Notes under the pieces: generated by a model
Told to the model about the DNA's origin: nothing
Databases searched by the model: none
Seen by the model: the letters and a program-made list of their open reading frames with translations, nothing else
Shown: positions 1-64,000 of the stretch, piece by piece
Layout: each line of letters begins with the position of its first letter
Numbering within the stretch: the stretch's first letter is position 1
Made by a program: the position numbers and the translations under genes
Assembly: GCA_017482055.1 (NCBI GenBank)
Contig: JAFUOH010000001.1
Location: 218,815-282,814 of the forward strand
Direction of reading: 5' to 3'
DNA length: 64,000 nt
Source: Clostridia bacterium
GTDB taxonomy: Bacteria; Bacillota; Clostridia; Oscillospirales; CAG-272

Positions 1-60
1 TATAAAAAACGACTCTATCATGGCAATGACTCCGATGCCTTGACCAATCCAATACCACAT
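1..60 (-). CDS. 5' end of a gene running off the window, possibly a YgjV-type membrane protein
   Basis: Only the first 20 codons are visible on the minus strand, from an ATG at 60. The start lies just after the stop of the preceding minus-strand gene (TAA at 62-64). The peptide is hydrophobic (begins MWYWIGQGIG, then VIAM and IESFF) and resembles the first transmembrane helix of YgjV-type inner-membrane proteins. That resemblance is my inference from very little sequence. The tight spacing suggests it is the downstream gene of the operon headed by the DUF5696-like gene. Confidence 0.35.
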   Translation of the reverse strand, partial: MWYWIGQGIGVIAMIESFFI

Positions 61-61
61 A

Positions 62-1813
62 TTATTCTTTTTCGATCATTACGTAATCAAATGGCTTTAT
101 CACTCTACCCTCAAAGTTTTTTTCCTCTTCGGTATAATTACCGACTATGCGTGTTCCGTCCGAGTAGGTTGCCACCTCGATGCCGTCGCCAAGTGCGTCG
201 TATCTGTCCATATAGACAAGCTGAAGATGTCGCAAGGGCTCGTAATCCTCAAGAGCCGACTTGACGAGCGAAACGTTTTTCTTCATATCCTCGTCGGTGT
301 CACAGGTGAAATCGACCTCGCCCATCCAGTTTGCCGCGCCACCGGTACGAAACTTGGAGTAAAAATAAACAGACGGCTTACCGCCAAGCATAGTTATGTC
401 AAGACGCTCTTTGGGTGTTTTTACAGGATAGTTTATAGTGGGGCTTGAGGGATTATAAAGCACTGTACCGTGATAAGCAACCTCCCACAAACGAATATAT
501 TCGTCGGCAATGGGAGCGGGTCTGTGCCCGAAGCTATCGCCAAAAGTAACGTAGAGACCGTAATCTATATGACCCAGCATAGCGTCTATACCCCCCTCGC
601 TTGAAAACGCGCCGAAAAGCTCTCTCTGATAATCAATACTCTCTTTTATATTATCAAGTCCCTGCTTAAATGTCATAGGATGCATGGGATTATGGCATAC
701 CTCGGGCATAAGGATAGACATAATGTCGGTATAATGAATTCCGTTCTCTCCCAGAACCCTTATCCTCGGATAATCTCTTTTCGCACGCTCAAGCTGACAC
801 CCGGTACACACGAAATAAGGGTACCCCGCGCTAAAGTCTCCTGTGCGGATAGGCTCACCATTTTTATTCAGGGCTATATCATTCCACGAGAAATTATCGG
901 CTATGACGTAGGCATCCTGAAGATTGGTATGAGTGGATATCTCGTAGCCTAAAGACTTCACGTGCTCGACGGTTTTTATCATTTCGCTTTCGCCGCCGAA
1001 CTCTTCTTCTATAGGAAATATTTGAGGCCATCTGCCGTCGTGCCCTTTGATATTCCAACCGACAAGCTGAAATTCTGCGCCCTTGATGCCTTGGCGCTTG
1101 AACTCGTCGGCAAGCTCTCTTACTCGCTTAAAATCACAGGCTACGTGCATAGGTGGCTCATTTTCAACCGTTTGATGCTTGATAGGCGAAGGGCTGGGTT
1201 TCCAACCCATACGAATACGGACAAGTGGATATTTGCGGGCATACTCTACGGCTTCTCTTTTACATTTTTCGGAAAGAGGCAGGATCTCACCGCGAGAAAG
1301 TCTGATTTCACGCTCGGCACGTGCCATATCATTGTAATCAGCATCCTTGTTAAGGAAGACAAGTTCTATCCTTATATCCTCGGGCGGGATATTTGCAGAG
1401 GGATCGATATATTCGTTTTCAAGGTCAAAGATCGCCTCAAGCTTGTACTCGCCCTCCTTAATGGTCACCCTGAAGCTGATCTTATAATTCCTTTCGATCC
1501 TTACAAGACAGCAGACGTCGTCTCTTTTCAGTCCCAGAAATGCCATTATAGGATTTATCTGCACGTGAACGCAATCGGGGCGTTCATCAAAGCGTGTCAG
1601 AATATCACCGCGCTGATTAATGTTGCGTGGAATGGCATAAAATCCCCCGTTACCTGCCTTTGCGGCGGTAAATTCGCCCAGCGCGTAGATGTTACTTATT
1701 GCCTTGATATTCTCTTTTTTCAAGGTCAGAAGAATGCCGAATTCTGTCTTGCTCTCTTCAAACTCATACTCGTTTCCAAGGGCATCACGAGCACGAAAAT
1801 CATATTTTTTCAT
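62..1813 (-). CDS. Putative glycoside-hydrolase-like protein, DUF5696-type TIM barrel
   Basis: The 583-residue product has an N-terminal beta-rich part (about residues 1-190) followed by a TIM-barrel-like region with the aromatic and acidic stretches GWNIKGHDGRWP, STHTNLQDAY and MLGHIDYGLY and a short beta C-terminus. This arrangement is what I associate with the DUF5696 group of predicted carbohydrate-active enzymes. It has no signal peptide, so it is probably cytoplasmic. I chose the ATG at 1813 rather than the upstream in-frame start at 1906, because the longer version would run through the promoter of the divergent AraC gene. The intergenic space is shared with that AraC regulator (1941), which probably controls it. 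The exact family assignment is uncertain; the catalytic residues cannot be named. Confidence 0.6.
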   Translation of the reverse strand: MKKYDFRARDALGNEYEFEESKTEFGILLTLKKENIKAISNIYALGEFTAAKAGNGGFYAIPRNINQRGDILTRFDERPDCVHVQINPIMAFLGLKRDDVCCLVRIERNYKISFRVTIKEGEYKLEAIFDLENEYIDPSANIPPEDIRIELVFLNKDADYNDMARAEREIRLSRGEILPLSEKCKREAVEYARKYPLVRIRMGWKPSPSPIKHQTVENEPPMHVACDFKRVRELADEFKRQGIKGAEFQLVGWNIKGHDGRWPQIFPIEEEFGGESEMIKTVEHVKSLGYEISTHTNLQDAYVIADNFSWNDIALNKNGEPIRTGDFSAGYPYFVCTGCQLERAKRDYPRIRVLGENGIHYTDIMSILMPEVCHNPMHPMTFKQGLDNIKESIDYQRELFGAFSSEGGIDAMLGHIDYGLYVTFGDSFGHRPAPIADEYIRLWEVAYHGTVLYNPSSPTINYPVKTPKERLDITMLGGKPSVYFYSKFRTGGAANWMGEVDFTCDTDEDMKKNVSLVKSALEDYEPLRHLQLVYMDRYDALGDGIEVATYSDGTRIVGNYTEEEKNFEGRVIKPFDYVMIEKE

Positions 1814-1832
1814 TGACTGCACCAACTTTCTA

Positions 1833-1861
1833 TTGATTTTTTCGCAAATATCTGCTACAAT
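1833..1861 (+). promoter_or_regulatory. Sigma-A promoter of the AraC gene at 1941
   Basis: TTGATT (1833-1838) and TACAAT (1856-1861) are separated by exactly 17 bases and lie 80 bases before the AraC start. The region also lies just upstream of the divergent minus-strand gene, so the regulator could act on both from here. Confidence 0.6.
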
Positions 1862-1940
1862 TAAATTATACAGAACACAAGCAAAATCAGCAATACCTAA
1901 AATCAATATAAAAATTCAAAAAATAAAGGTTAGCAAAAAT

Positions 1941-2783
1941 ATGATACCAATAAGTCAATGCAATCCATTTGTTAGAGTCGCTATGATCCAGAATACACTC
2001 ACAGAAGGTGACAGGCCGAGAAAGCCTTACGATCACCGCATATTTTTGATTCTTTCAGGCTCGGCAAGCTTCATTCTGAACGGCAATGAGATTCCCATTT
2101 TCGAAAATTCTCTCATATTTCTCGGCATAAATGACGAATACTTTTTCAAAGGCAAGGTTCGCGCAGTGGTGATCAATTTTGATATGACGATGGCATTTTG
2201 CGCCAAAAAGCAGTGCATTTGTCCTGTTCCACGGGACATTTACGATGACGAGCTTACCTTCGACAAGACTACGGTTGAATCACTTGAAGAGCCTATCATC
2301 ATAACCGCAGACGCGACTATGCGAAGCGACACACTCGCTTTGGTGCAGACCTATATTTCGGGAACAACATTTTCCGAGACTCTCTGCTCCGCTATGATGA
2401 AAAAGCTGCTTGCAGACATTCTTTTGAGCCTAAATAAGCCAAAGGATAAGCAGACCCTTCTCGTTGACAGAATTCTTTTATACATAAGGGATAACGCCAC
2501 CGATATCGATTCAAACGCATATCTTGGCAAGATTTTTGGGTATCATCCCGTTTATCTTGCCGAGATATTCAAAAATGGTACGGGAAAGACTCTGCATTCG
2601 GTCATTCTTGAAGAAAAGCTACGCATTGCCGCCCGTTGGCTGACCTATTCCAACGAAGCTATTGAACAGATCGCTTTTGAAATAGGATTTTCGTCAAGAA
2701 ATCATTTCTGCACTGCTTTCAAAAAACAATTCGGGTGTTCACCTCTGTCCTATCGCAAGAGAGCAACCATTTCGACAATTTAA
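1941..2783 (+). CDS. AraC family transcriptional regulator
   Basis: The 280-residue protein has an N-terminal cupin-like sensor domain (HRIFLILSGSASFILNG near residue 33) and a C-terminal double helix-turn-helix of AraC type (about residues 180-278), including AYLGKIFGYHPVYLAEIFK and the second-helix signature IEQIAFEIGFSSRNHFCTAF. It ends with the usual GCSPLSYRKR. I chose the ATG at 1941 because an AAAGGT ribosome binding site precedes it and the promoter at 1833-1861 rules out longer starts. It is divergent from the DUF5696-like gene, which makes a local glycan-responsive activator the most likely role. Confidence 0.85.
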   Translation: MIPISQCNPFVRVAMIQNTLTEGDRPRKPYDHRIFLILSGSASFILNGNEIPIFENSLIFLGINDEYFFKGKVRAVVINFDMTMAFCAKKQCICPVPRDIYDDELTFDKTTVESLEEPIIITADATMRSDTLALVQTYISGTTFSETLCSAMMKKLLADILLSLNKPKDKQTLLVDRILLYIRDNATDIDSNAYLGKIFGYHPVYLAEIFKNGTGKTLHSVILEEKLRIAARWLTYSNEAIEQIAFEIGFSSRNHFCTAFKKQFGCSPLSYRKRATISTI

Positions 2784-2945
2784 TAAAAATTAGCGTTTTT
2801 CATTGGCATAACAAGAAACCTGTGGTAAAATCAAATGGTTTTCTAAAATCAGATGAAAGTTAATCAATATTCTCCCCAAGAATCTTTATTCTTAAAGATC
2901 TTGCTGTCTATGATTTCTGTAGAGCAGGTATGCCGAGCGCACATC

Positions 2946-2997
2946 AAAAAACACAGATAACCGATGCTGTTAAGCACAAGTTATCGGTGTTTTTTGT
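2946..2997 (+). terminator. Terminator after the AraC gene
   Basis: An inverted repeat (GATAAC at 2956-2961 with GTTATC at 2980-2985, extended by AACAC/GTGTT arms across one mismatch) is followed by a T-rich run. It has A and T tracts on both sides and could work in both directions. Confidence 0.6.
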
Positions 2998-3032
2998 TTT
3001 ATTACATTTCGTAGCAAGCGTTAAATCTTGCA

Positions 3033-4102
3033 TTGATTTTCTTTTCAAGCCGTGAGGTTGCCGATCTTCTGGACAAATCCAATCCCGCCGAATGCGCGGA
3101 GGGTGTTACCATGCGTCCGCATGCGACGATTGTACCGACGATTCCGTTTGATGCAAATATGCCAGATGACGTTGAGATCAAGAAACGCATCTACTACGGC
3201 AGTACGAAGGTATCCTCAACAGCCGAGCTGAGCGGTTTATTGAAACCTACGCTATCAGTTCAAGCTATTTCGCCGATCTGAAGCTGACTTTTGTCAGCAT
3301 CTTGTGTAAGGAGTTTCTGAAGTACGATCCCGCGAATCCGATTCCGCTTTTGCAGATTATAAAACCGAAGGTCAGCTGCGCGTGGCACAAGATGGTGGCA
3401 AAACAGATCGGTGCGCTGACGGTGAACGAGAAGGTGTACGCGAATTGGCGGCAGATATCGGTAATTACAAAGAAATTTCGCGAGGAGAATCTGCCGCTTG
3501 AACTGCTTGAGGCGAAGATATTGACCGAGCTGCTGAAACTCACAAAGCGAGACGTCCGATACGCTCTGCGGATGCTTCCCGGCTGGCGTGATGCACTGCC
3601 GATCTCATACAAACCGAGTTCCGAGAACAACTATGGCTATGAGCCGAGGTGCGCGTACGCCGACACGTTGCCCGACACAGGCGCAGAACCGATTGATGCC
3701 CCACTGATGCGTGAGGAGATGCGAAACGCCTTTACTACGGCGTTTGCGCCCCTGACGGAGGCGGAACAGGAGCTGTTCAAGGATGTCAACGGTGTGTACA
3801 CGAGAACGTTTGAAATTTTGCCGACCATTTCAAAAGGTGAGCTTTCTATAAAGTACGGCTATGCTGATGAATCCGGCGTAAACAAGGCAGAAGGTGCGCT
3901 TCACTACAAAATTGTTGGGGAGTTGAGCGCGATTAGATATACCGATTCGGTAGGAGTTGTGAGGACTGCGCCGCCGGATAACTGCGAGAAAAAGAAGAAC
4001 ACCGTATATTACAAATACTTCCCGCGGTGCGAGAACGAGGGTGGCATAATTGCAGTTGCCATGGAGAACGATGACGACTTGGTTTCCGACGACGGAGATT
4101 GA
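3033..4102 (+). pseudogene. Frameshifted gene of unknown function
   Basis: Two reading frames together look like one protein. Frame 3 codes sensibly from about 3033 to 3190 (VADLLDKSNPAECAEG, PFDANMPDDVEIKKRIYY). Frame 2 then takes over from about 3185 (QYEGILNSRAERFIETYAIS) and continues to a stop at 4102 (YDPANPIPLLQIIKPKV, LTEAEQELFKDVNGVYTRTF). No good start codon or ribosome binding site is present at either frame's beginning, so the gene also looks 5'-truncated. The second half contains a region that loosely resembles a sigma-region-4 helical segment, but I do not recognise the family. An acidic C-terminus (MENDDDLVSDDGD) ends it. It may be a remnant of a mobile element. Confidence 0.5.
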
Positions 4103-4152
4103 TCTGATAGAAGAACGTATTTGCCAAACCACAGATCTTCAAGTATGCTCAT
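4009..4152 (-). pseudogene. Truncated small-protein remnant (MSILEDLWFG start)
   Basis: A GGAAGGTG ribosome binding site precedes an ATG at 4152 and the peptide MSILEDLWFG. That opening resembles the start of a widespread small clostridial protein (DUF6809-like, which continues differently). After about ten residues the frame runs into the antisense of the neighbouring broken gene and stops at 4009. I read it as a fusion left by a deletion; it is probably not a functional gene. Confidence 0.3.
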
Positions 4153-4419
4153 TCTTTCACCTTCCTATAATAAGAGAGCGGCACCGTTTCGGTAAACACC
4201 GACTCAGAGCCGCTTTGGTTTTGTTATGAAATTTTCGCTTTATTTTCGTCATGTGCACTACCTCCTTTTCGTGGCATAACACACTATATCACATAAAGCG
4301 AAAAATGTCCAGAGAAAATGGTAAAAAGATTTCATCTGATAAAATGTGATAAAATTAGCCTCACAGCCGCAAAAAACGTGATCACATCCTACTAAATTGT
4401 AAATAATTATGTGATTCGG
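4103..4419. other. Intergenic stretch without a complete gene
   Basis: Apart from the small-protein remnant at its left end, I see only a long-loop inverted repeat (AGCGGC near 4173 and GCCGCT near 4216, followed by TTTGGTTTTG) that could be a weak terminator. An AT-rich leader runs up to the promoter at 4420. Confidence 0.4.
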
Positions 4420-4448
4420 TTGATTTTTCAGCGGAATCGGTGTATAAT
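4420..4448 (+). promoter_or_regulatory. Sigma-A promoter of the AAA ATPase gene
   Basis: TTGATT (4420-4425) and TATAAT (4443-4448) are spaced by 17 bases and lie 56 bases before the start codon at 4505. Confidence 0.75.
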
Positions 4449-4504
4449 AATAGTGTGATGAAACAGCACAAAAACTCCTGTAAAAGTGTGACGGAGGACA
4501 AGAT

Positions 4505-5842
4505 ATGGAAAGATTGATATTAAAGCGCCTGCTTGAGTGGAAGAATTCTCCCTACCGTAAACCGCTGATTCTCAAAGGCGTGCGGCAGGTGGGAAAAACA
4601 TGGATTCTCAAGGAGTTCGGCAGGCGTTATTATGAAAATACCGCTTACTTCAACTTCGATGAAAACGAGGAATACAGACAATTCTTCGAAACCACCAAGG
4701 ACGTTGACCGGATTCTGCAGAATCTGATGCTTGCAAGCGGGCAGAAAATTGTGCCGGAGAAGACGCTTATTATCTTCGACGAGGTACAGGACTGTCCGAA
4801 GGTCATCAATTCCATGAAGTATTTCTGCGAGAATGCTCCGCAGTATCATATTGCCTGTGCAGGCTCGCTTCTCGGTATCGCCTTGGCAAAACCGTCGGCA
4901 TTTCCCGTAGGTAAGGTCAACTTTATGCAGATTGATCCGATGACCTTTACGGAATTTCTGCTTGCCAACGGTGACGAGAATCTTGCGGCATATCTTGACA
5001 GCGTAGATACCATTGAGCCGATTCCGGATGCCTTTTTCAATCCGCTTTACGAAAAGCTCAAAATGTACTATGTCACCGGCGGTATGCCCGAATCGGTACT
5101 CATGTGGACAGAAGCGCGTGATGTCAACGCTATGCAGGAGGCACTGTCGAACATCATCGGCGCATACGAACGCGATTTTGCCAAGCATCCGAACATCAGC
5201 GAATTCCCGAAGATTTCGATGATCTGGAAGTCCATTCCCTCACAGCTCGCAAGGGAAAACAAAAAATTTATTTATAAAGTCGTCAAGGAAGGCGCGAGAG
5301 CAAGGGAATACGAAGATGCGCTGCAGTGGCTTGTGGATGCCCGATTGGTGCACAAGGTCTACCGAAGCACGGCTCCCGGGATTCCCGTGTCTGCCTATGA
5401 CGATTTGTCTGCGTTCAAGATTTATTTGGTAGACGTTGGACTTTTGCGCCGCCTGGCACAGCTTGCTCCGACTGCATTCGGTGAGGGCAACCGTCTGTTT
5501 ACCGAATTCAAGGGAGCGTTGACCGAGAATTATGTTCTGCAGACATTGGTAACTCAGTTCGAGGTCATGCCGCGCTATTGGAGTCAGACGAATCCTCCGT
5601 ATGAAGTCGATTTCCTCATTCAGAGGGATAACGATATCTTTCCAGTGGAAGTTAAATCTGAAGCAAACACTACGAGCAAGAGCTTAAGGAAGTTCAAGGA
5701 ATTATTCGGAGATCAAACAAAGCTTCGTGTTCGTTTCTCGCTGGATAATTTGAAGCTGGACGGGGATGTGCTGAATATTCCGCTGTTTATGGCAGATCAA
5801 GCGGATAGGCTTATTGGATTTGCGCTGGAGCAAGGGAAATAA
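4505..5842 (+). CDS. AAA family ATPase with C-terminal DUF4143 domain
   Basis: The 445-residue protein opens with a short helical lead and a P-loop (GVRQVGKT, residues 25-32). A Walker B follows (LIIFDEVQ, residues 88-95). The C-terminal half is a DUF4143 domain ending in a restriction-endonuclease-like strand pair (YEVDFLI and FPVEVKSE). This is the AAA_14/DUF4143 architecture, common and often present in many copies in gut anaerobes; its cellular role is not established. It has its own promoter, a GGAGG ribosome binding site seven bases before the ATG, and its own terminator, so it is monocistronic. It may belong to the same accessory patch as the broken genes on either side. Confidence 0.9.
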   Translation: MERLILKRLLEWKNSPYRKPLILKGVRQVGKTWILKEFGRRYYENTAYFNFDENEEYRQFFETTKDVDRILQNLMLASGQKIVPEKTLIIFDEVQDCPKVINSMKYFCENAPQYHIACAGSLLGIALAKPSAFPVGKVNFMQIDPMTFTEFLLANGDENLAAYLDSVDTIEPIPDAFFNPLYEKLKMYYVTGGMPESVLMWTEARDVNAMQEALSNIIGAYERDFAKHPNISEFPKISMIWKSIPSQLARENKKFIYKVVKEGARAREYEDALQWLVDARLVHKVYRSTAPGIPVSAYDDLSAFKIYLVDVGLLRRLAQLAPTAFGEGNRLFTEFKGALTENYVLQTLVTQFEVMPRYWSQTNPPYEVDFLIQRDNDIFPVEVKSEANTTSKSLRKFKELFGDQTKLRVRFSLDNLKLDGDVLNIPLFMADQADRLIGFALEQGK

Positions 5843-5865
5843 GAGGGTTTAATTAAAAATCAGAT

Positions 5866-5908
5866 TAAAAAGCCATTGCAAAATATGTTGTTGCAATGGC
5901 TTTTTATA
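5866..5908 (+). terminator. Rho-independent terminator of the AAA ATPase gene
   Basis: A perfect 15-base inverted repeat (AAAAAGCCATTGCAA at 5867-5881 with its complement at 5891-5905) is followed by a T-rich tail. Confidence 0.9.
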
Positions 5909-6012
5909 TAGTGTCCTAGTCGAAATTACCGTTGACATACAATATAGTGCAAAAAAAGATAAGACTTTTTCGTTTGTTTATGGTACAATAATAGACGAAA
6001 GGATGTGAAATA

Positions 6013-6819
6013 ATGTACAACGGAATTCAAAAAACAGAAGCAGTAATTGACTATATAGAATCGGGTATTACATCAGAATTGGACTACAACAAATTGGCTT
6101 CAATAATGAATTTGTCGGTATATGAATTCAGGCGTATTTTTTCCTTTATAGTAGGTTGTCCCATATCCGAATATATCAGAAAACGCAGACTATCTTTAGC
6201 GGCAACCGAGATTATGACAAACGACCAAATCGATATATTGAAAATAAGTGAAAAATACGGCTATTCCAACCAATCAGCGTTTACAAGAGCCTTCTGCGAG
6301 CAACATGGCGTATCACCGAGTGCATGTATGCACGATAAAACCTCAATAAATCTTTTTACCTGTCCCAAGTTTTCAGTGAGTATTTCGGGCAGAGAAAATG
6401 TACCGCTTAAGATCATAAAAACAGAGAGCTTTTTTATCGGAGGATTTACGGGTGTTTCGCCCATAACCGACAGCTGCTGCTGTGAGGATGTGTGGAATTC
6501 CTTTTATGAAAGCGGAGCCGACAAAAAACTTTGAACGGATAAGCTTTGTGTTTCATACCAAAACTACGGAAATAATGTTAATTGTTGTATCGGAAAAAAG
6601 AGCGAGGAAGGTCAAAAAATACCCGAAAGCAAGTGGGCATGCTTTGCGATGAATACGGTAGATGACGATATTGTAAATGAAACATACAGTAAAATTTTGT
6701 ATGAATGGCTTCCATCAGCAAATTTAAAGAGAAACGAAAATATACCCACGATTGAGGTCTATCCGTTTGATATGTCGGAGGACGGATTTGAGTGGGAAAT
6801 ACGAATACCAATAAAGTAA
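6013..6819 (+). pseudogene. AraC-type regulator with GyrI-like domain, interrupted by one in-frame stop
   Basis: An AraC double helix-turn-helix is N-terminal here (residues 1-105; DILKISEKYGYSNQSAFTRAF, GVSPSA). It is followed by the start of a GyrI-like ligand-binding domain (PLKIIKTESFFIGGFTGVSP). A TGA stop at 6532-6534 ends the frame at residue 173. The same frame continues directly afterwards with the missing part of the GyrI domain (SYQNYGNNVN, ESKWACFAMNTVDDDIVNE, FEWEIRIPIK) and a natural TAA at 6817-6819. The product should be about 268 residues, so a single nonsense change is the simplest reading. The DNA-binding half could still be made. It has an AAAGGATG ribosome binding site and sits just before another broken gene. 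Confidence 0.75.
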
Positions 6820-6834
6820 TATGGAGGAATTGTC

Positions 6835-7279
6835 ATGTCAAGAATAGTTTTAATCACCGGAGCATCAAGCGGTTACGGAAAAGCTACCGCACAAAACCAC
6901 ATCGATGAGATTCCCCCCGAAGCTTTGAATGTTGATGTTGGTGACTGGTCACCGAATACTGTAATTTCTGCTATGGTAAAATATCCGAACGGTGATGTAA
7001 ACGTTAATATGCTTCCTACAATCCAAGGTAAAGAATTTTTTACTTACGGTGCCCGTGCTGATGACATCGGTAGAGCAAGAGTTTACAGGTATTGGCATTA
7101 CTTGCAGACCGAAAGGAATTTTGAGGGTTACACATTAAAGCATATTTTTAATGCCGGTATTCGCGAAAGCTACCGATTCACATATCGCAGCTTCATCTGC
7201 CCGTCTGACAAGAACCATGCTCTCAATGGGAGAGGGCGTTGGTGAGTATATTGCCGAGCGAATCAAAGAATTTTATTAA
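6835..7279 (+). pseudogene. Mosaic remnant beginning as a short-chain dehydrogenase
   Basis: A well-formed ribosome binding site (GGAGG) leads into MSRIVLITGASSGYGKATA, the N-terminal Rossmann motif (TGASSGYG) of a short-chain dehydrogenase. The frame then runs into unrelated sequence (NVDVGDWSPNTVISAM) and stops at 7245. In a different frame a natural-looking C-terminus (KATDSHIAASSARLTRTMLS, GEYIAERIKEFY) ends at a TAA at 7277-7279. At least one internal deletion and one frameshift have joined pieces of two or more genes. I do not expect an active enzyme. Confidence 0.55.
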
Positions 7280-7283
7280 AAAC

Positions 7284-7326
7284 CAAATGCCTGTAGAAAC
7301 AGTACTGTTCCTACAGGCATTATTTA
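7284..7326. terminator. Bidirectional terminator
   Basis: The arms AATGCCTGTAG (7286-7296) and CTACAGGCATT (7311-7321) enclose a second nested palindrome (AACAG/CTGTT), giving an almost uninterrupted hairpin. On the minus strand it is followed by TTGGTTTTT, so it probably also ends transcription of the AraC gene at 7348-8160. Confidence 0.75.
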
Positions 7327-7347
7327 GTATGGGGACACTCTCACGCT

Positions 7348-8160
7348 TCAATCATAAAAATGAAAAATATTCTTATTATTTGATAAAAGGCTTTTTCGAC
7401 GGTATTCACCGGGGGTACACAGCATCATTTTCGAAAATACACGGTTGAAATTTCGTATGCTTCCGAAGCCGCATGTAAATGCGACTTCGCCTAATGTTAT
7501 GGACGGATCTGTTATCATAGTTATAGCTTTTTGTAATCGGAAGCTGTTGATGAATTCACTAAACTTTATCTGTGCCTTTTTTGTAAATATGCGGCTTAAA
7601 TATACGGGGCTTACATTAAGTGCTTCGGCAACATCTTTCAGGCGGATGTCCTCATCAAAATGACTGTTTACATACAATATGGCTTTTTGAAACAGGTCGC
7701 TCCGGGAACAGAATGGCGCAAGCTCGTTGTTTCGAAGAAACGTACTCATCATCTCAAAAAAAATACAGTTAAGCTCAACAGGATTATTGTACGCGTATTT
7801 CAAATGGTCGTATATGTTATCAATGTCTTTATCCGATAAACGGCAGCATGGCTCCTTCAGGGTCTTATTCTTGAAGAGACTGTCGAAATTCGAAATAAGA
7901 TCGGTCGATATTTCAAAAACCGCAATTTGAGAAGATGTTTTGGTTGTAAACTTGTGCTTTTCAAACGGCATTATCGCTATTGCCTCGTTTTGCGATAAGG
8001 TATAGACATTATCTTCCTTCTCGATCATTACAGTCCCCGATTTTACAAATACAGCTTCAAAGGTACGGTGACAGTGTGATGGGCAGTTTATGTCGATCCA
8101 TTCGTTGAATTGAAAATAGTTTGCAGAGGTTAATCCGTTAAGCGTGAATTGTGTGTTCAT
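7348..8160 (-). CDS. AraC family transcriptional regulator
   Basis: This 270-residue protein has an N-terminal cupin sensor domain with a metal- or sugar-site-like SHCHRTFEAVFV and a C-terminal AraC DNA-binding domain (about residues 165-260: RLKDVAEALNVSPVYLSRIF and LGEVAFTCGFGSIRNFNRVF, then CTPGEYRRK). The frame is open upstream to a TTG at 8226. However, the plus-strand promoter at 8215-8243 overlaps that extension and the ATG at 8160 follows AAAGGA, so I chose 8160 (the spacing is short and the exact start is uncertain). It is divergent from the GH28 operon and is its likely regulator. Confidence 0.85.
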   Translation of the reverse strand: MNTQFTLNGLTSANYFQFNEWIDINCPSHCHRTFEAVFVKSGTVMIEKEDNVYTLSQNEAIAIMPFEKHKFTTKTSSQIAVFEISTDLISNFDSLFKNKTLKEPCCRLSDKDIDNIYDHLKYAYNNPVELNCIFFEMMSTFLRNNELAPFCSRSDLFQKAILYVNSHFDEDIRLKDVAEALNVSPVYLSRIFTKKAQIKFSEFINSFRLQKAITMITDPSITLGEVAFTCGFGSIRNFNRVFSKMMLCTPGEYRRKSLLSNNKNIFHFYD

Positions 8161-8214
8161 GTCCTTTACTTTTATAAATGGTTGTTTTATGTCTTGTTTT
8201 GTTTTATATAATGC

Positions 8215-8243
8215 TTGATTTTTCAACCGGTTAAGGGTACAAT
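8215..8243 (+). promoter_or_regulatory. Promoter of the GH28-EamA-SGNH operon
   Basis: TTGATT (8215-8220) and TACAAT (8238-8243) are spaced by 17 bases. They lie between the divergent AraC gene and the GH28 start codon. Confidence 0.7.
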
Positions 8244-8285
8244 ATGAGTTGACAGCGCCCGAAAGTATAAACGGAGGTAAAAATT

Positions 8286-9899
8286 GTGGTTTACAATGTT
8301 ATTGATTACGGAGCAAAAGCAGATGGAGTTTCGTTGGACACCGATGCGATACAGGCGGCATCGGATGCCTGCTTCGTCTCGGGTGGAGGTATTATTTTGA
8401 TACCGGAGGGAAAATATCTTTGCGGCTCTGTACGGCTTTATAGCAACACGACAGTCCGTATCGAGCAGAACGCCAAGCTTTATCTTTGTACTGATGAGTC
8501 GGTTTACGGAACACTTAGGGGTAAATATGACACTCATTACATAAGAGATGAACAGGAGCTTATGGGGTTGCCTGTGGAGACTTCCCTTAATTTTATGCAG
8601 AAGATGTTTCTTGCGGCTCGAAGGTCTCACACGGATAATATGTTCTATGCCTGCGGTGCCGAAAATATTGTTATCGAAGGCGACGGCGTGATCGACGGTC
8701 AGTACGAATACTTCTTTAAGTCAGAAACAGGCGGCGAGGACGGAACATATGAGACTCTGTTCAGCGATACCGTTCCGAGATGGCAACGCAGGCTGGATGA
8801 GGGACTACTGTTACCGAAGGCGTTTCGTCCGCACATTGTATATATGCAGGAATGTAAGAATGTTCGCATAAGAAATCTCAATTTGCTGAACAGCCCGTTT
8901 TTCAATATCCGCATTGCTGACTCAGAGGGCGTGAGATGCGAAAGTCTTAACATCCAAACAAATAAACGTTGTCAGAATACAGACGGAATAAACCTGTCGG
9001 GATGCAGAAATTGCTTCATTACCGGATGCAGGATAGTAACCGGTGACGATTGTATAGCGGTAAGCAGCGGAGAGATGCCGCCGCGCAAATACAGTTGTGA
9101 AAATATAGTTATCAGCGACTGTATAGGCAGTACCTACTGCAACTTTTTCCGTATATTCAACGGCATAGACGCCGATGTATGCTATGAGGAAGGTGTCGCA
9201 ACACCTGAAGCTCTTGAGATAAGCCGTAAGCAAGGCGTTAAGAACGTGAGCATTACAAACTGTATTCTCGAGAAAGGCGGATGCTTTGCTAATCTTGTAG
9301 CGGTTTACGGGGCGGTAGAGCAGGTTCATATTATGAATTGTACTGAGGCGTGCGGAGGAAAGGATGCCGCTGTGTTTATCGCTGTTCAAAGAAAGGGAAG
9401 AATACGCGATATAACTATCGACGGTCTTGAATGTCGGGTTAAGGGCGGAGTTACTGTTCAGGGCACGGACCGGGAGAGCATTGAGCGTGTTGTACTTCGT
9501 AATTGCCGTTTTTATATAGAACCAACCTCAAAGCTTTTCGGTAACGGGCTGATAGATCCGCTCGTACAGTATTGGGTATCCGATCTGGCTCCGTACAATA
9601 TGTATATTCGTCACGCAACCGATGTACGCTTCATCGACTGCGAGGTTGAATGGGGAGAAGCTGATATAGATGATATATGGGAGATCGCCGATGAAGCAAA
9701 GCGACCGCAGATATATAATGGGCTTTGGCGTGAAGATATGAACCCCTCCGATAGCTGGCCCTGTATAGATGCGTTCGATGTTGACGGACTGTACATTCGT
9801 GATTTCCGTGGCAGCGCGTTCGGGGATGCGGATGTTGTCAGAGTCAGGAATGTAGCAAGGCTTGTTTCGGACAGCAAAGCAGATGGGGGCGACAGATGA
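8286..9899 (+). CDS. Glycoside hydrolase family 28 (polygalacturonase-like), cytoplasmic
   Basis: This 537-residue right-handed beta-helix protein starts with the typical GH28 opening (YNVIDYGAKADG, then AIQAASDAC). It carries two of the family's active-site motifs: NTDGI at residues 231-235 and GDDC at 253-256, supplying the catalytic aspartates. I do not see the canonical GHG motif that usually follows, and the family RIK motif is not clear, so the substrate may differ from polygalacturonan. There is no signal peptide, which fits hydrolysis of imported pectin-derived oligosaccharides. The start is a GTG at 8286, eight bases after GGAGG. It is the first gene of an operon with a transporter and an SGNH esterase, divergent from an AraC gene. 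Confidence 0.85.
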   Translation: MVYNVIDYGAKADGVSLDTDAIQAASDACFVSGGGIILIPEGKYLCGSVRLYSNTTVRIEQNAKLYLCTDESVYGTLRGKYDTHYIRDEQELMGLPVETSLNFMQKMFLAARRSHTDNMFYACGAENIVIEGDGVIDGQYEYFFKSETGGEDGTYETLFSDTVPRWQRRLDEGLLLPKAFRPHIVYMQECKNVRIRNLNLLNSPFFNIRIADSEGVRCESLNIQTNKRCQNTDGINLSGCRNCFITGCRIVTGDDCIAVSSGEMPPRKYSCENIVISDCIGSTYCNFFRIFNGIDADVCYEEGVATPEALEISRKQGVKNVSITNCILEKGGCFANLVAVYGAVEQVHIMNCTEACGGKDAAVFIAVQRKGRIRDITIDGLECRVKGGVTVQGTDRESIERVVLRNCRFYIEPTSKLFGNGLIDPLVQYWVSDLAPYNMYIRHATDVRFIDCEVEWGEADIDDIWEIADEAKRPQIYNGLWREDMNPSDSWPCIDAFDVDGLYIRDFRGSAFGDADVVRVRNVARLVSDSKADGGDR

Positions 9900-10774
9900 T
9901 CTATCTTTTGTTTGGAGTCGGAGCTGTGTGTACAGCCGTGTCGAACTCATTCATCAAGCTGTACCGCCGTCGAATTGCAGATGAAAGGGTCAAGGATAAT
10001 CTATACTACATATTAATGATCATCGTTGCGCTGATATTTTTCGGATTTCTTTCGGGTTTTGACCTCAGAGTAAATATAAAAACCCTGTTATTTTCGACTG
10101 TGTATGCACTTGTGGCATATACGACGGTTACTCTTAATATGAGAGCCATAGAGCACGCCGATCTTGTGACCGTTTCTATTTTCTCAAATTCGGGCGGCGT
10201 GCTGTGGAATACGCTGTGGGGCTTGGTGCTGTTTGGTGAGGCATTTACCGTAGGCAGAATAGTGGGCGTTGCGGCTATACTTGCGGCAATATTCATTCCC
10301 TATTTGTTGGAAGCAAAAAAAGGAATGGGTAGTATGAGGGGGATATTTTACTGTATGGGCATCTTCATATTCAGCGGATGCGGACAGCTCGTAGTGAAGC
10401 TGTACTCCCTTGCTGAAAATGTAATGTCAAACAGCGTATTTTGCTTTTATACAAATATTATTCTTATCCCGTTTGTGTTCCTGATCTTGAAAAGACGCTC
10501 TGATATCGGAGCCGTAGTAAAGGATATTTTAAGGGTCGACAAAAAATCGCTTGTCTTTTTGTCATTGGCTCTGCTCCTTGCAAACGTAGTTACTATTCTG
10601 AGTATGTTTATTGTCGAGCGGGTCGATCTGATAATCTACACGGTCGCGGAAAAATCTTTGACGATAATATCGACTGCCGTAGTTTCGGGTATTCTGTTCA
10701 GGGAACGGTTTACTGCGATGAAGCTGACAAGCATAATATTTTTGATGGTGGCGGTAATTGCATCATTTACGTGA
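9896..10774 (+). CDS. EamA/DMT family transporter
   Basis: A 292-residue integral membrane protein with about ten hydrophobic helices in two repeats, as in the drug/metabolite (EamA) superfamily. The first half ends with FGEAFTVGRIVGVAAILAAI and the second with FRERFTAMKLTSIIFLMVAV, the matching helix-4/5 EamA signatures. It overlaps the GH28 stop by four bases (ATGA), so the two are translationally coupled. Context suggests uptake or efflux of a monosaccharide or breakdown product released by the GH28 enzyme; this is inference. Confidence 0.88.
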   Translation: MIYLLFGVGAVCTAVSNSFIKLYRRRIADERVKDNLYYILMIIVALIFFGFLSGFDLRVNIKTLLFSTVYALVAYTTVTLNMRAIEHADLVTVSIFSNSGGVLWNTLWGLVLFGEAFTVGRIVGVAAILAAIFIPYLLEAKKGMGSMRGIFYCMGIFIFSGCGQLVVKLYSLAENVMSNSVFCFYTNIILIPFVFLILKRRSDIGAVVKDILRVDKKSLVFLSLALLLANVVTILSMFIVERVDLIIYTVAEKSLTIISTAVVSGILFRERFTAMKLTSIIFLMVAVIASFT

Positions 10775-10813
10775 GTCGGTATATTAAAGAAAAATATTTA
10801 TTGAGGTGATATT

Positions 10814-11446
10814 ATGAACGAATTTACATATGAAGCAAGCAGACGCGGTACGAAATACGAAACGTACGAATGGGATAACACCTGGATATCACGTGCAAAC
10901 GAACATAATTTGCCGCGTGTATTGTATGTTGGTGATTCCATATCCGTGGAGGTCAGACGGAGTGCGAGAGATAAAGTCGGAGATAAGCTCCAGTTCGATC
11001 AATTTTCCACATCAAAAGGGCTTGACAACCCCTATTTTAAGGATATGCTTGGTGCTTTTATGCGTCAAGAGGAACGCCGCGACATCATCCTGTTCAATAA
11101 CGGGCTTCACGGATGGCATTTGGATGATGAAACGGAATACAAAACGCTTTATGAGGAGATGCTTGCTTATTTGATCAGCGAAGGGCACGGTGCCTCGGTC
11201 GCGGCGGTGCTTACCACCTTCATAAGGGATAAGGCACAGAATGAGAGGGTAGTGAAACGCAATCTTGTTGTCAGAGATATAGCGGCGCGGATGAATATTC
11301 CTGTTGTTGACCTTTATTCGGTATCTTTTGCAAACGCCGAACATTTGACTGCTGACGGAGTTCATTACAGACCCGAAGGATACTCTGTCCTGGCAGATGA
11401 GGTTATTCGGCGTATTGGCGAATTTGCACCCGGTCTGCCGGACTGA
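10814..11446 (+). CDS. SGNH/GDSL-type hydrolase
   Basis: The 210-residue product shows the block I motif VLYVGDSIS (Ser at about residue 42), a block III-like FNNGLHGWHLDDE, and a C-terminal DGVHYRPEGY with the Asp-x-x-His pair. It therefore looks like an SGNH esterase of the carbohydrate acetylesterase type. It lacks a signal peptide. An AGGTGAT ribosome binding site precedes the ATG. As the third gene of the GH28 operon it probably removes acetyl groups from imported oligosaccharides. Confidence 0.82.
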   Translation: MNEFTYEASRRGTKYETYEWDNTWISRANEHNLPRVLYVGDSISVEVRRSARDKVGDKLQFDQFSTSKGLDNPYFKDMLGAFMRQEERRDIILFNNGLHGWHLDDETEYKTLYEEMLAYLISEGHGASVAAVLTTFIRDKAQNERVVKRNLVVRDIAARMNIPVVDLYSVSFANAEHLTADGVHYRPEGYSVLADEVIRRIGEFAPGLPD

Positions 11447-11453
11447 TGATGAT

Positions 11454-12362
11454 CTATACGGTGGTCGATGAGTCGCGGCCTTTAATAGTCTCTCTGTATT
11501 TAGCGGGTGTCATATTATATCGTTTCACAAATTCTCTGTAAAAGCCGACGCTTGAGTTGAATCCTACCGTTATAGCTATCTTTTCTACGGTCATATCGGT
11601 GGTGACAAGCAGATTTTCCGCAGTTTTTATCCTTTTGTCCACAATAACCCGGTGCAGGGTCTTTCCGTATCGCTTGAGCGCGATCCTGTCAAGCTGTCGT
11701 GGACTTAAAAACAACTTTTTTGCCACATCGGCGGTGTTCCATTTCTTAGTGTATTCGCTGTCTATGAGATTGTCAAGCTCTCTCATACGCAGTAGATTCT
11801 GAGCACTTTGAGATGAACCTGCCGATGTGTTTTCTGTTTCTGCGGTTTCATAAGTTTCATATTCTTTTGTCAGCATTTTAAGAAGTAATTCCGCCAGATA
11901 GACCACGGGCAAAAGGTACTCGGAGTTTTCCGCGCTGTTTGTGATCTTTTGTATGCTTGCAAGCACGAAAGGCTGATTTCGGTAAACAAGTATTTGCGTA
12001 CCGTCGGTAAACAGACGAAGTCGACGGTACAGCCCGACATTTATTTGGTTGTTCTTTGGTCTGCATATAAAGCCGAGGGTACAGCCTTCCGACGGTGTTT
12101 CTGTTTGGTGCCTGATATGGGGGACCTTGGGCGGAACGACGGCAACATCGCCCGGATGTAGCGTAACAAAACCGTTAGCGGTTTTCAAAACAAGCTCACC
12201 CTTCTCACACACGAAAAGCTCTGCAAAAACATGGCTGTGGAGTGACAGGCGGCTTGACATGAACTGCTTGTCCCAGGGCTTGTCAACAAGGAGCTGGATG
12301 TACACGTTTTCAAGCTGCATTTGATACTCGTGCATACGAACTGATTGTTCTTGCTCTGCCAT
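11454..12362 (-). CDS. AraC family transcriptional regulator
   Basis: The 302-residue protein has an N-terminal cupin domain (RLSLHSHVFAELFVCEKGEL, LHPGDVAVVPPKVPH) and a C-terminal AraC DNA-binding region (NTADVAKKLFLSPRQLDRIA; VEKIAITVGFNSSVGFYREF; MTPAKYRETI). I chose the ATG at 12362 because GGAGG at 12371-12375 lies eight bases upstream; longer in-frame starts exist up to 12446 but lack a site. It is convergent with the GH28 operon and divergent from the long glycan operon. The shared element at 12409-12486 sits right beside its start, so it is the best candidate regulator of both promoters that carry this element. Confidence 0.88.
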   Translation of the reverse strand: MAEQEQSVRMHEYQMQLENVYIQLLVDKPWDKQFMSSRLSLHSHVFAELFVCEKGELVLKTANGFVTLHPGDVAVVPPKVPHIRHQTETPSEGCTLGFICRPKNNQINVGLYRRLRLFTDGTQILVYRNQPFVLASIQKITNSAENSEYLLPVVYLAELLLKMLTKEYETYETAETENTSAGSSQSAQNLLRMRELDNLIDSEYTKKWNTADVAKKLFLSPRQLDRIALKRYGKTLHRVIVDKRIKTAENLLVTTDMTVEKIAITVGFNSSVGFYREFVKRYNMTPAKYRETIKGRDSSTTV

Positions 12363-12408
12363 ATATTTATCCTCCGTCTTCATGTTTACATTAATTATAC
12401 ATTCAGTT

Positions 12409-12504
12409 TGCGAGTTTGTCAATAGTGCTATATCGTTTTTAGACATCGCCTGAATATTATGCCGAAATCAGTAATTTACAAACATCTTTTTGAGGGTTAT
12501 AATA
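12409..12504 (+). promoter_or_regulatory. Promoter with upstream element shared with 14642-14724
   Basis: A -35 TTTACA (12475-12480) and -10 TATAAT (12498-12503) are 17 bases apart. Upstream lies a block of about 40 bases (GTTTTTAGACATC, GCC-GAAT and GCCGAAA half sites about 13 bases apart, ATTTACAAA) that reappears before the gene at 14760. The two GCC(T)GAA copies as direct repeats next to the -35 fit an AraC activator site. The binding protein is inferred to be the adjacent AraC product. Confidence 0.6.
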
Positions 12505-12584
12505 TGATTATACACAAAAAATTCGCTTGTTAAATCATATTGGCATGGACGCTTAAAGGTATTATATAAAGGACGGTGCTTATC

Positions 12585-14093
12585 ATGCAAACGGCAACGA
12601 AAGAATTCCTCACAAAGCTTGATGAGCTTTGTGAAAAGCGCAAGCAGGAAATACGTAGCGCTCCCGATGAACTTGAAATAAAGGGTACTGCTTATTATGT
12701 CAGCCGTGACGGCGACGATAATGGGGACGGTCTGACTCCGGAGACAGCGTGGCGCACGCTTGACAAGGTATCGTCCGCCGAGCTTTTACCGGGCGATGGC
12801 GTTTTGTTTCGCCGCGGTGATCTTTTCCGAGGCTCGGTGGCAACAAAAGATGGAGTTTCGTACGGTGCATGGGGCACGGGCGATAAGCCAAAGCTTTACG
12901 GATGGGACAAGGATCTTGCCGATCCCGCACTTTGGTACGAGGCAGACTCCGAGCATCACATATGGAAGCTGAACGATACGATACTCGACGTTGGAACGCT
13001 GGTTTTCAATCACGGACAGGCACATTCAATAAAGCTGATACCGTCGTATATTGACGGTCACTTTGTATGCCGCAATGATGAATCGAAGCTTTTCGAAATG
13101 TCCCATGAGATGACAACCGATCTTGATATATATTGGCATTTCGATTCCATACTCACCACAATACCGTCAAAAGGCAAGGATTTCCCGATACCTGATATGC
13201 TGTCACCTAACTCTAGAGGCGAACTGTATCTGCGCTGTGATAAAGGCAACCCCGGCGAGGTATTTGATTCGATTGAGGCACTTACAAGACGCTCAATGTT
13301 CGGTGTGGGCATGAATGCGAATGTATGTATAGATAATTTGTGCATTAAATATGTAGGTCTGCACGCAGTTGCGGCTGGCGGCGAGTGTTCGCGCGGACTT
13401 CACGTCACAAACTGTGAGATCGGATGGATAGGCGGCACGATACAGCACTATTTCGGCACCGACCCCAACTTCCCCCGGGGCGGCAGGGGAATGGTCACAC
13501 GATTCGGAAACGGTATTGAGATTTACGGAGGCTGTGACGATTATTTGGTATCGAATTGCTATGTTTATCAGGTGTACGATGCAGGAATGTCACATCAGAT
13601 CACGACTCACGGAAAGAAACGCACAATGACCAATGTTACATACCGCGACAATCTGGTTGAAAGGTGTGTCTACTCGATCGAATACTTCCTTGAAATGAAC
13701 AAAGGCGATACAGAAAGCTATATGGACGGCATAGAAATGTGCGGAAACATCCTGCGTGAGTCGGGGTACGGCTGGGGACAGCAGAGACACAATACCGATA
13801 CGCCTGCACATATCAAGGGATGGAGCTATACCAACAAGGCAAGGAACTACACAATTCACGATAATATCTTCGACCGCGCGGCGTACAGAATGCTTCATCT
13901 TGTGGCAGAGGAGCAGGAAAGCTGTCCTGCGATGTACGCAAACACCTATGTGCAGCATCTCGGAAACATGATAGGGCAGTATGGTGCTAACGCCGAAAAA
14001 GAACCGGACATCGAAATTTTCGACGAGAGGGCAGAGGAAAAGATTGCCTCTGTATTCAAAGACAAGGAAGCAAAGGTATATGCGATAGGTTGA
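12585..14093 (+). CDS. Right-handed parallel beta-helix protein, putative polysaccharide-active enzyme
   Basis: A 502-residue protein without signal peptide. It opens with the entry strand typical of pectate-lyase-fold enzymes (YYVSRDGDDNGDGLTPETAW) and continues with beta-helix rungs rich in Asn and Gly (GIEIYGGCDDYLVSNCYVYQ, NYTIHDNIFDRA). The fold indicates a glycoside hydrolase or polysaccharide lyase, but I cannot name the family. The ATG at 12585 has AAAGGA 11 bases upstream; a GTG at 12576 is in frame but too close to that site. It is the first gene after the AraC-type promoter and precedes the deleted GHL6-like gene. Confidence 0.7.
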   Translation: MQTATKEFLTKLDELCEKRKQEIRSAPDELEIKGTAYYVSRDGDDNGDGLTPETAWRTLDKVSSAELLPGDGVLFRRGDLFRGSVATKDGVSYGAWGTGDKPKLYGWDKDLADPALWYEADSEHHIWKLNDTILDVGTLVFNHGQAHSIKLIPSYIDGHFVCRNDESKLFEMSHEMTTDLDIYWHFDSILTTIPSKGKDFPIPDMLSPNSRGELYLRCDKGNPGEVFDSIEALTRRSMFGVGMNANVCIDNLCIKYVGLHAVAAGGECSRGLHVTNCEIGWIGGTIQHYFGTDPNFPRGGRGMVTRFGNGIEIYGGCDDYLVSNCYVYQVYDAGMSHQITTHGKKRTMTNVTYRDNLVERCVYSIEYFLEMNKGDTESYMDGIEMCGNILRESGYGWGQQRHNTDTPAHIKGWSYTNKARNYTIHDNIFDRAAYRMLHLVAEEQESCPAMYANTYVQHLGNMIGQYGANAEKEPDIEIFDERAEEKIASVFKDKEAKVYAIG

Positions 14094-14150
14094 TGCCACA
14101 ATATTATGTAAGAAGGTCTCACAGGTCCATATACAGAAAGGATAATACAT

Positions 14151-14615
14151 ATGAAACCCTTACACTATCGTCAGGTACACCTTGACTTCCACACCTCTTG
14201 GGGCGAGTTCGGCGGCTTCAAGCATCCCAACGCACTCCGCTACGAGGCGGCTCTGTCCATCTCCCAGGGAGCAAAGTGCTCCATCGGCGACGAGCGCTCG
14301 ATCACCACCAACCTCCCCGACCGCGGTGTTGCGACATACACCTATCAGGAAGCCGAAAACCGTTACGTGGCTCATCTTCTCTTTGCTCACACCACCAAAC
14401 GCGGCAAGGACATCGAGATCATCGAGGATATCATTCCTCTTTACGGCATCAAGCTGACCGCCGCAACTCCCACGGCACCGAAGAAGGTTGTACGCATCGA
14501 CTGTATCGACGGCAAGCTGACCGAGACCGAGGTAAGCTTCACCTATGAGAGCGGCGTTACATCGGTGGATGTTGACAAGGTCGATCTCCACGCTATGGTT
14601 GTTTTTGAGATGTAA
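14151..14615 (+). pseudogene. Internally deleted GHL6/beta-galactosidase-like gene that has kept its reading frame
   Basis: The 154-codon frame joins the N-terminus of a large hydrolase-like family (MKPLHYRQVHLDFHTS) directly to parts normally found hundreds of residues further on: SWGEFGGFKHPNALRYEA, SQGAKCSIGD, LPDRGVATYTYQEAENRY, GKDIEIIEDIIPLYGIKL and DKVDLHAMVVFEM. From memory the full-length family (hypothetical glycosyl hydrolase 6, alpha-amylase/beta-galactosidase-trimerisation type) is about 650-700 residues. At least two in-frame internal deletions, near residues 16 and 49, are implied. The barrel and its catalytic residues would be missing. A ribosome binding site and co-directional neighbours remain. 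Codon use is richer in C-ending codons than in adjacent genes. Confidence 0.7.
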
Positions 14616-14641
14616 TTTTCCGAGTATATTAAGAGGTTATT

Positions 14642-14724
14642 TGCGAGTCTGTATTGTTTTTAGACATCTGCCGAATATAATGCCTGAAACGGCGATTTAC
14701 AAAATGATTGTTATGGTATAAAAT
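14642..14724 (+). promoter_or_regulatory. Second copy of the shared promoter element
   Basis: The block TGCGAGTCTGT, GTTTTTAGACATC, GCCGAATAT, GCCTGAAA, GATTTACAAAATG repeats the one at 12409-12486 with a few substitutions and small gaps. TTTACA (14696-14701) with TAAAAT 17 bases further gives the promoter for the secreted-protein operon starting at 14760. The spacing between the GCC half sites is about 12 bases. Confidence 0.6.
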
Positions 14725-14759
14725 TTTAAATATATTATTTTAACAAAAAGGAGAAAACC

Positions 14760-17700
14760 ATGGGAAACTGTAAAAAAATTTTTAGTGTTCTGATCTGTGC
14801 CGTGCTTTGTCTTGGCATGATTATTCCTGCACTCGCCGCTGATACTGCTTTGGCGCCTGTAGAGGGAGGCGATCCTTTAGCAGGAATTGATGCATCAGAT
14901 TATAATATTTGGTGCTATGACAGCGCCGATGCCCTTGGCGGTGTATCGGCAGTGCTGAACGCTTATGTCACAAAAGACGGCGTGCGCACTAAAGAAATGG
15001 AATACACCGTTGACCCGTATCATGGTGTAAAGTGTGCGGCTACCGTATGCGAACCTATTGGCGGTGCGTTAGGTCTCGGTAACCACCGTATAACCACTGC
15101 GTTTGTTGGAGCAAACAAGCTTATTGTTGACTGCAGCTATGTTGCCGTTACATATCTTACTGAAAGTAATGGAAAATATGGACTTGTGTTCAGAAATACC
15201 GGTGGTGCCGGAAGCGTTACTCTTACCGAGGATACATCTGTGTCCGGCGGTAAGTGGACTACCGTTTACGTACCTATCACCGATGCAAACAAGACCAATA
15301 TCGTTACCCGTATGAACAAGAGCTTCGGCAATATGGGGCTCATATGGGACGGTGCGAAAAAGGCAGATGAGACCCTTTACGTTCGTGAGATAGTGTTCTT
15401 CGAGAACGAAGCTGATGCTGCACTGTACGCTGAAGTAGCACCTGCGTTCTATATGGGCGAGAAGGTAGTCAAGAAGCTTCCCAAGACCGAAGAACAGCAG
15501 CTCAAGCTCAACCTTATGGCAGGCGTTATCGCGGCTATGCGAGGCGCGAAGTGGGCGGTTGAAGACGAAAAGAGAACCACCATCCCCACCGAATGGATCG
15601 AGTACGAGGCTCTCTTTGATATGCGCAGCGCGGCGGCTCTTGACAAGACCTCTGCCACCCACGCTGACAGCGGTATAGTTACCTACATTGCCGAGAAGAA
15701 CGATGAAGCCGCAAAGCTTGAATTCACACCCGGTGCCTCTGCTCACGGTTATTACAGAATAGCCTTTACTCCCGATGCGGTTAACGGCATTGACATCGAG
15801 AGCGGCAACTATTATGCGGCTGTTACCTACAGAGCAGATACAGAAGCGGCTCTGACCCTTACAGCAGGAAATGATTCTCTGCTTATTGCAGAGGAAACCG
15901 CTGTTTCCACAAAGTGGCAGACAGCATCCGTGAAGATAGATGCCAACTCCGATATTCTTAAGGCTCTTGCTGACGGGAATGATAAGATCACCCTTAGCTG
16001 GGGTCAGGATGCACCCAACGGAAGCATCGAGATCAAGGAGCTTGTATTCTTTGCTTTTGCCTCCCGTGTCGAGGACTACGAGAAGTACGCTCCCATCTAT
16101 TATAATTCCTTCTATGACTTTATACAACCGAAGAATCCTCTTGATGAGATAAAGAATGAAATCAAATTCGATTTCAGCAACAGATCCAAATTATCCGGTA
16201 TGCTTAATCTGAAGGATAAGGATTCGCAGTTCGTTGGTTCGACCTCCACGCTGACGAATGTGGAAATAGACGGAATTTCCGCGATCGAGATAAGCGGCCT
16301 TGCCGAGAATAAGGGCAATGCTCACGCACTTCCTTTCCATACCGGACCTGCGGCAAAGAATGCGTTCAGCACCGCAAATACCGATACCTTCTACACCGCC
16401 ATTACCTATAAGGCAGACGGCGAAGGTACGCTCGTTCTCCATCACGGTGGCAACGGAACAGAGGGCTTTGGTGCGGTTACATACTGCAATACCGAGGCTT
16501 CCGACAAATGGCAGACTGCGGTTTACGCCGGCACAGTCGGTACAAAGCTGCTTGAAAGAATGAAGAACGAATATGCTCCCGTTTTCCTTGCTTGGAACAA
16601 CACCGAAGAGGATGAGAACATCTACATCAAGGAGATAGTATTCTTCACAAACAAAGCCGATGCCGAGAAGTACGGCGAGGGTGCGGCGAAGTACTACAAC
16701 TACACCGCCGGCTACGAGAAGTACGATACTCCTCAGACAACTGCACCCACCGACCCGCTTTCGGGACTTAGCAATTATGACAAGTGGACATATGCGTCTG
16801 CCGATACTCTTACGGCTGACGGGGCTTTTCTTAACGGTATATCTGCGGGTACAGTTTATGCAAAGGATCCGAACTTCGCGGTAAGATCTCTCAAGCTTAA
16901 CGGTAACTCTAGGTTTAATACAGCCTTCAACCTTGGAAACAAATTGCTGGTTACCCCTAAGTACATAGCAATAACTTACTTGACAAAGGATCAGGCGCAG
17001 GCATCCTTTATGTTCAACACCTATACCGATGGCGGTTCTGGTACAATCGCCGCTGATACATCGCTGTCAAACGGAAAATGGAGAACCGATTATATCGAGC
17101 TTACCGATACACAAAGCTCGGCTATTGCAGCGCGTATGAACGGAGCAGCCAGGAATTTTGCTATCGACTGGACTAACGCCAATACAAACAGCGAGATATA
17201 CATCCGCGAGATCGTCTTCTTTGAAAACGAGGCTGATGTTCTCACATACGCGGAAAAAGCTCCTGCTTACTATAACTATGCGGAAGACTACAGCTGGAAC
17301 GTTGATCCGCTTGAGGGACTTGCCGATTATGATATTTGGTGCTATGCAAGTCAGGCTGCATTGGCAAGCAACAGTGCTGTGATCAAGCAGGGGGCGACCC
17401 ACACAAGTGACCCTACATATGGCGTGGAATGTGTAAAGGTGACAGATGCTGCATTCCAGACGGCGTTTACAGCAGCTAATCAATTAGCAATTGATGCTCC
17501 TCAGTATATAGCGGTTACATATATGACTCCCGATACAACGGCGTGTGTACTAAATTATACCGAATATAAGCTGGGCGGCACAATAAGCTCTGATATCTCA
17601 GGCTCAAACGGAAAATGGACCACCGTTTATGCTGAGCTTAACAGCAATCAAACGACTAAGCTTGTGCAGCGATTGAACGGAGGATACGGTGCAAACCATT

Positions 17701-17825
17701 TTGCACTTATGCCTTCGTCGCTCGGAAACCTGTATGTTCGCGAGATCGTCTTCTTTGAAGACCTTGCAGACGTTCAGGCATATGCCGCAAAGGCTCCCGT
17801 CTACTACAACTACTACAGCAAATAA
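14760..17825 (+). CDS. Secreted protein of five repeated beta-rich modules
   Basis: The 1021-residue product has a signal peptide (positively charged start, hydrophobic core to residue 27, cleavage after ALAA). It is followed by five modules of about 165-190 residues (about 38-230, 260-445, 462-650, 665-840, 848-1021). Each module ends in the same motif, (R/K)E(I/L)VFF-x-(N/F)-x-A-D-x-x-x-Y followed by A-P-x-YYN. Modules 1, 4 and 5 open with DPL-x-G(I/L). The pattern suggests jelly-roll, carbohydrate-binding-like domains, but I do not recognise a named CBM family. There is no catalytic domain and no anchor. Its ribosome binding site is AAAGGAG and it follows the element at 14642. Module 1 is closely similar to the modules of the next gene, so the two proteins probably act together at the cell surface. 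Confidence 0.75.
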   Translation: MGNCKKIFSVLICAVLCLGMIIPALAADTALAPVEGGDPLAGIDASDYNIWCYDSADALGGVSAVLNAYVTKDGVRTKEMEYTVDPYHGVKCAATVCEPIGGALGLGNHRITTAFVGANKLIVDCSYVAVTYLTESNGKYGLVFRNTGGAGSVTLTEDTSVSGGKWTTVYVPITDANKTNIVTRMNKSFGNMGLIWDGAKKADETLYVREIVFFENEADAALYAEVAPAFYMGEKVVKKLPKTEEQQLKLNLMAGVIAAMRGAKWAVEDEKRTTIPTEWIEYEALFDMRSAAALDKTSATHADSGIVTYIAEKNDEAAKLEFTPGASAHGYYRIAFTPDAVNGIDIESGNYYAAVTYRADTEAALTLTAGNDSLLIAEETAVSTKWQTASVKIDANSDILKALADGNDKITLSWGQDAPNGSIEIKELVFFAFASRVEDYEKYAPIYYNSFYDFIQPKNPLDEIKNEIKFDFSNRSKLSGMLNLKDKDSQFVGSTSTLTNVEIDGISAIEISGLAENKGNAHALPFHTGPAAKNAFSTANTDTFYTAITYKADGEGTLVLHHGGNGTEGFGAVTYCNTEASDKWQTAVYAGTVGTKLLERMKNEYAPVFLAWNNTEEDENIYIKEIVFFTNKADAEKYGEGAAKYYNYTAGYEKYDTPQTTAPTDPLSGLSNYDKWTYASADTLTADGAFLNGISAGTVYAKDPNFAVRSLKLNGNSRFNTAFNLGNKLLVTPKYIAITYLTKDQAQASFMFNTYTDGGSGTIAADTSLSNGKWRTDYIELTDTQSSAIAARMNGAARNFAIDWTNANTNSEIYIREIVFFENEADVLTYAEKAPAYYNYAEDYSWNVDPLEGLADYDIWCYASQAALASNSAVIKQGATHTSDPTYGVECVKVTDAAFQTAFTAANQLAIDAPQYIAVTYMTPDTTACVLNYTEYKLGGTISSDISGSNGKWTTVYAELNSNQTTKLVQRLNGGYGANHFALMPSSLGNLYVREIVFFEDLADVQAYAAKAPVYYNYYSK

Positions 17826-17858
17826 TAACCCTACGATCATTAAATAAGGAGAGATCAT

Positions 17859-20800
17859 ATGAAAATTCGCACTATTTCTTTCGCGCTTCTCCTTTCAATG
17901 TTGATCGGCATGTTCGGCATCACTTCTGCCTCCGCTTCTGCGGAGGCAGGTGGTGCCGTTGTGTCCGATCCGTTGTCCGCCATCAATCAAAAAAGCTATA
18001 TTGCGTGGCGTTACGAGAGTGCTGAATCGATAAACGGCGCATCTGCCACCATAAACGCTTATGTTACGAAAGACGGAACACGTACCACCGAGATGAGCTA
18101 CACCACCGACCCGAGTTATGGCGTTAAGTGCGCGGCTACCGTGTGCGAGCCTGTGGGCGGTGCGCTGGGACTTGGAAATCACCGCATAACCACCTGCTTT
18201 GTGGGCAACAACAAGCTCGCTGTTGATTTAAACTATGTTGCTGTAACGTATCTTACCGAAAGCACCGCAAAGCACGGACTTGTGTTCAGAAATACAGGCG
18301 GACCGGGCAGTGTAACTCTTACTTCCGATACCTCTGTATCGGGCGGCAAGTGGGTGACGGTATATGCTCCCATCACCGACAGCAACAAGACCAATATCGT
18401 TACCCGTATGAACAAGAGCTTCGGTAATATGGGTCTCATTTGGAACGGTGCATCAAGTGCCGACGAAACACTTTATGTCCGCGAAATAGTGTTCTTCAAA
18501 AACGAGGCTGATGTAAAGGCTTATGCGACAGGCGCGCCCGCTTACTACAACAGCGGTACATATGTGGCTCCCAAGGAGGAGTCCAAGACCGATCCTGTTG
18601 TTACTACCGAAGAAAAGCCTGTAGTAGGTGTTACCGTTACACAGAGTACTTCCGCAGTGTCCATGGTGACCGATCCGCTGAATGCGCTCGGTGCGGCAAG
18701 CTATGCGGTATGGCGCTACACAAGTACTGATTCTATCAGTAACGCATCAGCCACCCTGAATGCTTACGTTACCAAGGACGGAACGCGTACCACAGAGATG
18801 GAGTACACCACCGACCCGAAATACGGCGTAAAGTGCGCGGCTACCGTGTGCGAGCCCGTGGGCGGGGCGCTTGGACTTGGAAATCACAGAATAACCACCT
18901 GCTTTGTTGGTAACAACAAGCTTACGGTCGACTGCAATTATATTGCTGTAACCTATCTTACCGAAAGCACCGCGAAGCACGGACTTGTGTTCAGAAATAC
19001 AGGCGGACCCGGTAGTGTTACTCTTACTTCCGATACATCTGTATCGGGCGGCAAATGGGTCGTTTCGTATGTACCTGTAACTGGTACTAACAAAGCCAAT
19101 ATGACTACACGTCTTAATAAGAGCTTCGGCAATATGGGGCTTATATGGGACGGTGCTGTGGGTGCAGATGAGACTCTTTATGTCCGCGAGATCCTGTTCT
19201 TCAAGGATGAAGCTGACGTGAAGGCGTATGCTTCCGCCGCATTGGCATATTATAACGCAGAAGGAAGGAATAGTGATACTGTGACCATCAAAATAGGCGA
19301 GACTTCGCTTGAAAATTACAGAATAGTAATAGCCGAGGATGCAAACAAGACCATAACCGAGGCGGCAGAGGCTCTTAATAACGGAATTTCCAAAATTATC
19401 GGCAAGAAACTTGAGGTCGTTACCGACGATACCGCAGCAAGCGACCATGAGATACTTGTGGGCAACACCAACCGCCCCGAAAGTGCTCATTTTTACGGAC
19501 TTGATGCGGTATATGGTGCGGCAGGTGCGGCTGATGTGAGCAACGAGGAATTCCGCGTAAAGGTGGTTGGAAATAAGCTTGTATTTGCTTCTGCAATAAC
19601 TCTCGGTGTCAAGAGTGCTGTTGACAGCTTTGTTAAACAGCAGCTTCACGATGAGCTTTTCGGAGAAGTGACTCTCACATCGGAGTTTTCCATGGTTGGT
19701 ACTCCTTCCGATTATTCAAGCATGAAGCCAGTGAATAAATACGCGACCCGTGTCAACGATTTTGAGCCTACCGTATTCACAGAGGACTTTTCCGAGGATA
19801 AAGGCTACTTTACCGAGGAGGAAGACGAAAATAACTGGAAATACGAAAACGGAGCATATGTAACAAAGGCTTCCGACAAGCTCGCTCTTTCCTATATCCA
19901 TGTTTATGAATATAATGCGGCATTTGAGGCAGATTTTGCTTACTCCGGCGCTGTGAAGGACAAGGCAAGCATGGGTATCACTCTCCGTTACACAGGTGAG
20001 CACGGTTACATCAGAGCAGGCTACGACTTCACGCTTGGCGAATGGTATATCGACGTTCGTGAGGGCTACGACTTTGACCGCTTCCGTGTAGCATCGAAAA
20101 AGGCGACTCTCACAGCCGATACCGTGTACCGCCTTGCGGCTACTGTTGACGGTGATGTGATCACTCTCGCTGTCAACGGAACCGATGTAATAAGCGCGAC
20201 AGTTTCCGCACACAGAACTCCGGGACGAGTAGGCGTTTATGCATTGGGCGCGAATGTGACCGTTGATAACGTTAAGCTGACACAGCTCTCGGGAGAGGGA
20301 ACTATACTTCGTTACGTAGATCATACCATCCTTCGCAAGGATGCAACCTATGACGAGGGCGCAACGCCTCTCATTATGAACGACGGCTCTATTATAATCA
20401 CCCGTTCTCCGTCTCTCAATTTCAAGTCCCTTGACGGCGGCAGAACTTGGCAGAACACCGAAAAATGGGTAGATTACACCGTTTGTCCCAGCTTCCTGCG
20501 CCTTGCGGACGGCAGTTGGATGAAGCTTAATGCCAAGGCTATAAACGGCGTTAACTGCATGGTTGCCGAAATATCCGCTGACGACGGTGCTACATGGACC
20601 GATGCAGGCACTATATGCACCGTTACCCACGCAGAAACAGGCAAGACTGTCGGAAATATGAATGACAAACTTACCCAGGTCAGAAGCGGACGCATTTTTG
20701 CAAGCATGACATACAACGGCGGTGACGGAAGTGTATGGAACAACTTCATTATATTCTACTACTCCGATGATAACGGCGTTACCTGGCATGAGAGTCTTGA

Positions 20801-21971
20801 TACCCGCAATATAGAGGGTCACTCCGTGACTCGCGATGAGAGCGGTATAGTTCCGAACAGAGATCCCGCAAAGTATTTTGCCGAGGCGAAGATAATTCAG
20901 TGCGCCGACGGACGGGTACGCATGCTCAGTACGTGGAACAACTATACCTGCATGGTTTACTGCGATTCCTTTGACAACGGTCTGACTTGGGGACCGCTCC
21001 AAAAGATGACGGAGTTTACCTGCAACCGTTCCTCCTTTGCGATAGCACGTGATCTAACAGCAGAGAACGACACCACCTATTATATGGTTTGGTGCTATGA
21101 TATTGCTCTGCAATATCCCGATCCCATGCCCCGTACAAGACTTGCCCTTGCGAGGACCACCGACGGCATGAATTGGGAGTTCCTTGGCGACGTATGGCGC
21201 TGGGAGTCTGCTGACCGCGTAGGTCCCAATCCTCACAACGGAAACTGTACTCTTATTACTCAGATAGTTGACCCTGCTATAAATGTTACAGCTGACAATA
21301 TTATAATTTGCTCGGGTATTTCGGAGTATGCTTACGGCTACTACACAGGATACCACCAGGCAACCCGTCAGAATGTATGGACTATCGCGAAGGACACGCT
21401 TCCCGAGGGCAAGCGTATCAGCACGTTCCTTGATGTCCCTGTGAATGCAAGCTATAACGAAGCTGTTTCGTATGTTGCCGAGAAAGGACTTTTCAACGGC
21501 CTTTCCGATACCTCCTTTGCTCCCAATACCGTTATGAACCGCGCAATGTTTGTGACCGTTCTCGGAAGACTTGAAGGTATCGATACAAAGCTTTACAAGA
21601 ATGTAAGTTTTACCGATGTGGTAAGAGGCTTATGGAGTGCGTCATATATCGAATGGGCTGCATCAAACGGCGTGGTTTCCGGCATGGGCGACGGAACATT
21701 CTGTCCCGACAACGAGATTACCGTACAACAAGCTTGCCTCATTCTTTACCGTTACGCCAAAGGCAAGACCGCGGCGCAAAAGACAGGACTTTCCATTGCT
21801 GATTTCGCTGATTCTGCGTCGGTTGCCGCTTGGGCAAAGGACGGCGTTGAATGGGCGCTTGAAAACGGCATATACAACGGTCAGAACGGCAAGATTACTG
21901 CAACTGATCCTGCATCACGTGCTCTGATTGCGACTATGTTCTATAATTACGTAACCGTATTTGGCGAATAA
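17859..21971 (+). CDS. SLH-anchored surface protein with repeat modules and a BNR/sialidase-like propeller
   Basis: A 1370-residue exported protein. After a signal peptide (to about residue 28) there are two modules of the type in the preceding gene (about 37-218 and 270-455). A domain resembling the N-terminal part of alpha-glucuronidase/DUF4838 proteins follows (about 470-605; ENYRIVIAEDANKTITEAAE, EILVGNTNRPES). Next is a concanavalin-like DUF1080-type domain (about 630-805) and a BNR six-bladed propeller with Asp-box motifs (SLDGGRTW, SADDGATW, YSDDNGVTW, SFDNGLTWG, RTTDGMNW). Three S-layer homology repeats finish it (about 1190-1370; FTDVVRGLWSASYIEWAASN, FADSASVAAWAKDGVEWALE). It should sit in the cell wall and either bind or cleave glycan. 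The catalytic residues of true sialidases are not assured. Confidence 0.82.
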   Translation: MKIRTISFALLLSMLIGMFGITSASASAEAGGAVVSDPLSAINQKSYIAWRYESAESINGASATINAYVTKDGTRTTEMSYTTDPSYGVKCAATVCEPVGGALGLGNHRITTCFVGNNKLAVDLNYVAVTYLTESTAKHGLVFRNTGGPGSVTLTSDTSVSGGKWVTVYAPITDSNKTNIVTRMNKSFGNMGLIWNGASSADETLYVREIVFFKNEADVKAYATGAPAYYNSGTYVAPKEESKTDPVVTTEEKPVVGVTVTQSTSAVSMVTDPLNALGAASYAVWRYTSTDSISNASATLNAYVTKDGTRTTEMEYTTDPKYGVKCAATVCEPVGGALGLGNHRITTCFVGNNKLTVDCNYIAVTYLTESTAKHGLVFRNTGGPGSVTLTSDTSVSGGKWVVSYVPVTGTNKANMTTRLNKSFGNMGLIWDGAVGADETLYVREILFFKDEADVKAYASAALAYYNAEGRNSDTVTIKIGETSLENYRIVIAEDANKTITEAAEALNNGISKIIGKKLEVVTDDTAASDHEILVGNTNRPESAHFYGLDAVYGAAGAADVSNEEFRVKVVGNKLVFASAITLGVKSAVDSFVKQQLHDELFGEVTLTSEFSMVGTPSDYSSMKPVNKYATRVNDFEPTVFTEDFSEDKGYFTEEEDENNWKYENGAYVTKASDKLALSYIHVYEYNAAFEADFAYSGAVKDKASMGITLRYTGEHGYIRAGYDFTLGEWYIDVREGYDFDRFRVASKKATLTADTVYRLAATVDGDVITLAVNGTDVISATVSAHRTPGRVGVYALGANVTVDNVKLTQLSGEGTILRYVDHTILRKDATYDEGATPLIMNDGSIIITRSPSLNFKSLDGGRTWQNTEKWVDYTVCPSFLRLADGSWMKLNAKAINGVNCMVAEISADDGATWTDAGTICTVTHAETGKTVGNMNDKLTQVRSGRIFASMTYNGGDGSVWNNFIIFYYSDDNGVTWHESLDTRNIEGHSVTRDESGIVPNRDPAKYFAEAKIIQCADGRVRMLSTWNNYTCMVYCDSFDNGLTWGPLQKMTEFTCNRSSFAIARDLTAENDTTYYMVWCYDIALQYPDPMPRTRLALARTTDGMNWEFLGDVWRWESADRVGPNPHNGNCTLITQIVDPAINVTADNIIICSGISEYAYGYYTGYHQATRQNVWTIAKDTLPEGKRISTFLDVPVNASYNEAVSYVAEKGLFNGLSDTSFAPNTVMNRAMFVTVLGRLEGIDTKLYKNVSFTDVVRGLWSASYIEWAASNGVVSGMGDGTFCPDNEITVQQACLILYRYAKGKTAAQKTGLSIADFADSASVAAWAKDGVEWALENGIYNGQNGKITATDPASRALIATMFYNYVTVFGE
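18057..18514 (+). repeat. First copy of a 458-bp intragenic duplication
   Basis: This stretch and 18762-19219 code for nearly the same sequence (shared runs such as GVKCAATVCEPVGGALGLGN and RNTGGPGSVTLTSDTSVSGG). The offset is exactly 705 bases with no indel at either end, and long tracts are identical at DNA level. It marks a recent duplication of one surface module. Confidence 0.75.
18762..19219 (+). repeat. Second copy of the 458-bp intragenic duplication
   Basis: Partner of 18057-18514 at an offset of 705 bases (235 codons). A related, more diverged copy is found in module 1 of the preceding gene (about 14965-15420). Confidence 0.75.
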
Positions 21972-22002
21972 ATTCAACTTGATCCATTGGAGGGATAATA
22001 TA

Positions 22003-23490
22003 ATGAAACACACACGTATAATATCTTTTATCCTGCTGTCAGCTATGCTGACAGCAGGGTGTGCCGAGGGCACACCCAAAGATACAACGGATAGCGCGCA
22101 TAATGGCGAAAGCATCGTCGATACCGTCGCGGAGCTGAAGGCTGACATTCCCGAAGGTCTCGACTATAATGAATACGAGTTCACATTTCTCATTCGCGGC
22201 GGTACTTCTGCCGGAGAATGGCCCAATGACGATATCGTGGTAGAAGACGAGGAATCCCGTGCGGATGTTGTTAAAAAGGCGATATTTGACCGTAACCTGG
22301 CGGTTGAAGAGCTGCTTAATATCAAGATCGTTACTGAAGAAGTTTTTGGTATATCGGCGGTCAGGTCAACGGCAACACAGGCCATTATGTCTCAGGATGA
22401 TCTGTATGACGTTATTTTGCCGTCCATCACCCACGCCGCGACAATGATACAGGAAGACTATCTTGTTCCGCTGTCGGAGCTTCCGTATATGGATCTTTCG
22501 AAGCCTTGGTATGACCAAAGATGCATTGAAGAACTTCAGGTGAACGGGGACAACTATTTCTTCTTCTCGGACATTACGATACGCAATCTTGACGCGATAT
22601 GGCTGTATTACTTCAACAAGCAGATGATCGACACCTATAACCTTGACGATCCCTATGAGCTTGTGGAAAACGGCACTTGGACTATGGACAAGATGACCGA
22701 GATGATAAAAGCTACCACCCACGACAACGGTGACGGAATTTGGACCAAGGATGATAATTGGGGACTTGTAGCGCACGACTATGTTATAACCGCTTCCTAT
22801 GTTGGCACCGGTGAGCGTATCGCTACCGCCAATGCCGACGGGGATATTTCGCTTACTATGAACAATAACAGAGTTTATGATGTTATTGACTCTGTGACCG
22901 GTATGTTTAACTATTGGATTCGTTATTCGCTGACAGCAAGAGGATATGGAAAGGCAGACCCCTACGGCTTCGAGGCAAGCGATAACTATGGCGAGCTTCT
23001 CGGCGTATTTACTTCGGGAAATGCGCTGTTTATGGGCGAATGTATGGCTGCTATCGAGGATATGCGCAATTCGGATATCGAGTTTGGTATCGTTCCCTCA
23101 CCGAAGCTTGACGAGGAGCAGGACGAATACTACTCTGCGGTCAACTATATCGCGGCGTGTATGGCAGTACCTGTGACCAACAGCGACCTTGAGCGTACAT
23201 CTGTGGTTATCGAAGCTCTTGCGGCAGAGTCACACGATACTCTTTTGCCTGCATACTACGAGACTGCCATCAAGAGTAAATATACCCGTGATACGGTAAG
23301 CTCGGATATGCTCGACCTTATACTCGATTCTGTTTCCTATGACCTCGGTATCTATTATAACTGGGGCAATCTTTCGGGACGCTTCTGCCATCTTGTTTAT
23401 AATGGCGGTGATGGTTTTGCTTCAATGTATGCCGGAAGCGAAAAGGCTGCAAAGGCGGCAATAGACGAGTTTATATCTGAACTTGGTTGA
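22003..23490 (+). CDS. Extracellular solute-binding lipoprotein, sugar ABC type, without adjacent permease
   Basis: The 495-residue protein has a lipoprotein signal peptide with lipobox LTAGC (Cys20) and then a family-1-like periplasmic-binding fold (NEYEFTFLIRGG, AIMSQDDLYDVILPS, GELLGVFTSGNALFMGEC, VNYIAACMAVPVTNSD). It should bind an oligosaccharide outside the membrane. I chose the ATG at 22003 over an upstream in-frame start because GGAGGG is eight bases before it and the longer version would overlap the SLH gene. No ABC permease or ATPase gene is present anywhere in the window, so it must rely on partners elsewhere or work only as a surface binder. Confidence 0.82.
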   Translation: MKHTRIISFILLSAMLTAGCAEGTPKDTTDSAHNGESIVDTVAELKADIPEGLDYNEYEFTFLIRGGTSAGEWPNDDIVVEDEESRADVVKKAIFDRNLAVEELLNIKIVTEEVFGISAVRSTATQAIMSQDDLYDVILPSITHAATMIQEDYLVPLSELPYMDLSKPWYDQRCIEELQVNGDNYFFFSDITIRNLDAIWLYYFNKQMIDTYNLDDPYELVENGTWTMDKMTEMIKATTHDNGDGIWTKDDNWGLVAHDYVITASYVGTGERIATANADGDISLTMNNNRVYDVIDSVTGMFNYWIRYSLTARGYGKADPYGFEASDNYGELLGVFTSGNALFMGECMAAIEDMRNSDIEFGIVPSPKLDEEQDEYYSAVNYIAACMAVPVTNSDLERTSVVIEALAAESHDTLLPAYYETAIKSKYTRDTVSSDMLDLILDSVSYDLGIYYNWGNLSGRFCHLVYNGGDGFASMYAGSEKAAKAAIDEFISELG

Positions 23491-23511
23491 TAATATCTAA
23501 AGGAGATTGCT

Positions 23512-25449
23512 ATGGAACATTTGATTACTAACGAAGCGGAACTTAAAGCGTCGCTTAAGTCTGCTGCAGAAAATGACAGCTTTATAATTAGCGGTAGGAT
23601 AGCACTTTCGGATATGGTACGACTTAGCGGACTCAAAGGACTTACCTTCAAGGGTGAGTCCGATGGTGCTTTTGAGATGCTTGTGCCGGTTGGCGGTTTT
23701 TACGAAGCAGATGTGAACGGCAAAACCGTTTGGTGCGCCGATATTCCTCAAAATATTGCACTCATGAAGCCGTATAACGCTTTTAGTAAGGACGGCAAAC
23801 AGCTTATTCGTCCAAGACTTCCGAGGAGCGGCTTTTACAACGTATCGGGACTTGCTCCGAGAGTGCCGGGAGAGAAGCTGATTTGTACCGACTTTTACGA
23901 ATTCTGCTTTAGTGATGGCGAAATACCTGATATGAAATATCCCGAAACCGCACAGATAAGAATGTTCCATTGGTGGACTGACGAGCTTTGCTATATAGAC
24001 AGTGTTGACCGTGAACACAATGTCGTATATTTGAAAAATCCCATACTCCACTGCCCAAGGTGCGAAAATCATCCTACCAAGGGTGCGAGATGGTATCTTG
24101 ACAATGTTTTTGAAGCTTTAGGGACACCGGGTGAGTACTACATTACACCTGACTGCTCGAAGATATACTATGTTCCTGCGCAGGGTGAAGTCATCAATGG
24201 CTTTGTGCTTATGCTTTCCACAAGCGAAAAACTGCTTGCGATGGATGACTGCAGTGACATAAGCTTTGAAAATATCGTGTTCTGCGGCTCGGACCGAGAT
24301 AAAATGAATGTTATCCGCCGTCATTCACAGGCGGCTTCGGATGTTCCCTGCGCTGTTGATATTAATGACAGCTCAAGCATCAGCTTTACTGACTGTAAGT
24401 TTGTGAATGTAGGTCTTTCCTGTATCGGAATAGATAACGGTTCGCATCACGTTGATGTTTGCAGATGCGAATTTTCAATGATCGGAGGCACTGCCGTTTA
24501 TATCAAAGGTGATAATTTAAGCGATAAAGACTGGGTTACAACCTATCCGAACGTATTGCACGGCATTGTTAACCGTGTCGGCAACAATATTATGCACGAT
24601 ATACGTGTTGTGGGGTGCCATATTCACAACTACGGTAATATCTACCGAAATGCCTGCGGCATCACTCTGAAATTTGCGTACAACTGCGAGATTTCAGGTA
24701 ACGAGATACACGACGGCGTTTATACGGGTATTTCCTGCGGTTGGGTTTGGGGCTATACCCCTCATGCCACAAATCATATAAAGATCGAAAACAATCATAT
24801 CTACGATATTGGCAAAGAGCTTCTTTCTGATATGGGCGGAATATATACACTCGGTCAGCAGGAGGGAACCGTCATACGTGGCAACCGTATTCACGACATC
24901 AAGATGTACGTTTACGGCGGATGGGGAATATATCTCGACGAAGGCTCGTCGGATATTACGGTTGAAAGGAATATTTGCTATGATCTTTTTGAGCAGCCCT
25001 TCCATCAGCATTACGGTTCGAACAATCTCGTAAAAAACAACATTTTTGCGTTCGGAGAGGGTGGATGCTTTAAGATAAGCCGCAAGGAGGAACATCTGAG
25101 CGTGATCCTTGAGCGTAATATTCTCGTATCAATGGGTACAGCAATATATGGCTGTACCGCGTGTGAAGCGGATGAAATGAGCATCACAGACTGTGCAAAT
25201 TTGGTCTGGGATTACAGTGGAGAACCTTTTTCAGGTGATATGGTTTTCGATGCCATCAACCGAAAGTTTAATCTGCCGTCAAAGGAGCATATTCGAACAG
25301 CCGAACAGATGAAGGCGGCAGGCTTGTTTGCCTGCACGGTTATTGCCGATCCGAAATTTACCGATGTTGATGCGAGAGATTTCACACTTTCTCCCGATTC
25401 GCCTGCAATTTCGCTCGGCTTTGAGTGGCTTGTGAATGAAGATAATTAA
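23512..25449 (+). CDS. Right-handed beta-helix glycosidase-like protein (GH141-like)
   Basis: A 645-residue protein with no signal peptide. The N-terminal part contains a non-helix insertion and the C-terminal two thirds are beta-helix rungs (CEISGNEIHDGVYTGISCGW, HIKIENNHIYDIGKELLSDM). The conserved active-site face GIYTLGQQEGTVIRGNRIHD, YGGWGIYLDEGSSDITVE and FHQHYGSNNLVKNNIFAFGE matches what I remember of GH141-type enzymes (fucosidase/xylanase activities), though GH120 is an alternative. AAAGGAG precedes the ATG. It lies 21 bases after the binding protein gene and 18 before the esterase, clearly in one operon. Confidence 0.7.
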   Translation: MEHLITNEAELKASLKSAAENDSFIISGRIALSDMVRLSGLKGLTFKGESDGAFEMLVPVGGFYEADVNGKTVWCADIPQNIALMKPYNAFSKDGKQLIRPRLPRSGFYNVSGLAPRVPGEKLICTDFYEFCFSDGEIPDMKYPETAQIRMFHWWTDELCYIDSVDREHNVVYLKNPILHCPRCENHPTKGARWYLDNVFEALGTPGEYYITPDCSKIYYVPAQGEVINGFVLMLSTSEKLLAMDDCSDISFENIVFCGSDRDKMNVIRRHSQAASDVPCAVDINDSSSISFTDCKFVNVGLSCIGIDNGSHHVDVCRCEFSMIGGTAVYIKGDNLSDKDWVTTYPNVLHGIVNRVGNNIMHDIRVVGCHIHNYGNIYRNACGITLKFAYNCEISGNEIHDGVYTGISCGWVWGYTPHATNHIKIENNHIYDIGKELLSDMGGIYTLGQQEGTVIRGNRIHDIKMYVYGGWGIYLDEGSSDITVERNICYDLFEQPFHQHYGSNNLVKNNIFAFGEGGCFKISRKEEHLSVILERNILVSMGTAIYGCTACEADEMSITDCANLVWDYSGEPFSGDMVFDAINRKFNLPSKEHIRTAEQMKAAGLFACTVIADPKFTDVDARDFTLSPDSPAISLGFEWLVNEDN

Positions 25450-25467
25450 AATCCGGGAGGATAGATA

Positions 25468-26529
25468 ATGCTGAAAAGATTATCTCTTATAGTAGTCATT
25501 GTTGCTCTGTTCGGATCGCTTCTCGTGTCTTGTCAGAATGGAAATAATGGGACTGAGGTGTCGGAAGTGAAGTCGGTAGATATTTATATAATTGCAGGTC
25601 AGTCTAACGCCGGGGGATATACCGGTTGTGACGATTTGGCTATTGCGCCTCTTTGGGACAAGTACAACGTGGGTACACCAAACGTAATGTATTACGGAAG
25701 CTCCGAATACACCTATAAGAACGCAAACGGTGAATGGCTTATGGGGGTTAACAAATTCTCCGAATGGGTACCCGTGAGAGTCGGAATGGGCTGCGATATA
25801 AGATGTATCGGTCCTGAAGTGGGCATGGCGGCTTACCTTAGCGAAAATTATTACAACGGTGATAATGCCGGTAAAACTGCCGGTATCATAAAGTATGCTC
25901 ACGGCGGTACATCTCTGTTTGAGGCGTCAAAAAGCGACCACGAATTCAGCGGAAGCTGGGCGAGCCCGTCCTACGCCGCGACCCTTGAGAGCGACACTTC
26001 CGAATACACCGGCAGACTGTATATCGGTCTTATAAATGAGGTAAAGAGTGGCGTGGCTGCTCTTGCCGAGGCAGGATACAACGATATCAATATCAAGGGT
26101 GTATTCTGGATGCAGGGCGAGACGGACAAAAATTCTCCCGACGAATACAAAACTGCATTTGAATACTTTGTAAGCGACCTTCGCCGCGATCTCGGTGAGA
26201 TAATGGTCGAGGATCTTTCGGCGCTTCCCGTAATGGTAGGCGAAATTTCCGAGACATCAGGCTCCGCGCTTAAGGACGCGGTTGATGTCAATAATGGGTT
26301 TATCGAAATGCAAAGAAGCCTCGCAGACGAGATAGAAAACGTGTACATCGTTCCGTCCGGACAGTACAAGATTAACTGGATGGAAGGCAGCTTTTCGAAA
26401 AATCACGGCGATCCTTGGCACTGGAAGACTACTGATATCTTTGCTATCGGTGAGATGGTCGGCGAATGTATAGTTGAGGAAATTCTTTCAGGCACAGTTG
26501 ATGTCGAAACTAATTCTTTGAAGGGGTAA
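25468..26529 (+). CDS. Lipoprotein carbohydrate esterase, SASA/sialate-O-acetylesterase type
   Basis: The 353-residue product has a lipobox LLVSC (Cys22) and should be anchored to the outer face of the membrane. Block I is IIAGQSNAGG (residues 41-50, nucleophile Ser46). Further motifs are IKYAHGGTSLFEAS and GVFWMQGETDKNSPDEY. The C-terminal Asp-x-x-His pair is likely within NHGDPWHW. This is the SGNH-type domain of CE6 and sialate-O-acetylesterases, which remove acetyl groups from xylan, pectin or sialic acids. GGGAGG precedes the ATG. It is the only exported enzyme of the operon apart from the surface proteins. Confidence 0.85.
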   Translation: MLKRLSLIVVIVALFGSLLVSCQNGNNGTEVSEVKSVDIYIIAGQSNAGGYTGCDDLAIAPLWDKYNVGTPNVMYYGSSEYTYKNANGEWLMGVNKFSEWVPVRVGMGCDIRCIGPEVGMAAYLSENYYNGDNAGKTAGIIKYAHGGTSLFEASKSDHEFSGSWASPSYAATLESDTSEYTGRLYIGLINEVKSGVAALAEAGYNDINIKGVFWMQGETDKNSPDEYKTAFEYFVSDLRRDLGEIMVEDLSALPVMVGEISETSGSALKDAVDVNNGFIEMQRSLADEIENVYIVPSGQYKINWMEGSFSKNHGDPWHWKTTDIFAIGEMVGECIVEEILSGTVDVETNSLKG

Positions 26530-26624
26530 TTCTGCATCGACGATGGACCGTTCGGAAGAATGGTCAGAGATTTATATGACAATAAAACTTGAAGGAGAAG
26601 CAGGAATAACCTTATTCCAAAAAT

Positions 26625-29132
26625 ATGAAAACACTAACAGAAATTATAAACGGAAACGGCGGAAACTACGTTGCACCATTTCTGTGGCTTCACAACGAGG
26701 ATGACAGCCTCATTATAAAGGAGCTTCACCGTATTCGCGACTGCGGTATCGGTGCTGTTTGTATCGAATCCCGTACTCACGAGGAATTCTGCCGTGACGA
26801 TTGGTGGAGCGATGTCCGACTCATACTTGATACCTGCAAGGAACTCGGAATGAAGCTCTGGATACTTGATGATAAGCATTTCCCGTCGGGCTACGCAAAT
26901 GGAATATTTGAAACAAAATACAGGCATCTGCAGCCGAAAAATATACGCGCGCGGTACGTTGCCTTTGCGGGTCCGGTGAGGTGCGGCTCGTTACTTGCCG
27001 ATGAATGGAAAGAACTTCCCGACGACGAGATAATCGGTGCTGTCGCAATGCGCAGACTTCCCGATGGACAGGGTTATGACGGTACGGTCGTTGATATATC
27101 GTCAAGCTATAAAAACGGGCGCTTCTATTTTGACCTGCCGGAGGGCATATGGTCGGTGGCTATTATAATAGTGTCACAGGCAGATATTTCGCCGCAGTTC
27201 AGAGCATTTTGCGATAAGCTGAATCCCGAAGCTACCGCAGCTTACATCAAAGAGGTGTATGAGCCACACTATGAGCGCTTCGGCGCAGACTTTGGAGATA
27301 CTCTCCTTGGCTTTTTCTCCGATGAACCCGCTTTTCACAACAACAATAATATTGAATGCGGCACAGGAGAGCCGTTTGCAGGCTATCCGTGGCATAGCAA
27401 CGTTTATGAGAGACTTCGCGAGCTATGGGGAGACGATACACTCGTGAAGCTGTGCCGTCTTTGGTATGATTTCGCCGACGGAAGCCATGAGAGCGTGCGC
27501 GAGACTTATATGGATGTCATTACCGCGCTCTACCGTGACGCTTTTTCGGGACAGATAGGCAAATGGTGTGAAGAACACGGCGTTATGTACATTGGTCACG
27601 TAGTTGAGGACGTTGGCAGTCACAAGAAGTCGGGCAAAGGCGCGGGTCACTACTTCCGCGCCCTTGAAGGTCAGCATATGTCAGGCGTTGATGTGGTCCT
27701 GCAGCAGCTCATTCCCGGACTTACCGAGACAACGAACACAGGTAGTGTGAGTTACAAGGAAATGGACAACAAGCTCAACCACTATATCCTCGGAAAGCTT
27801 GCATCCTCCGCGGCACACATTGAACCCAAGAAACAGGGACGTGCGATGTGTGAGATATTCGGTGCCTTCGGGTGGGCGGAGGATACAGAGTTTATGAAGT
27901 TCCTTGCCGACCATTTTCTCGTTCGAGGCATCAATTACTTTGTGCCCCATGCGTTTTCACCTAAAGACAATGATACGGACTGTCCGCCTAACTTCTGCAA
28001 TTCGGGTAAAAATCCGCAGTTCAAATATTTTGGTATGCTGATGGAATACCTGAATCGCATGAGTGCGCTGACACAGGATGCGGTACATGTACCGACTTGT
28101 GCCGTCATCTACGATGCGGAGGTAAGCTGGGCGACACGCGATCATCTTGATAATAAGGACATATGTAAAGCGCTTTATGACGCACAGCTTGATTATGATC
28201 TTGTTCCCTTTGACCGTCTTGACGATATTTCGGAAGAGGGAATAATAAATGGGGAGTATTATCCCGTAATAATCCTGCCTTACAGCGCATACATAAGCAA
28301 AGAAAATCTCCGTAGGCTTGAACGCTTGAAAAAGCGCATTGTCTGTGTTTGCAACGGCACAGTTGGCGGCTTTGAGCACGTCACGCTTGATGGGCTTGTA
28401 TCTTATATGGAACAGTACCGTGATATTACCCTTGAAGGCGGGATGAAATTCCTTCGCTATGCTCACTATGATAGAAGCGGCGAACAGTGTTATATGCTTT
28501 CAAATGAGGATATCACCCCTGTAACGACAGTGATGACCGTGCGTGGCTTTACGGGCGGAGACTACGTTCTCTGGGATGCCTTTGAAAACAAGGCTGTCCG
28601 CCGATATAGCAATGACGGAAAAATCCCGATTACCGTAGAACCAAATAATCTTCTCGTGCTGTTCATTAACTGCGATCTTGATGTTGACTGTGATAAGCTC
28701 ATATGTGCGCCTGTGCCGCTCACCGAAGAGCTTACGCCCGAATGGAAGATCGAGATATGCCGCGAGCAGGAGCTTCCCGACTACAAGTTATATAAGACTG
28801 CAAAAAAACTTATAAACATTACAGGTCCAGATGAGCTTCCCGATTTTACGGGAAATATGCGCTATACAGCCAAGATCTCTCTTGATGCACAAAAGCACAA
28901 GTTCATTGACCTCGGCTGTGTCGGTCAGACTGCGGAGGTAAGTCTGAACGGAAAGTATGTAGGTGCGCGGATTTTTGCGCCGTATCGCTTTGATATTTCG
29001 GAAGCCGTAATTGACGGTGAAAATGAAATTGAGATAACCGTTGCCAATACCTGTACATTTGAACAGAGGGATCAATTTTCGAAATTTATGCTTATCAAGC
29101 CCAGCGGTCTTCTTGGCCCGGTCAGAGTATAG
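26625..29132 (+). CDS. Large glycoside hydrolase, GH106-like (alpha-L-rhamnosidase type)
   Basis: The 835-residue cytoplasmic protein begins with a barrel-entry segment (YVAPFLWLHNEDD) followed by GIGAVCIESRTHEEF and LGMKLWILDDKHFPSGYANG. It also has an acidic site in LLGFFSDEPAFHN and a central EDVGSHKKSGKGAGHYFRAL. A C-terminal galactose-binding-like domain (about 730-835; AEVSLNGKYVGARIFAPYRF, ENEIEITVANT) ends it. The architecture matches GH106 and related GH2-like rhamnosidases. It is shorter than typical secreted GH106 enzymes and lacks a signal peptide. The 95-base gap before it and the weak ribosome binding site suggest lower translation than its neighbours. It is the last gene of the series begun at 14760. 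Confidence 0.7.
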   Translation: MKTLTEIINGNGGNYVAPFLWLHNEDDSLIIKELHRIRDCGIGAVCIESRTHEEFCRDDWWSDVRLILDTCKELGMKLWILDDKHFPSGYANGIFETKYRHLQPKNIRARYVAFAGPVRCGSLLADEWKELPDDEIIGAVAMRRLPDGQGYDGTVVDISSSYKNGRFYFDLPEGIWSVAIIIVSQADISPQFRAFCDKLNPEATAAYIKEVYEPHYERFGADFGDTLLGFFSDEPAFHNNNNIECGTGEPFAGYPWHSNVYERLRELWGDDTLVKLCRLWYDFADGSHESVRETYMDVITALYRDAFSGQIGKWCEEHGVMYIGHVVEDVGSHKKSGKGAGHYFRALEGQHMSGVDVVLQQLIPGLTETTNTGSVSYKEMDNKLNHYILGKLASSAAHIEPKKQGRAMCEIFGAFGWAEDTEFMKFLADHFLVRGINYFVPHAFSPKDNDTDCPPNFCNSGKNPQFKYFGMLMEYLNRMSALTQDAVHVPTCAVIYDAEVSWATRDHLDNKDICKALYDAQLDYDLVPFDRLDDISEEGIINGEYYPVIILPYSAYISKENLRRLERLKKRIVCVCNGTVGGFEHVTLDGLVSYMEQYRDITLEGGMKFLRYAHYDRSGEQCYMLSNEDITPVTTVMTVRGFTGGDYVLWDAFENKAVRRYSNDGKIPITVEPNNLLVLFINCDLDVDCDKLICAPVPLTEELTPEWKIEICREQELPDYKLYKTAKKLINITGPDELPDFTGNMRYTAKISLDAQKHKFIDLGCVGQTAEVSLNGKYVGARIFAPYRFDISEAVIDGENEIEITVANTCTFEQRDQFSKFMLIKPSGLLGPVRV

Positions 29133-29392
29133 ATCGGAAGATCAGTTTAGCAGTTTGCATATGGATCAAGAATATATGGACCGCTTTTAACAAGCTGCAG
29201 TGATGCTTGCAGTGATAATATAAACGAATAGTGTTTGTTAAATCAAATTGCAGCATCATTTGCATATCCCCTCTCCTCACGCCCTCGTCGCTTTTGTGGC
29301 GGGGGCATTTTATAAGGCTCTATGTCAATAGTTGGGGTAAAGAAATCTAAAAATTGAGGTTAATATGAAATCCTTTTTGATGAAAAATCAAT
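29133..29392. other. Intergenic region between the glycan operon and the GH28-like gene
   Basis: Apart from the terminator at 29280-29312 it contains a short direct repeat (TGCAGTGAT twice, 12 bases apart, near 29194) facing a loosely complementary GCAGCATCATTTGC near 29252. I see no gene here. Confidence 0.4.
29280..29312 (+). terminator. Terminator of the 14760-29132 operon
   Basis: GCCCTCGTCGC and GTGGCGGGGGC form an 11-pair stem (with G-T pairs) around a TTTT loop, followed by ATTTTAT. Confidence 0.7.
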
Positions 29393-29421
29393 ATACATTT
29401 TGAAAAAACTATGATATAATG
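29393..29421 (+). promoter_or_regulatory. Promoter of the GH28-like gene
   Basis: TATAAT (29416-29421) has TATACA (29393-29398) 17 bases upstream as a plausible -35, 31 bases before the start codon. Confidence 0.55.
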
Positions 29422-29451
29422 TGTACATAAAATTCTACAAGGAGAACGATT

Positions 29452-30825
29452 ATGGAAATTAAAAAAATTTATGCAAGCTCAGTAGCAAAATTAACTTCAA
29501 ATGTCTACACGGGCGGCGGAGATGACGACACATTGGCAATTCAGCAGGTTTTGGATATGGCAAAGGATGAAAATGTGGGCGTACATCTTATTATGGATGG
29601 AGCGGCGCTTGTTGAATCGCTTAAGCTATATTCAAACACAACTATTGAGTGTATGAATAAGGACTGCGGCTTTTACCAGAAAAGTAATATGAATTGCGCG
29701 GTCATAACAAACGCTATTTGGAATGATTACGAGCTTGAAACTAAAAATATCTCTCTTCTGGGTGGTACATATCATCAGAACGGACAGAATCAGGCTCATG
29801 ATAATCCTAATATTGACAAACAATTTGTCTGCCCTGATAAGGTGACAGATAATCCGGACGGAGCTACACATCCGTTTGTTATGGGACTTGAGTTTTATGG
29901 CGTTGAAAATCTGCTTATCCGTGATATAACCATAAGAGATTTCAGGACCTTTGCATTAACCGTTGGATGCTTTAAAAACGTTACAATAGAGAATACATGG
30001 CTTGACCTGCCTTACGGGACACGTGCAAATCAGGATGGCTTCCATTTCTGGGGGCCGGGACAGTTTTTGAATGTGCTGCACTGCGGCGGCAAGGTGGGAG
30101 ACGATATTATTAACGTGGGTCCTGATGAACGCGATAAGGTTTCTTCAATCACCGATGTTTTAATTGACGGAATTTTTATGGATGACGGCGAGCAGGGGGT
30201 AAGACTTCTGTCCCGTGGCACCGGCAGACTTGACAGAGTAACTATTAGAAATATAAGCGGCGTTTACAGAAGCTATGGCTTTTATATTGACCCGTGGTTT
30301 GTTGACGATACCTGCGGCAACTTCGGACATATTCTGATTGAAAATGTGGATTTGAAGTCAGTAGAGAAATCATATGGGCCGCCATTCCTTTTCTCAGCAG
30401 GGGGAAATATTGAGTGCCTGATGCTTAAAAATATCCGCCATCATGCGGCGCACGATAACAGACCTATTCTTGAAATCGGCTGGCCCTTTTATCTGCCTCA
30501 TCGCGAAAACTATAAGACGTTTGAGGAGGATACTCCATATCACACCTGCAGACATAAGCAGAGACTTCAGAATATCATCATAGATGGACTGACTATTGTA
30601 GAGCATGAGGATGACCCGAAGGATACCAACTATATCAGCATATATGACAAGGTTGAAAATATGATAATCAAAAACGTGACTGTCATAAAAAATCAGGAGG
30701 AAAACGGAAACCTGCTTTATTTTGAGGATTGCGGAGCGGTTGAAAATCTTGTTATGGAGGGTATCCATACTAAAGGACTCAAAAATCTCATCAGCGATGA
30801 AACAAAGGTAAAGAACAGATTCTGA
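29452..30825 (+). CDS. GH28-like beta-helix glycosidase (pectin or rhamnogalacturonan type)
   Basis: A 457-residue protein without signal peptide. The beta-helix carries NQDGFHFWGPG (residues 193-203) and GDDIINV (216-222). These correspond in position to the NTDGI and GDD motifs of GH28, with substitutions that set it apart from classical polygalacturonases. Before these, SLLGGTYHQNGQNQAHDNPN and LLIRDITIRDFRTFALTVG are rungs of the helix. The ribosome binding site is AAGGAGA. It has its own promoter and terminator, so it is expressed separately from the large operon. Its start differs from the cytoplasmic GH28 at 8286, and I regard it as a distinct subfamily. Confidence 0.75.
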   Translation: MEIKKIYASSVAKLTSNVYTGGGDDDTLAIQQVLDMAKDENVGVHLIMDGAALVESLKLYSNTTIECMNKDCGFYQKSNMNCAVITNAIWNDYELETKNISLLGGTYHQNGQNQAHDNPNIDKQFVCPDKVTDNPDGATHPFVMGLEFYGVENLLIRDITIRDFRTFALTVGCFKNVTIENTWLDLPYGTRANQDGFHFWGPGQFLNVLHCGGKVGDDIINVGPDERDKVSSITDVLIDGIFMDDGEQGVRLLSRGTGRLDRVTIRNISGVYRSYGFYIDPWFVDDTCGNFGHILIENVDLKSVEKSYGPPFLFSAGGNIECLMLKNIRHHAAHDNRPILEIGWPFYLPHRENYKTFEEDTPYHTCRHKQRLQNIIIDGLTIVEHEDDPKDTNYISIYDKVENMIIKNVTVIKNQEENGNLLYFEDCGAVENLVMEGIHTKGLKNLISDETKVKNRF

Positions 30826-30918
30826 TATGCCATGGGGATGTAGAGCCCGCGGATATTTTGGGCTGTTGTGTTACTTGCCTTTTTTGTAAAAACGGATTGT
30901 TCATCAATCCGGACAAAC

Positions 30919-30966
30919 AAAAATCACACACATGCTTAACGCAGGTTGTGTGTGATTTTTTATATT
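30919..30966 (+). terminator. Terminator after the GH28-like gene
   Basis: AAAAATCACACACA (30919-30932) and its complement (30947-30960) form a 14-pair stem ending in a T run; symmetrical, so also active for minus-strand transcripts. Confidence 0.85.
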
Positions 30967-31101
30967 TTGTATTTAATACAATTATTACTTTCTGTTTTCG
31001 CTATAGTACAAACTATTAAAAAGTCAAGTATTTGCATTTGAAAGCACAAACTTTTTTATTCGCGGCCGATGTTGCCGTGCTGATCTACTATATACGAGAA
31101 C

Positions 31102-31356
31102 TCATATCACTAATCTGTATGTATATTCCACAGCTGTCGAATGCCCTTTAGTAATACGGCTCGTCCGCTCAAATCTCATAGTTCGTACGGGGTTCATATT
31201 CTTGACCATCTGACCGCCGATGGAGCCTGCCTGACGGGAGGTGAGCTCGCCATTGTAGCCCTGCTTGAGGTTTACACCGACTTCGCTTGCTGCCTCCATC
31301 TTGAACTGTTCGAGAGCTGCCTTAGCCTCAGGGACAACGATCTTGTTAGTAGACAT
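31102..31356 (-). CDS. Small acid-soluble spore protein, alpha/beta type, with atypical C-terminus
   Basis: The first 52 residues match the DNA-binding core of alpha/beta SASPs (EAKAALEQFKMEAASEVGVN, then LKQGYNGELTSRQAGSIGGQ and MVK). These proteins coat and protect spore DNA and are degraded by the GPR protease at germination; the EVGVN stretch corresponds to the usual cleavage region. AAGGAG precedes the ATG. The last 32 residues (NMNPVRTMRFERTS onward, ending RLVI) do not resemble the usual short helical tail, so the 3' end may have been replaced. The gene is monocistronic and is direct evidence for a spore-forming organism. Confidence 0.85.
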   Translation of the reverse strand: MSTNKIVVPEAKAALEQFKMEAASEVGVNLKQGYNGELTSRQAGSIGGQMVKNMNPVRTMRFERTSRITKGHSTAVEYTYRLVI

Positions 31357-31443
31357 TGTTTGTTTCTCCTTAAATTAAGAATATCTATATTATCGACTTG
31401 CTTCGCATCTTCCGCAAATTCTCACGAAAACCGTCACTAATGT

Positions 31444-31493
31444 GCCGGGCGAAACATGTCTGGTTGATTTGAGCCTTGACGTTTCCGCCCGGC
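31444..31493. other. Long inverted repeat between the SASP and mtnA genes
   Basis: GCCGGGCGAAAC (31444-31455) and GTTTCCGCCCGGC (31481-31493) can pair around a 25-base loop. No T-run follows on either strand, so it is not an ordinary terminator. It lies outside the transcript predicted from the mtnA promoter at 31589, so it is not a leader riboswitch of mtnA. Between 31357 and 31656 I see no gene. Confidence 0.5.
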
Positions 31494-31588
31494 TCTGATA
31501 TTATTATCGCCGTTATCGTCCGTGATATGAGTGGGAATTTATTGCGGCGGTGGTAATTCGAGTGCAGCAGATGCCCCTCGATTTGCTA

Positions 31589-31617
31589 TTGCAAAACTTT
31601 GAAAAGTGTGTTATAAT
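31589..31617 (+). promoter_or_regulatory. Promoter of the mtnA-aldolase operon
   Basis: TTGCAA (31589-31594) and TATAAT (31612-31617) are 17 bases apart, 40 bases before the mtnA start. Confidence 0.7.
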
Positions 31618-31656
31618 AAAACAAAATGCTCCACAAAAATATAAAGGAGGACTAAG

Positions 31657-32745
31657 ATGAACGACACATTTAAAAAGCTTCCCGACACCGTTATGCTCGA
31701 TGAGTCCGCGCCTGCGCTGGTTATCATCGACCAGACTCTTCTTCCGACAGAATTGAAGCTTATAAGTCTTTACGAACAGGACGAAATATGGGGCGCCATA
31801 AAGAAACTGAAAGTCAGAGGTGCACCTGCCATCGGTGTTGCCGCAGGAATCGCGCTTTATCTTGCCGCGCATGCAATTTACAAAAAAGGCGTATGCGACG
31901 GAACAGAGTTCCTTTGTAAGCTGAAAGAAGCCAAGGATTATCTTGCCTCCTCCCGCCCGACTGCGGTCAACCTTTTCTGGGCGCTTGATCGTATGTACAA
32001 AGCAGCAGAGCTGTTTATTAAAGGCGGAGGGACTGTCGAGGCGTGTATTGATAGATTGTGTGAGGAATGCAAGGCGATACGGGACGAGGACATAGCATCC
32101 TCCCGTGCGATCGGTGAATACGGACTCACTCTGCTGAAGGATGGCTTCGGTATTCTCACACATTGCAATGCAGGTCAGCTTGCTACCGTGCGTTACGGTA
32201 CCGCGCTTGCACCGATTCATGTCGGACGGGAAAAGGGAATGAAATTCAAGGTCTACTGTGACGAGACGAGACCTTTACTCCAAGGCGCTCGCCTGTCGTC
32301 CTATGAGCTGATGTGCGACGGTGTGGATACCACGGTAATATGCGATAATATGGCATCGCAGGTGATGAAGGATGGCAAGATTCAGGCAGTCATCGTCGGC
32401 GCTGACCGCATTGCGGCAAACGGAGACGCGGCAAACAAGATAGGCACATCGGGTGTGGCTATTCTTGCCAAGTATTACGGCATCCCGTTTTACGTTGCCG
32501 CTCCGCGCTCGACCATTGATGTCACGCTGAAATCGGGCGAGCTTATACCAATAGAACAGCGAAAGCCGGACGAGGTCACCGAAATGTGGTACGAAAGCCG
32601 TATGGCGCCCCAAGGCGTGGGCGTGTTCAACCCTGCGTTCGACGTAACTCCGAATGAGCTGATCACTGCTATTATCACCGAATGCGGCATCATAAAACCG
32701 AACTATACCGAAAACATAGCAAAGATCATGGAGGTGAAGAAATGA
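31657..32745 (+). CDS. mtnA: S-methyl-5-thioribose-1-phosphate isomerase
   Basis: The 362-residue protein interconverts 5-methylthioribose-1-phosphate (and the 5-deoxyribose analogue) and the corresponding ribulose-1-phosphate. It carries the family blocks VRGAPAIGVAAGIALYL, LTHCNAGQLATVRYGTALAP with the catalytic Cys170, VYCDETRPLLQGARLSSYEL, and IVGADRIAANGDAANKIGT with the catalytic Asp250. Length is normal for MtnA. The ribosome binding site is AAAGGAGG. Its stop overlaps the start of the class II aldolase gene by four bases. No other methionine-salvage gene (mtnK, mtnB/C/D, MTA nucleosidase) is in the window. Confidence 0.95.
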   Translation: MNDTFKKLPDTVMLDESAPALVIIDQTLLPTELKLISLYEQDEIWGAIKKLKVRGAPAIGVAAGIALYLAAHAIYKKGVCDGTEFLCKLKEAKDYLASSRPTAVNLFWALDRMYKAAELFIKGGGTVEACIDRLCEECKAIRDEDIASSRAIGEYGLTLLKDGFGILTHCNAGQLATVRYGTALAPIHVGREKGMKFKVYCDETRPLLQGARLSSYELMCDGVDTTVICDNMASQVMKDGKIQAVIVGADRIAANGDAANKIGTSGVAILAKYYGIPFYVAAPRSTIDVTLKSGELIPIEQRKPDEVTEMWYESRMAPQGVGVFNPAFDVTPNELITAIITECGIIKPNYTENIAKIMEVKK

Positions 32746-33374
32746 CCGACACCGAAAAGAAGCTAATAGCCGATATGATCGACGTTGGCAATAAAATGTA
32801 TCTGCGCGGGTTTGTGGCGGCAAACGACGGTAATCTGAGCGTGCGCTGCCCCGACGGAGAATCTGCGCTTGTCACTCCTACGGGAGTGTCCAAGGGCGGT
32901 ATGACCGAGGATATGTTCATCAAGGTGCGTATCTCGGACGGTGAGGTGCTGGAAGGTTCGCGCAAAGCCTCCAGCGAGGTAAAAATGCATCTGCGGCTTT
33001 ACCGCGAAAACTCTGACATCTGCGCCGTAGTACACGCGCATCCCCTTTACGCTACCTCATTTGCCATCGCACGTCAGCCTCTCGATGCGCCGATCTATCC
33101 CGCCGCGATGATGAATCTCGGCACAGTACCGGTAACCGAGTATTCTCCGCCCGGAACCGAAGGTGTGGCAGACTCGGTGGCGCCGTTTGCAAAAGAGTAC
33201 CGCGGACTGCTTTTGGCAAGTCACGGCGCGCTTACATGGGCGCGGGATATTCTCACTGCGTGGTATCGGATGGAGGAGCTTGAAAATTTCGCGCATATCA
33301 CCTTTAACACGAAATACGTTATGAAGCAAGCGGCGGAAGTGCCCACAATAGAGCGGCTTCCCGATAAAAAGTAA
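32742..33374 (+). CDS. Class II aldolase, probable Ald2-type aldolase of the DHAP shunt
   Basis: The 210-residue product has the class II aldolase/adducin fold of L-fuculose-phosphate aldolase: GNLS (residues 30-33), TPTGVSKGGM (45-54), the acidic residue of SSEV (Glu79), and zinc ligands HAH (98-100) and SHG (His161). Alone it could be a fuculose- or rhamnulose-phosphate aldolase. Its translational coupling to mtnA (ATGA overlap at 32742) instead suggests cleavage of methylthioribulose-1-phosphate or 5-deoxyribulose-1-phosphate to DHAP and an aldehyde, as known for the mtnA-ald2 pair of Rhodospirillum rubrum and pathogenic E. coli. The start at 32742 is preceded by GGAGG. Confidence 0.85.
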   Translation: MTDTEKKLIADMIDVGNKMYLRGFVAANDGNLSVRCPDGESALVTPTGVSKGGMTEDMFIKVRISDGEVLEGSRKASSEVKMHLRLYRENSDICAVVHAHPLYATSFAIARQPLDAPIYPAAMMNLGTVPVTEYSPPGTEGVADSVAPFAKEYRGLLLASHGALTWARDILTAWYRMEELENFAHITFNTKYVMKQAAEVPTIERLPDKK

Positions 33375-33393
33375 GCAAATTAAAGCAAAAACT

Positions 33394-33433
33394 CGGGCGG
33401 CAGACGCACATTACGTCTGCCGCCCGCTTTTAT
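33394..33433 (+). terminator. Terminator of the mtnA operon
   Basis: CGGGCGGCAGACG and CGTCTGCCGCCCG form a perfect 13-pair stem with a short loop, followed by CTTTTATT. Confidence 0.9.
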
Positions 33434-33468
33434 TATGGTTTCCGATTTAATAATAAATATGTTTTTTA

Positions 33469-34860
33469 TTATTGCGACTCACGCGTTGCGCCCCAGATCA
33501 CCTCGTGGTCGTACCAATTCCAATCATCGTCCCAGCCCTCCGGCTTTGACTCCGCTTCGCAGTATATTTTTAAAGTGTTTTTATAATAACGTCCTATTAC
33601 AAACTCGTCCACGGTGACGACGGACGCGGGAATATACAGGTATTCGAGGTCGGAGCAGTCTAAAAAAGCACCGTATCCTAGCCTTGTTACAGTATCGGGA
33701 AGCACTATTGACTTTATGCCGGAGCGACATGCAAACGCATATTTCCCGATAGCCTTGATCCCTTCGGGGATAACTGCGTTGTTGGCGCTTGCTATAACGG
33801 ACATGTCCGCGCGGTCGATAAGACAGTTGCCCTCCGAATAAAAGTTAAAACATCCGTCTGCCACAGTAATATTTTCAAGCTCGAAGCAATACCAAAAAAT
33901 ATCAAGAGTGTCAATAAGACGCATTGTTGACGGAAAAGTGACCGATCTGAGCTTATAGCAGTCGGTGAAAGCACACTTGCCTATACTGACGACGCCTTCG
34001 GGAATTACTGCATTCTCAAGCTTTTTACATTTCGAAAAAAAGTAATCGGGCAGCTCTGTTACCCCTCCGAGATCGGGTATTTCGGTCATAGGCGTATAGT
34101 TGAACGCACCGCCGCCTATTTCGACGACGCTGTCGGGAATGTCGAGCGATGTGATCCCCGACCCCGAAAAAGCACACTCGCCGATGTATTTGACACCTTC
34201 CTCAAGCGTGATCGACGTAAGGTTACTGCAGTCACCGAACGCGTAATTGCCGATTTTGTATACTTCCTTCGGAACTGTGATCTCGGTGATCTCGGTGTTC
34301 CCGTAAAATGCGCCGTCGCCGATGACCGTTACGCCATCCGGTATGTGATCACCGTGCACAAGCTCATAATATCCCGGTTCCCCTTTCACAAGACAGCCGT
34401 CAATAAGCATAAAGGTTTTGTTTTCGGGCGGGATGTTGATATTGAAGTTGGCGTTTTCCGTGCGCATATCGCTTACAAACATAAGTGTGTCAAACACGGT
34501 CTGATATTTGCCCAGCGTGATCTCGGAAAGTGAGGTAAGGTCGGGGGTCAGCGCATTGAGCCCGTCCTCGAAGTAGTCGGGCAGAATTATGTGGGTCACG
34601 GCACCGAGCGCTTCCGTCTCGATACAGATAGGTACGTTTATCTGCGTGACACGTCTGCCCTCGTTATCATAGCTTGGAAATTCGAGCGTGGTACCGCGGA
34701 TGTTTTTTACTCCGATCACCGACGCTTCATTGGCGGCGTTGACTCTGAAATAAAATTGCGGTTTTGACGCCGCCTCCGTATAGCTCCATACACAAAAGCT
34801 GACTGTGATCAGAACCGCGGCGAATGCAAGCGGTACAAGCTGCAGCAGACGTTTTTTCAT
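33469..34860 (-). CDS. Secreted or membrane-anchored leucine-rich-repeat protein (LRR_5/BspA type)
   Basis: The 463-residue protein has an N-terminal hydrophobic segment (MKKRLLQLVPLAFAAVLITV and on) acting as signal or anchor. A non-repeat region of about 130 residues follows, then at least seven LRR_5 repeats of about 23 residues (for example IGDGAFYGNTEITEITVP, IGNYAFGDCSNLTSITLEEG, IGKCAFTDCYKLRSVTFPS). Such proteins are usually surface adhesins or binding proteins. I chose the ATG at 34860 with GGAG seven bases upstream. There is no cell-wall anchor motif at the C-terminus. It lies 53 bases downstream of the GTPase gene on the same strand and may be read from it. Confidence 0.82.
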   Translation of the reverse strand: MKKRLLQLVPLAFAAVLITVSFCVWSYTEAASKPQFYFRVNAANEASVIGVKNIRGTTLEFPSYDNEGRRVTQINVPICIETEALGAVTHIILPDYFEDGLNALTPDLTSLSEITLGKYQTVFDTLMFVSDMRTENANFNINIPPENKTFMLIDGCLVKGEPGYYELVHGDHIPDGVTVIGDGAFYGNTEITEITVPKEVYKIGNYAFGDCSNLTSITLEEGVKYIGECAFSGSGITSLDIPDSVVEIGGGAFNYTPMTEIPDLGGVTELPDYFFSKCKKLENAVIPEGVVSIGKCAFTDCYKLRSVTFPSTMRLIDTLDIFWYCFELENITVADGCFNFYSEGNCLIDRADMSVIASANNAVIPEGIKAIGKYAFACRSGIKSIVLPDTVTRLGYGAFLDCSDLEYLYIPASVVTVDEFVIGRYYKNTLKIYCEAESKPEGWDDDWNWYDHEVIWGATRESQ

Positions 34861-34913
34861 GGGTAGCTCCATTCCTTTCTGACAAGTATGAAAAATGCCC
34901 CGCTTTTCATACT

Positions 34914-37478
34914 CTACCCTCCAATATATTCCCTTATCTGACGTTCCGCTTCCTCTACCTCGGCGCGCAGACCGTTTGCACTGACGCGTATCGCGCCGCT
35001 GCCGAGGATTATGAGCTGCTCCTGACCGTCAGAGGTGGCGACACGGACTCGGTGGGTTTTGGCAAGCTCGTGGGACGCGCGTTCGATGTAGGTGTCGGCG
35101 GTCTCGGCTTCCTTGGTGTACACCACCGTGATACCGGCGTGCTTCTCCACCTCGCCGGGATTGCGCTTGACCTTGTACGCATCGAACACTATTATTATAT
35201 CACAGTTGCGCAGTCCTCTGTAGTTGCAAATTCTATTGATAAGTTCCCCCCGCGCAAGATCCAGGCTCTTCTCGGAAAGTGCACGCAGATCGTCCCAGGC
35301 ATAGATGATGTTGTAGCCGTCAATGAGCAGATATTCCGAACCGCTGTAAAGAGACGGTCCGCTGCTGTGAGGTCTCGGTTTTTTCTGCGGTACCGCCGAC
35401 TTTACTTTCGGTTCGTTGAAATTGCGCTTTTTTATGGGACCATAGGTCTTTTCGAATATACGCATCAGCTCCTCGTTGTCGGCGACGATGCGCATATATC
35501 TTTGTACGCGGGTCTCAACCTCTTCCTCGTCGGGTGTATCAAGCTCCACGCCGCTGTCAAGATGCTTGTAGCTCGGTACATCGTCCCACTTTACCACAAA
35601 TCCCGCGCCGTGGTCGCAGAATACCGAATCGGCGGTATTTTCCACATCGCGGTCGGCATCGTAGCCGCTCTCGGCGATGACTGTTTCGGCATCTTTGCAT
35701 TCCTCATAGCCCCGCAGGGAGGTGAACAGCTTGCCGCTGCCCTTGGTGTACCCCACAAGCTCGCGGTGATAGCCGCGCATTTTTGCGACGGGTGCGCTTC
35801 CTGCAAGCACCATACCGTCGGTGAATGTTTCGGGATCGCCGAATCTGCCGCCCATCTGCGTAATATCTGTCATGGCGCGTCCGATACTTTCGGCGGGCAC
35901 CTCCAGCCTGAAATCATACCACGGCTCAAGCAGTACGCATTCCGCAGAGCGCAACCCCTGTCTGACAGCGCGCCATGTGGCTTGCCGAAAGTCTCCTCCC
36001 TCGGTATGTTTGGCATGTGCCCTACCCGCGATAAGTGTGATCTTTACATCGGTGATCGGGGAGCCTGTCAAGGCGCCGATATGCGTTTTTTCGTAAAGGT
36101 GGGACAGCACCAGCCGCTTGTAGTTGCCCTCCAATGCGCATTCTCCGTCCACAGCAAAGCGGATGCCTTCACCGCGGGGGAGCGGTTCAAGCAATAGCTG
36201 CACCTCCGCATAATGGCGGAGCGGCTCGTAATGTCCGATGCCGACCGTCGCCGAGCGGATTGTCTCGCGGTAGGCGATGCTGCCGTCGCTGAAGGTCACG
36301 TCCATGCCGAAGCGCTCTTTTATGATGCGGGTCAGCACCTCAAGCTGCACCTCGCCCATGATGCCGAAATATATCTCACCGCGCCGCTCATTGTAGATTA
36401 TATGCAGTGCGGGCTCTTCCTCCTCAAGACGGCGGAATTTCATCAATGCCGTGTGTATGTCAATCCCTCCGGGCAGATCCACGCGGTAGGACAGCACAGG
36501 TTCAAGATGCGCCGCGCCCGAATCCTTTTCAAAGCCGAAGCCCTGTCCCGGGTATGCGCCCGACACGCCTGTCAGCGCGCAGATCGTGCCTGCCGTAACC
36601 TCATTTACCGTTTTGAACTTTTCGCCCGAATAAATGCGTATTTGGTTGATCTTTTCGGAAAAGGGTGTACCATCGGGGCTTGTGCCGGATATGGTGTCCT
36701 TGACTTTCAGTACACCGCCTGTTAGCTTTATGTGAACGACCTTGTCGCTTTTATCCTGCGTGATCTTATATACCTTGGCGCCGAAATCGTTGCCGTATTC
36801 GGGAATACTCACATATTTCGTGAGACCGTCAAGCAGCAGATTTATACCGTCGCCCTTGAGCGCCGAGCCGAAAAAGCAGGGGAACAGCCGACGCGCACCA
36901 ACTGCGTTTTGTATATCCTCGTTTTTGAATTTCTCACCCGAAACATAGCTCTCCATAAGCGTCTCGTCGCACATGGCAAGCTCGTCCGAAAAGCTCTCGA
37001 GCGTCATTGCGCAGAAATCCACACATCCGTCGCCGAGCTTATACTTTAGCTCCTCCATCAGCTCACGGTGGGCAAGGGCGGTGATATCCATCTTATTTAT
37101 GAATATCACTGTGGGGATATGATAGCTCTCAAGCAGCCGCCACAGCGTTACGGTGTGGCTCTGCACGCCGTCGGTTCCGCTTATGACCAGTACCGCGCAG
37201 TCGATGACTCGCAAAACACGTTCGGTCTCGGGGGAAAAATCCACATGTCCCGGTGTGTCGAGCAAAGTAAACTCGATATCGCCGCAGGTGAAATTTGCAC
37301 CGCTTGAAAAAATGGTGATCCCTCGGTCGCGCTCAATCTCGTTTGTGTCAAGGTGGGAATCGCCCTTGTTTACGCTTCCGAGCTTATGAAGTATACCTGT
37401 TTTGTATAGTATCGCTTCGGACAATGTGGTTTTGCCCGAGTCTACATGAGCTATTATGCCGATAGTTAGTTTTTTCAT
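34914..37478 (-). CDS. Tet(M)-like ribosome-protection GTPase fused to a Rae1/YacP-like NYN nuclease domain
   Basis: The first about 640 residues form an EF-G-like translational GTPase of the tetracycline-resistance ribosomal-protection group: G1 AHVDSGKTT (residues 10-18), switch I RGITI, G3 DTPGHVDF, G4 NKMD, then EF-G domains II-V. Residues about 715-854 form an NYN/PIN-like domain (LLIDGYNIIYAWDDLRAL, IIVFDAYKVKRNPG, KEAETADTYIERAS, VATSDGQEQLIILGSGAIR) with the acidic catalytic residues preserved (about Asp720, 766, 795, 817). It closely resembles B. subtilis Rae1 (YacP), which cuts mRNA in the ribosomal A site. Both halves would act at the A site. The gene overlaps the upstream AraC gene by four bases (ATGA) and is translationally coupled to it. 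Real tetracycline resistance is not proven. Confidence 0.88.
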   Translation of the reverse strand: MKKLTIGIIAHVDSGKTTLSEAILYKTGILHKLGSVNKGDSHLDTNEIERDRGITIFSSGANFTCGDIEFTLLDTPGHVDFSPETERVLRVIDCAVLVISGTDGVQSHTVTLWRLLESYHIPTVIFINKMDITALAHRELMEELKYKLGDGCVDFCAMTLESFSDELAMCDETLMESYVSGEKFKNEDIQNAVGARRLFPCFFGSALKGDGINLLLDGLTKYVSIPEYGNDFGAKVYKITQDKSDKVVHIKLTGGVLKVKDTISGTSPDGTPFSEKINQIRIYSGEKFKTVNEVTAGTICALTGVSGAYPGQGFGFEKDSGAAHLEPVLSYRVDLPGGIDIHTALMKFRRLEEEEPALHIIYNERRGEIYFGIMGEVQLEVLTRIIKERFGMDVTFSDGSIAYRETIRSATVGIGHYEPLRHYAEVQLLLEPLPRGEGIRFAVDGECALEGNYKRLVLSHLYEKTHIGALTGSPITDVKITLIAGRAHAKHTEGGDFRQATWRAVRQGLRSAECVLLEPWYDFRLEVPAESIGRAMTDITQMGGRFGDPETFTDGMVLAGSAPVAKMRGYHRELVGYTKGSGKLFTSLRGYEECKDAETVIAESGYDADRDVENTADSVFCDHGAGFVVKWDDVPSYKHLDSGVELDTPDEEEVETRVQRYMRIVADNEELMRIFEKTYGPIKKRNFNEPKVKSAVPQKKPRPHSSGPSLYSGSEYLLIDGYNIIYAWDDLRALSEKSLDLARGELINRICNYRGLRNCDIIIVFDAYKVKRNPGEVEKHAGITVVYTKEAETADTYIERASHELAKTHRVRVATSDGQEQLIILGSGAIRVSANGLRAEVEEAERQIREYIGG

Positions 37479-38293
37479 CGCTCTCCCTCGCTTTGACCTG
37501 CCATACGGCGGTATTCGGTGGGAGTAAGACCCGTTTCCGACTTGAATGTCTCACGAAAATACGCTGCTGAGTTGAAGCCATTTTTGCCGGCGACCTCGTC
37601 GATGGTCAATCCTGCGATGCGCAGATCGGCGGCGGCGCGCTCGATTCGAAGGGCGTTGCGGTATTTTATAGGTGTGGTGCCGAGCTCGTCGCGAAACAGA
37701 TGATAAAGCCGCGACTCGCTGACGTGACAGACCGCCGCGAGCTTGTCAATAGCAAAATCCTCGGCGTGGTGTGTATCTATATACTTGGTAGCCGTTACTA
37801 CCGCTGAGCTGTATTTAGGCGTGTCGGCATATTTGAGAATAGGCAGAATATCTGCGTATAGGCTGTAGTAAATACCCAGCGCACGGATCATATTGACCCG
37901 TTCTTCCGTGGAAAACAGTGCGTGTATCTCACCGATGCGTTCGCCGACTTTATCTATACCGTGTATATCAACAAGCTGGAGTGCGAAGCTGCTCGCGGAG
38001 TCGGAGATATCCACCTTTTTTGAGATAATGCGCAGACTGTAGTATTCGATCTCGGGCGCGCCGCGCCAGACCGCACTGTAACGTATCCCCTCGGGGATAA
38101 ACAGCAGCTCACCCTCTCCCACATGAATGCTTTTGGACAGAGAGCTTATGGTTACGCTGCCTTTGACGACATAAACAAAGGTAGAGTTTTTCTGCCCCAT
38201 TCCCGCGTCAAAATATTGCGGACGGTCAAAGTGCATCCGTCCGATATTTAGCTCTGTCATGCAGAGCTTCTTCTTATATATGCAGTTATTCAT
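37475..38293 (-). CDS. AraC family transcriptional regulator coupled to the GTPase-nuclease gene
   Basis: A 272-residue protein with N-terminal cupin domain (TFVYVVKGSVTISSLSKSIH, GEGELLFIPEGIRYSA) and C-terminal AraC DNA-binding domain (AIDKLAAVCHVSESRLYHLF; IDEVAGKNGFNSAAYFRETF; GLTPTEYRRM). The ATG at 38293 has GGAG six bases upstream; in-frame codons up to 38365 lie in the promoter and are excluded. It heads an operon with the GTPase gene, which points to a self-regulated unit, perhaps responding to a compound that affects ribosomes. That link is inference. Confidence 0.85.
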   Translation of the reverse strand: MNNCIYKKKLCMTELNIGRMHFDRPQYFDAGMGQKNSTFVYVVKGSVTISSLSKSIHVGEGELLFIPEGIRYSAVWRGAPEIEYYSLRIISKKVDISDSASSFALQLVDIHGIDKVGERIGEIHALFSTEERVNMIRALGIYYSLYADILPILKYADTPKYSSAVVTATKYIDTHHAEDFAIDKLAAVCHVSESRLYHLFRDELGTTPIKYRNALRIERAAADLRIAGLTIDEVAGKNGFNSAAYFRETFKSETGLTPTEYRRMAGQSEGER

Positions 38294-38336
38294 GTATACT
38301 CCGTTAAAATTCAGCAGAATTGTTGCGTTAATTGAC

Positions 38337-38365
38337 ATTATAGCATATTTACAACCTTGTGTCAA
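38337..38365 (-). promoter_or_regulatory. Promoter of the AraC-GTPase operon
   Basis: On the minus strand, TTGACA (38360-38365) and TATAAT (38337-38342) are spaced by 17 bases: a near-perfect sigma-A promoter. Confidence 0.85.
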
Positions 38366-38588
38366 TATGGTACAATTAAATTGTATGTGGGCGTTGCCAC
38401 ACGCCCTGTGTTACGTGCCGTCATTTGGGCGGTGCAGGGCGGGGGAACAATCTGCTCTCAGATGCCGATCCGAAGCTTCCCACAATGCTCTCTTACTTGG
38501 CTCGGCTTGATTCCTTGTCATACGGAAAGATTGAATTCAATTTTTGCGAAATAACATGATCCTAAGAAATAAAAAGGAGAACCACACT
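38366..38588. other. Intergenic region before the quinone oxidoreductase operon
   Basis: The left part is GC-rich and can fold into hairpins (GGGCGT/ACGCCC near 38390-38407; GCCCTG/CAGGGC from about 38405 to 38441). The right part is AT-rich and holds the AAAGGAGA ribosome binding site of 38589. I cannot place a confident plus-strand promoter, and short frames here do not look coding. Confidence 0.4.
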
Positions 38589-39572
38589 ATGAAAGCCATA
38601 CTTATAAACCCCGATAAGTCGCTCACCTGGAGCGAGGTGTCGGATCCGATCGTCGGCGACGAGGATGTGCTCGTTGAAATACACTGCGCTGCGCTCAACC
38701 GTGCCGATCTTATGCAGCGTGAGGGAGATTATCCGCCGCCTCCCGGCTGTCCCGAGTGGATGGGACTTGAGATCGCGGGAAAGATCGTTGAGATCGGTAA
38801 GACGGCGGCAGAAAAGTCTGACTGGAAGCTCGGAGATGAGGTCTGCGCACTGCTTGGCGGCGGCGGTTACGCCGAATATGTAAACGTCAAGTATGATATG
38901 CTCATGCCCGTACCGAAGGGACGCACACTCATTGAGGCTTCCGCTATGCCCGAAGCATATGCCACCGCGTATCTGAATCTTTTCATAGAAGGTAAGGCTA
39001 AAGCGGGGGACACACTGCTCATGCACGCGGGTGCAAGCGGTCTTGCGTCGGTAGTCATCCCTATGGCGAAGGCGTTCGGTCTGCGCGTTATCACCACCGT
39101 ACTGTCAGAAGAAATTGCCGAGAAGATAAAGCCCCTGGGTGCGGACGTTGTTGTAAATACAAGAAAAGAAAATATCGCTGATGTATTAAAGGCACAGCTT
39201 GAAGCGGGTCATCCCGTGGATGTTGCCATCGACTGTCTCGGCGGTGAGATGATGGGCGGCTGTCTGCCCTATCTCTCACACGGTGCGCGCTGGATAATGA
39301 TCGCTGCGCTTGCGGGAACCAAGACCGAGATCGACCTTAAAAACATCTATGTCCGAAATGTGCGCATCATAGGCTCCACACTGCGTTCCCGTACTCCGGA
39401 ATTCAAGGCGCAGCTCCTTTCCGAGCTTGTGGAAAAGGTATGGCCCAAGGTTGAAGCGGGTATGATGAAGCCATCCATTTACAAGGTGCTTCCCATTACC
39501 GAAGCCGAAGCCGCTCATGCTATTCTGCAAAACGGCGAGAACGTTGGAAAGGTAGTTTTGCAGGTGAAATAA
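38589..39572 (+). CDS. NAD(P)H-quinone oxidoreductase-like zinc-free MDR enzyme (PIG3/QOR type)
   Basis: The 327-residue protein has the MDR catalytic domain (residues 1-130; LNRADLMQREGDYPPPPGCP, GLEIAGKIVEIG, GDEVCALLGGGGYAEYV) and a Rossmann domain (LMHAGASGLASVVIPMAKAF). The catalytic zinc cysteines and histidine of alcohol dehydrogenases are absent, as in quinone reductases of the TP53I3/PIG3 group. The ATG at 38589 follows AAAGGAGA. It starts a three-gene operon with an AroD-like enzyme (2-base gap) and an SDR, so it probably acts on an enone or quinone intermediate of a short pathway. Confidence 0.87.
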   Translation: MKAILINPDKSLTWSEVSDPIVGDEDVLVEIHCAALNRADLMQREGDYPPPPGCPEWMGLEIAGKIVEIGKTAAEKSDWKLGDEVCALLGGGGYAEYVNVKYDMLMPVPKGRTLIEASAMPEAYATAYLNLFIEGKAKAGDTLLMHAGASGLASVVIPMAKAFGLRVITTVLSEEIAEKIKPLGADVVVNTRKENIADVLKAQLEAGHPVDVAIDCLGGEMMGGCLPYLSHGARWIMIAALAGTKTEIDLKNIYVRNVRIIGSTLRSRTPEFKAQLLSELVEKVWPKVEAGMMKPSIYKVLPITEAEAAHAILQNGENVGKVVLQVK

Positions 39573-39574
39573 TT

Positions 39575-40342
39575 ATGAAGCCTACGTTTTTGCAGTACGA
39601 CAAGCCTCTTCTGTGCGCCATGATACAGTGCCGCACACCCGAGGAATGTATTGACAAGATAAGGTTGTCAATATCCGAGGGCGCGGAGGCGCTGGGTATC
39701 CAACTTTGCAAGATAAAGAGGGAATACCGAACTCCCGAAATACTAAAGGAGATATTTGCCGCTTGTAAGGGCAGACCGATATATGTGACATCATACCGTC
39801 ACGGCGAGAGTACCGGTATGAGCGATGAGGAATGCGCCGAGCTTTTGCTTATGGCTCTGGACTGCGGTGCGACGCTTATTGACGTGTTTGGCGATATGTT
39901 CGAAAAGGGTGCAAAGTATCAGCTTGCCACTGACAATGCGGCGGTGGAAAAGCAGAAGGTGCTTATTGCCGAGATACACCGTCGCGGCGGCGAGGTGCTG
40001 ATGTCCTGCCACACAAAAAGCAGTCTTACGGTGGAGGAAAATATTGAGCTCGCACGCGCACAGGTGGAGCGCGGAGCGGATGTTATCAAGATAGTGGACG
40101 AATGCAGTGATAAAGGGGAGATACCGTCGTATATCGAGTCAATACAGAGGATCACGGCGATGACCGATAAAAAGCTTCTGTTTCTTGTCAGCGGAGAGGG
40201 TCGGATCATCCGCTATATCGGCGCGAATTTCGGCGTGTGTATGTACCTTTGCGTGGCATATCACGGAGAGATTGATACTCCCGCACAGCCGCTGCTCTCA
40301 AAGCTCAAAGTCATGCGCGATAATATACTATTTGACAATTAA
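39575..40342 (+). CDS. Type I 3-dehydroquinate dehydratase-like enzyme
   Basis: The 255-residue protein is a TIM barrel of the class I AroD family. The Schiff-base lysine lies in GADVIKIV (Lys172) and the catalytic histidine in LMSCHTKSS (His146); an arginine-rich substrate loop (TSYRHGEST) is also in place. The segments differ enough from biosynthetic AroD that another substrate is likely. In an operon with a quinone-reductase-like MDR and an SDR rather than with aro genes, a catabolic role (quinate/shikimate-like or another keto-acid dehydration) is possible. Confidence 0.75.
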   Translation: MKPTFLQYDKPLLCAMIQCRTPEECIDKIRLSISEGAEALGIQLCKIKREYRTPEILKEIFAACKGRPIYVTSYRHGESTGMSDEECAELLLMALDCGATLIDVFGDMFEKGAKYQLATDNAAVEKQKVLIAEIHRRGGEVLMSCHTKSSLTVEENIELARAQVERGADVIKIVDECSDKGEIPSYIESIQRITAMTDKKLLFLVSGEGRIIRYIGANFGVCMYLCVAYHGEIDTPAQPLLSKLKVMRDNILFDN

Positions 40343-40356
40343 CGGAGGAAAAACTC

Positions 40357-41118
40357 ATGGATTTTACGGGAAAGGTTGCCGTTTCCACAGGAGCGGCATC
40401 GGGAATGGGTTTATTGTTTTCGCAGAATATTTCCGAGCTTGGCGGAAACGTGGTAATGTGCGACGTTAACGAAGCGGTGCTTTCGGAAAAGGTTGCGGAA
40501 ATCAATTCAAAGAACGGCGGACGCGCTCTCGGCGTAGTATGCGACGTGCGCGATTATGCACAGGTGTGCAATGCCCGCGACGAGGCGGTAAAGGCATTCG
40601 GACGCATTGACATCATGGCGAACTTTGCCGGCGGTACCGCAGTCAGAATGTGTAAGGTAGACAAGGAAAAGTATCCGGAATTCCCCGATGTGCCGATAGA
40701 TGTGTACGACTGGGGCATTGATGTGAACCTGAAAGGACCGTTCTACTTCGCTCATGCAGTCTTGAAGCAAATGCGTGAGCAGAACAGCGGACTTATCGTA
40801 AACATAGGCTCCATTTCGGGCGTTGACGGTGACCCTTACGGAGTGGATTACCCCACCTCCAAGGCAGGACTTATGTACGGACTTACCAAGTCTATTGCAC
40901 AGTACGGCGCGAAGTATAACATCCGTTGTGTGTGCATCTCCCCAGGACCGGTGCTCACACGCCCGGATATGGCAAATATGAAAACGCTTCTCGGACGTGC
41001 TGCCGAGCCGCAGGAGATAATCGACCTCATCTTGTTTATCGCATCGGAAAAGGGACAGTTCATCGACGGCGAAAACATCATGATCGACGGTGGCAGAGCC
41101 TGCATTAAGCGCAGTTGA
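40357..41118 (+). CDS. SDR family oxidoreductase
   Basis: The 253-residue classical short-chain dehydrogenase has the cofactor motif TGAASGMG (residues 11-18), the NAG-like ANFAGG (88-93), Ser152 in VNIGSISG and the catalytic YPTSK (Tyr165, Lys169). The Asp in VMCDVNE after beta-2 favours NAD(H). GGAGG precedes the ATG. It is the third gene of the QOR-AroD-like operon (14-base gap) and is followed by a strong terminator. Confidence 0.9.
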   Translation: MDFTGKVAVSTGAASGMGLLFSQNISELGGNVVMCDVNEAVLSEKVAEINSKNGGRALGVVCDVRDYAQVCNARDEAVKAFGRIDIMANFAGGTAVRMCKVDKEKYPEFPDVPIDVYDWGIDVNLKGPFYFAHAVLKQMREQNSGLIVNIGSISGVDGDPYGVDYPTSKAGLMYGLTKSIAQYGAKYNIRCVCISPGPVLTRPDMANMKTLLGRAAEPQEIIDLILFIASEKGQFIDGENIMIDGGRACIKRS

Positions 41119-41153
41119 GGCGGCAGATCGGCTTAAAAATCGAAAAGTATAAT

Positions 41154-41187
41154 GGGCGACACGCATTGAAATGTGTGTCGCCCAAAA
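41154..41187. terminator. Bidirectional terminator between convergent operons
   Basis: GGGCGACACGCAT (41154-41166) pairs with ATGTGTGTCGCCC (41171-41183), one wobble pair. AAAAATATT follows on the plus strand and ATTATACTTTT on the minus strand. Confidence 0.8.
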
Positions 41188-41196
41188 ATATTAAAC

Positions 41197-42243
41197 TCAG
41201 TTATTTTCCCACTTGCCGGTGGTATCGATCTCGCCTTTGGCGATGCTCATATAGTCAGTGTAGTTCTTCTTAAGAAGCTCGGGTATATTCAGCTCATATG
41301 GGCACTTCTTCATGCACTTTCCGCATCCGATGCAGTTTTCGATTTTCTTAACTTCATTCTGCCAGGAATCGGTAAGCCAGTCCTTTGACGGTGCGCGGCG
41401 TACCATGAGGGAAATGCGCGCGCATTGGTGTATCATTATACCCTGCGGACATGGCTCGCAGTAACCGCATCCACGGCAGAAATCGGTACCAAGCTCCGCT
41501 TTGTCGGATTTGATCTTTTGCAGCATCTCCGCATTAAGCGCGGGCTCATCCGTGAACAGCGACAGCCATTCGCAAAGCTCATGCTCATGCTGTATGCCCC
41601 AGATCGGTACGACGTTGTCAAACTGCGATATGTAAGCATACGCCGCGCGAAAGTCGCGGATAAGACCTCCCGCGATGGCTTTCATGGCGATAAAGCCCAC
41701 ATTGTGCTGACGGCACAATGCAGCAAGTGCCACCTCGCGCTCACCCGACAGGTAGGACAGTGGAAATTGCATGGTTTCATAAAGCCCCGATCTTACGCAG
41801 TCCTCTGCGACGCCGATCTTGTGGCAGGTGATGCCGATGTGGCGTATCATCCCTTGACGCTTTAAGTCCTCAAGGCACTCGTATACACCAGTGCCGTCGT
41901 CCGGCGCGTAGCAGGTGTCGGCACAGTGGAGCTGGTAGATATCGACATGATCCGTGCGCAGATTGCGAAGGGAGGTCTCGATCTGACGCTTTATCTCTTC
42001 CGGAGTTTTTGCGCCGGTTTTGGTAGCGATGGCTACCTTATCGTGTACATCTTCAAGCGCGATGCCGCACTTTATCTCACTGTCCGAGTAAGCGCGTGCG
42101 GTGTCGAAGAAGGTCATGCCGCCCTCAAAGGCACGGCGGACTATTTTTACAGCAGTATCGGTATCGTCACGCTGAATCGGCAGTGCGCCGAAGGCGTTCT
42201 GCGGGGTCGTGATACCGGTAGAGCCGAGAGTGATCGTTTTCAT
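41197..42243 (-). CDS. Aldo/keto reductase with C-terminal double 4Fe-4S cluster domain
   Basis: The 348-residue protein has an AKR barrel with the tetrad Asp47, Tyr52 (TARAYSDSE), Lys75 (ATKTGAK) and His106 (YQLH). It ends with two iron-sulfur segments, CRGCGYCEPCPQGI and CIGCGKCMKKCPYEL, plus a helical tail. This is the ferredoxin-like AKR group common in anaerobes, which probably couples reduction of an aldehyde or ketone to an electron chain. The ATG at 42243 follows GGAGG. It is convergent with the QOR operon and may act on related intermediates. Confidence 0.9.
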   Translation of the reverse strand: MKTITLGSTGITTPQNAFGALPIQRDDTDTAVKIVRRAFEGGMTFFDTARAYSDSEIKCGIALEDVHDKVAIATKTGAKTPEEIKRQIETSLRNLRTDHVDIYQLHCADTCYAPDDGTGVYECLEDLKRQGMIRHIGITCHKIGVAEDCVRSGLYETMQFPLSYLSGEREVALAALCRQHNVGFIAMKAIAGGLIRDFRAAYAYISQFDNVVPIWGIQHEHELCEWLSLFTDEPALNAEMLQKIKSDKAELGTDFCRGCGYCEPCPQGIMIHQCARISLMVRRAPSKDWLTDSWQNEVKKIENCIGCGKCMKKCPYELNIPELLKKNYTDYMSIAKGEIDTTGKWENN

Positions 42244-42274
42244 GGGGAGCCTCCTGCATTTATCATATAGTATT

Positions 42275-42303
42275 ATTATAGCATATTCGGAAGCGCCTGT
42301 CAA
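42275..42303 (-). promoter_or_regulatory. Promoter of the aldo/keto reductase gene
   Basis: On the minus strand, TTGACA (42298-42303) and TATAAT (42275-42280) are 17 bases apart. The -35 box abuts the terminator of the PTS operon. Confidence 0.85.
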
Positions 42304-42362
42304 CAACAAAGCCCTCTTTGCACAAAAAGCCCTCTTTGCACAAAGAAGGCTTTGTTGTTATT
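42302..42362 (-). terminator. Terminator of the PTS operon containing a direct repeat
   Basis: AACAACAAAGCC (42302-42313) and GGCTTTGTTGTT (42348-42359) form a 12-pair stem. Its loop holds two identical 17-base copies of AAAGCCCTCTTTGCACA (42308-42324 and 42326-42342), so alternative hairpins are possible. Confidence 0.75.
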
Positions 42363-42365
42363 TTG

Positions 42366-44003
42366 TTATTCGCGCAGATCTATACCGCGCACAGTGTCTC
42401 GCAGCTTCAGTACATAAGGCGGCGACACCGAAAGCTCGTCAATGCCCATCTGCAAAAACGTCTTCGTCAGCGTGAAATCCGCCGCGAGCTCGCCGCAGAT
42501 TCCGATCCATTTACCGTGGGCGTGGGCACTTTTTGCGGCATATTCGATCAGCCTCAGTACCGCTTCGTGATGAGTGTCGCAGAACTCCTCAAGCTTCGGA
42601 TTCTGACGGTCGCAGGCTAACGTATACTGTGTCAGATCGTTGGTGCCCACGCTGAAAAAGTCCACCATGGGTGCAAGCTTATCGCTTATGACTGCCGCCG
42701 CGGGAGTTTCGATCATTATGCCGAGCTCCACATTATCCGATATGGCAACGCCCTCACGTGTGAGATCTTCGCGCACCTCGCGGCAGTATTCCAGTATCTC
42801 GGCGATCTCGGTAACGCTTGTTATCATCGGAAACATGATGCCGAGATTGCCGTATGCGGATGCACGGTATAGCGCGCGAAGCTGTGTTATAAAGACCTCG
42901 GGACGTGTCAGACAAATGCGTATGGCGCGAAGTCCGAGAGCGGGATTTTCTTCCTTGTCAAGTCCGAAATAGCCCACCTGCTTATCGGCACCGATGTCAA
43001 GCGTGCGGATTATCACCTTTTTGTCCGCCATGCTTTCAAGCACACGCTTGTATATGCCAAACTGTTCTTCCTCCGATGGGAAATCACTGCTTTCCAGATA
43101 TAAAAATTCGCTGCGGAACAGTCCGATGCCTCCCGCATCGTTAAGAAGCACCGCACCGATGTTGTCCACACTGCCGATGTTGGCATAGATCTGTATCTGC
43201 GTGCCGTCGCGGGTTATGTTTTTCTTGCCGCGCAGCTCCTCGAGCAATTGTCTTGCCGCTGTATCGTCTGCCAGCTTTTTTTCGGCTTCACGCATGGCTT
43301 CATCGTCGGGAGAGACAGTCACTTCGCCCGCCTGTCCGTTTACGATAGCTGTCTCGCCGTCTCGTACCGAGGCGAGAAACGCGTCGCCCACGCCGATGAC
43401 AGCTGGAATGTTCATGCTCCGCGCCAGTATCGCCGTGTGAGAGTTGGTCGAGCCGTGAGCGGTGACAAACGCCAGCACACGGCTCTTGTCAAGCGCCACC
43501 GTTTCGCTGGGCGCGAGGTCGTCGGCACAGATTATGAGCTTTTCGCCGCTTGACGGTGTTTCGACCTCGCTCGTGCCCGACAGCACACGGATGAGACGAT
43601 TGGAGATGTCACGCACGTCTGCGGCACGTGCCTGCATATAGCTGTCGTCCATAGCACCGAACATGGCTTCAAAATTGTCGGCTGTAAGCGCGGTTGCGTA
43701 CTCCGCGTTTATCTGCTGTTTTTCTATCATGGTGCGAATGGATTCGTTGTAATCATCGTCGTCAAGCATCATTCGGTGGATGTCAAATATCTGCGCACCT
43801 GCCTCGCCGACCTCGGGCAGTGCTTTTTCATAAAGCTCGTCAAGCTCGCGTATTGCCTGCGATCGTGCCGCCTCAAAGCGTTCAAGCTCCGAGGCTGTAT
43901 CGGTGATCTTGACACGCGTTACCGTTGCGTCCCGCCGCCGCAATACCGATATTTTTCCGATGGCGATACCGCCGCATACACCCTTGCCGCCAAAATAACG
44001 CAT
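42366..44003 (-). CDS. ptsI: PTS enzyme I (phosphoenolpyruvate-protein phosphotransferase)
   Basis: The 545-residue cytoplasmic protein takes the phosphate from PEP and passes it to HPr. The swivelling domain has the phospho-histidine motif HGSTNSHTAILARSMNIPAV. The PEP-binding barrel shows GIGLFRSEFLYLESSDFPSE, ALGLRAIRICLTRPE, GIMIETPAAAVISDKLAP and FFSVGTNDLTQYTLACDRQN, followed by the Cys-containing WIGICGELA. The ATG at 44003 follows AAGGGGTG. It is the last gene of the EIICBA-HPr-EI operon. Confidence 0.95.
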   Translation of the reverse strand: MRYFGGKGVCGGIAIGKISVLRRRDATVTRVKITDTASELERFEAARSQAIRELDELYEKALPEVGEAGAQIFDIHRMMLDDDDYNESIRTMIEKQQINAEYATALTADNFEAMFGAMDDSYMQARAADVRDISNRLIRVLSGTSEVETPSSGEKLIICADDLAPSETVALDKSRVLAFVTAHGSTNSHTAILARSMNIPAVIGVGDAFLASVRDGETAIVNGQAGEVTVSPDDEAMREAEKKLADDTAARQLLEELRGKKNITRDGTQIQIYANIGSVDNIGAVLLNDAGGIGLFRSEFLYLESSDFPSEEEQFGIYKRVLESMADKKVIIRTLDIGADKQVGYFGLDKEENPALGLRAIRICLTRPEVFITQLRALYRASAYGNLGIMFPMITSVTEIAEILEYCREVREDLTREGVAISDNVELGIMIETPAAAVISDKLAPMVDFFSVGTNDLTQYTLACDRQNPKLEEFCDTHHEAVLRLIEYAAKSAHAHGKWIGICGELAADFTLTKTFLQMGIDELSVSPPYVLKLRDTVRGIDLRE

Positions 44004-44016
44004 GGCTTCACACCCC

Positions 44017-44274
44017 TTATAAGTTCGCTTCAAAAAATTCGGAGAGCGCCTTTATAGCCGCTTCCTCGTCACCGCCATCGGCGGTGACTGTCACCGTGTC
44101 GCCGCATTTTACTCCGAGACTCATCACGGAAAAAAGCTTTGAGGCATCGGCGGTCTTGCCGTCCTTTTCGATGGTTATTTTACTGCCCGTGGACTTGGAT
44201 TTGTTGACAAGCATCCCCGCGGGGCGGGCATGGATGCCCACCTCGTCGCGGATAGTATAAGTGAAGGTCTTCAT
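44017..44274 (-). CDS. ptsH: Phosphocarrier protein HPr, lacking the regulatory Ser46
   Basis: The 85-residue protein carries the phosphorylated His15 in GIHARPAG. Aligning on the VMSLG turn, position 46 is Lys (ASKLFSVMSLG) rather than the serine phosphorylated by HPr kinase in classical Firmicutes, so this HPr should not support the HPr-Ser-P/CcpA route. It overlaps the EIICBA stop by four bases and lies 13 bases before ptsI, so the three are clearly coupled. Confidence 0.93.
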   Translation of the reverse strand: MKTFTYTIRDEVGIHARPAGMLVNKSKSTGSKITIEKDGKTADASKLFSVMSLGVKCGDTVTVTADGGDEEAAIKALSEFFEANL

Positions 44275-46403
44275 GCGTGTTGCTCCTTTCTTACGAGCCG
44301 TATGAGATCGTGCCCACGGCGAACCTCGCCGTCTGCGAGCGTTTTTATCTCATCGTAGTCGTCGCTGTTGCAGATGACTATGGGAGAGGTGAGCTTGTAT
44401 CCCTCGTTTTTGATGCCGTTCATGTCGAAGGAGAGCAGCAGATCGCCGGCTTCTACCGTCTGACCGTTCTGTACGTGGGCGGTAAAGTATTTGCCGCCGA
44501 GCTTCACCGTGTCGATACCGATGTGGAGCAGTATCTCACTGCCGTCATCACCCCTCAGATTGACCGCGTGGCGCGTGTCAAACACACTTTCAACAGTACC
44601 GTTGCAAGGTGCGAACAGCTTGCCTTCTGAGGGCTCAATGGCAGTGCCGTCTCCAAGCATACGCTTGGAAAATACCTCGTCCTCTACCGAATCAAGCGGA
44701 ATGATCTTGCCTGTCATCGGTGAGACCAATGTTACCGAGCCCACGGCAGGGGCTTCCTTTATATTACCTGATGAGAACTCCTCCGAGTGCTCCGTGATCA
44801 AGGCTTCGGGATGCTCCGATGCAGGCGAATCCAGGAAATCCTCAAGATTCGACTTGACCACGGATACCTGCGGTCCATAGATTATCTGCACACCCTCACC
44901 CTTGCGGATAACTCCCGAGGCGCCGCTCTTTTTTAGATGCGATTCGCTTACATGAGCGGGGTTTTTGACTGTTACACGCAGTCGTGTGGCACAGCAGTCG
45001 ATATCGGCGATGTTGGCTTTGCCGCCGAGACCGTGAAGGATAAGTGCGCTTGTGACATCGCCCGATTCTTTTGCCGCCTTGCGGGCTTCAACATCCTTGC
45101 GGGTGTATAGCTTGGTCTCCTCATCGTCTGCCTCACGTCCCGGGGTCTTTAGGTTGAGCTTTCTTATCATAATGCTGAACAGGAAGTAGTAAATAACAGC
45201 ATATACCGCGCCGATTATAACTATCCATATCCAGTTTGTCTTGGCGTTGCCTTGGAGGATACCGAACAGCGTCAGGTCAATAAGACCGCCCGAGAAGGTC
45301 ATGCCGACGCCGACTCCGAAAATGTGGGTGAGCATATAGGAAAGACCCGCAAGGATGCAGTGGATTACATACAGAATGGGCGACACAAAGAGGAAGGTGA
45401 ACTCGATAGGCTCGGTGATACCCGTGAGCATCGCAGTAAGCGCCGCGGAGAGAAGGAGTCCGCCCACAAGCTTTTTCTTCTCGGGGCGTGCGGTGCGATA
45501 CATGGCGTAAGCTGCAGCGGGCAGACCGAAGATCATAAACGGGAACTTACCCGACATAAAGCGAGTCGCGGATACAGAGAACTGTGTTGTGCTCTTGGAA
45601 GCAAGCTCCGCGAAGAAGATATTTTGTGCGCCCTGAACCAGCGTGCCGTCGATGAACATGGCGCCGCCGACCTCGGTCTGCCAGAAGGGCATATAAAACA
45701 CATGATGCAGACCGAAGGGAATAAGCGCACGCTCGATTATACCGTATATCCATGTGCCTGCATAGCCGGAGCGGAGCACAAGGTCGCCGAGGCTTGCGAT
45801 CCATCCCTGAACGATAGGCCATACAAAGAACATGAGTATACCGACAAGCAGATACACAAGGCTCGATATGATCGGAACAAATCGTGTTCCGCCGAAGAAG
45901 GAGAGCACCTGCGGAAGCTGTATTTTGTAGAAGCGGTTATGCAGAGCCGCCACACCCAGTCCGACTATGATACCGCCGAACACGCCCATTTGCAGGGTAG
46001 TGATACCGAGTGTTGTGGTAGTGGAATTTTCCGCCATGGCTTCGATACCGCCGCGTGAAGCGATAAGGGCGCTGATGGTGGTGTTCATGATGAGGTACGC
46101 AATGGCTCCCGAGAGGGCAGCGACCTCTTTTTCTTTTTTTGCCATACCAATGGCGACACCCATGGCAAACAACAGTGCCAAGTTGTCAAAAACCGCACTG
46201 CCCGCCTTTGACATGATGTCGAGGATGGTGTAGAATATTCCGCCCTCGTAGATGATGCCGGTGAGATTATAGGTTTCGAGTGTTGTGGGATTTGTGAACG
46301 AGCTGCCGATTCCAAGCAGCAGACCCGCCACAGGGAGCAGTGCGATCGGAAGCATGAACGAGCGCCCGACCCTCTGCAATACACCGAAAATTTTTGATTT
46401 CAT
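44271..46403 (-). CDS. ptsG: PTS glucose-type transporter EIICBA
   Basis: The 710-residue membrane protein imports and phosphorylates glucose or a related hexose. EIIC (residues 1-about 400) has about ten helices (FMLPIALLPVAGLLLGIGS, GITEPIEFTFLFVSPILY). EIIB (about 445-525) holds the phospho-cysteine motif DIDCCATRLRV. EIIA (about 560-700) has the phospho-histidine in GSEILLHIGIDTVKLGGKYF. The order C-B-A is that of the glucose family (glucose/GlcNAc subgroup); GlcNAc is an alternative substrate. The ATG at 46403 follows AAAGGAC. I see no RAT/antiterminator hairpin in the leader. HPr and EI follow in the same operon. Confidence 0.92.
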   Translation of the reverse strand: MKSKIFGVLQRVGRSFMLPIALLPVAGLLLGIGSSFTNPTTLETYNLTGIIYEGGIFYTILDIMSKAGSAVFDNLALLFAMGVAIGMAKKEKEVAALSGAIAYLIMNTTISALIASRGGIEAMAENSTTTTLGITTLQMGVFGGIIVGLGVAALHNRFYKIQLPQVLSFFGGTRFVPIISSLVYLLVGILMFFVWPIVQGWIASLGDLVLRSGYAGTWIYGIIERALIPFGLHHVFYMPFWQTEVGGAMFIDGTLVQGAQNIFFAELASKSTTQFSVSATRFMSGKFPFMIFGLPAAAYAMYRTARPEKKKLVGGLLLSAALTAMLTGITEPIEFTFLFVSPILYVIHCILAGLSYMLTHIFGVGVGMTFSGGLIDLTLFGILQGNAKTNWIWIVIIGAVYAVIYYFLFSIMIRKLNLKTPGREADDEETKLYTRKDVEARKAAKESGDVTSALILHGLGGKANIADIDCCATRLRVTVKNPAHVSESHLKKSGASGVIRKGEGVQIIYGPQVSVVKSNLEDFLDSPASEHPEALITEHSEEFSSGNIKEAPAVGSVTLVSPMTGKIIPLDSVEDEVFSKRMLGDGTAIEPSEGKLFAPCNGTVESVFDTRHAVNLRGDDGSEILLHIGIDTVKLGGKYFTAHVQNGQTVEAGDLLLSFDMNGIKNEGYKLTSPIVICNSDDYDEIKTLADGEVRRGHDLIRLVRKEQHA

Positions 46404-46473
46404 GGTAAATGTCCTTTCGAAAATAATGTTGCGCTGTTTATTATGCACCGCATTTTATGAAAAATTACATGAA

Positions 46474-46512
46474 AATAAAAAAATCATGCCATTCCCGAGA
46501 GAATGACATGAT
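46474..46512 (-). terminator. Terminator after the GH39 gene
   Basis: On the minus strand ATCATGTCATTC and GAATGGCATGAT (46483-46512) form a stem with one mismatch followed by TTTTTTT. It separates the LacI-GH39 operon from the PTS operon. Confidence 0.8.
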
Positions 46513-46523
46513 CACATTCAATA

Positions 46524-47816
46524 TTATTTTAATACCACCACGGTGTTTACGTCCATCGACAGCGTAAGTTTACCGCCGCTCGGACAGACCGTTTCCACCG
46601 CCTCCATGTCGTGCTCGCCGTCGAGACGGTACAGGGTCACGGGGGCGTCGTCACCGAGGTCGACGGTAAAGGTCTTGCGGGGAGATGCGTCGTTGTCGCT
46701 GTAGTAGGTGAGCATTGCCATGTGCCCGTCACCGCAGGCGGCGACGGCGTACACGTCGGGCACGTCGCAGGTCACGGCACAGGCGTTTTCAAGCTTCAAC
46801 AGCTCGCCCCAGGCTTTGATGGGATAATACCCCTTAAGCGTTTTGTAGGTGTAGAATGAGAACAGACCGTTCATCCCGCAGGGACGGGCATCGTAATACA
46901 TTAACATGTCGATGGGCTCGGTCTGGCAGGAGGTCATCACCGCAGAGACAAACGCCGCGCCCTTCATACCGATCTCGGTCTCGATGGAGTCTATCCAATC
47001 CTGTCCGCTCCAGCCCTTAACGTAGTTCCACTCGTTGAGTATGCTCTCCACCCCGTCGAAGCCGTACTCGTCAAGCAGCGCACGGTTCTTTCGTACGGAG
47101 TCCAGCACGTCCGAGACGTTCTTGGCGTAGCGGTGCCAGGAATAAAAGTCCATGGGTGCGTTCTCCGCTCTGACTTTTTCAAAGAACGGACGCATCCACC
47201 CCTCACGGTAACCGGTGAGCGCGGGACCGCCGATCTTTAAGTGAGGGAAACGGGACTTTAAGTGCTTGGCGGTGATGCAGTAGAGCTCGTAAAATTCCTC
47301 CGGCGTACCCAGCCAGCACTTGCCGTATAAGTCGGGCTCGTTCCAGATCTCAAAATATTCGATGCCGTAGTGATGTCCGTCCGCCCAGCCCTCGTTTAGA
47401 TGCGCGATCAGATGCTCGCAAACTACCGCCCACTTTTTAAAATCCTTCGGCGGAAGTATACCGTACTTTTTCGTACCGTGCTCGATCTTCTGACCGAGAC
47501 GGAAAAAGACCTTGGTGCCTGCCATCATAATAGTTTCACAGTATTCGTCGGTGTAGTGAAAGTCATATGATGCGGGATCGTTTTCGTCGGCGTCGAAGCT
47601 CGGGAACACTGCGGTTATGTCCACCGTGTGCTCGCCGCCGTAGCTTGCGCAGAAGGACGCGTCGTGGGTGCGCGCGTAGGGAATATTCGCGGCGGTGTAT
47701 GTATCCAGATTCCCCGAATTCTGGTCGGCGTTTTTTGTGTAAACGGGGCCGTTGTTGACGGCGTTCATGGGCTTTATTTTACCGACGGTGCGATTAAAAT
47801 CAATGGTTACGTTCAA
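46524..47816 (-). CDS. Glycoside hydrolase family 39-like enzyme (beta-xylosidase or related)
   Basis: The 430-residue clan-A TIM barrel protein has the acid/base motif FEIWNEPD (Glu160) and the nucleophile motif SILNEWNY (Glu262), then a small beta-sandwich C-terminus. GH39 members cleave beta-xylosides or alpha-iduronides; this one has no signal peptide and probably acts on imported oligosaccharides. The frame is open far upstream, but the start I chose is a TTG at 47816, preceded by AAGGAGAG at proper distance. It overlaps the LacI stop as TTGA, so translation is coupled to the regulator. Confidence 0.85.
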   Translation of the reverse strand: MNVTIDFNRTVGKIKPMNAVNNGPVYTKNADQNSGNLDTYTAANIPYARTHDASFCASYGGEHTVDITAVFPSFDADENDPASYDFHYTDEYCETIMMAGTKVFFRLGQKIEHGTKKYGILPPKDFKKWAVVCEHLIAHLNEGWADGHHYGIEYFEIWNEPDLYGKCWLGTPEEFYELYCITAKHLKSRFPHLKIGGPALTGYREGWMRPFFEKVRAENAPMDFYSWHRYAKNVSDVLDSVRKNRALLDEYGFDGVESILNEWNYVKGWSGQDWIDSIETEIGMKGAAFVSAVMTSCQTEPIDMLMYYDARPCGMNGLFSFYTYKTLKGYYPIKAWGELLKLENACAVTCDVPDVYAVAACGDGHMAMLTYYSDNDASPRKTFTVDLGDDAPVTLYRLDGEHDMEAVETVCPSGGKLTLSMDVNTVVVLK

Positions 47817-48790
47817 TTTAATCTCTCCTTTTTTCTCGGGTCTGCGGTGGAGTCCCTTATTACAAGCTCGCATTTTAATACGACGTGCCGCGGCTTGCAC
47901 CGATACGGGTCGCCTATGCGCTCGCACAGCATGGAGACGGCGAGGCGGGCGGCACCGCTGTCTCCGGTGCTTATTGTGGTCAGCGGTGTATTGGCGTAGG
48001 AGGCAAACGGAATGTCGTTTATACCGATGACGGAAATGTCCTCCGGCACACGTATCCCATGGCGGGCAAAGGCGTGGACGGCACCCATTGCCACCTCGTC
48101 GTAGGCGCACAAAAGCGCGGTGGGGAGCGTTTTGCGGCTGACGTAGTATTCCACCGCCTCGTAGCCTATCTGCTCGAAGCGCTTGCGGCTTATGAATATA
48201 TTTTTCTCGTTCGGTACGATACCGAGACCTGCGGCGGCTTTTTTAAACAGCTCCAGCTTTAATCCCGTCAGCCTTTCACCCACAAAGCCGATGTCGGTAT
48301 GCCCCGACTTTACAAGCAACTCCACCGCTTCGAAGATCGCCGAGGCGTAGTCCGTGGCGATGGAATCACCGTGGTCTGCGGGCTCTGCGGAAAACCTGAC
48401 GGTGGGCGGCAGTGCGGGTACTGAGGCAAGATCTTCAAACGATATTATGCCGTCGATACCGCTGTCGATAATGGAGCTTACCGTGCGTGCGGTCTTTCGC
48501 TTGTCGAAATTTGTGATGTACACGGAGGGCACGATGCCGCGGGCTTCGAGCTCGGCGGCGATGGCGGTGACCGATGCGGAGTAGAACACGCTGACGATCT
48601 CCGGTGCGATTATGGCAACTCGGGTACCGACACGGTCGCGGTGGTACCTCGGCGGCACGGTGTGATGCTCGTGTGCAATAAGCAGTATACGCTGTGCAGT
48701 GTCGCGGCTTATCTCGTGACTGCCGGACATCACCTTAGACACGGTCGACACCGACACCCCTGCAAGCTCGGCTATTTTTTTGTATGTCAT
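47813..48790 (-). CDS. LacI family transcriptional repressor
   Basis: The 325-residue protein has an N-terminal LacI helix-turn-helix with hinge (MTYKKIAELAGVSVSTVSKV, then MSG and HEISRDTAQRIL) and a periplasmic-binding-like effector domain (VGTRVAIIAPEIVSVFYSAS, GHTDIGFVGERL, TALLCAYDEVAMGAVHAFAR, SVIGINDIPFASYANTPLTT). The ATG at 48790 follows GGGAGGG. It is the first gene of an operon with GH39, which it probably represses together with itself. A palindrome upstream of its promoter (48865-48877) is a candidate operator. Confidence 0.93.
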   Translation of the reverse strand: MTYKKIAELAGVSVSTVSKVMSGSHEISRDTAQRILLIAHEHHTVPPRYHRDRVGTRVAIIAPEIVSVFYSASVTAIAAELEARGIVPSVYITNFDKRKTARTVSSIIDSGIDGIISFEDLASVPALPPTVRFSAEPADHGDSIATDYASAIFEAVELLVKSGHTDIGFVGERLTGLKLELFKKAAAGLGIVPNEKNIFISRKRFEQIGYEAVEYYVSRKTLPTALLCAYDEVAMGAVHAFARHGIRVPEDISVIGINDIPFASYANTPLTTISTGDSGAARLAVSMLCERIGDPYRCKPRHVVLKCELVIRDSTADPRKKERLN

Positions 48791-48824
48791 AAGCCCTCCC
48801 GACCGTTCTGCGTTTGCTTTACTT

Positions 48825-48877
48825 ATGGTAGCACATCGTAGCTCGGTTGTCAATAGGTATTTTACGAAACATTTTCG
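48825..48877 (-). promoter_or_regulatory. LacI-GH39 promoter with a candidate operator
   Basis: On the minus strand TTGACA (48848-48853) and TACCAT (48825-48830) are 17 bases apart. Eleven bases upstream of the -35 lies the perfect odd palindrome CGAAACATTTTCG (48865-48877), of the size expected for a LacI-type half-site pair. Confidence 0.6.
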
Positions 48878-48902
48878 CGGTCCGACCAATATTTACAGAA
48901 AA

Positions 48903-48931
48903 TTTTCATCCCCGCCGCACGGCTATAAAAT
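48903..48931 (+). promoter_or_regulatory. Possible promoter of the MBOAT-DHHW operon
   Basis: TTTTCA (48903-48908) and TAAAAT (48926-48931) are 17 bases apart, 50 bases before the MBOAT start; both boxes deviate from consensus. Confidence 0.4.
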
Positions 48932-48981
48932 TGGGGTGATATACTGTTGCATATCAAAAGTGACTACCTATGGGAGGCAAT

Positions 48982-50448
48982 ATGCTTTTTTCATCTGTTG
49001 AATTTCTCTACTGCTTCTTGCCCATCGTACTGATCTTATATTACCTCACAGCATTTTCCGTGCCGCTGAAAAATGCGGTGCTGCTGTTTGCCTCGCTGTA
49101 TTTTTATGCCTGGGGCGAGCGGAAGTTCGTTTATGTAATGCTGGGGGCTATTTTATTTAACTATATTTTCGGTCTGCTTATCGGGCATGCGAAAAAGCAC
49201 TCCCGTCCGCGGCTTGCCACGGCATGGCTTGTTTGCGGCGTAGTGTGCAATCTTTCGCTGCTGTTTGTGTTCAAATACCTCACCTTTACGCTTACAAACG
49301 TGCAGTCGCTTCTCTCCCTTAACTTCGCCGTGCCGCAGATAGTGCTGCCCATCGGCATATCCTTCTTCACCTTCCAGTCCATGTCTTATGTCATGGATGT
49401 TTATCTTGACAAGGCATCGGTACAGAAAAATCCCTTCTACTTGGCGCTTTATGTGGCGCTGTTCCCACAGCTTATCGCGGGTCCCATCGTGCGCTACGAG
49501 ACTGTAGCCGAGCAGATACGCTTCCGTAAAGAAACATGGCAGGCATTCCATACGGGATTTTGCCGTTTCCTCGCGGGACTTTTCAAAAAAGTCATGATCT
49601 CGAACCAAATGGGTCTTGTTGCGGACAAGGCGTTTGGTCTGAATGCTTCCGGTGAGCTTCATCCCGCAATGGCGTGGCTCGGAGCGATAGCATACGCTTT
49701 TCAGATCTACTACGATTTTTCGGGCTACTCCGATATGGCGATAGGACTCGGAAAAATGTTCGGCTTCACCTTCGAGGAAAACTTCAATTATCCCTACATT
49801 TCAACGAGCGTGACGGAGTTCTGGCGTAGGTGGCACATTTCGCTCGGAACCTGGTTCCGCGACTATGTTTACATCCCGCTGGGAGGCTCCCGCGTCAAGA
49901 CAAAGCTCCGCCTTGTGTTTAATCTTGCGGTGGTTTGGATACTCACGGGCGTTTGGCATGGCGCACAGTGGAATTTCCTTTTCTGGGGCGTATGGTTCTT
50001 CGTACTGCTTACTCTTGAAAAGCTGCTGTTCACAAAACAGCTCAAGCAGGCGGACACGCTTCCGTTTTATAAAAAGATACCGGGATGGCTGTATGCTATG
50101 TTTGCCGTGCTGCTCGGTTGGGTACTGTTCCGTGCGGAGAACATGAGCCTCGCCGCCGATTATATGAGCATTATGTTCGGTATCGGCGTGCCTGAGGGAG
50201 GTGACACCACGGCGCTGCTGTTCATCGGACAGAAGGCGATATATTTCATCGCGGCGATAGTTTTCTCGGCGCCGATAGTACCGTTTATCAAAACAAAGCT
50301 GGAACAGCTTCGAGAAAGTCGGCGCGGCGCAGTTATAGCCGCTGTTGCGGATATTATTTATCCTGTGCTGATGTGCGTAATGTTCCTTGTGTGTACGTCA
50401 TATCTGCTTATGAGCAGCTACAATCCCTTTATTTATTTTCAGTTTTAA
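48982..50448 (+). CDS. MBOAT family O-acyltransferase (AlgI-like)
   Basis: The 488-residue polytopic membrane protein is of the AlgI/DltB type: YFLF-type start (MLFSSVEFLYCFLPIVLILY), PIGISFFTFQSMSYVMDVYL, FPQLIAGPIVRYETV, YYDFSGYSDMAIGLGKMFGF, the WRRWHISLGTWFRDYVYIPL segment and the catalytic histidine in VWHGAQWNFLFWG. It moves an acyl group, usually acetyl, across the membrane for modification of an exported polysaccharide. The ATG at 48982 follows GGGAGG. It is followed after 16 bases by a DHHW partner, the standard pair for polysaccharide O-acetylation. Confidence 0.93.
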   Translation: MLFSSVEFLYCFLPIVLILYYLTAFSVPLKNAVLLFASLYFYAWGERKFVYVMLGAILFNYIFGLLIGHAKKHSRPRLATAWLVCGVVCNLSLLFVFKYLTFTLTNVQSLLSLNFAVPQIVLPIGISFFTFQSMSYVMDVYLDKASVQKNPFYLALYVALFPQLIAGPIVRYETVAEQIRFRKETWQAFHTGFCRFLAGLFKKVMISNQMGLVADKAFGLNASGELHPAMAWLGAIAYAFQIYYDFSGYSDMAIGLGKMFGFTFEENFNYPYISTSVTEFWRRWHISLGTWFRDYVYIPLGGSRVKTKLRLVFNLAVVWILTGVWHGAQWNFLFWGVWFFVLLTLEKLLFTKQLKQADTLPFYKKIPGWLYAMFAVLLGWVLFRAENMSLAADYMSIMFGIGVPEGGDTTALLFIGQKAIYFIAAIVFSAPIVPFIKTKLEQLRESRRGAVIAAVADIIYPVLMCVMFLVCTSYLLMSSYNPFIYFQF

Positions 50449-50464
50449 CGGATTTTGATGGATA

Positions 50465-51661
50465 ATGAATATGACAAAGCTATCTAAGATAACAAAAACA
50501 CTGTCCACGGCATCGGTGACGGTCATACTGCTTGCGTTTATTGTGACCGTGGGCGTTTTGACGGTATCCAAGAACCGCGACACGCTCTTTTCTCCCGATC
50601 CGAGCACGGGAGATGTTAAAACTCGCATCGTGACTGCGTTTGATGAAAATATTGTGGGCTTTGACCGCTTCCTGTCGGTCTACAGTACCGCACAGCATCT
50701 TCTCGGTACTTCGGTCTACGACGATGCGGGCTACACATATCTGATACGTGACAGCGAAAACAATCTGCATTTCAACACCGTTCATGCAGATGCGGCGCCA
50801 TATGCCGACGCGGTGGCGGAGCTGAATAACGTGCTTTTGACGGAGAATATACCGTTTTTGTACATTCAAGCGCCCACCAAGGAGATCGACGGATATACGA
50901 AATATCCGCTCGGCATTGATTATGCCACCGTCGATAATGCCGCAGATATGGTAAAGGAGCTGACGGAGCGCGGTGTCAACATGATCGATCTCTCCGAAGT
51001 ATTTGCAAATAACGGTACCGATCCCGCCACCATGTTCTACCGGACCGACCACCACTGGACCACCGAGACCGCGTTTGACGCGTTTGGTTATGTGGTGTCG
51101 TATCTTAATGAAAACTACGGATTATCGCTTGACATGTCGCTGTGTGAGCGCGAAAATTGGCTCTCCGAATCTCAGCCGCAGTCCTTCCTCGGCTCGATTG
51201 GCAGACGTATCGGAAAGGAGGCGGCAGGGCTTGATGATTATACCTTCCTTGAACCGAATTTCGAGACCTCGTACTATGTCTACTATCCGCCGATCTCGGA
51301 GATATACCCCAACTGGGCAGGCACCTTCCGAGATGCGTTTGTAAGGGAAGGCGTACTTTATTCCGAGGATGTAAACGCAAATCGGTATGCATCCTATTTT
51401 GAGTTTGACTATGGGCATCTGATAATCGAAAATCTGCTTGACGACAACGAGCTTCACATTGCCGTCGTGAAGGACTCCTTTGCCCTCCCGTTTACGGCGT
51501 TTCTATCAACCGCCGCGGCAAAGATAGACATGATCGACCTGCGCGAATTTGAAGGCTCGGTGACGGAATATTTGGTGGAGACCTCGCCCGACATTGTACT
51601 CATGCTGTATTCCGGCGGCAGCTTCAGCGACGTCATGTATGAGTTTGATAAGTCAAAATGA
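50465..51661 (+). CDS. DHHW/AlgX-J-like SGNH acetyltransferase partner
   Basis: A 398-residue protein with one N-terminal membrane anchor (residues about 18-35) and an extracytoplasmic SGNH-like domain. It shows the signature FYRTDHHWTTETAF (Asp-His-His-Trp at 195-198) and a C-terminal VVKDSFALPF with the nucleophilic serine. DHHW proteins accept the acyl group from the MBOAT protein and transfer it to a glycan. An alternative ATG exists two codons on (50471). The pair sits next to the LacI-GH39 operon but points away from it. Confidence 0.88.
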   Translation: MNMTKLSKITKTLSTASVTVILLAFIVTVGVLTVSKNRDTLFSPDPSTGDVKTRIVTAFDENIVGFDRFLSVYSTAQHLLGTSVYDDAGYTYLIRDSENNLHFNTVHADAAPYADAVAELNNVLLTENIPFLYIQAPTKEIDGYTKYPLGIDYATVDNAADMVKELTERGVNMIDLSEVFANNGTDPATMFYRTDHHWTTETAFDAFGYVVSYLNENYGLSLDMSLCERENWLSESQPQSFLGSIGRRIGKEAAGLDDYTFLEPNFETSYYVYYPPISEIYPNWAGTFRDAFVREGVLYSEDVNANRYASYFEFDYGHLIIENLLDDNELHIAVVKDSFALPFTAFLSTAAAKIDMIDLREFEGSVTEYLVETSPDIVLMLYSGGSFSDVMYEFDKSK

Positions 51662-51666
51662 AATTG

Positions 51667-51698
51667 AAAAGGAGCCACAGAGGCTCCTTTTCTTGTAT
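51667..51698 (+). terminator. Terminator of the MBOAT-DHHW operon
   Basis: AAAAGGAGCC (51667-51676) and GGCTCCTTTT (51682-51691) form a perfect stem with a five-base loop, followed by CTTGTATTT. Confidence 0.85.
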
Positions 51699-51708
51699 TT
51701 AACCGGGC

Positions 51709-52485
51709 TTACCTGTTATTTGTATGTATCGCGTAATAAATACGCTTAAATTCACCCGGGGTCATGCCCGCGTGATATTTAAAAAATTTCAGAAACAGCT
51801 TGTAGTCCGAAAAACCTACGGTATCGGCGATCTCGGCGAGGGTCAGGTCGCTTTCAAGCAGATAGCGCTTGATGAGACGGAGGCGGTGTCCGTCTATTTG
51901 CGCTTTCAGACCGATTCCGTAGTGCTGCTTTAAAAGACGGGAGATGTAATCCTCGTTGTAGCCGAACTTGAGCGCTACATCCGGTGCGGTGATGCTTCGG
52001 TCGGCGTTTATGCGTATCCATTCGTTGATACGTCGTGCGAGGGCGTTGCTGCTCTCGTCATCGCCTCGGCTTTGAAGAGACAGCTCATGGAGGAGCACTC
52101 GAAGCAGACTGCTTGTGATCTCACTGTCCGATCCGATCGTGTTGTAATGGAGCAGCTGGCGGCAGAGAATGCTGACGTGATACGGCTCGCGGAGCGTGAA
52201 ATGTTTCTCGGGCGCACTGTCGGCATGGCAGTCATAGCCCTTCATGTGTATCCAATAAAATGAAACGCGCTCAAGCGTCGGCTCATATCCTCTGTGCGGC
52301 GTATCGGAATCGAGAAACAGTACTGCACCGGGAGTCAGATCATAGCGTATACCGTTTTCCTCAAGCTTCACACAGCCGTCGGTGACTATGATGATCTCCG
52401 TGGTGGGAACGGAGATGCTGCCGTGTATCCACTCGCCGCGCGAGGTGAACTTACCGGCGGCGTGAAATTTGACGTTTTCATTCAT
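51709..52485 (-). CDS. AraC family transcriptional regulator
   Basis: The 258-residue protein has a cupin sensor domain (EIIIVTDGCVKLEENGIRYD, TPGAVLFLDSDTPHRGYEPT) and an AraC DNA-binding domain (TAPDVALKFGYNEDYISRLL; LAEIADTVGFSDYKLFLKFF; GMTPGEFKRIY). AAAAGGAG precedes the ATG at 52485. It is divergent from the GH127 gene with a 125-base shared intergenic region, so it very likely controls it in response to arabinose-containing sugars. Confidence 0.9.
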   Translation of the reverse strand: MNENVKFHAAGKFTSRGEWIHGSISVPTTEIIIVTDGCVKLEENGIRYDLTPGAVLFLDSDTPHRGYEPTLERVSFYWIHMKGYDCHADSAPEKHFTLREPYHVSILCRQLLHYNTIGSDSEITSSLLRVLLHELSLQSRGDDESSNALARRINEWIRINADRSITAPDVALKFGYNEDYISRLLKQHYGIGLKAQIDGHRLRLIKRYLLESDLTLAEIADTVGFSDYKLFLKFFKYHAGMTPGEFKRIYYAIHTNNR

Positions 52486-52520
52486 GTCGGATTTTTTCTC
52501 CTTTTCTACGGTTTTTGTGG

Positions 52521-52549
52521 TTGAAACTCACGCTGTTATTTATTATAAT
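52521..52549 (+). promoter_or_regulatory. Promoter of the GH127 gene
   Basis: TTGAAA (52521-52526) and TATAAT (52544-52549) are 17 bases apart, 61 bases before the start codon. Confidence 0.75.
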
Positions 52550-52610
52550 TATATCATACAAGGTGAAATTTAGCAATATCAAAACCAAAATAATCAAAGG
52601 AGAAACGATA

Positions 52611-54455
52611 ATGTCGAATAAAATGCTTTCATTTGAAAAGGTGGACATCACGGGCGGTTTTTGGAAAAGCCGTCAGGACACGGTGAGACGCACCACCGTA
52701 TGGAACGTCTACAAGCGCTTTAAGGAAACGGGACGTTTTGACGCGTTAAAGCTCAACTGGAAGGAGGGCGACCCCAACAAGCCCCACATCTTCTGGGACT
52801 CCGACGTAGCAAAGTGGGTGGAATCCGTGGCGTATCTTACCTTAAAGCAGCGTGAGCCCGAGCTTGAAGCCATCGTTGACGAGGTGGTGGACGACATCGA
52901 AAAGGGAAGAATGGAGGACGGTTACTTCAACAGCTGTTATCAGCAGTTCAAAAAGCCCGAGGAGCGCTTTACCGTCCGCCGCGACCATGAGCTCTACTGC
53001 CTCGGTCACCTTTTGGAGGGCGCTATCGCCTACGACCACGCCACAGGCAAGGGTAAAATGCTGTCCCTCATGAAGGACTACCTGATGCTTGTAAAGCGCC
53101 GCTTTATAGACGAGCAGAGCACCGCCTTCAAGACTCCGGGTCATGAGGAATTGGAGCTGGCGCTGATCAAGCTTTATGACTACACAGGCGAGCAGGTATG
53201 GCTCGACATGGCGCTTTGGTTTATCGACAACCGTCAGTGTACCGACGAGGAGTGCGGCCATGGTGAATACGGAGCGGTCTACTCCCAGAGCCATCTGCCC
53301 GTGCGCGAGCAGTTCACTGCCGAGGGTCACGCGGTGCGCGCTGTGTACCTCTACTGCGCCATGGCGGATATCGCGGAGCGTACGGGCGATGCCGCACTGC
53401 GTACTGCCTGCGAAAAGCTGTTTGACAGCATCATAAACACCAAAATGTACATAACCGGTGCCATCGGCTCCACTCACGGAGCGGGTGAGGCATTTGAGGA
53501 AGAATACCGTCTGCCCAACGACACCGCCTACGCCGAGACCTGTGCGGCACTGGGACTTGCACTGTTCGCACGCCGTATGGAGACTATTGAGCCCGATTCC
53601 AAGTACGCCGACACGGTGGAGCGGGTCATCTATAATGGCTTCCTTTCGGGTATGTCCCTTGACGGTAAGGCGTTTTTCTACGAAAACGCCCAGGAGATCG
53701 ACCTCAATCAGCGCGGATACCTTAAAGATGCGCAGGGATCCACAAAGTCTCTCCACATGCCCATCACACAGCGCGTGGAGGTGTTCCAATGCTCCTGCTG
53801 CCCGCCCAATATCACAAGATTCATCCCCTCCATCGGCGATTTTATCTATAACTACACCGACGACACCGTGTACGTAAACCAGTACATGGAGTCAGTGGCG
53901 GAGCTTGACGGCTTCAAGCTCACGCAGACCACAAATTACCCTTACGACGGCAAGATCGCCTTCAAGCTGCAGGGCGGTGAAAAGAAGGTGGCATTCCGCA
54001 TTCCCGAATGGTGCAAGCAGTGGTCACTCACCAAGAATGGCGCGAATGTAGCTGCTGTATCTGACAAGGGTTATGTATATGTGGATGCGGCTTGCTGTGA
54101 TGAGTTTGTGCTCGATCTCAAGCTTGAGGTGCGTGTTGTTAGATCCAGCTCTCACATACTCACCAATCGCGGACAGTGCGCCGTTACCTATGGTCCGTTC
54201 GTTATGTGCCTTGAAGGCGTTGACAACGGCGGCTGGCTCGGTAATGTAAAGCTGGTCGGCAGATGCGGCAAGGTTACCATGGATGAGGAGCTTGATGTGC
54301 CGGCTATCATCTACCCCGCAGTTCGGGAGGAGCCCGTTTCCATCTACTCCGACAAGGTAGTTCGCGAGCCGTTCACGGCGAAGCTTATCCCCTACTTCGC
54401 ATTCGCAAACCGTGGCGAAACAGATATGCGTATCTGGGTCGAGGTTGAAGCGTAA
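52611..54455 (+). CDS. Beta-L-arabinofuranosidase, GH127
   Basis: The 614-residue protein matches GH127 (formerly DUF1680), which removes terminal beta-L-arabinofuranose. The (alpha/alpha)6 barrel begins FEKVDITGGFWKSRQD. The metal and active-site motif AYAETCA (Glu309, Cys311) and VFQCSCCPPN (Cys394, 396, 397) correspond to the Zn-cysteine site with the cysteine nucleophile of the characterised Bifidobacterium enzyme. There is no signal peptide, so it works on imported arabino-oligosaccharides. The ATG at 52611 follows AAAGGAG; a longer in-frame version starting at 52515 would cover the promoter. It is regulated by the divergent AraC gene. Confidence 0.93.
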   Translation: MSNKMLSFEKVDITGGFWKSRQDTVRRTTVWNVYKRFKETGRFDALKLNWKEGDPNKPHIFWDSDVAKWVESVAYLTLKQREPELEAIVDEVVDDIEKGRMEDGYFNSCYQQFKKPEERFTVRRDHELYCLGHLLEGAIAYDHATGKGKMLSLMKDYLMLVKRRFIDEQSTAFKTPGHEELELALIKLYDYTGEQVWLDMALWFIDNRQCTDEECGHGEYGAVYSQSHLPVREQFTAEGHAVRAVYLYCAMADIAERTGDAALRTACEKLFDSIINTKMYITGAIGSTHGAGEAFEEEYRLPNDTAYAETCAALGLALFARRMETIEPDSKYADTVERVIYNGFLSGMSLDGKAFFYENAQEIDLNQRGYLKDAQGSTKSLHMPITQRVEVFQCSCCPPNITRFIPSIGDFIYNYTDDTVYVNQYMESVAELDGFKLTQTTNYPYDGKIAFKLQGGEKKVAFRIPEWCKQWSLTKNGANVAAVSDKGYVYVDAACCDEFVLDLKLEVRVVRSSSHILTNRGQCAVTYGPFVMCLEGVDNGGWLGNVKLVGRCGKVTMDEELDVPAIIYPAVREEPVSIYSDKVVREPFTAKLIPYFAFANRGETDMRIWVEVEA

Positions 54456-54469
54456 AACAATATGAAATG

Positions 54470-54510
54470 CACAATTCTTCCCGCATATTTTGCGGGGAGA
54501 ATTGTTTTTG
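54470..54510 (+). terminator. Terminator of the GH127 gene
   Basis: ACAATTCTTCCCGCA and TGCGGGGAGAATTGT form a long stem (one G-T pair) followed by TTTTTGA. Confidence 0.88.
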
Positions 54511-54593
54511 ACGGAAACTACAAACTGCAACGTGTAAAAATGTTTATTACGCTGAAAATAATTGTACATACAAACTAAATTTGAAAGAAACTA

Positions 54594-54622
54594 TTGACAA
54601 TATCTCCGTTCGACATTATAAT
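54594..54622 (+). promoter_or_regulatory. Promoter of the BNR protein gene
   Basis: Consensus TTGACA (54594-54599) and TATAAT (54617-54622) are 17 bases apart, 60 bases before the start. Confidence 0.85.
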
Positions 54623-54682
54623 AGTATGCGAAATTAAAGTGATGTTTTTATAAAAATTATCATCTAAGCGGAGGAATTTATT

Positions 54683-55705
54683 ATGAAAAAAGAATTTATC
54701 ACACAGCCGGACGAATCCGTAATCGAGATCAGCACATGGTGCTACGATTATGAAAAACAAAGCACCGGCAGCGGCTGGTACGAAGCAAAAGACGGCGGTC
54801 TTGTATTCATTGCATGGGGCAAATGCGCAAAGACCTTCGATGAAGGCGAAACTGCAGAAATAACAGATGCTCCAATGGGCATGTCTTCTAACAATGTACG
54901 CCTTAAAGACGGCAGACTCATGACCGTTTGTGAAGAAGCTGTTCCGGCACCCGGATACGACTTCAATCACAAAAACTTCTATGCATATTTTTCCGATGAT
55001 GACGGAAAGACCTTCGGCAACAGAGTTGTAATAACCGAAAATTCCCGCAGACTTTTCCTTATGAATGCAAGAACCGTACGCCTCTCAACCGGACGTATAA
55101 TAGTTCCGATGGCTGTTCATCCCGCTGAGCTGTATGACGAAAAGCATGAGACCGTAGGCTGGGCAGGCGCATTCTGGTCGGATGATGAGGGTCAGACCTG
55201 GCAGGAGGGCGAATGGAAAGCTCCTGCTGTTGTTGACCAGCTCTGTGAGCCGGTGATATGCGAAATGGCGGACGGCACACTTAAAATGATGGCGCGTACC
55301 GGCAGAGGTCACCTGTATATGCTTGATTCTACCGATGGCGGCAAGACCTGGTCTGACGAATATGCCACCACACTTCGTTCTCCCTGCGCACCGTTCATTT
55401 TCTCCTACGACCCATACTCCGAGCAGTATGTAGTTGTATGGGACAATTCCTTCCCCGGAACACATCACCTCTATCCCCGTACGCCTATCTGCATCGGCGT
55501 ATCGAAGGACTGTAAGAAGTGGAAAACCGTCTGCGAGCTTGGCAATGAGCCTAACGGCAGCTACGGATATCCCTCCATCACATTCACTGAAAACGCAATT
55601 TTGATGGGCTACTATATCAGTGCTCAGCGAGGCTTTGGTAAGGGCAACCGCGTACACATGGTCAAGCTCATGCGCGATCAGTCTCCGTTGCTTAAGGTTA
55701 AGTAA
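54683..55705 (+). CDS. BNR-repeat (sialidase/exo-glycosidase-like propeller) protein, cytoplasmic
   Basis: The 340-residue product has three clear Asp boxes (SDDDGKTF, SDDEGQTW, STDGGKTW) and the regular blade pattern of a six-bladed propeller (VRLSTGRIIVPMAVHPAELY, CEMADGTLKMMARTGRGHLY). It has no signal peptide and no anchor. Such proteins are annotated as sialidase-family or GH93-like; the tri-arginine site of true sialidases cannot be confirmed by eye, so activity on sialic acid is uncertain. A strong promoter, GGAGG ribosome binding site and terminator make it a single-gene unit between GH127 and an XRE regulator. Confidence 0.75.
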   Translation: MKKEFITQPDESVIEISTWCYDYEKQSTGSGWYEAKDGGLVFIAWGKCAKTFDEGETAEITDAPMGMSSNNVRLKDGRLMTVCEEAVPAPGYDFNHKNFYAYFSDDDGKTFGNRVVITENSRRLFLMNARTVRLSTGRIIVPMAVHPAELYDEKHETVGWAGAFWSDDEGQTWQEGEWKAPAVVDQLCEPVICEMADGTLKMMARTGRGHLYMLDSTDGGKTWSDEYATTLRSPCAPFIFSYDPYSEQYVVVWDNSFPGTHHLYPRTPICIGVSKDCKKWKTVCELGNEPNGSYGYPSITFTENAILMGYYISAQRGFGKGNRVHMVKLMRDQSPLLKVK

Positions 55706-55716
55706 AAGTAATATAC

Positions 55717-55755
55717 AAAAATGAGAGGAACGGTGTGTCCTCTCATTTTTTCATT
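55717..55755 (+). terminator. Terminator of the BNR protein gene
   Basis: AAAAATGAGAGGA (55717-55729) and TCCTCTCATTTTT (55738-55750) form a 13-pair stem with T-run. Confidence 0.9.
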
Positions 55756-55909
55756 TTAGTGAAGTGCCTGCTGCACAGACGTGAAGTTGCGGCTTACATT
55801 GTGCAATCCAAGCATCCCTTGGATTTGAAACAACGAATTGATAATTGTTTTTTCACTAATATATGCTATAATATAATTACACCGGTGATAAAACTTAGGA
55901 GGTGCTTTT

Positions 55910-57094
55910 ATGCAACTTGATTTAGGACAAAAAATACGAGAGCTGCGCCGTCGTGAGGGATGCACACAAGAAGCGCTTGCCGAAGCTGTCGGAGTGACAT
56001 CGCAAGCGGTTTCTCGTTGGGAGGCAAATGGGGGGTATCCAGACATGGAGATGATTCCATCGATTGCTAATTACTTTGGCGTCTCCATTGATGAATTGTT
56101 TGGATACAATAATGAGCGATCCAAAAAAATTGACGAGTTAGCTACAAAAATTGATCAGATGAATTTTCAAAACAACGGCGAAGATATCAATATTGATGAA
56201 TGTATTTCACTTGCCAGGAATGCACTGATCGAATTTCCGGGGAACGAAAGAATCATGTTATGCCTCGCTTCTGTATTGTACAACGCAGGATATGTTCGCT
56301 ATGGGGAATATCATTTATCAGACGCTGAGGGGTACGATGTCTTGGATGTTGAAAAACATCGAACCTATTCGGAGTGGAATGAGGCAATATCACTTTATGA
56401 GAAATTACTAAAAACTATGGAGAATGGAGTTCTACGTCATCGAGTAATCCGTGAACTTACTCAATTGTATTTGAACACGGGAGAACATACGAGGGCGCTT
56501 GAAGTTATTGAAACAGCTCCCAATATTTATGGTTCAAGAGAATTTCTTAAAGCCAAGGCAATCGACGGGAAAAAACGTGCCGAAGCTTATGGGGATGGAT
56601 TGCTGAAAACAGTTAGAGCTTGTTCTGAGCTTATGGTCAGCGCTGTAATTGCCAATGAAAAGAATATGTCTGCCGCAGAAAAAGTGCAGAGCTTACGCGG
56701 TGCCATCGAAATTTTTTATACTGTTTGTACCGACGGCAATTGTGGATTCCATCATTCTTACATTGCGCGTGTCTACACCTTGCTTTCCTTGTATTTGTGG
56801 TTAGACGGTAAAAAAGACGAGGCGTTTGATGCTTTGGATCTTTCTCTTTCGCAATTCGAACTTTTTAATGAGTGTCGCACCAAAGAAACAGGATACTATA
56901 CTGCGCCACTTATTAGACTGGTTCAGCATGAAACATCTCAAAACAACCCTGAAGCTGATATGCCGATCGAAACCTCTCGCATAAGCCTTGCAGAAGATTG
57001 GCCTTGGTGGTGTGTTTCTAAATGCGATACTGTAAAAACGGAAATACAAGCTGATCCGCGTTGGAACGAATGGGTGTCTAAATTACAGAAATAA
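55910..57094 (+). CDS. XRE family regulator with TPR-like C-terminal region
   Basis: The 394-residue protein has an N-terminal Cro/CI helix-turn-helix (residues 7-62; LGQKIRELRRREGCTQEALA, VTSQAVSRWEANGGYPD, then VSIDELFGY). A long alpha-helical region follows with TPR-like pairs (RELTQLYLNTGEHTRALEVI, YTLLSLYLWLDGKKDEAFDA). This type is common in Clostridia as an antibiotic- or metabolite-responsive regulator; the target is unknown. AGGAGG precedes the ATG and a -10 TATAAT lies near 55869. It is the last host gene before the integrated element. Confidence 0.85.
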   Translation: MQLDLGQKIRELRRREGCTQEALAEAVGVTSQAVSRWEANGGYPDMEMIPSIANYFGVSIDELFGYNNERSKKIDELATKIDQMNFQNNGEDINIDECISLARNALIEFPGNERIMLCLASVLYNAGYVRYGEYHLSDAEGYDVLDVEKHRTYSEWNEAISLYEKLLKTMENGVLRHRVIRELTQLYLNTGEHTRALEVIETAPNIYGSREFLKAKAIDGKKRAEAYGDGLLKTVRACSELMVSAVIANEKNMSAAEKVQSLRGAIEIFYTVCTDGNCGFHHSYIARVYTLLSLYLWLDGKKDEAFDALDLSLSQFELFNECRTKETGYYTAPLIRLVQHETSQNNPEADMPIETSRISLAEDWPWWCVSKCDTVKTEIQADPRWNEWVSKLQK

Positions 57095-57096
57095 TA

Positions 57097-57123
57097 TGTC
57101 GCCCCGCGAAACGCGGGGCGACA
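57097..57123 (+). terminator. Hairpin after the XRE regulator gene
   Basis: TGTCGCCCCGCG and CGCGGGGCGACA form a perfect 12-pair stem around AAA; only CTTTGTG follows, so the U-tract is weak. Confidence 0.65.
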
Positions 57124-57243
57124 CTTTGTGTCCACAAAAGCAGTGCTTGCGAGAAAATGCAGATTGACTTTCGAGAGCGATTGTGGGAACACTTGCACGT
57201 TCTTGAAGCGCAGCTCCTCAACCTATCGCACAGTCGAAATAAA

Positions 57244-57270
57244 AATTCCGACGGACAAGCCATCGGAATT
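57244..57270 (-). terminator. Terminator downstream of the target tRNA gene
   Basis: On the minus strand AATTCCGATGG and CCGTCGGAATT form a stem followed by TTTATTT. It lies just beyond the tRNA 3' fragment, as expected for the original host tRNA transcript. Confidence 0.75.
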
Positions 57271-57275
57271 CTCAT

Positions 57276-57304
57276 TGGAGCGAGTGATGGGAATCGAACC
57301 CGTG
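57276..57304 (-). other. tRNA 3'-end fragment: left attachment site of the integrated element
   Basis: Read on the minus strand this is a T-arm (GGGTTCGATTCCCATC), 3' acceptor strand (CACTCGC) and TCCA end of a tRNA. No matching D-arm, anticodon arm or 5' acceptor strand (expected GCGAGTG) follows upstream. It stands 36 bases from the integrase stop codon and next to the tRNA's terminator. That is the arrangement left when an integrase recombines into the 3' end of a tRNA gene. The intact tRNA should lie at the other end of the element, outside the window. Confidence 0.75.
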
Positions 57305-57340
57305 AACAATGCCTAAAAAGTTCAGAGTTCAAGCGAATAA

Positions 57341-58381
57341 TCATGATACCGTGTCAGATTTCGTGACAGAATTAGAAAAATAGTCTTGTAAGATGTCCTC
57401 TACATCGGTTTTCTTTTGTGCCATTATGTGGCCGTATACTTCGTCGATCATACGCTCGGTTTCGTGTCCCACATAGTCAGCAATGTATTTCTTAGGAATA
57501 TTAAGTGATAGCATTACCGAGACGAGATAGTGGCGGAGATCATGAAAGCGATAGTGTTTTATGCCGCAGGCTTCAAGCGCGGACGTGAAACGTTGATATA
57601 TTTGATGCCCTTTCAACGTTACCACATACTTACCGTCTCGCGGAGCGCGTTCAAGAACCTCTTTTACAAATGGGTACATTCTTATCATGCGCGTACCGGC
57701 TATTGTCTTTGTGCCTTTCGAAACTTGTTCATTATCTTTGTTCAGAACGAGCGCCTCATTGATAAATAATGTCCCCTTATCAAGATCGACATCTTCCCAT
57801 TTGAGACCGAGGATTTCCGAGCGCCGCATACCACAGCAAGCGCCAAGATATATGGGAAGTTCGATATCCGTACCTTTTGCATAGACAAAGAGTTTTTGCA
57901 TTTCGTCCTCCGTAGGAATGGCGATAATGCTTTTTTTCTTTTGCGGCATTGTTGTGTGAAGCTGGAGATCGGGGCGGTACTGTTTCAGTGCTGATGATAT
58001 GAGTCCGTGGACATTGCGCGTATACTTGGGGGACTTATCCACAGCAAAAGCATTAATAGCCCGTTGGACGAGTTCGGGGGTGAGGTCGGGTAATTCGATC
58101 GCCATAAGTTCCGGTACCGCATTGGTGCGCAAGGCTTTGTAGCCGCGTATGGTGGAAGGAGATAACACATTGGTTTTCGTCTCTATGTATTTGTCGATAG
58201 CTTCCCCGACTGTGATGCGGTCAATGAGGGTGGATTCGCTCAATTTATTCTCCGCCTCGTACCGCGCCGCTTGGAGCTGCACTTCTTTTTTATCCTTGCC
58301 TGTGATTGACTTATATTTACCGCCGCCTATGTGTACCCTGGCGCGGTAACTGCCTGAAGGCAGGCGAGTTATTTTTACCAT
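57341..58381 (-). CDS. int: Tyrosine recombinase, phage-type integrase
   Basis: The 346-residue protein has an arm-binding N-terminus (GSYRARVHIGGGKYKSITGK), a SAM-like core-binding domain (about 55-140) and a catalytic domain with Arg186 (CGMRRSEILGL), His280 and Arg283 (RFHDLRH), His306 (YVGHETERM) and the nucleophile Tyr316 (VYGHIM). It integrates and excises the element at the adjacent tRNA site. AAAGGAG precedes the ATG at 58381. Confidence 0.95.
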   Translation of the reverse strand: MVKITRLPSGSYRARVHIGGGKYKSITGKDKKEVQLQAARYEAENKLSESTLIDRITVGEAIDKYIETKTNVLSPSTIRGYKALRTNAVPELMAIELPDLTPELVQRAINAFAVDKSPKYTRNVHGLISSALKQYRPDLQLHTTMPQKKKSIIAIPTEDEMQKLFVYAKGTDIELPIYLGACCGMRRSEILGLKWEDVDLDKGTLFINEALVLNKDNEQVSKGTKTIAGTRMIRMYPFVKEVLERAPRDGKYVVTLKGHQIYQRFTSALEACGIKHYRFHDLRHYLVSVMLSLNIPKKYIADYVGHETERMIDEVYGHIMAQKKTDVEDILQDYFSNSVTKSDTVS

Positions 58382-58415
58382 GCATGAGCTCCTTTCAACA
58401 GATTAGATTCCACCA

Positions 58416-58907
58416 TTAATACTGGAACCAACCGACAGTAGGATTGAGTATGTCATAAGCGAAGAATGCGAGCAGGAAAGCAACAAGCACCCCACATGCA
58501 ATAGATAACACAAGCTTGTCCCGCGTAAGTGAGTTTACGCGGTCGGCGTGTGCTTCTTTGAGGTCTATTATACGTTCCTTGTAATTGTTAATAACGTGCT
58601 GTAAGGCTGCAATCATTGCTTTGTCATCCTCCGTATCAGTGGGTTCATTCGGTTCATTTTTTGGTGGTTCTGCGGTGCTTGAGGGGCTATATGAGCTCAT
58701 GACGGGTTCATCGGGGTCATCTTCGGCATTGAGCCATTCGACCGTAGAGCCAAGCGCACGTGCCATGAGCTCCGCTGTGGAGGCGTTGGGCTCGCTGCCG
58801 CCCAGGACACGCTTGATCGTGCTCTCTGAGACGCCCGATTCATCGGCGAAACGTGTGTATGACCACCCCAGTTCACGCATACGCTTTTTGAGTCTTGCGG
58901 GGTTCAT
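58416..58907 (-). CDS. XRE-type regulator with C-terminal membrane segment
   Basis: The 163-residue protein has an N-terminal helix-turn-helix (YTRFADESGVSESTIKRVLG) and then a low-complexity Ser/Pro/Glu linker (about 68-95). A short helical stretch and a single hydrophobic helix (SIACGVLVAFLLAFFAYDIL) lie near the C-terminus. It would be a DNA-binding protein tethered to the membrane. GGAG precedes the ATG. It has its own promoter, divergent from the small gene at 59074, and could be an accessory repressor or a signal-responsive switch of the element. Confidence 0.8.
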   Translation of the reverse strand: MNPARLKKRMRELGWSYTRFADESGVSESTIKRVLGGSEPNASTAELMARALGSTVEWLNAEDDPDEPVMSSYSPSSTAEPPKNEPNEPTDTEDDKAMIAALQHVINNYKERIIDLKEAHADRVNSLTRDKLVLSIACGVLVAFLLAFFAYDILNPTVGWFQY

Positions 58908-58960
58908 TTGGACTTTCTCCTTTTCATTTAAAATTACCTCCGCTCACTTTTAAAATGGTC

Positions 58961-58990
58961 TTGAATGAGCCGAGGATCATGTTGTATAAT
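58961..58990 (+). promoter_or_regulatory. Promoter of the small gene at 59074
   Basis: TTGAAT (58961-58966) and TATAAT (58985-58990) are 18 bases apart. Confidence 0.55.
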
Positions 58991-59005
58991 TTAGTCAGCA
59001 AAAAC

Positions 59006-59035
59006 ATTATATCACATATCGGCGCAGAATGTCAA
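59006..59035 (-). promoter_or_regulatory. Promoter of the membrane-tethered XRE gene
   Basis: On the minus strand TTGACA (59030-59035) and TATAAT (59006-59011) are 18 bases apart. It faces away from the promoter at 58961-58990; the two are staggered, so the transcripts would overlap at their 5' ends. Confidence 0.7.
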
Positions 59036-59073
59036 GCCGTAGTGCAAAATATAACGCTAAAGGAGAATGAAAA

Positions 59074-59226
59074 ATGAAGTACAAAAACAAATCGAATGTT
59101 AAAAGCGGATATGACATTGAAAAGGTTCGCAGACATCTTATTGAAATCATCGAGCAGGCTGATGACTGCAATATTATAAAACTATACAGTATCGCTCGCC
59201 GCATGAGGGGAGACGGTAAGAAATAA
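59074..59226 (+). CDS. Small protein of the integrated element, unknown function
   Basis: A 50-residue basic, helical protein (MKYKNKSNVKSG, then YDIEKVRRHLIEIIEQADDC and LYSIARRMRGDGKK) with an AAAGGAG ribosome binding site eight bases before the ATG. Base composition and the two surrounding promoters support a real gene. I do not recognise a family. Confidence 0.65.
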   Translation: MKYKNKSNVKSGYDIEKVRRHLIEIIEQADDCNIIKLYSIARRMRGDGKK

Positions 59227-59252
59227 AAAAGCGCAATTATTCTGGAATGCTA

Positions 59253-59281
59253 TTGACAAACACAACGGAATGTGCTATAAT
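59253..59281 (+). promoter_or_regulatory. Promoter of the small gene at 59342
   Basis: Consensus TTGACA (59253-59258) and TATAAT (59276-59281) are 17 bases apart. Confidence 0.8.
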
Positions 59282-59341
59282 GTTGTAAAAGCACAAGAGA
59301 GTGTGCCACGAGCGCGGTACCGTTAGGGAAATGGAGTGTTT

Positions 59342-59446
59342 ATGAGAGAACTATTGATACAATGTATAATGGGATGGTTAAATACCGCAGACGAGCGTGA
59401 AGTGAGGATTGCTTATGTTTACATAAAACGTTTGTTACACAAATAA
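59342..59446 (+). CDS. Very small protein of the integrated element
   Basis: The 34-residue product (MRELLIQCIMGWLNTADE, REVRIAYVYIKRLLHK) has the pattern of short clostridial phage and ICE proteins that end in an amphipathic (V/A)Y-x-(Y/F)(I/V)-x-x-L(L) helix. It has GGAG upstream, a consensus promoter and a dedicated terminator, a strong sign that it is expressed on its own. Confidence 0.65.
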   Translation: MRELLIQCIMGWLNTADEREVRIAYVYIKRLLHK

Positions 59447-59449
59447 AAA

Positions 59450-59484
59450 TAGCCGAGAGGATAAATGCCCTCTCGGCTTTTTTA
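59450..59484 (+). terminator. Terminator between convergent genes
   Basis: AGCCGAGAGG (59451-59460) and CCTCTCGGCT (59469-59478) form a perfect stem followed by TTTTT. Confidence 0.88.
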
Positions 59485-59490
59485 CGTCGA

Positions 59491-60984
59491 CTATTCAACT
59501 GATAGCGATTGTCTGTATTCTTCCGCCGCCATAGTGCGACGAAATTCTGCTGTAGGTGATATTTCATGTGTGAGTTCCTCAAGCTCATCCAACGAAATTT
59601 TAAAAAACTCTTTTCGGGGATTTACGCGGTTGACTCTCTTGCAATCCAGACGACGGTGCAGTTCGTTTTCAAGGGCAACTGCATCATCAGAGAAGATAAA
59701 GCTATGTACATCGAATCCAAACGGGACAGAGGCGCTTCCGAGTTCATCTACACGTTCCTGCGGGTCTAGTCGGCGGGTCATGCCGATTTTGAATACATCT
59801 TCTCCAAAAGATCCAAGATTACTAATGATATAAACATTACCGGCTTTACCGTTCTGCAAATTGGCAATCTCCTCTTTTTTCTGAACAACACCATATAACT
59901 GAGCTTCCAATTCCAACAATCTCGCTTTGAGTGCCGCATTTTCGGAATCGGAAGCTGTCGAAAGCTTCGACTGCACTTCCTCGATCTGAGCTTTGAATTT
60001 AGCCTCTTCATTTTCGATACGGCGGCGTTCTTGTTCGAGTGCGCGGCGTTCTTCTGCTTCCTGCTTCATGCGTTCGCGTATTTCCAGCTGCTCTTGGCGA
60101 GCTTGTTCTTTGCGGACATAGTAGTTATATTCGATCTTAACAGAATTTATAAAGAGGTATTCCAACTCGCCGATAAATTTTGTCATTGTGTTAGCAATCT
60201 GTTGGTTTCCACCGGTGGCGATTGATAAGTACTTTCGGGTTACAGCCTGCACATTGGCTATACCTTGATCGATTTTTTGATATTTCAAATCGTACAACAC
60301 ATTTTGAAGCTCGGCGCGCAGTGCAATAACCATAAGATCGTAAATGGTTTGATTGGTTTTTGTAGTATACCGAGCACGATAAGAATCGGTCAATTCATCA
60401 ATAGTCTTGTCATTCTCTTTGAATGCTTTCATGAGATCGCGACTGTCCATGCTATGTATCTGAAGCATTACAGAAGGCACGAGTTCGTCTATTTCTTCTT
60501 GCTTAAACCCCGATATTTTTAGTTTGCCGGAGTCTATATCGGTATACTGCTCGATCATATGGGTGAGGGCGTTCATCAACTCTTTTAAGCGCGAGAGCTT
60601 CTTTTGAGTGGTTTCTACCTGTTTGCAAGTGTTTGCATATTCCTTTTGGCGTTTTTCGTTTTCTTCACAAAGCTCATTATAGTCTATTGTCAGCGCTTCA
60701 TATCGTGATTGCACGTCGTCCATTTTTTCCTGCGCAGTCGCGAAGTCGTTAAAACCGTTTTCTTCTGCAATTTTAATTTTCTTTTCGTATTCCAAGAGTT
60801 TCCTTTTAACTTTAGGCATATCAGAATACTGCCTTAGCCATACCAAAAATATACCTATTGCAAGCAATATAATGCCCACTGTGGACATTGGTGTCAATGC
60901 TATACTGCCTATTACGCCATAAACAATAAGTATGATCCCCACAATCGTTGCAACATCCGGCGCTTTATTGGGTGTATTGCCCAT
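59491..60984 (-). CDS. DUF4041 coiled-coil protein with GIY-YIG (T5orf172/MUG113) domain and N-terminal membrane hairpin
   Basis: The 497-residue protein has two hydrophobic segments at the N-terminus (about 8-28 and 32-48). A coiled coil with the DUF4041 region follows (about 60-300; ANVQAVTRKYLSIATGGNQQ) and then a Gln/Glu/Arg-rich coil (about 290-370). A GIY-YIG-like nuclease domain ends it (from about 382; GNVYIISNLGSFGEDVFKIG, TRRLDPQERVDEL). Proteins of this type are frequent in prophages and have been suspected in anti-phage or DNA-processing roles; the membrane anchor suggests action at the envelope. I chose the ATG at 60984 with GGAGG eight bases upstream. It has its own promoter (61021-61049). 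Confidence 0.85.
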   Translation of the reverse strand: MGNTPNKAPDVATIVGIILIVYGVIGSIALTPMSTVGIILLAIGIFLVWLRQYSDMPKVKRKLLEYEKKIKIAEENGFNDFATAQEKMDDVQSRYEALTIDYNELCEENEKRQKEYANTCKQVETTQKKLSRLKELMNALTHMIEQYTDIDSGKLKISGFKQEEIDELVPSVMLQIHSMDSRDLMKAFKENDKTIDELTDSYRARYTTKTNQTIYDLMVIALRAELQNVLYDLKYQKIDQGIANVQAVTRKYLSIATGGNQQIANTMTKFIGELEYLFINSVKIEYNYYVRKEQARQEQLEIRERMKQEAEERRALEQERRRIENEEAKFKAQIEEVQSKLSTASDSENAALKARLLELEAQLYGVVQKKEEIANLQNGKAGNVYIISNLGSFGEDVFKIGMTRRLDPQERVDELGSASVPFGFDVHSFIFSDDAVALENELHRRLDCKRVNRVNPRKEFFKISLDELEELTHEISPTAEFRRTMAAEEYRQSLSVE

Positions 60985-61020
60985 AATAATATCCTCCTTA
61001 TAGTACATGGATAGGATTCT

Positions 61021-61049
61021 ATTATATACCTAAATTTTATATTTGTCAA
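61021..61049 (-). promoter_or_regulatory. Promoter of the DUF4041/GIY-YIG gene
   Basis: On the minus strand TTGACA (61044-61049) and TATAAT (61021-61026) are 17 bases apart, directly after the terminator of the upstream repressor gene. Confidence 0.8.
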
Positions 61050-61055
61050 TAGAAA

Positions 61056-61081
61056 GACGAGAGGTTTTAGTTCCCCTCGTC
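61056..61081 (-). terminator. Terminator overlapping the end of the repressor gene
   Basis: GACGAGGGG and CCTCTCGTC (minus strand, 61056-61081) form a stem followed by TTTCTATT; one arm includes the last codons of the repressor. Confidence 0.6.
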
Positions 61082-61477
61082 TTTTTTCTTTTGCTCATTC
61101 TCAGCCATCTGTTCATCATAAAGCACCTGCGCAAAGTGTTCTATGACTTTCCAGCCTGCTTCATCGAGCCGTGACAGCGCGTACACGAATTGACGCTGAA
61201 ACTTTTTGTCAACGTCGTTGAGCGATGCCGCCCATTCGGCGATTTCCTCTTCGCGTGATTTTTCGCGGAACATCTCACCTTCGCCCGATACGAGCCATTC
61301 GCGGTTGATGTCGAACTCTCTGCAGATGAGTTCGATTTGCAATTCACTTGGCGTGGTTATGCCATACTCGAAATTTTTTATTACACCAAGACCTACGCCG
61401 AAACGTTTTCCAAACTCAGTTTGCGATAAATCGAGCGTTATCCGAAGTTCTTTTAATCGCGCATTAACATCAAACAC
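61067..61477 (-). CDS. Cro/CI-type repressor of the integrated element
   Basis: The 136-residue protein has an XRE helix-turn-helix (LKELRITLDLSQTEFGKRFG, GVIKNFEYGITTPS, FDINREWLVSGEGEMF) and a helical C-terminal part (RQFVYALSRLDEAGWKVIEH). I chose a GTG start at 61477: it follows AAGGAGGTGA, while the upstream in-frame ATG at 61501 lies inside the -10 box of the gene's own promoter. It faces a divergent early promoter in the classic lysogeny-switch layout, so it is the most likely main repressor. Confidence 0.87.
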   Translation of the reverse strand: MFDVNARLKELRITLDLSQTEFGKRFGVGLGVIKNFEYGITTPSELQIELICREFDINREWLVSGEGEMFREKSREEEIAEWAASLNDVDKKFQRQFVYALSRLDEAGWKVIEHFAQVLYDEQMAENEQKKKDEGN

Positions 61478-61499
61478 ATTATCACCTCCTTGTTCATAC

Positions 61500-61528
61500 A
61501 TTATACCACATTAGGCGTGGATTGTCAA
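61500..61528 (-). promoter_or_regulatory. Promoter of the repressor gene
   Basis: On the minus strand TTGACA (61523-61528) and TATAAT (61500-61505) are 17 bases apart. Between them lies the inverted repeat CCAC-7-GTGG (61507-61521), a candidate operator. Confidence 0.8.
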
Positions 61529-61561
61529 TACAAAATTGTAAAATAAATTTTCAAAAAAGTA

Positions 61562-61590
61562 TTGACAATCTATCCCATGTGTGCTATAAT
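61562..61590 (+). promoter_or_regulatory. Early promoter of the element, divergent from the repressor
   Basis: TTGACA (61562-61567) and TATAAT (61585-61590) are 17 bases apart. Both divergent promoters begin TTGACAATC, which suggests control by the same protein. Confidence 0.8.
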
Positions 61591-61662
61591 AGATTCACAA
61601 GAAAAATATTGCAATAAAAAAAGACTATCAATCCACAACCGCACGATAGGAGGTGAGAGGGG

Positions 61663-61845
61663 ATGAGCGAAGGAATGGCAACGATTATTGCTTTAATCGG
61701 TATCGCTTACATAGGCACAGCTTCCAGCATTGTTGCAGCACGTATAGAATCTCGTGTATTTAGGGCGGTGATACTGTTACTGATGATTACTTCAATTGCG
61801 CTGATCGGCGGATTGACGGTTCGTATGCTTCTTAATATGCACTAG
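61663..61845 (+). CDS. Small membrane protein of the early region
   Basis: A 60-residue protein with two hydrophobic helices (MATIIALIGIAYIGTASSIV and FRAVILLLMITSIALIGGL). It has the leader AGGAGGTGAGAGGGGATG, identical over 18 bases to that of the gene at 62489. Its last 54 bases overlap the 3' end of the minus-strand gene at 61792-62211. Function unknown; a holin-like or superinfection-exclusion role is only a guess. Confidence 0.65.
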   Translation: MSEGMATIIALIGIAYIGTASSIVAARIESRVFRAVILLLMITSIALIGGLTVRMLLNMH

Positions 61846-62211
61846 GAGATTTTTGAAATTTTTCCGTGACATACTGTCGAGCAGTTGTCTTGCGAGATCA
61901 TGAGCCTCATCGTCTCTGCAAGCAATTTTGGCATCATAAATCTTGTCGAGCAAGTGCCACTTATTAGAAGGGACATATAGATAAACGATGCCGCTGATTT
62001 TGCAGAACTCGCGCGATTCGGCAGCGTTGCCACGGCTGAACACACTTTCAAAATACTTTTCAAGCGTTTCAATTCTTCGGTGTTCGTAATAAATCTTTTC
62101 GTCCAAGCGCACCTTAATTACTGCTAACACGTGAGAAACTACACCTAAGACGATTGAAACACATGATGAGCATATGACAGTAACGATAGCTATCAAGGTA
62201 GAATCTTCCAC
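61792..62211 (-). CDS. Membrane-anchored small protein transcribed against the early operon
   Basis: The 139-residue protein has one N-terminal hydrophobic helix (LIAIVTVICSSCVSIVLGVV) and a soluble charged domain (RRIETLEKYFESVFSRGNAA, GIVYLYVPSNKWHLLDKIYD, EAHDLARQLLDSMSRKNFKN). The GTG start at 62211 has GGGAGG at proper distance. It has its own promoter and runs opposite to the surrounding genes, like a lysogenic-conversion (moron) gene. I do not recognise the family. Confidence 0.65.
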   Translation of the reverse strand: MEDSTLIAIVTVICSSCVSIVLGVVSHVLAVIKVRLDEKIYYEHRRIETLEKYFESVFSRGNAAESREFCKISGIVYLYVPSNKWHLLDKIYDAKIACRDDEAHDLARQLLDSMSRKNFKNLLVHIKKHTNRQSADQRN

Positions 62212-62234
62212 ATAATCACCTCCCTTCGAGGTAG

Positions 62235-62263
62235 ATTATACCACAAAACCGATTTAAAATCAA
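62235..62263 (-). promoter_or_regulatory. Promoter of the minus-strand gene at 61792-62211
   Basis: On the minus strand TTGATT (62258-62263) and TATAAT (62235-62240) are 17 bases apart; the leader that follows (CTACCTCGAAGGGAGG) is nearly repeated at the promoter 62818-62846. Confidence 0.75.
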
Positions 62264-62293
62264 TGTTATTACTGTAGAAAGAGAGGAAACACA

Positions 62294-62482
62294 ATGCAAA
62301 CAATGACTGCATACGAAAAAACGGTAACCGAGAAACTTGCCGAGCAGTTCCCGACACTCGACGACAAGCGACAGCAAGAGCTTTCGCGCATCATGGATGC
62401 GGTAGTGCTCGTATCTGGTGCGTATGAAAAAGCGCACAAAGCTGTCGCCAAAGAGAAGCGGCATATCAAATCAAGGAGGTGA
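62294..62482 (+). CDS. Small charged helical protein, unknown function
   Basis: A 62-residue protein (MQTMTAYEKTVTEKLAEQFP, DDKRQQELSRIMDAVVLVSG, then AYEKAHKAVAKEKRHIKSRR) with AGAGAGG upstream of the ATG. The composition and the tight link to the following small gene support a real early phage gene. Confidence 0.6.
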   Translation: MQTMTAYEKTVTEKLAEQFPTLDDKRQQELSRIMDAVVLVSGAYEKAHKAVAKEKRHIKSRR

Positions 62483-62488
62483 GAGGGG

Positions 62489-62638
62489 ATGGAAATAACA
62501 ATCAAAGTAACCAGCAAAGAAATAGCCGATCTTGTAATGGAGCTACAAGATCGGCAAAAAGCGAAAGAACCTATTGAGGCAATTATAAGGGCTTTTTCTG
62601 ATGTTCTTCAATCCACTGATGATAATTTTGAATCATAA
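62489..62638 (+). CDS. Small protein of the early region, overlapped by an antisense gene
   Basis: The 49-residue product (MEITIKVTSKEIADLVMELQ, then RQKAKEPIEAIIRAFSDVLQ) starts six bases after the previous stop with the strong leader AGGAGGTGAGAGGGGATG. It resembles short phage proteins of the form MEITIK-x-(E/D)-x-KEIA. Its last 56 bases overlap the 3' end of the minus-strand gene 62583-62792. Confidence 0.6.
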   Translation: MEITIKVTSKEIADLVMELQDRQKAKEPIEAIIRAFSDVLQSTDDNFES

Positions 62639-62792
62639 TTATGTTTGTTTGAACCAAAAGATAAGTTAAAGCCTGCAATTCATCCTCAGTAAACGGCAGT
62701 GCTTTCAACCTCTCGGCGTTTAAATGCTTAATATCATAAGCGATTTCATCAAAATGGTCGAATAAGTATTTTCTATAATCGTTAAAATCCAT
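62583..62792 (-). CDS. Small acidic helical protein transcribed against the early operon
   Basis: A 69-residue protein (MDFNDYRKYLFDHFDEIAYD, ALPFTEDELQALTYLLVQTN, then YHQWIEEHQKKPL). The ATG at 62792 follows AAAGGGGG; its own promoter at 62818-62846 excludes longer versions. Function unknown. Confidence 0.65.
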   Translation of the reverse strand: MDFNDYRKYLFDHFDEIAYDIKHLNAERLKALPFTEDELQALTYLLVQTNIIMIQNYHQWIEEHQKKPL

Positions 62793-62817
62793 TAGGCATA
62801 TCCCCCTTTCGAGGTTG

Positions 62818-62846
62818 ATTATAACACAGATTTTATCAAAAATCAA
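62818..62846 (-). promoter_or_regulatory. Promoter of the minus-strand gene at 62583-62792
   Basis: On the minus strand TTGATT (62841-62846) and TATAAT (62818-62823) are 17 bases apart, followed by the leader CAACCTCGAAAGGGGG, close to that of the other antisense gene. Confidence 0.75.
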
Positions 62847-62911
62847 GGCTGTTACCACAAGTACATTTGTTACCACTTCGGTGGTGTAAATTAAAAAAGG
62901 AGGACAACAAC

Positions 62912-63340
62912 ATGAATGAACAAGAACGCGTGCTCGAAGCGATTGCAGAGCTTTCGGGCAAGATCGAGGGACGGATGAGTGAGTTTGACGAACGGCTTGA
63001 AAAGGTCGAGAAAGCGAACCATATCACCGTCAAACTCGCACAGGAACTCAAAAAACACCAGGCGAGACAGCAGTCAAGTATCGACGAGCTGTTCCAACGG
63101 GTCGAGGCGCTTTGCAAGGGCGAATCCGTTATGTGGCGTAGCCAGGACGAGCGCGAGATCGGGCTCGATAAACAGGCGGTGTACGACATCATCCGAGAGT
63201 GCGGATACGGTCGCCGTGAGGGTTTACAGATTCTCGATACAGCGGGACGCATCGCCAAGGATCGCAAGCAGTACGCCAAGCCCGAACGAATCGGCGACAA
63301 AGTCTGCCGAATGATAGTAATCATAGATAAGGAGTGGTAA
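62912..63340 (+). CDS. Coiled-coil protein of the early region
   Basis: The 142-residue protein has an N-terminal coiled coil (about residues 1-70; LSGKIEGRMSEFDERLEKVE, LAQELKKHQARQQSSIDELF) and a C-terminal winged-helix-like or DNA-binding-looking part (EIGLDKQAVYDIIRECGYGR, RIAKDRKQYAKPERIGDKVC). AAGGAGG precedes the ATG at 62912. It may be a phage regulator; the family is not recognised. Confidence 0.65.
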   Translation: MNEQERVLEAIAELSGKIEGRMSEFDERLEKVEKANHITVKLAQELKKHQARQQSSIDELFQRVEALCKGESVMWRSQDEREIGLDKQAVYDIIRECGYGRREGLQILDTAGRIAKDRKQYAKPERIGDKVCRMIVIIDKEW

Positions 63341-63342
63341 AA

Positions 63343-63603
63343 GTGGGGAGAACATCCCGAGACCAGCGAACTAAGAAAAATAATGTTTTGCTCGACCATG
63401 TTGAATTGTATAGACTTAAAATGTTCAAAAAAGGTGTAGATAAAGAGGAAGTGGCACATTTGTTAGGCTTCAACTGCTCAGGAACTTTGTACAACCGCCT
63501 TGAAAATCCTAATGATTTCAAACTCGGCGAGTTGCATGAAATAGCAAGTGTGCTCAACATCAATATAGGACCTTTACTCGGAGAAAAGGAGGCACCCGAT
63601 TGA
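63343..63603 (+). CDS. Small helix-turn-helix-like protein
   Basis: An 86-residue basic protein; VDKEEVAHLLGFNCSGTLYN followed by RLENPNDFKLGELHEIASVL has the spacing of an XRE-like helix-turn-helix and first following helix. I chose the GTG at 63343 because GGAG lies eight bases upstream and it begins just after the previous stop. It could be a Cro- or excisionase-like regulator of the early operon. Confidence 0.65.
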   Translation: MGRTSRDQRTKKNNVLLDHVELYRLKMFKKGVDKEEVAHLLGFNCSGTLYNRLENPNDFKLGELHEIASVLNINIGPLLGEKEAPD

Positions 63604-63836
63604 GTAAGATAGAAAGCATGATAGACAACTACTTAAAACGAATCCGTGATAGACATCCGGATGCAAAAACTGTTCAGAGAGAACACGACAAGGCACATCG
63701 TGAATATATGTGTTCGGTGTTAAATGGTGATGGCTCCGGCGCTTCGGGTTCCATCATAATCGCACATTACGCCGAGCGTGAAGCATGGGCTACATACGCT
63801 AAAGAAAACGGTATAGATTTGGGGGTACAACAGTGA
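63600..63836 (+). CDS. Small hypothetical protein, translationally coupled
   Basis: A 78-residue protein starting with TTG at 63600 that overlaps the preceding stop (TTGA), after an AAAGGAGG site. The sequence (KIESMIDNYLKRIRDRHPDA, EREAWATYAKENGIDLG) is helical with a central Gly/Ser-rich turn (NGDGSGASGS). Not recognised. Confidence 0.6.
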   Translation: MSKIESMIDNYLKRIRDRHPDAKTVQREHDKAHREYMCSVLNGDGSGASGSIIIAHYAEREAWATYAKENGIDLGVQQ

Positions 63837-64000
63837 GTGCAGAGGAACGGACAATGGTTATAAAAGCCGCCGAGGGGCGCATGGCGCGGGATATATATGC
63901 GGAAAACGTGCAGCTTAAAGCGATCCTTGCCGATAAGATGCGGCGGGATACAGAGCGGGACAAGCGCTACTTTGCCGACATCGAGGTACGGCGCGGCAGA
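63833..64000 (+). CDS. 5' part of a gene running off the right edge
   Basis: A GTG at 63833 overlaps the previous stop (GTGA) and the frame stays open for 56 codons to the window end (MSAEERTMVIKAAEGRMARD, ENVQLKAILADKMRRDTERD and on). The visible part is charged and helical. It belongs to the same early operon. Confidence 0.55.
   Translation, partial: MSAEERTMVIKAAEGRMARDIYAENVQLKAILADKMRRDTERDKRYFADIEVRRGR

Follow-up and report, generated by a model that had tools for sequence, protein, structure and literature searches.

A translational GTPase fused to a Rae1-like nuclease domain, and its mutual exclusion with separate YacP genes in Clostridia

Introduction

A single intact open reading frame in the window (the whole 64,000-nucleotide stretch of DNA analyzed here, from a gut bacterium of the Clostridia) codes for a translational GTPase of the EF-G/Tet type with a YacP/Rae1 NYN nuclease domain behind it (Table 1), and none of the 164 genomes of the same class that have an NYN_YacP domain carries both such a fusion and a separate YacP scoring over the family cut-off. 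The fusion itself has been known since 2015, when it was reported in ten Clostridiales species and an RNase-based resistance mechanism was suggested (Atkinson 2015, PMC4342817); the genome pattern, mutual exclusion with YacP, is new. Like the Tet-NYN proteins of that report, the window protein joins an EF-G/Tet-type GTPase and a YacP-like NYN domain in one polypeptide from Clostridiales, and with the same domain pair in the same bacterial group it very probably belongs to the same family. Here, the clade also extends to Erysipelotrichaceae and excludes a separate YacP. The first-pass annotation knew of no experimental description, which holds within our literature searches, where experimental work on the fusion was not found, but overlooks the in silico description of 2015 (PMC4342817). 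We favor, at somewhat better than even chances, the explanation that a ribosome-entering GTPase brings a tethered Rae1-type mRNA endonuclease to stalled ribosomes and replaces the separate Rae1 in many Clostridia.

Table 1. Features of the fusion locus, in window positions.
Feature	Position	Strand	Basis or remark
Fusion gene (translational GTPase + linker + NYN_YacP nuclease domain)	34914..37478	-	854 aa
EF-G/Tet-type GTPase part, aa 1-596	35691..37478	-	Pfam and alignment of 76 fusions
Domain IV loop III, aa 485-498, GRAHAKHTEGGDFR	35985..36026	-	alignment
Segment after domain V, aa 594-626, bearing the SVFCxHGAGF motif	35601..35699	-	alignment
Region between GTPase and nuclease, aa 597-716	35331..35690	-	alignment
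NYN_YacP (Rae1-like) domain, aa 717-850	34929..35330	-	Pfam, PDB match, alignment
Likely ribosome-binding site of fusion gene, within araC 3' end	37481..37490	-	inference
AraC-family regulator gene, probable start ATG 38293	37475..38293	-	overlaps fusion gene start by ATGA
Consensus sigma-70-type promoter, upstream of araC and fusion gene	38337..38365	-	sequence match

Domain Organization and Conservation

In the window protein, the Pfam profile GTP_EFTU matches aa 4–223 (E 3.4e-51), EFG_IV and EFG_C are clearly recognized (E 3e-16 and 5.4e-18), EFG_III is barely above its cut-off (E 2.4e-6) and EF-G_D2 is under its own (E 1.1e-4). The NYN_YacP profile (PF05991) matches with E 6.6e-46 and 156.8 bits against a cut-off of 24.6, and the C-terminus also matches B. 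subtilis YacP/Rae1 (PDB 5mq8 and 5mq9, E 8e-24), confirming the first-pass proposal of a GTPase continuous with a YacP/Rae1-like NYN domain in one 854-aa frame. The window NYN covers profile positions 1–136 of 166, stopping earlier than the Rae1 domain, whereas other fusions extend to 163–165; a similarly short domain occurs in 18 of 36 fused rows.

A further 75 full-length fusions from other genomes (39–79% identity) exclude chance as the origin of the fusion and were aligned with the window protein. The G1, G3 (DTPGH) and G4 motifs of the window GTPase are all intact, and D13, G15–T18, T55, DTPGH 74–78, N128, K129, and D131 are invariant in all 76 fusions, S14 (A or S) and M130 being the variable positions within these motifs. 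EF-Tu and EF-G suggest, by analogy, that His78 of DTPGH is catalytic. The motif HTxGxDF in domain IV loop III is likewise found in 76/76. In the nuclease domain, the loss of catalytic residues across all homologs, which by the first-pass annotation would have refuted its proposal, was not what we found: the three acidic residues it named, Asp720, Asp766, and Asp817, are invariant in all 76 rows, and Asp795 completes a set of four. The linker is long and weakly conserved: its aa 640–715 part varies from 61 to 122 residues across the alignment of 76 rows, 50 of which have an IFxRTY-like motif. The core pattern of the SVFCxHGAGF segment is shared by 10/10 relatives of the GTPase that lack the NYN domain and is seen in 0/6 Tet rows. 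Pairwise dN/dS was 0.04–0.07 for the GTPase (four of four pairs) and 0.03–0.06 for the NYN domain (three of four pairs, the fourth not being computable), with dS above 1 in most of these pairs.

Rae1 of B. subtilis is, by published descriptions, an endoribonuclease that cuts mRNA in the ribosomal A site (PMC6613710; PMC10100781). With 181 residues in its PDB chain, Rae1 is small and stands alone, whereas the NYN domain of the fusion sits C-terminal to a GTPase. The two have the same four Asp, D720/D766/D795/D817 aligning with D7/D53/D81/D104 of Rae1, and these are among 23 positions at least 90% identical in both the fused and the stand-alone NYN sets. Stand-alone YacP also conserves E76, R118, E123, and L124, which are relaxed in the fusions.

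Fused and Separate YacP Across Genomes

The class survey covered 243 genomes, and among the 150 matches listed of the 164 genomes with an NYN_YacP domain, 81 are fused, 65 stand-alone, and 4 split or at contig ends. Within the window's order the fused state was found in 51/51, and NYN_YacP is absent from 96 of the 147 genomes of that order, nearly all of them >90% complete, so its function is dispensable. Both states occur within each of four families (f179, f180, f183, and f198), where the GTPase is absent from all seven genomes with a stand-alone YacP. Six genomes with two NYN_YacP matches were looked at again. Three (G633, G677, and G704) have the fusion plus a partial, sub-cut-off match in a frame of 163–165 aa; G289 has two stand-alone copies with identical scores; G380 has a gene cut by contig ends; and G457 has a contig-end fragment plus a weak sub-threshold match in an 892-aa open frame. 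A hypergeometric test (85 and 65 of 243 genomes, approximately 23 expected together, none seen) gives P 2e-15, a value on which we do not rely because the genomes are related, 14 matching genomes are unlisted, and the 4 split or edge cases were scored as fused. The exclusion partly reflects shared descent. That fusion and separate YacP swap between genomes is consistent with one shared job, and these sequence distributions suggest that the fusion stands in for a separate Rae1 gene in many Clostridia.

The halves may instead have been joined for convenience, an EF-G-like stress-factor GTPase and an ordinary Rae1 NYN domain performing two independent functions with no joint reaction. Both halves do occur alone: 8/146 class genomes have the NYN-less GTPase, and at least 65 of 243 a stand-alone YacP. 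The long, loosely conserved linker is compatible with such independence. The GTPase can act without NYN, as four genomes in which it is NYN-less give no match to NYN_YacP, and NYN-less members are widespread on Ligilactobacillus salivarius plasmids. One genome (G705) has the NYN-less GTPase and a separate NYN on different contigs, and that NYN groups inside the fused clade. However, the 36 sampled fused NYN domains all fall into one clade (tree support 98/89) that includes just one stand-alone row, so that by its phylogeny the fused state appears ancient and stable, and relatives of both halves use the same site on the ribosome, Tet(M) reportedly binding the A site in which Rae1 acts (PMC6613710; PMC7456112). 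We regard a joining without joint function as unlikely.

Relationship of the GTPase to Tet Proteins and EF-G

Among relatives of known structure, scores for the GTPase are almost equal, with TetO narrowly on top (234 bits), then EF-G (up to 231) and TetM (225). The domain order is that of EF-G and of Tet(M), Tet(O), and Tet(W) alike. The latter are 27–31% identical to the fusion by BLAST, differ from it in domain IV loop III and the C-terminal segment, and are without a nuclease domain. TetB(P), the nearest named resistance protein seen, is closer by identity (~33% over aa 1–594), and the nuclease domain is absent from the match. EF-G shares a His at the aligned tip of loop III (H488 of the fusion and the His of GSYHEVDS in row L184), while its loops I and III are unlike those of the fusion. 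An NCBI "translation factor GTPase family protein" of Monoglobus pectinilyticus (WP_320690501.1) is 57% identical over the full length, under a name that does not mention a nuclease.

Atkinson 2015 (PMC4342817) in effect suggested a protein that protects ribosomes from tetracycline and has an RNase domain as an accessory, the GTPase expelling the drug and the NYN domain adding an RNase step. The first-pass annotation had called the GTPase Tet(M)-like, a label to be used with caution: the best NCBIfam model is tet_protect (NF012153), which scores 392.4 bits and the EF-G model 311, but the tet_protect cut-off is 775 bits. Atkinson 2015 places the fusions in the Tet subfamily (PMC4342817), whereas in our quick tree, from which tetB(P) was left out and in which row L184 was treated as EF-G because its loops look EF-G-like, the clade separates from Tet(M/O/W) with SH-aLRT values of 99 and 100. 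Loop III has the length seen in Tet proteins, but the YSPVS of 6/6 Tet rows (two of them identical) occurs in 0/76 fusions and 0/10 NYN-less relatives. As to drug release, the letters of this loop are not decisive by themselves, since triple-mutant Tet(M) S508A/P509A/V510A is reported to be active (PMC4750697). Against a resistance role, typical tet genes (30–31% identity) coexist with the fusion in four genomes (two each in G568 and G645, and in G011 and G265).

Nor does the distribution on plasmids give a mobile resistance gene more than little support. Matches to the fusion occur in 1,242/72,556 plasmid records, and only two reach at least 80% query cover in one place, a 517-kb record of M. 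pectinilyticus and a 252-kb one of Agathobacter rectalis, each of which matches over the full length. In the best 50 of the 1,242 rows, 36 match the GTPase part only (40–47% identity), and 33 of these 36 are from L. salivarius. A search of viral contigs, reaching close relatives only, found no relative. NCBI names the A. rectalis plasmid fusion and most of the NYN-less L. salivarius relatives TetM-family proteins, which speaks for the resistance reading, as does the identity to TetB(P). Taken together, plain tetracycline resistance is less likely, and drug expulsion with an accessory RNase step appears distinctly improbable. An anti-phage system was rejected, as no PADLOC defense model matched.

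An RNase with rRNA or tRNA at the ribosome as its substrate, serving maturation or translation shut-off instead of mRNA decay, would accord with the proposal, cited in Atkinson 2015 (PMC4342817), that NYN domains mature rRNA and tRNA, but is very unlikely considering that the closest characterized relative, Rae1, is reported to be an A-site mRNA endonuclease (PMC6613710; PMC10100781), that the fusion replaces Rae1/YacP between genomes, and that the defense search was negative.

Proposed Mode of Action

Under the tethered-endonuclease explanation that we prefer, we infer ribosome binding, A-site entry, an order of events, and A-site mRNA cleavage by the fusion as follows. The GTPase would recognize a ribosome whose A site is vacant or blocked, enter that site by domain IV, hydrolyze GTP, and depart, after which the nuclease, on its linker of variable length, could reach the vacated A site and cut the mRNA. 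Cleavage would destroy the stalled message and leave the ribosome free for recycling. Both halves should not fit one A site together, hence they would act sequentially or on neighboring ribosomes. What the sequences themselves show is the domain composition, two active sites that do not vary, and the exclusion of a separate YacP; the dN/dS values, the 23 shared NYN positions, the split halves in G705, and the published A-site roles of Rae1 and Tet(M) also speak for this explanation. Against it stand the ability of the GTPase to act without NYN, the dispensability of NYN_YacP in the window's order, the contribution of shared descent to the exclusion, the four relaxed YacP positions, and the early end of the window NYN. 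More tentatively, and at somewhat less than even chances, the protein may be a GTP-driven, two-stroke ribosome-clearing machine, in which the GTPase first probes the A site, or clears it, and then hands over to its own tethered nuclease to cut the stalled mRNA; for a large part of the gut Clostridia, it would be the main form of Rae1-type quality control, and the fission in G705 and the domain loss in the NYN-less clade would be natural experiments on the coupling. A natural fusion in which Rae1 follows an A-site GTPase, and which takes the place of the separate gene in one genome after another, would offer a direct way to study how Rae1 is recruited. It also cautions that database members carrying the name of TetM-family resistance proteins may be of another kind.

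Promoter and Gene Neighborhood

The first-pass annotation described the fusion gene as coupled to an AraC gene under a near-consensus promoter. The promoter is better than claimed, TTGACA-17-TATAAT agreeing at 12/12 consensus positions with a TG ahead of the -10, but it contains the AraC start assumed there, at 38365; ATG 38293 is the more likely start than TTG 38365 because the promoter covers the latter and ATG 38293 has its own ribosome-binding site. The ATGA overlap between araC and the fusion gene is real in the window. Functional coupling to AraC, however, is unsupported, and as a conserved feature it is rejected: of 80 related loci, among which 69 extend at least 1 kb upstream and 75 >300 bp, a single one (L004) matched AraC, weakly, in the HTH region only, 744 bp upstream and on the opposite strand. 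No neighbor family recurred in more than three loci among the 53 with >2.5 kb on both sides. In the nearest relative (79% identical), the place of araC is taken by an aldo/keto reductase gene, which overlaps the start of the GTPase; in the window the reductase homolog lies 3.7 kb off, separated by araC and three metabolic genes.

Conservation of Both Halves of the Fusion

The Pfam matches of the 854-aa open reading frame are GTP_EFTU, EF-G domains III to V and, more weakly, domain II, followed by NYN_YacP (aa 717-850, E 6.6e-46). The solved relatives of aa 1-593 are TetO, EF-G, and TetM, with nearly equal scores, and that of the C-terminus is B. subtilis YacP/Rae1 (E 8e-24). The GTPase-NYN fusion claimed in the first-pass annotation is borne out as real and as a conserved family. 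A scan of named genomes gave 130 relatives, of which 80 loci, labelled Clostridia, Erysipelotrichaceae, and other Bacillota, were kept; 75 complete fusions and the window protein were aligned (76 rows). Invariant in all 76 were D13, G15-T18, T55, DTPGH (74-78), N128, K129, and D131 of the GTPase, and D720, D766, D795, and D817 of the NYN domain, aligned with Rae1 D7, D53, D81, and D104. Retention of the catalytic Asp720/766/817 was thereby confirmed, with D795 as a fourth Asp. Selection acts on both halves: dN/dS was 0.04-0.07 for the GTPase half (four of four pairs) and 0.03-0.06 for the NYN half (computable for three of the four), with dS above 1 in most comparisons. The fused NYN domains are nevertheless not fully identical to Rae1: stand-alone YacP has four fixed positions at which the fusions are variable, and the NYN end is shortened in 18 of 36 fused rows, including the window's. 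At aa 594-626, between domain V and the linker, C621 is invariant and C594 and H623 occur in 74 and 68 of the 76 rows; these residues may form a metal site.

Relation to Tet Proteins

The best NCBIfam model was tet_protect, at 392 bits against a cut-off of 775. In domain IV, loop III is HTxGxDF in 76/76 fusions and HTxGGDF in 10/10 NYN-less relatives; the YSPVS of all six Tet rows was found in none of these 76 or 10. In Tet(M), Pro509 of loop III overlaps the drug (PMC7456112). Judged by sequence, the fusion is not a typical Tet protein. Against this reading count an S508A/P509A/V510A variant of Tet(M), which is reported active (PMC4750697), and tetB(P), the nearest named resistance protein found (33% identity); the detailed comparison covered other Tet proteins. 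Four genomes carry the fusion alongside typical tet genes (30-31% identity), which also occur in genomes lacking it.

The fusion is already described in silico: Atkinson 2015 (PMC4342817) reports that a YacP-like NYN RNase domain was gained by Tet proteins in ten Clostridiales species, and sees in it a possible new resistance mechanism. Searches by domain pair and NCBI name (judged largely on result listings; 2017/2018 Rae1 papers outside coverage) found no further publication pointing to the fusion; their results included the NYN paper PMC11346440. The first-pass statement that no experimental description was known thus stands within these searches, but the description of 2015 precedes it.

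Fused or Separate, but Not Both

As far as the searches go, what is new relative to Atkinson 2015 is the mutual exclusion of the fusion and a separate YacP. The window's genome (1.56 Mb, 54% complete) has one NYN_YacP match, the fusion. In the window's order, NYN_YacP occurs in 51/147 genomes. All 51 are fused: 50 matches lie within open frames of at least 833 aa, and the other (G124), although its 465-aa frame is truncated by the locus end, spans aa 399-852 within a single frame. The class sample, which we take to be Clostridia, has it in 164/243 genomes; among the 150 matches listed, 81 are fused, 65 stand alone, and four have a split frame or sit where a contig ends. The phylum sample has it in 229/398, with 20 fused, 127 stand-alone, and three of intermediate length among the 150 listed. 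None of the six re-examined genomes with two NYN_YacP matches had both forms over the cut-off, one (G457, phylum sample) being ambiguous. Within the scope of these searches, the exclusion is a new argument that Rae1's job on the ribosome is done by the fusion. The sequence of steps in the A site is proposed.

Both states occur within families f179, f180, f183, and f198. In the seven stand-alone genomes of these families (G577, G594, G675, G595, G614, G697, G574) the GTPase was sought and not found, the sole matches looking EF-G-like (E near 1e-32, mostly G domain). In the 82-row NYN tree, whose bootstrap had not settled, 36 fused rows and L197 form a clade (98/89) with L201, the stand-alone NYN of G491, as sister (100/99), and the fused/stand-alone label requires two changes. 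L197 is the separate NYN of G705 (family f24), which has a NYN-less GTPase (44% identity, 654-aa frame) on a different contig, a likely fission of the fusion. Two further loci, L188 (G657) and L189 (G570), have GTPase and NYN in two adjoining frames, through assembly error or a real split.

NYN-less GTPases (43-46% identity) occur in 8/146 class genomes, four without a NYN_YacP match (G592, G557, G559, G579) and four with a stand-alone one (G638, G584, G621, G652). Twelve further hand-picked genomes gave such members in G666, G709, G723, and G747, each of which also has a stand-alone YacP, and none in G491. In a quick-search GTPase tree (45 rows; long-branched EF-G outgroup), fused and NYN-less rows form one group (SH-aLRT 99) and Tet rows another (100). 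With this outgroup, NYN-less rows are nested among the fused ones, which suggests that they arose by loss of NYN. Two GTPases of 636-649 aa (L185, L186; 34-36% identity; loops HSNPGDF and HTKAPDF) form a third small group apart from both Tet(M/O/W) and the fusion clade. A NYN-less relative (45-47% identity) is also found on at least 33 Ligilactobacillus salivarius plasmid records (L169 4001-5920; H43-H75), including strain UCC118, most named TetM-family resistance protein; the L169 copy alone represents them in the tree.

The AraC Gene and Surroundings

Coupling to an AraC gene, as first proposed, holds for the gene arrangement in the window but is not supported as a functional link. The ATGA overlap with the fusion gene is real and the promoter perfect, but the latter falls within the claimed AraC frame, whose start is probably at 38293, and the linkage is not conserved across related loci. 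AraC may regulate the plus-strand quinone oxidoreductase, dehydroquinase-like, and SDR genes beyond it, because a divergent promoter-like site (10/12) faces them. In L002, a 79% identical relative, a reductase gene adjoins the GTPase gene; in the window, araC and these genes stand between.

Features of the window around the fusion gene
Feature	Position	Strand	Remark
Spore protein gene (alpha/beta small acid-soluble)	31102-31356	minus	PF00269, E 1.4e-25
MtnA-type isomerase, overlapping class II aldolase gene	31657-33374	plus	profile match (TIGR00512 over cut-off)
BspA-type leucine-rich repeat protein	33469-34872	minus	directly downstream of fusion gene
Fusion gene	34914-37478	minus	ORF, 854 aa
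Cys/His set	35601-35699	minus	aa 594-626
Perfect promoter	38365-38337	minus	inside first-pass AraC ORF
Run of three genes: quinone oxidoreductase, type I dehydroquinase-like (weak), SDR	38544-41118	plus	divergent from araC

The isomerase and aldolase seem to be a pair for the salvage of methylthioribose or deoxyribose. The spore protein gene makes a spore-forming host probable, and its area has 84% DNA identity to L002.
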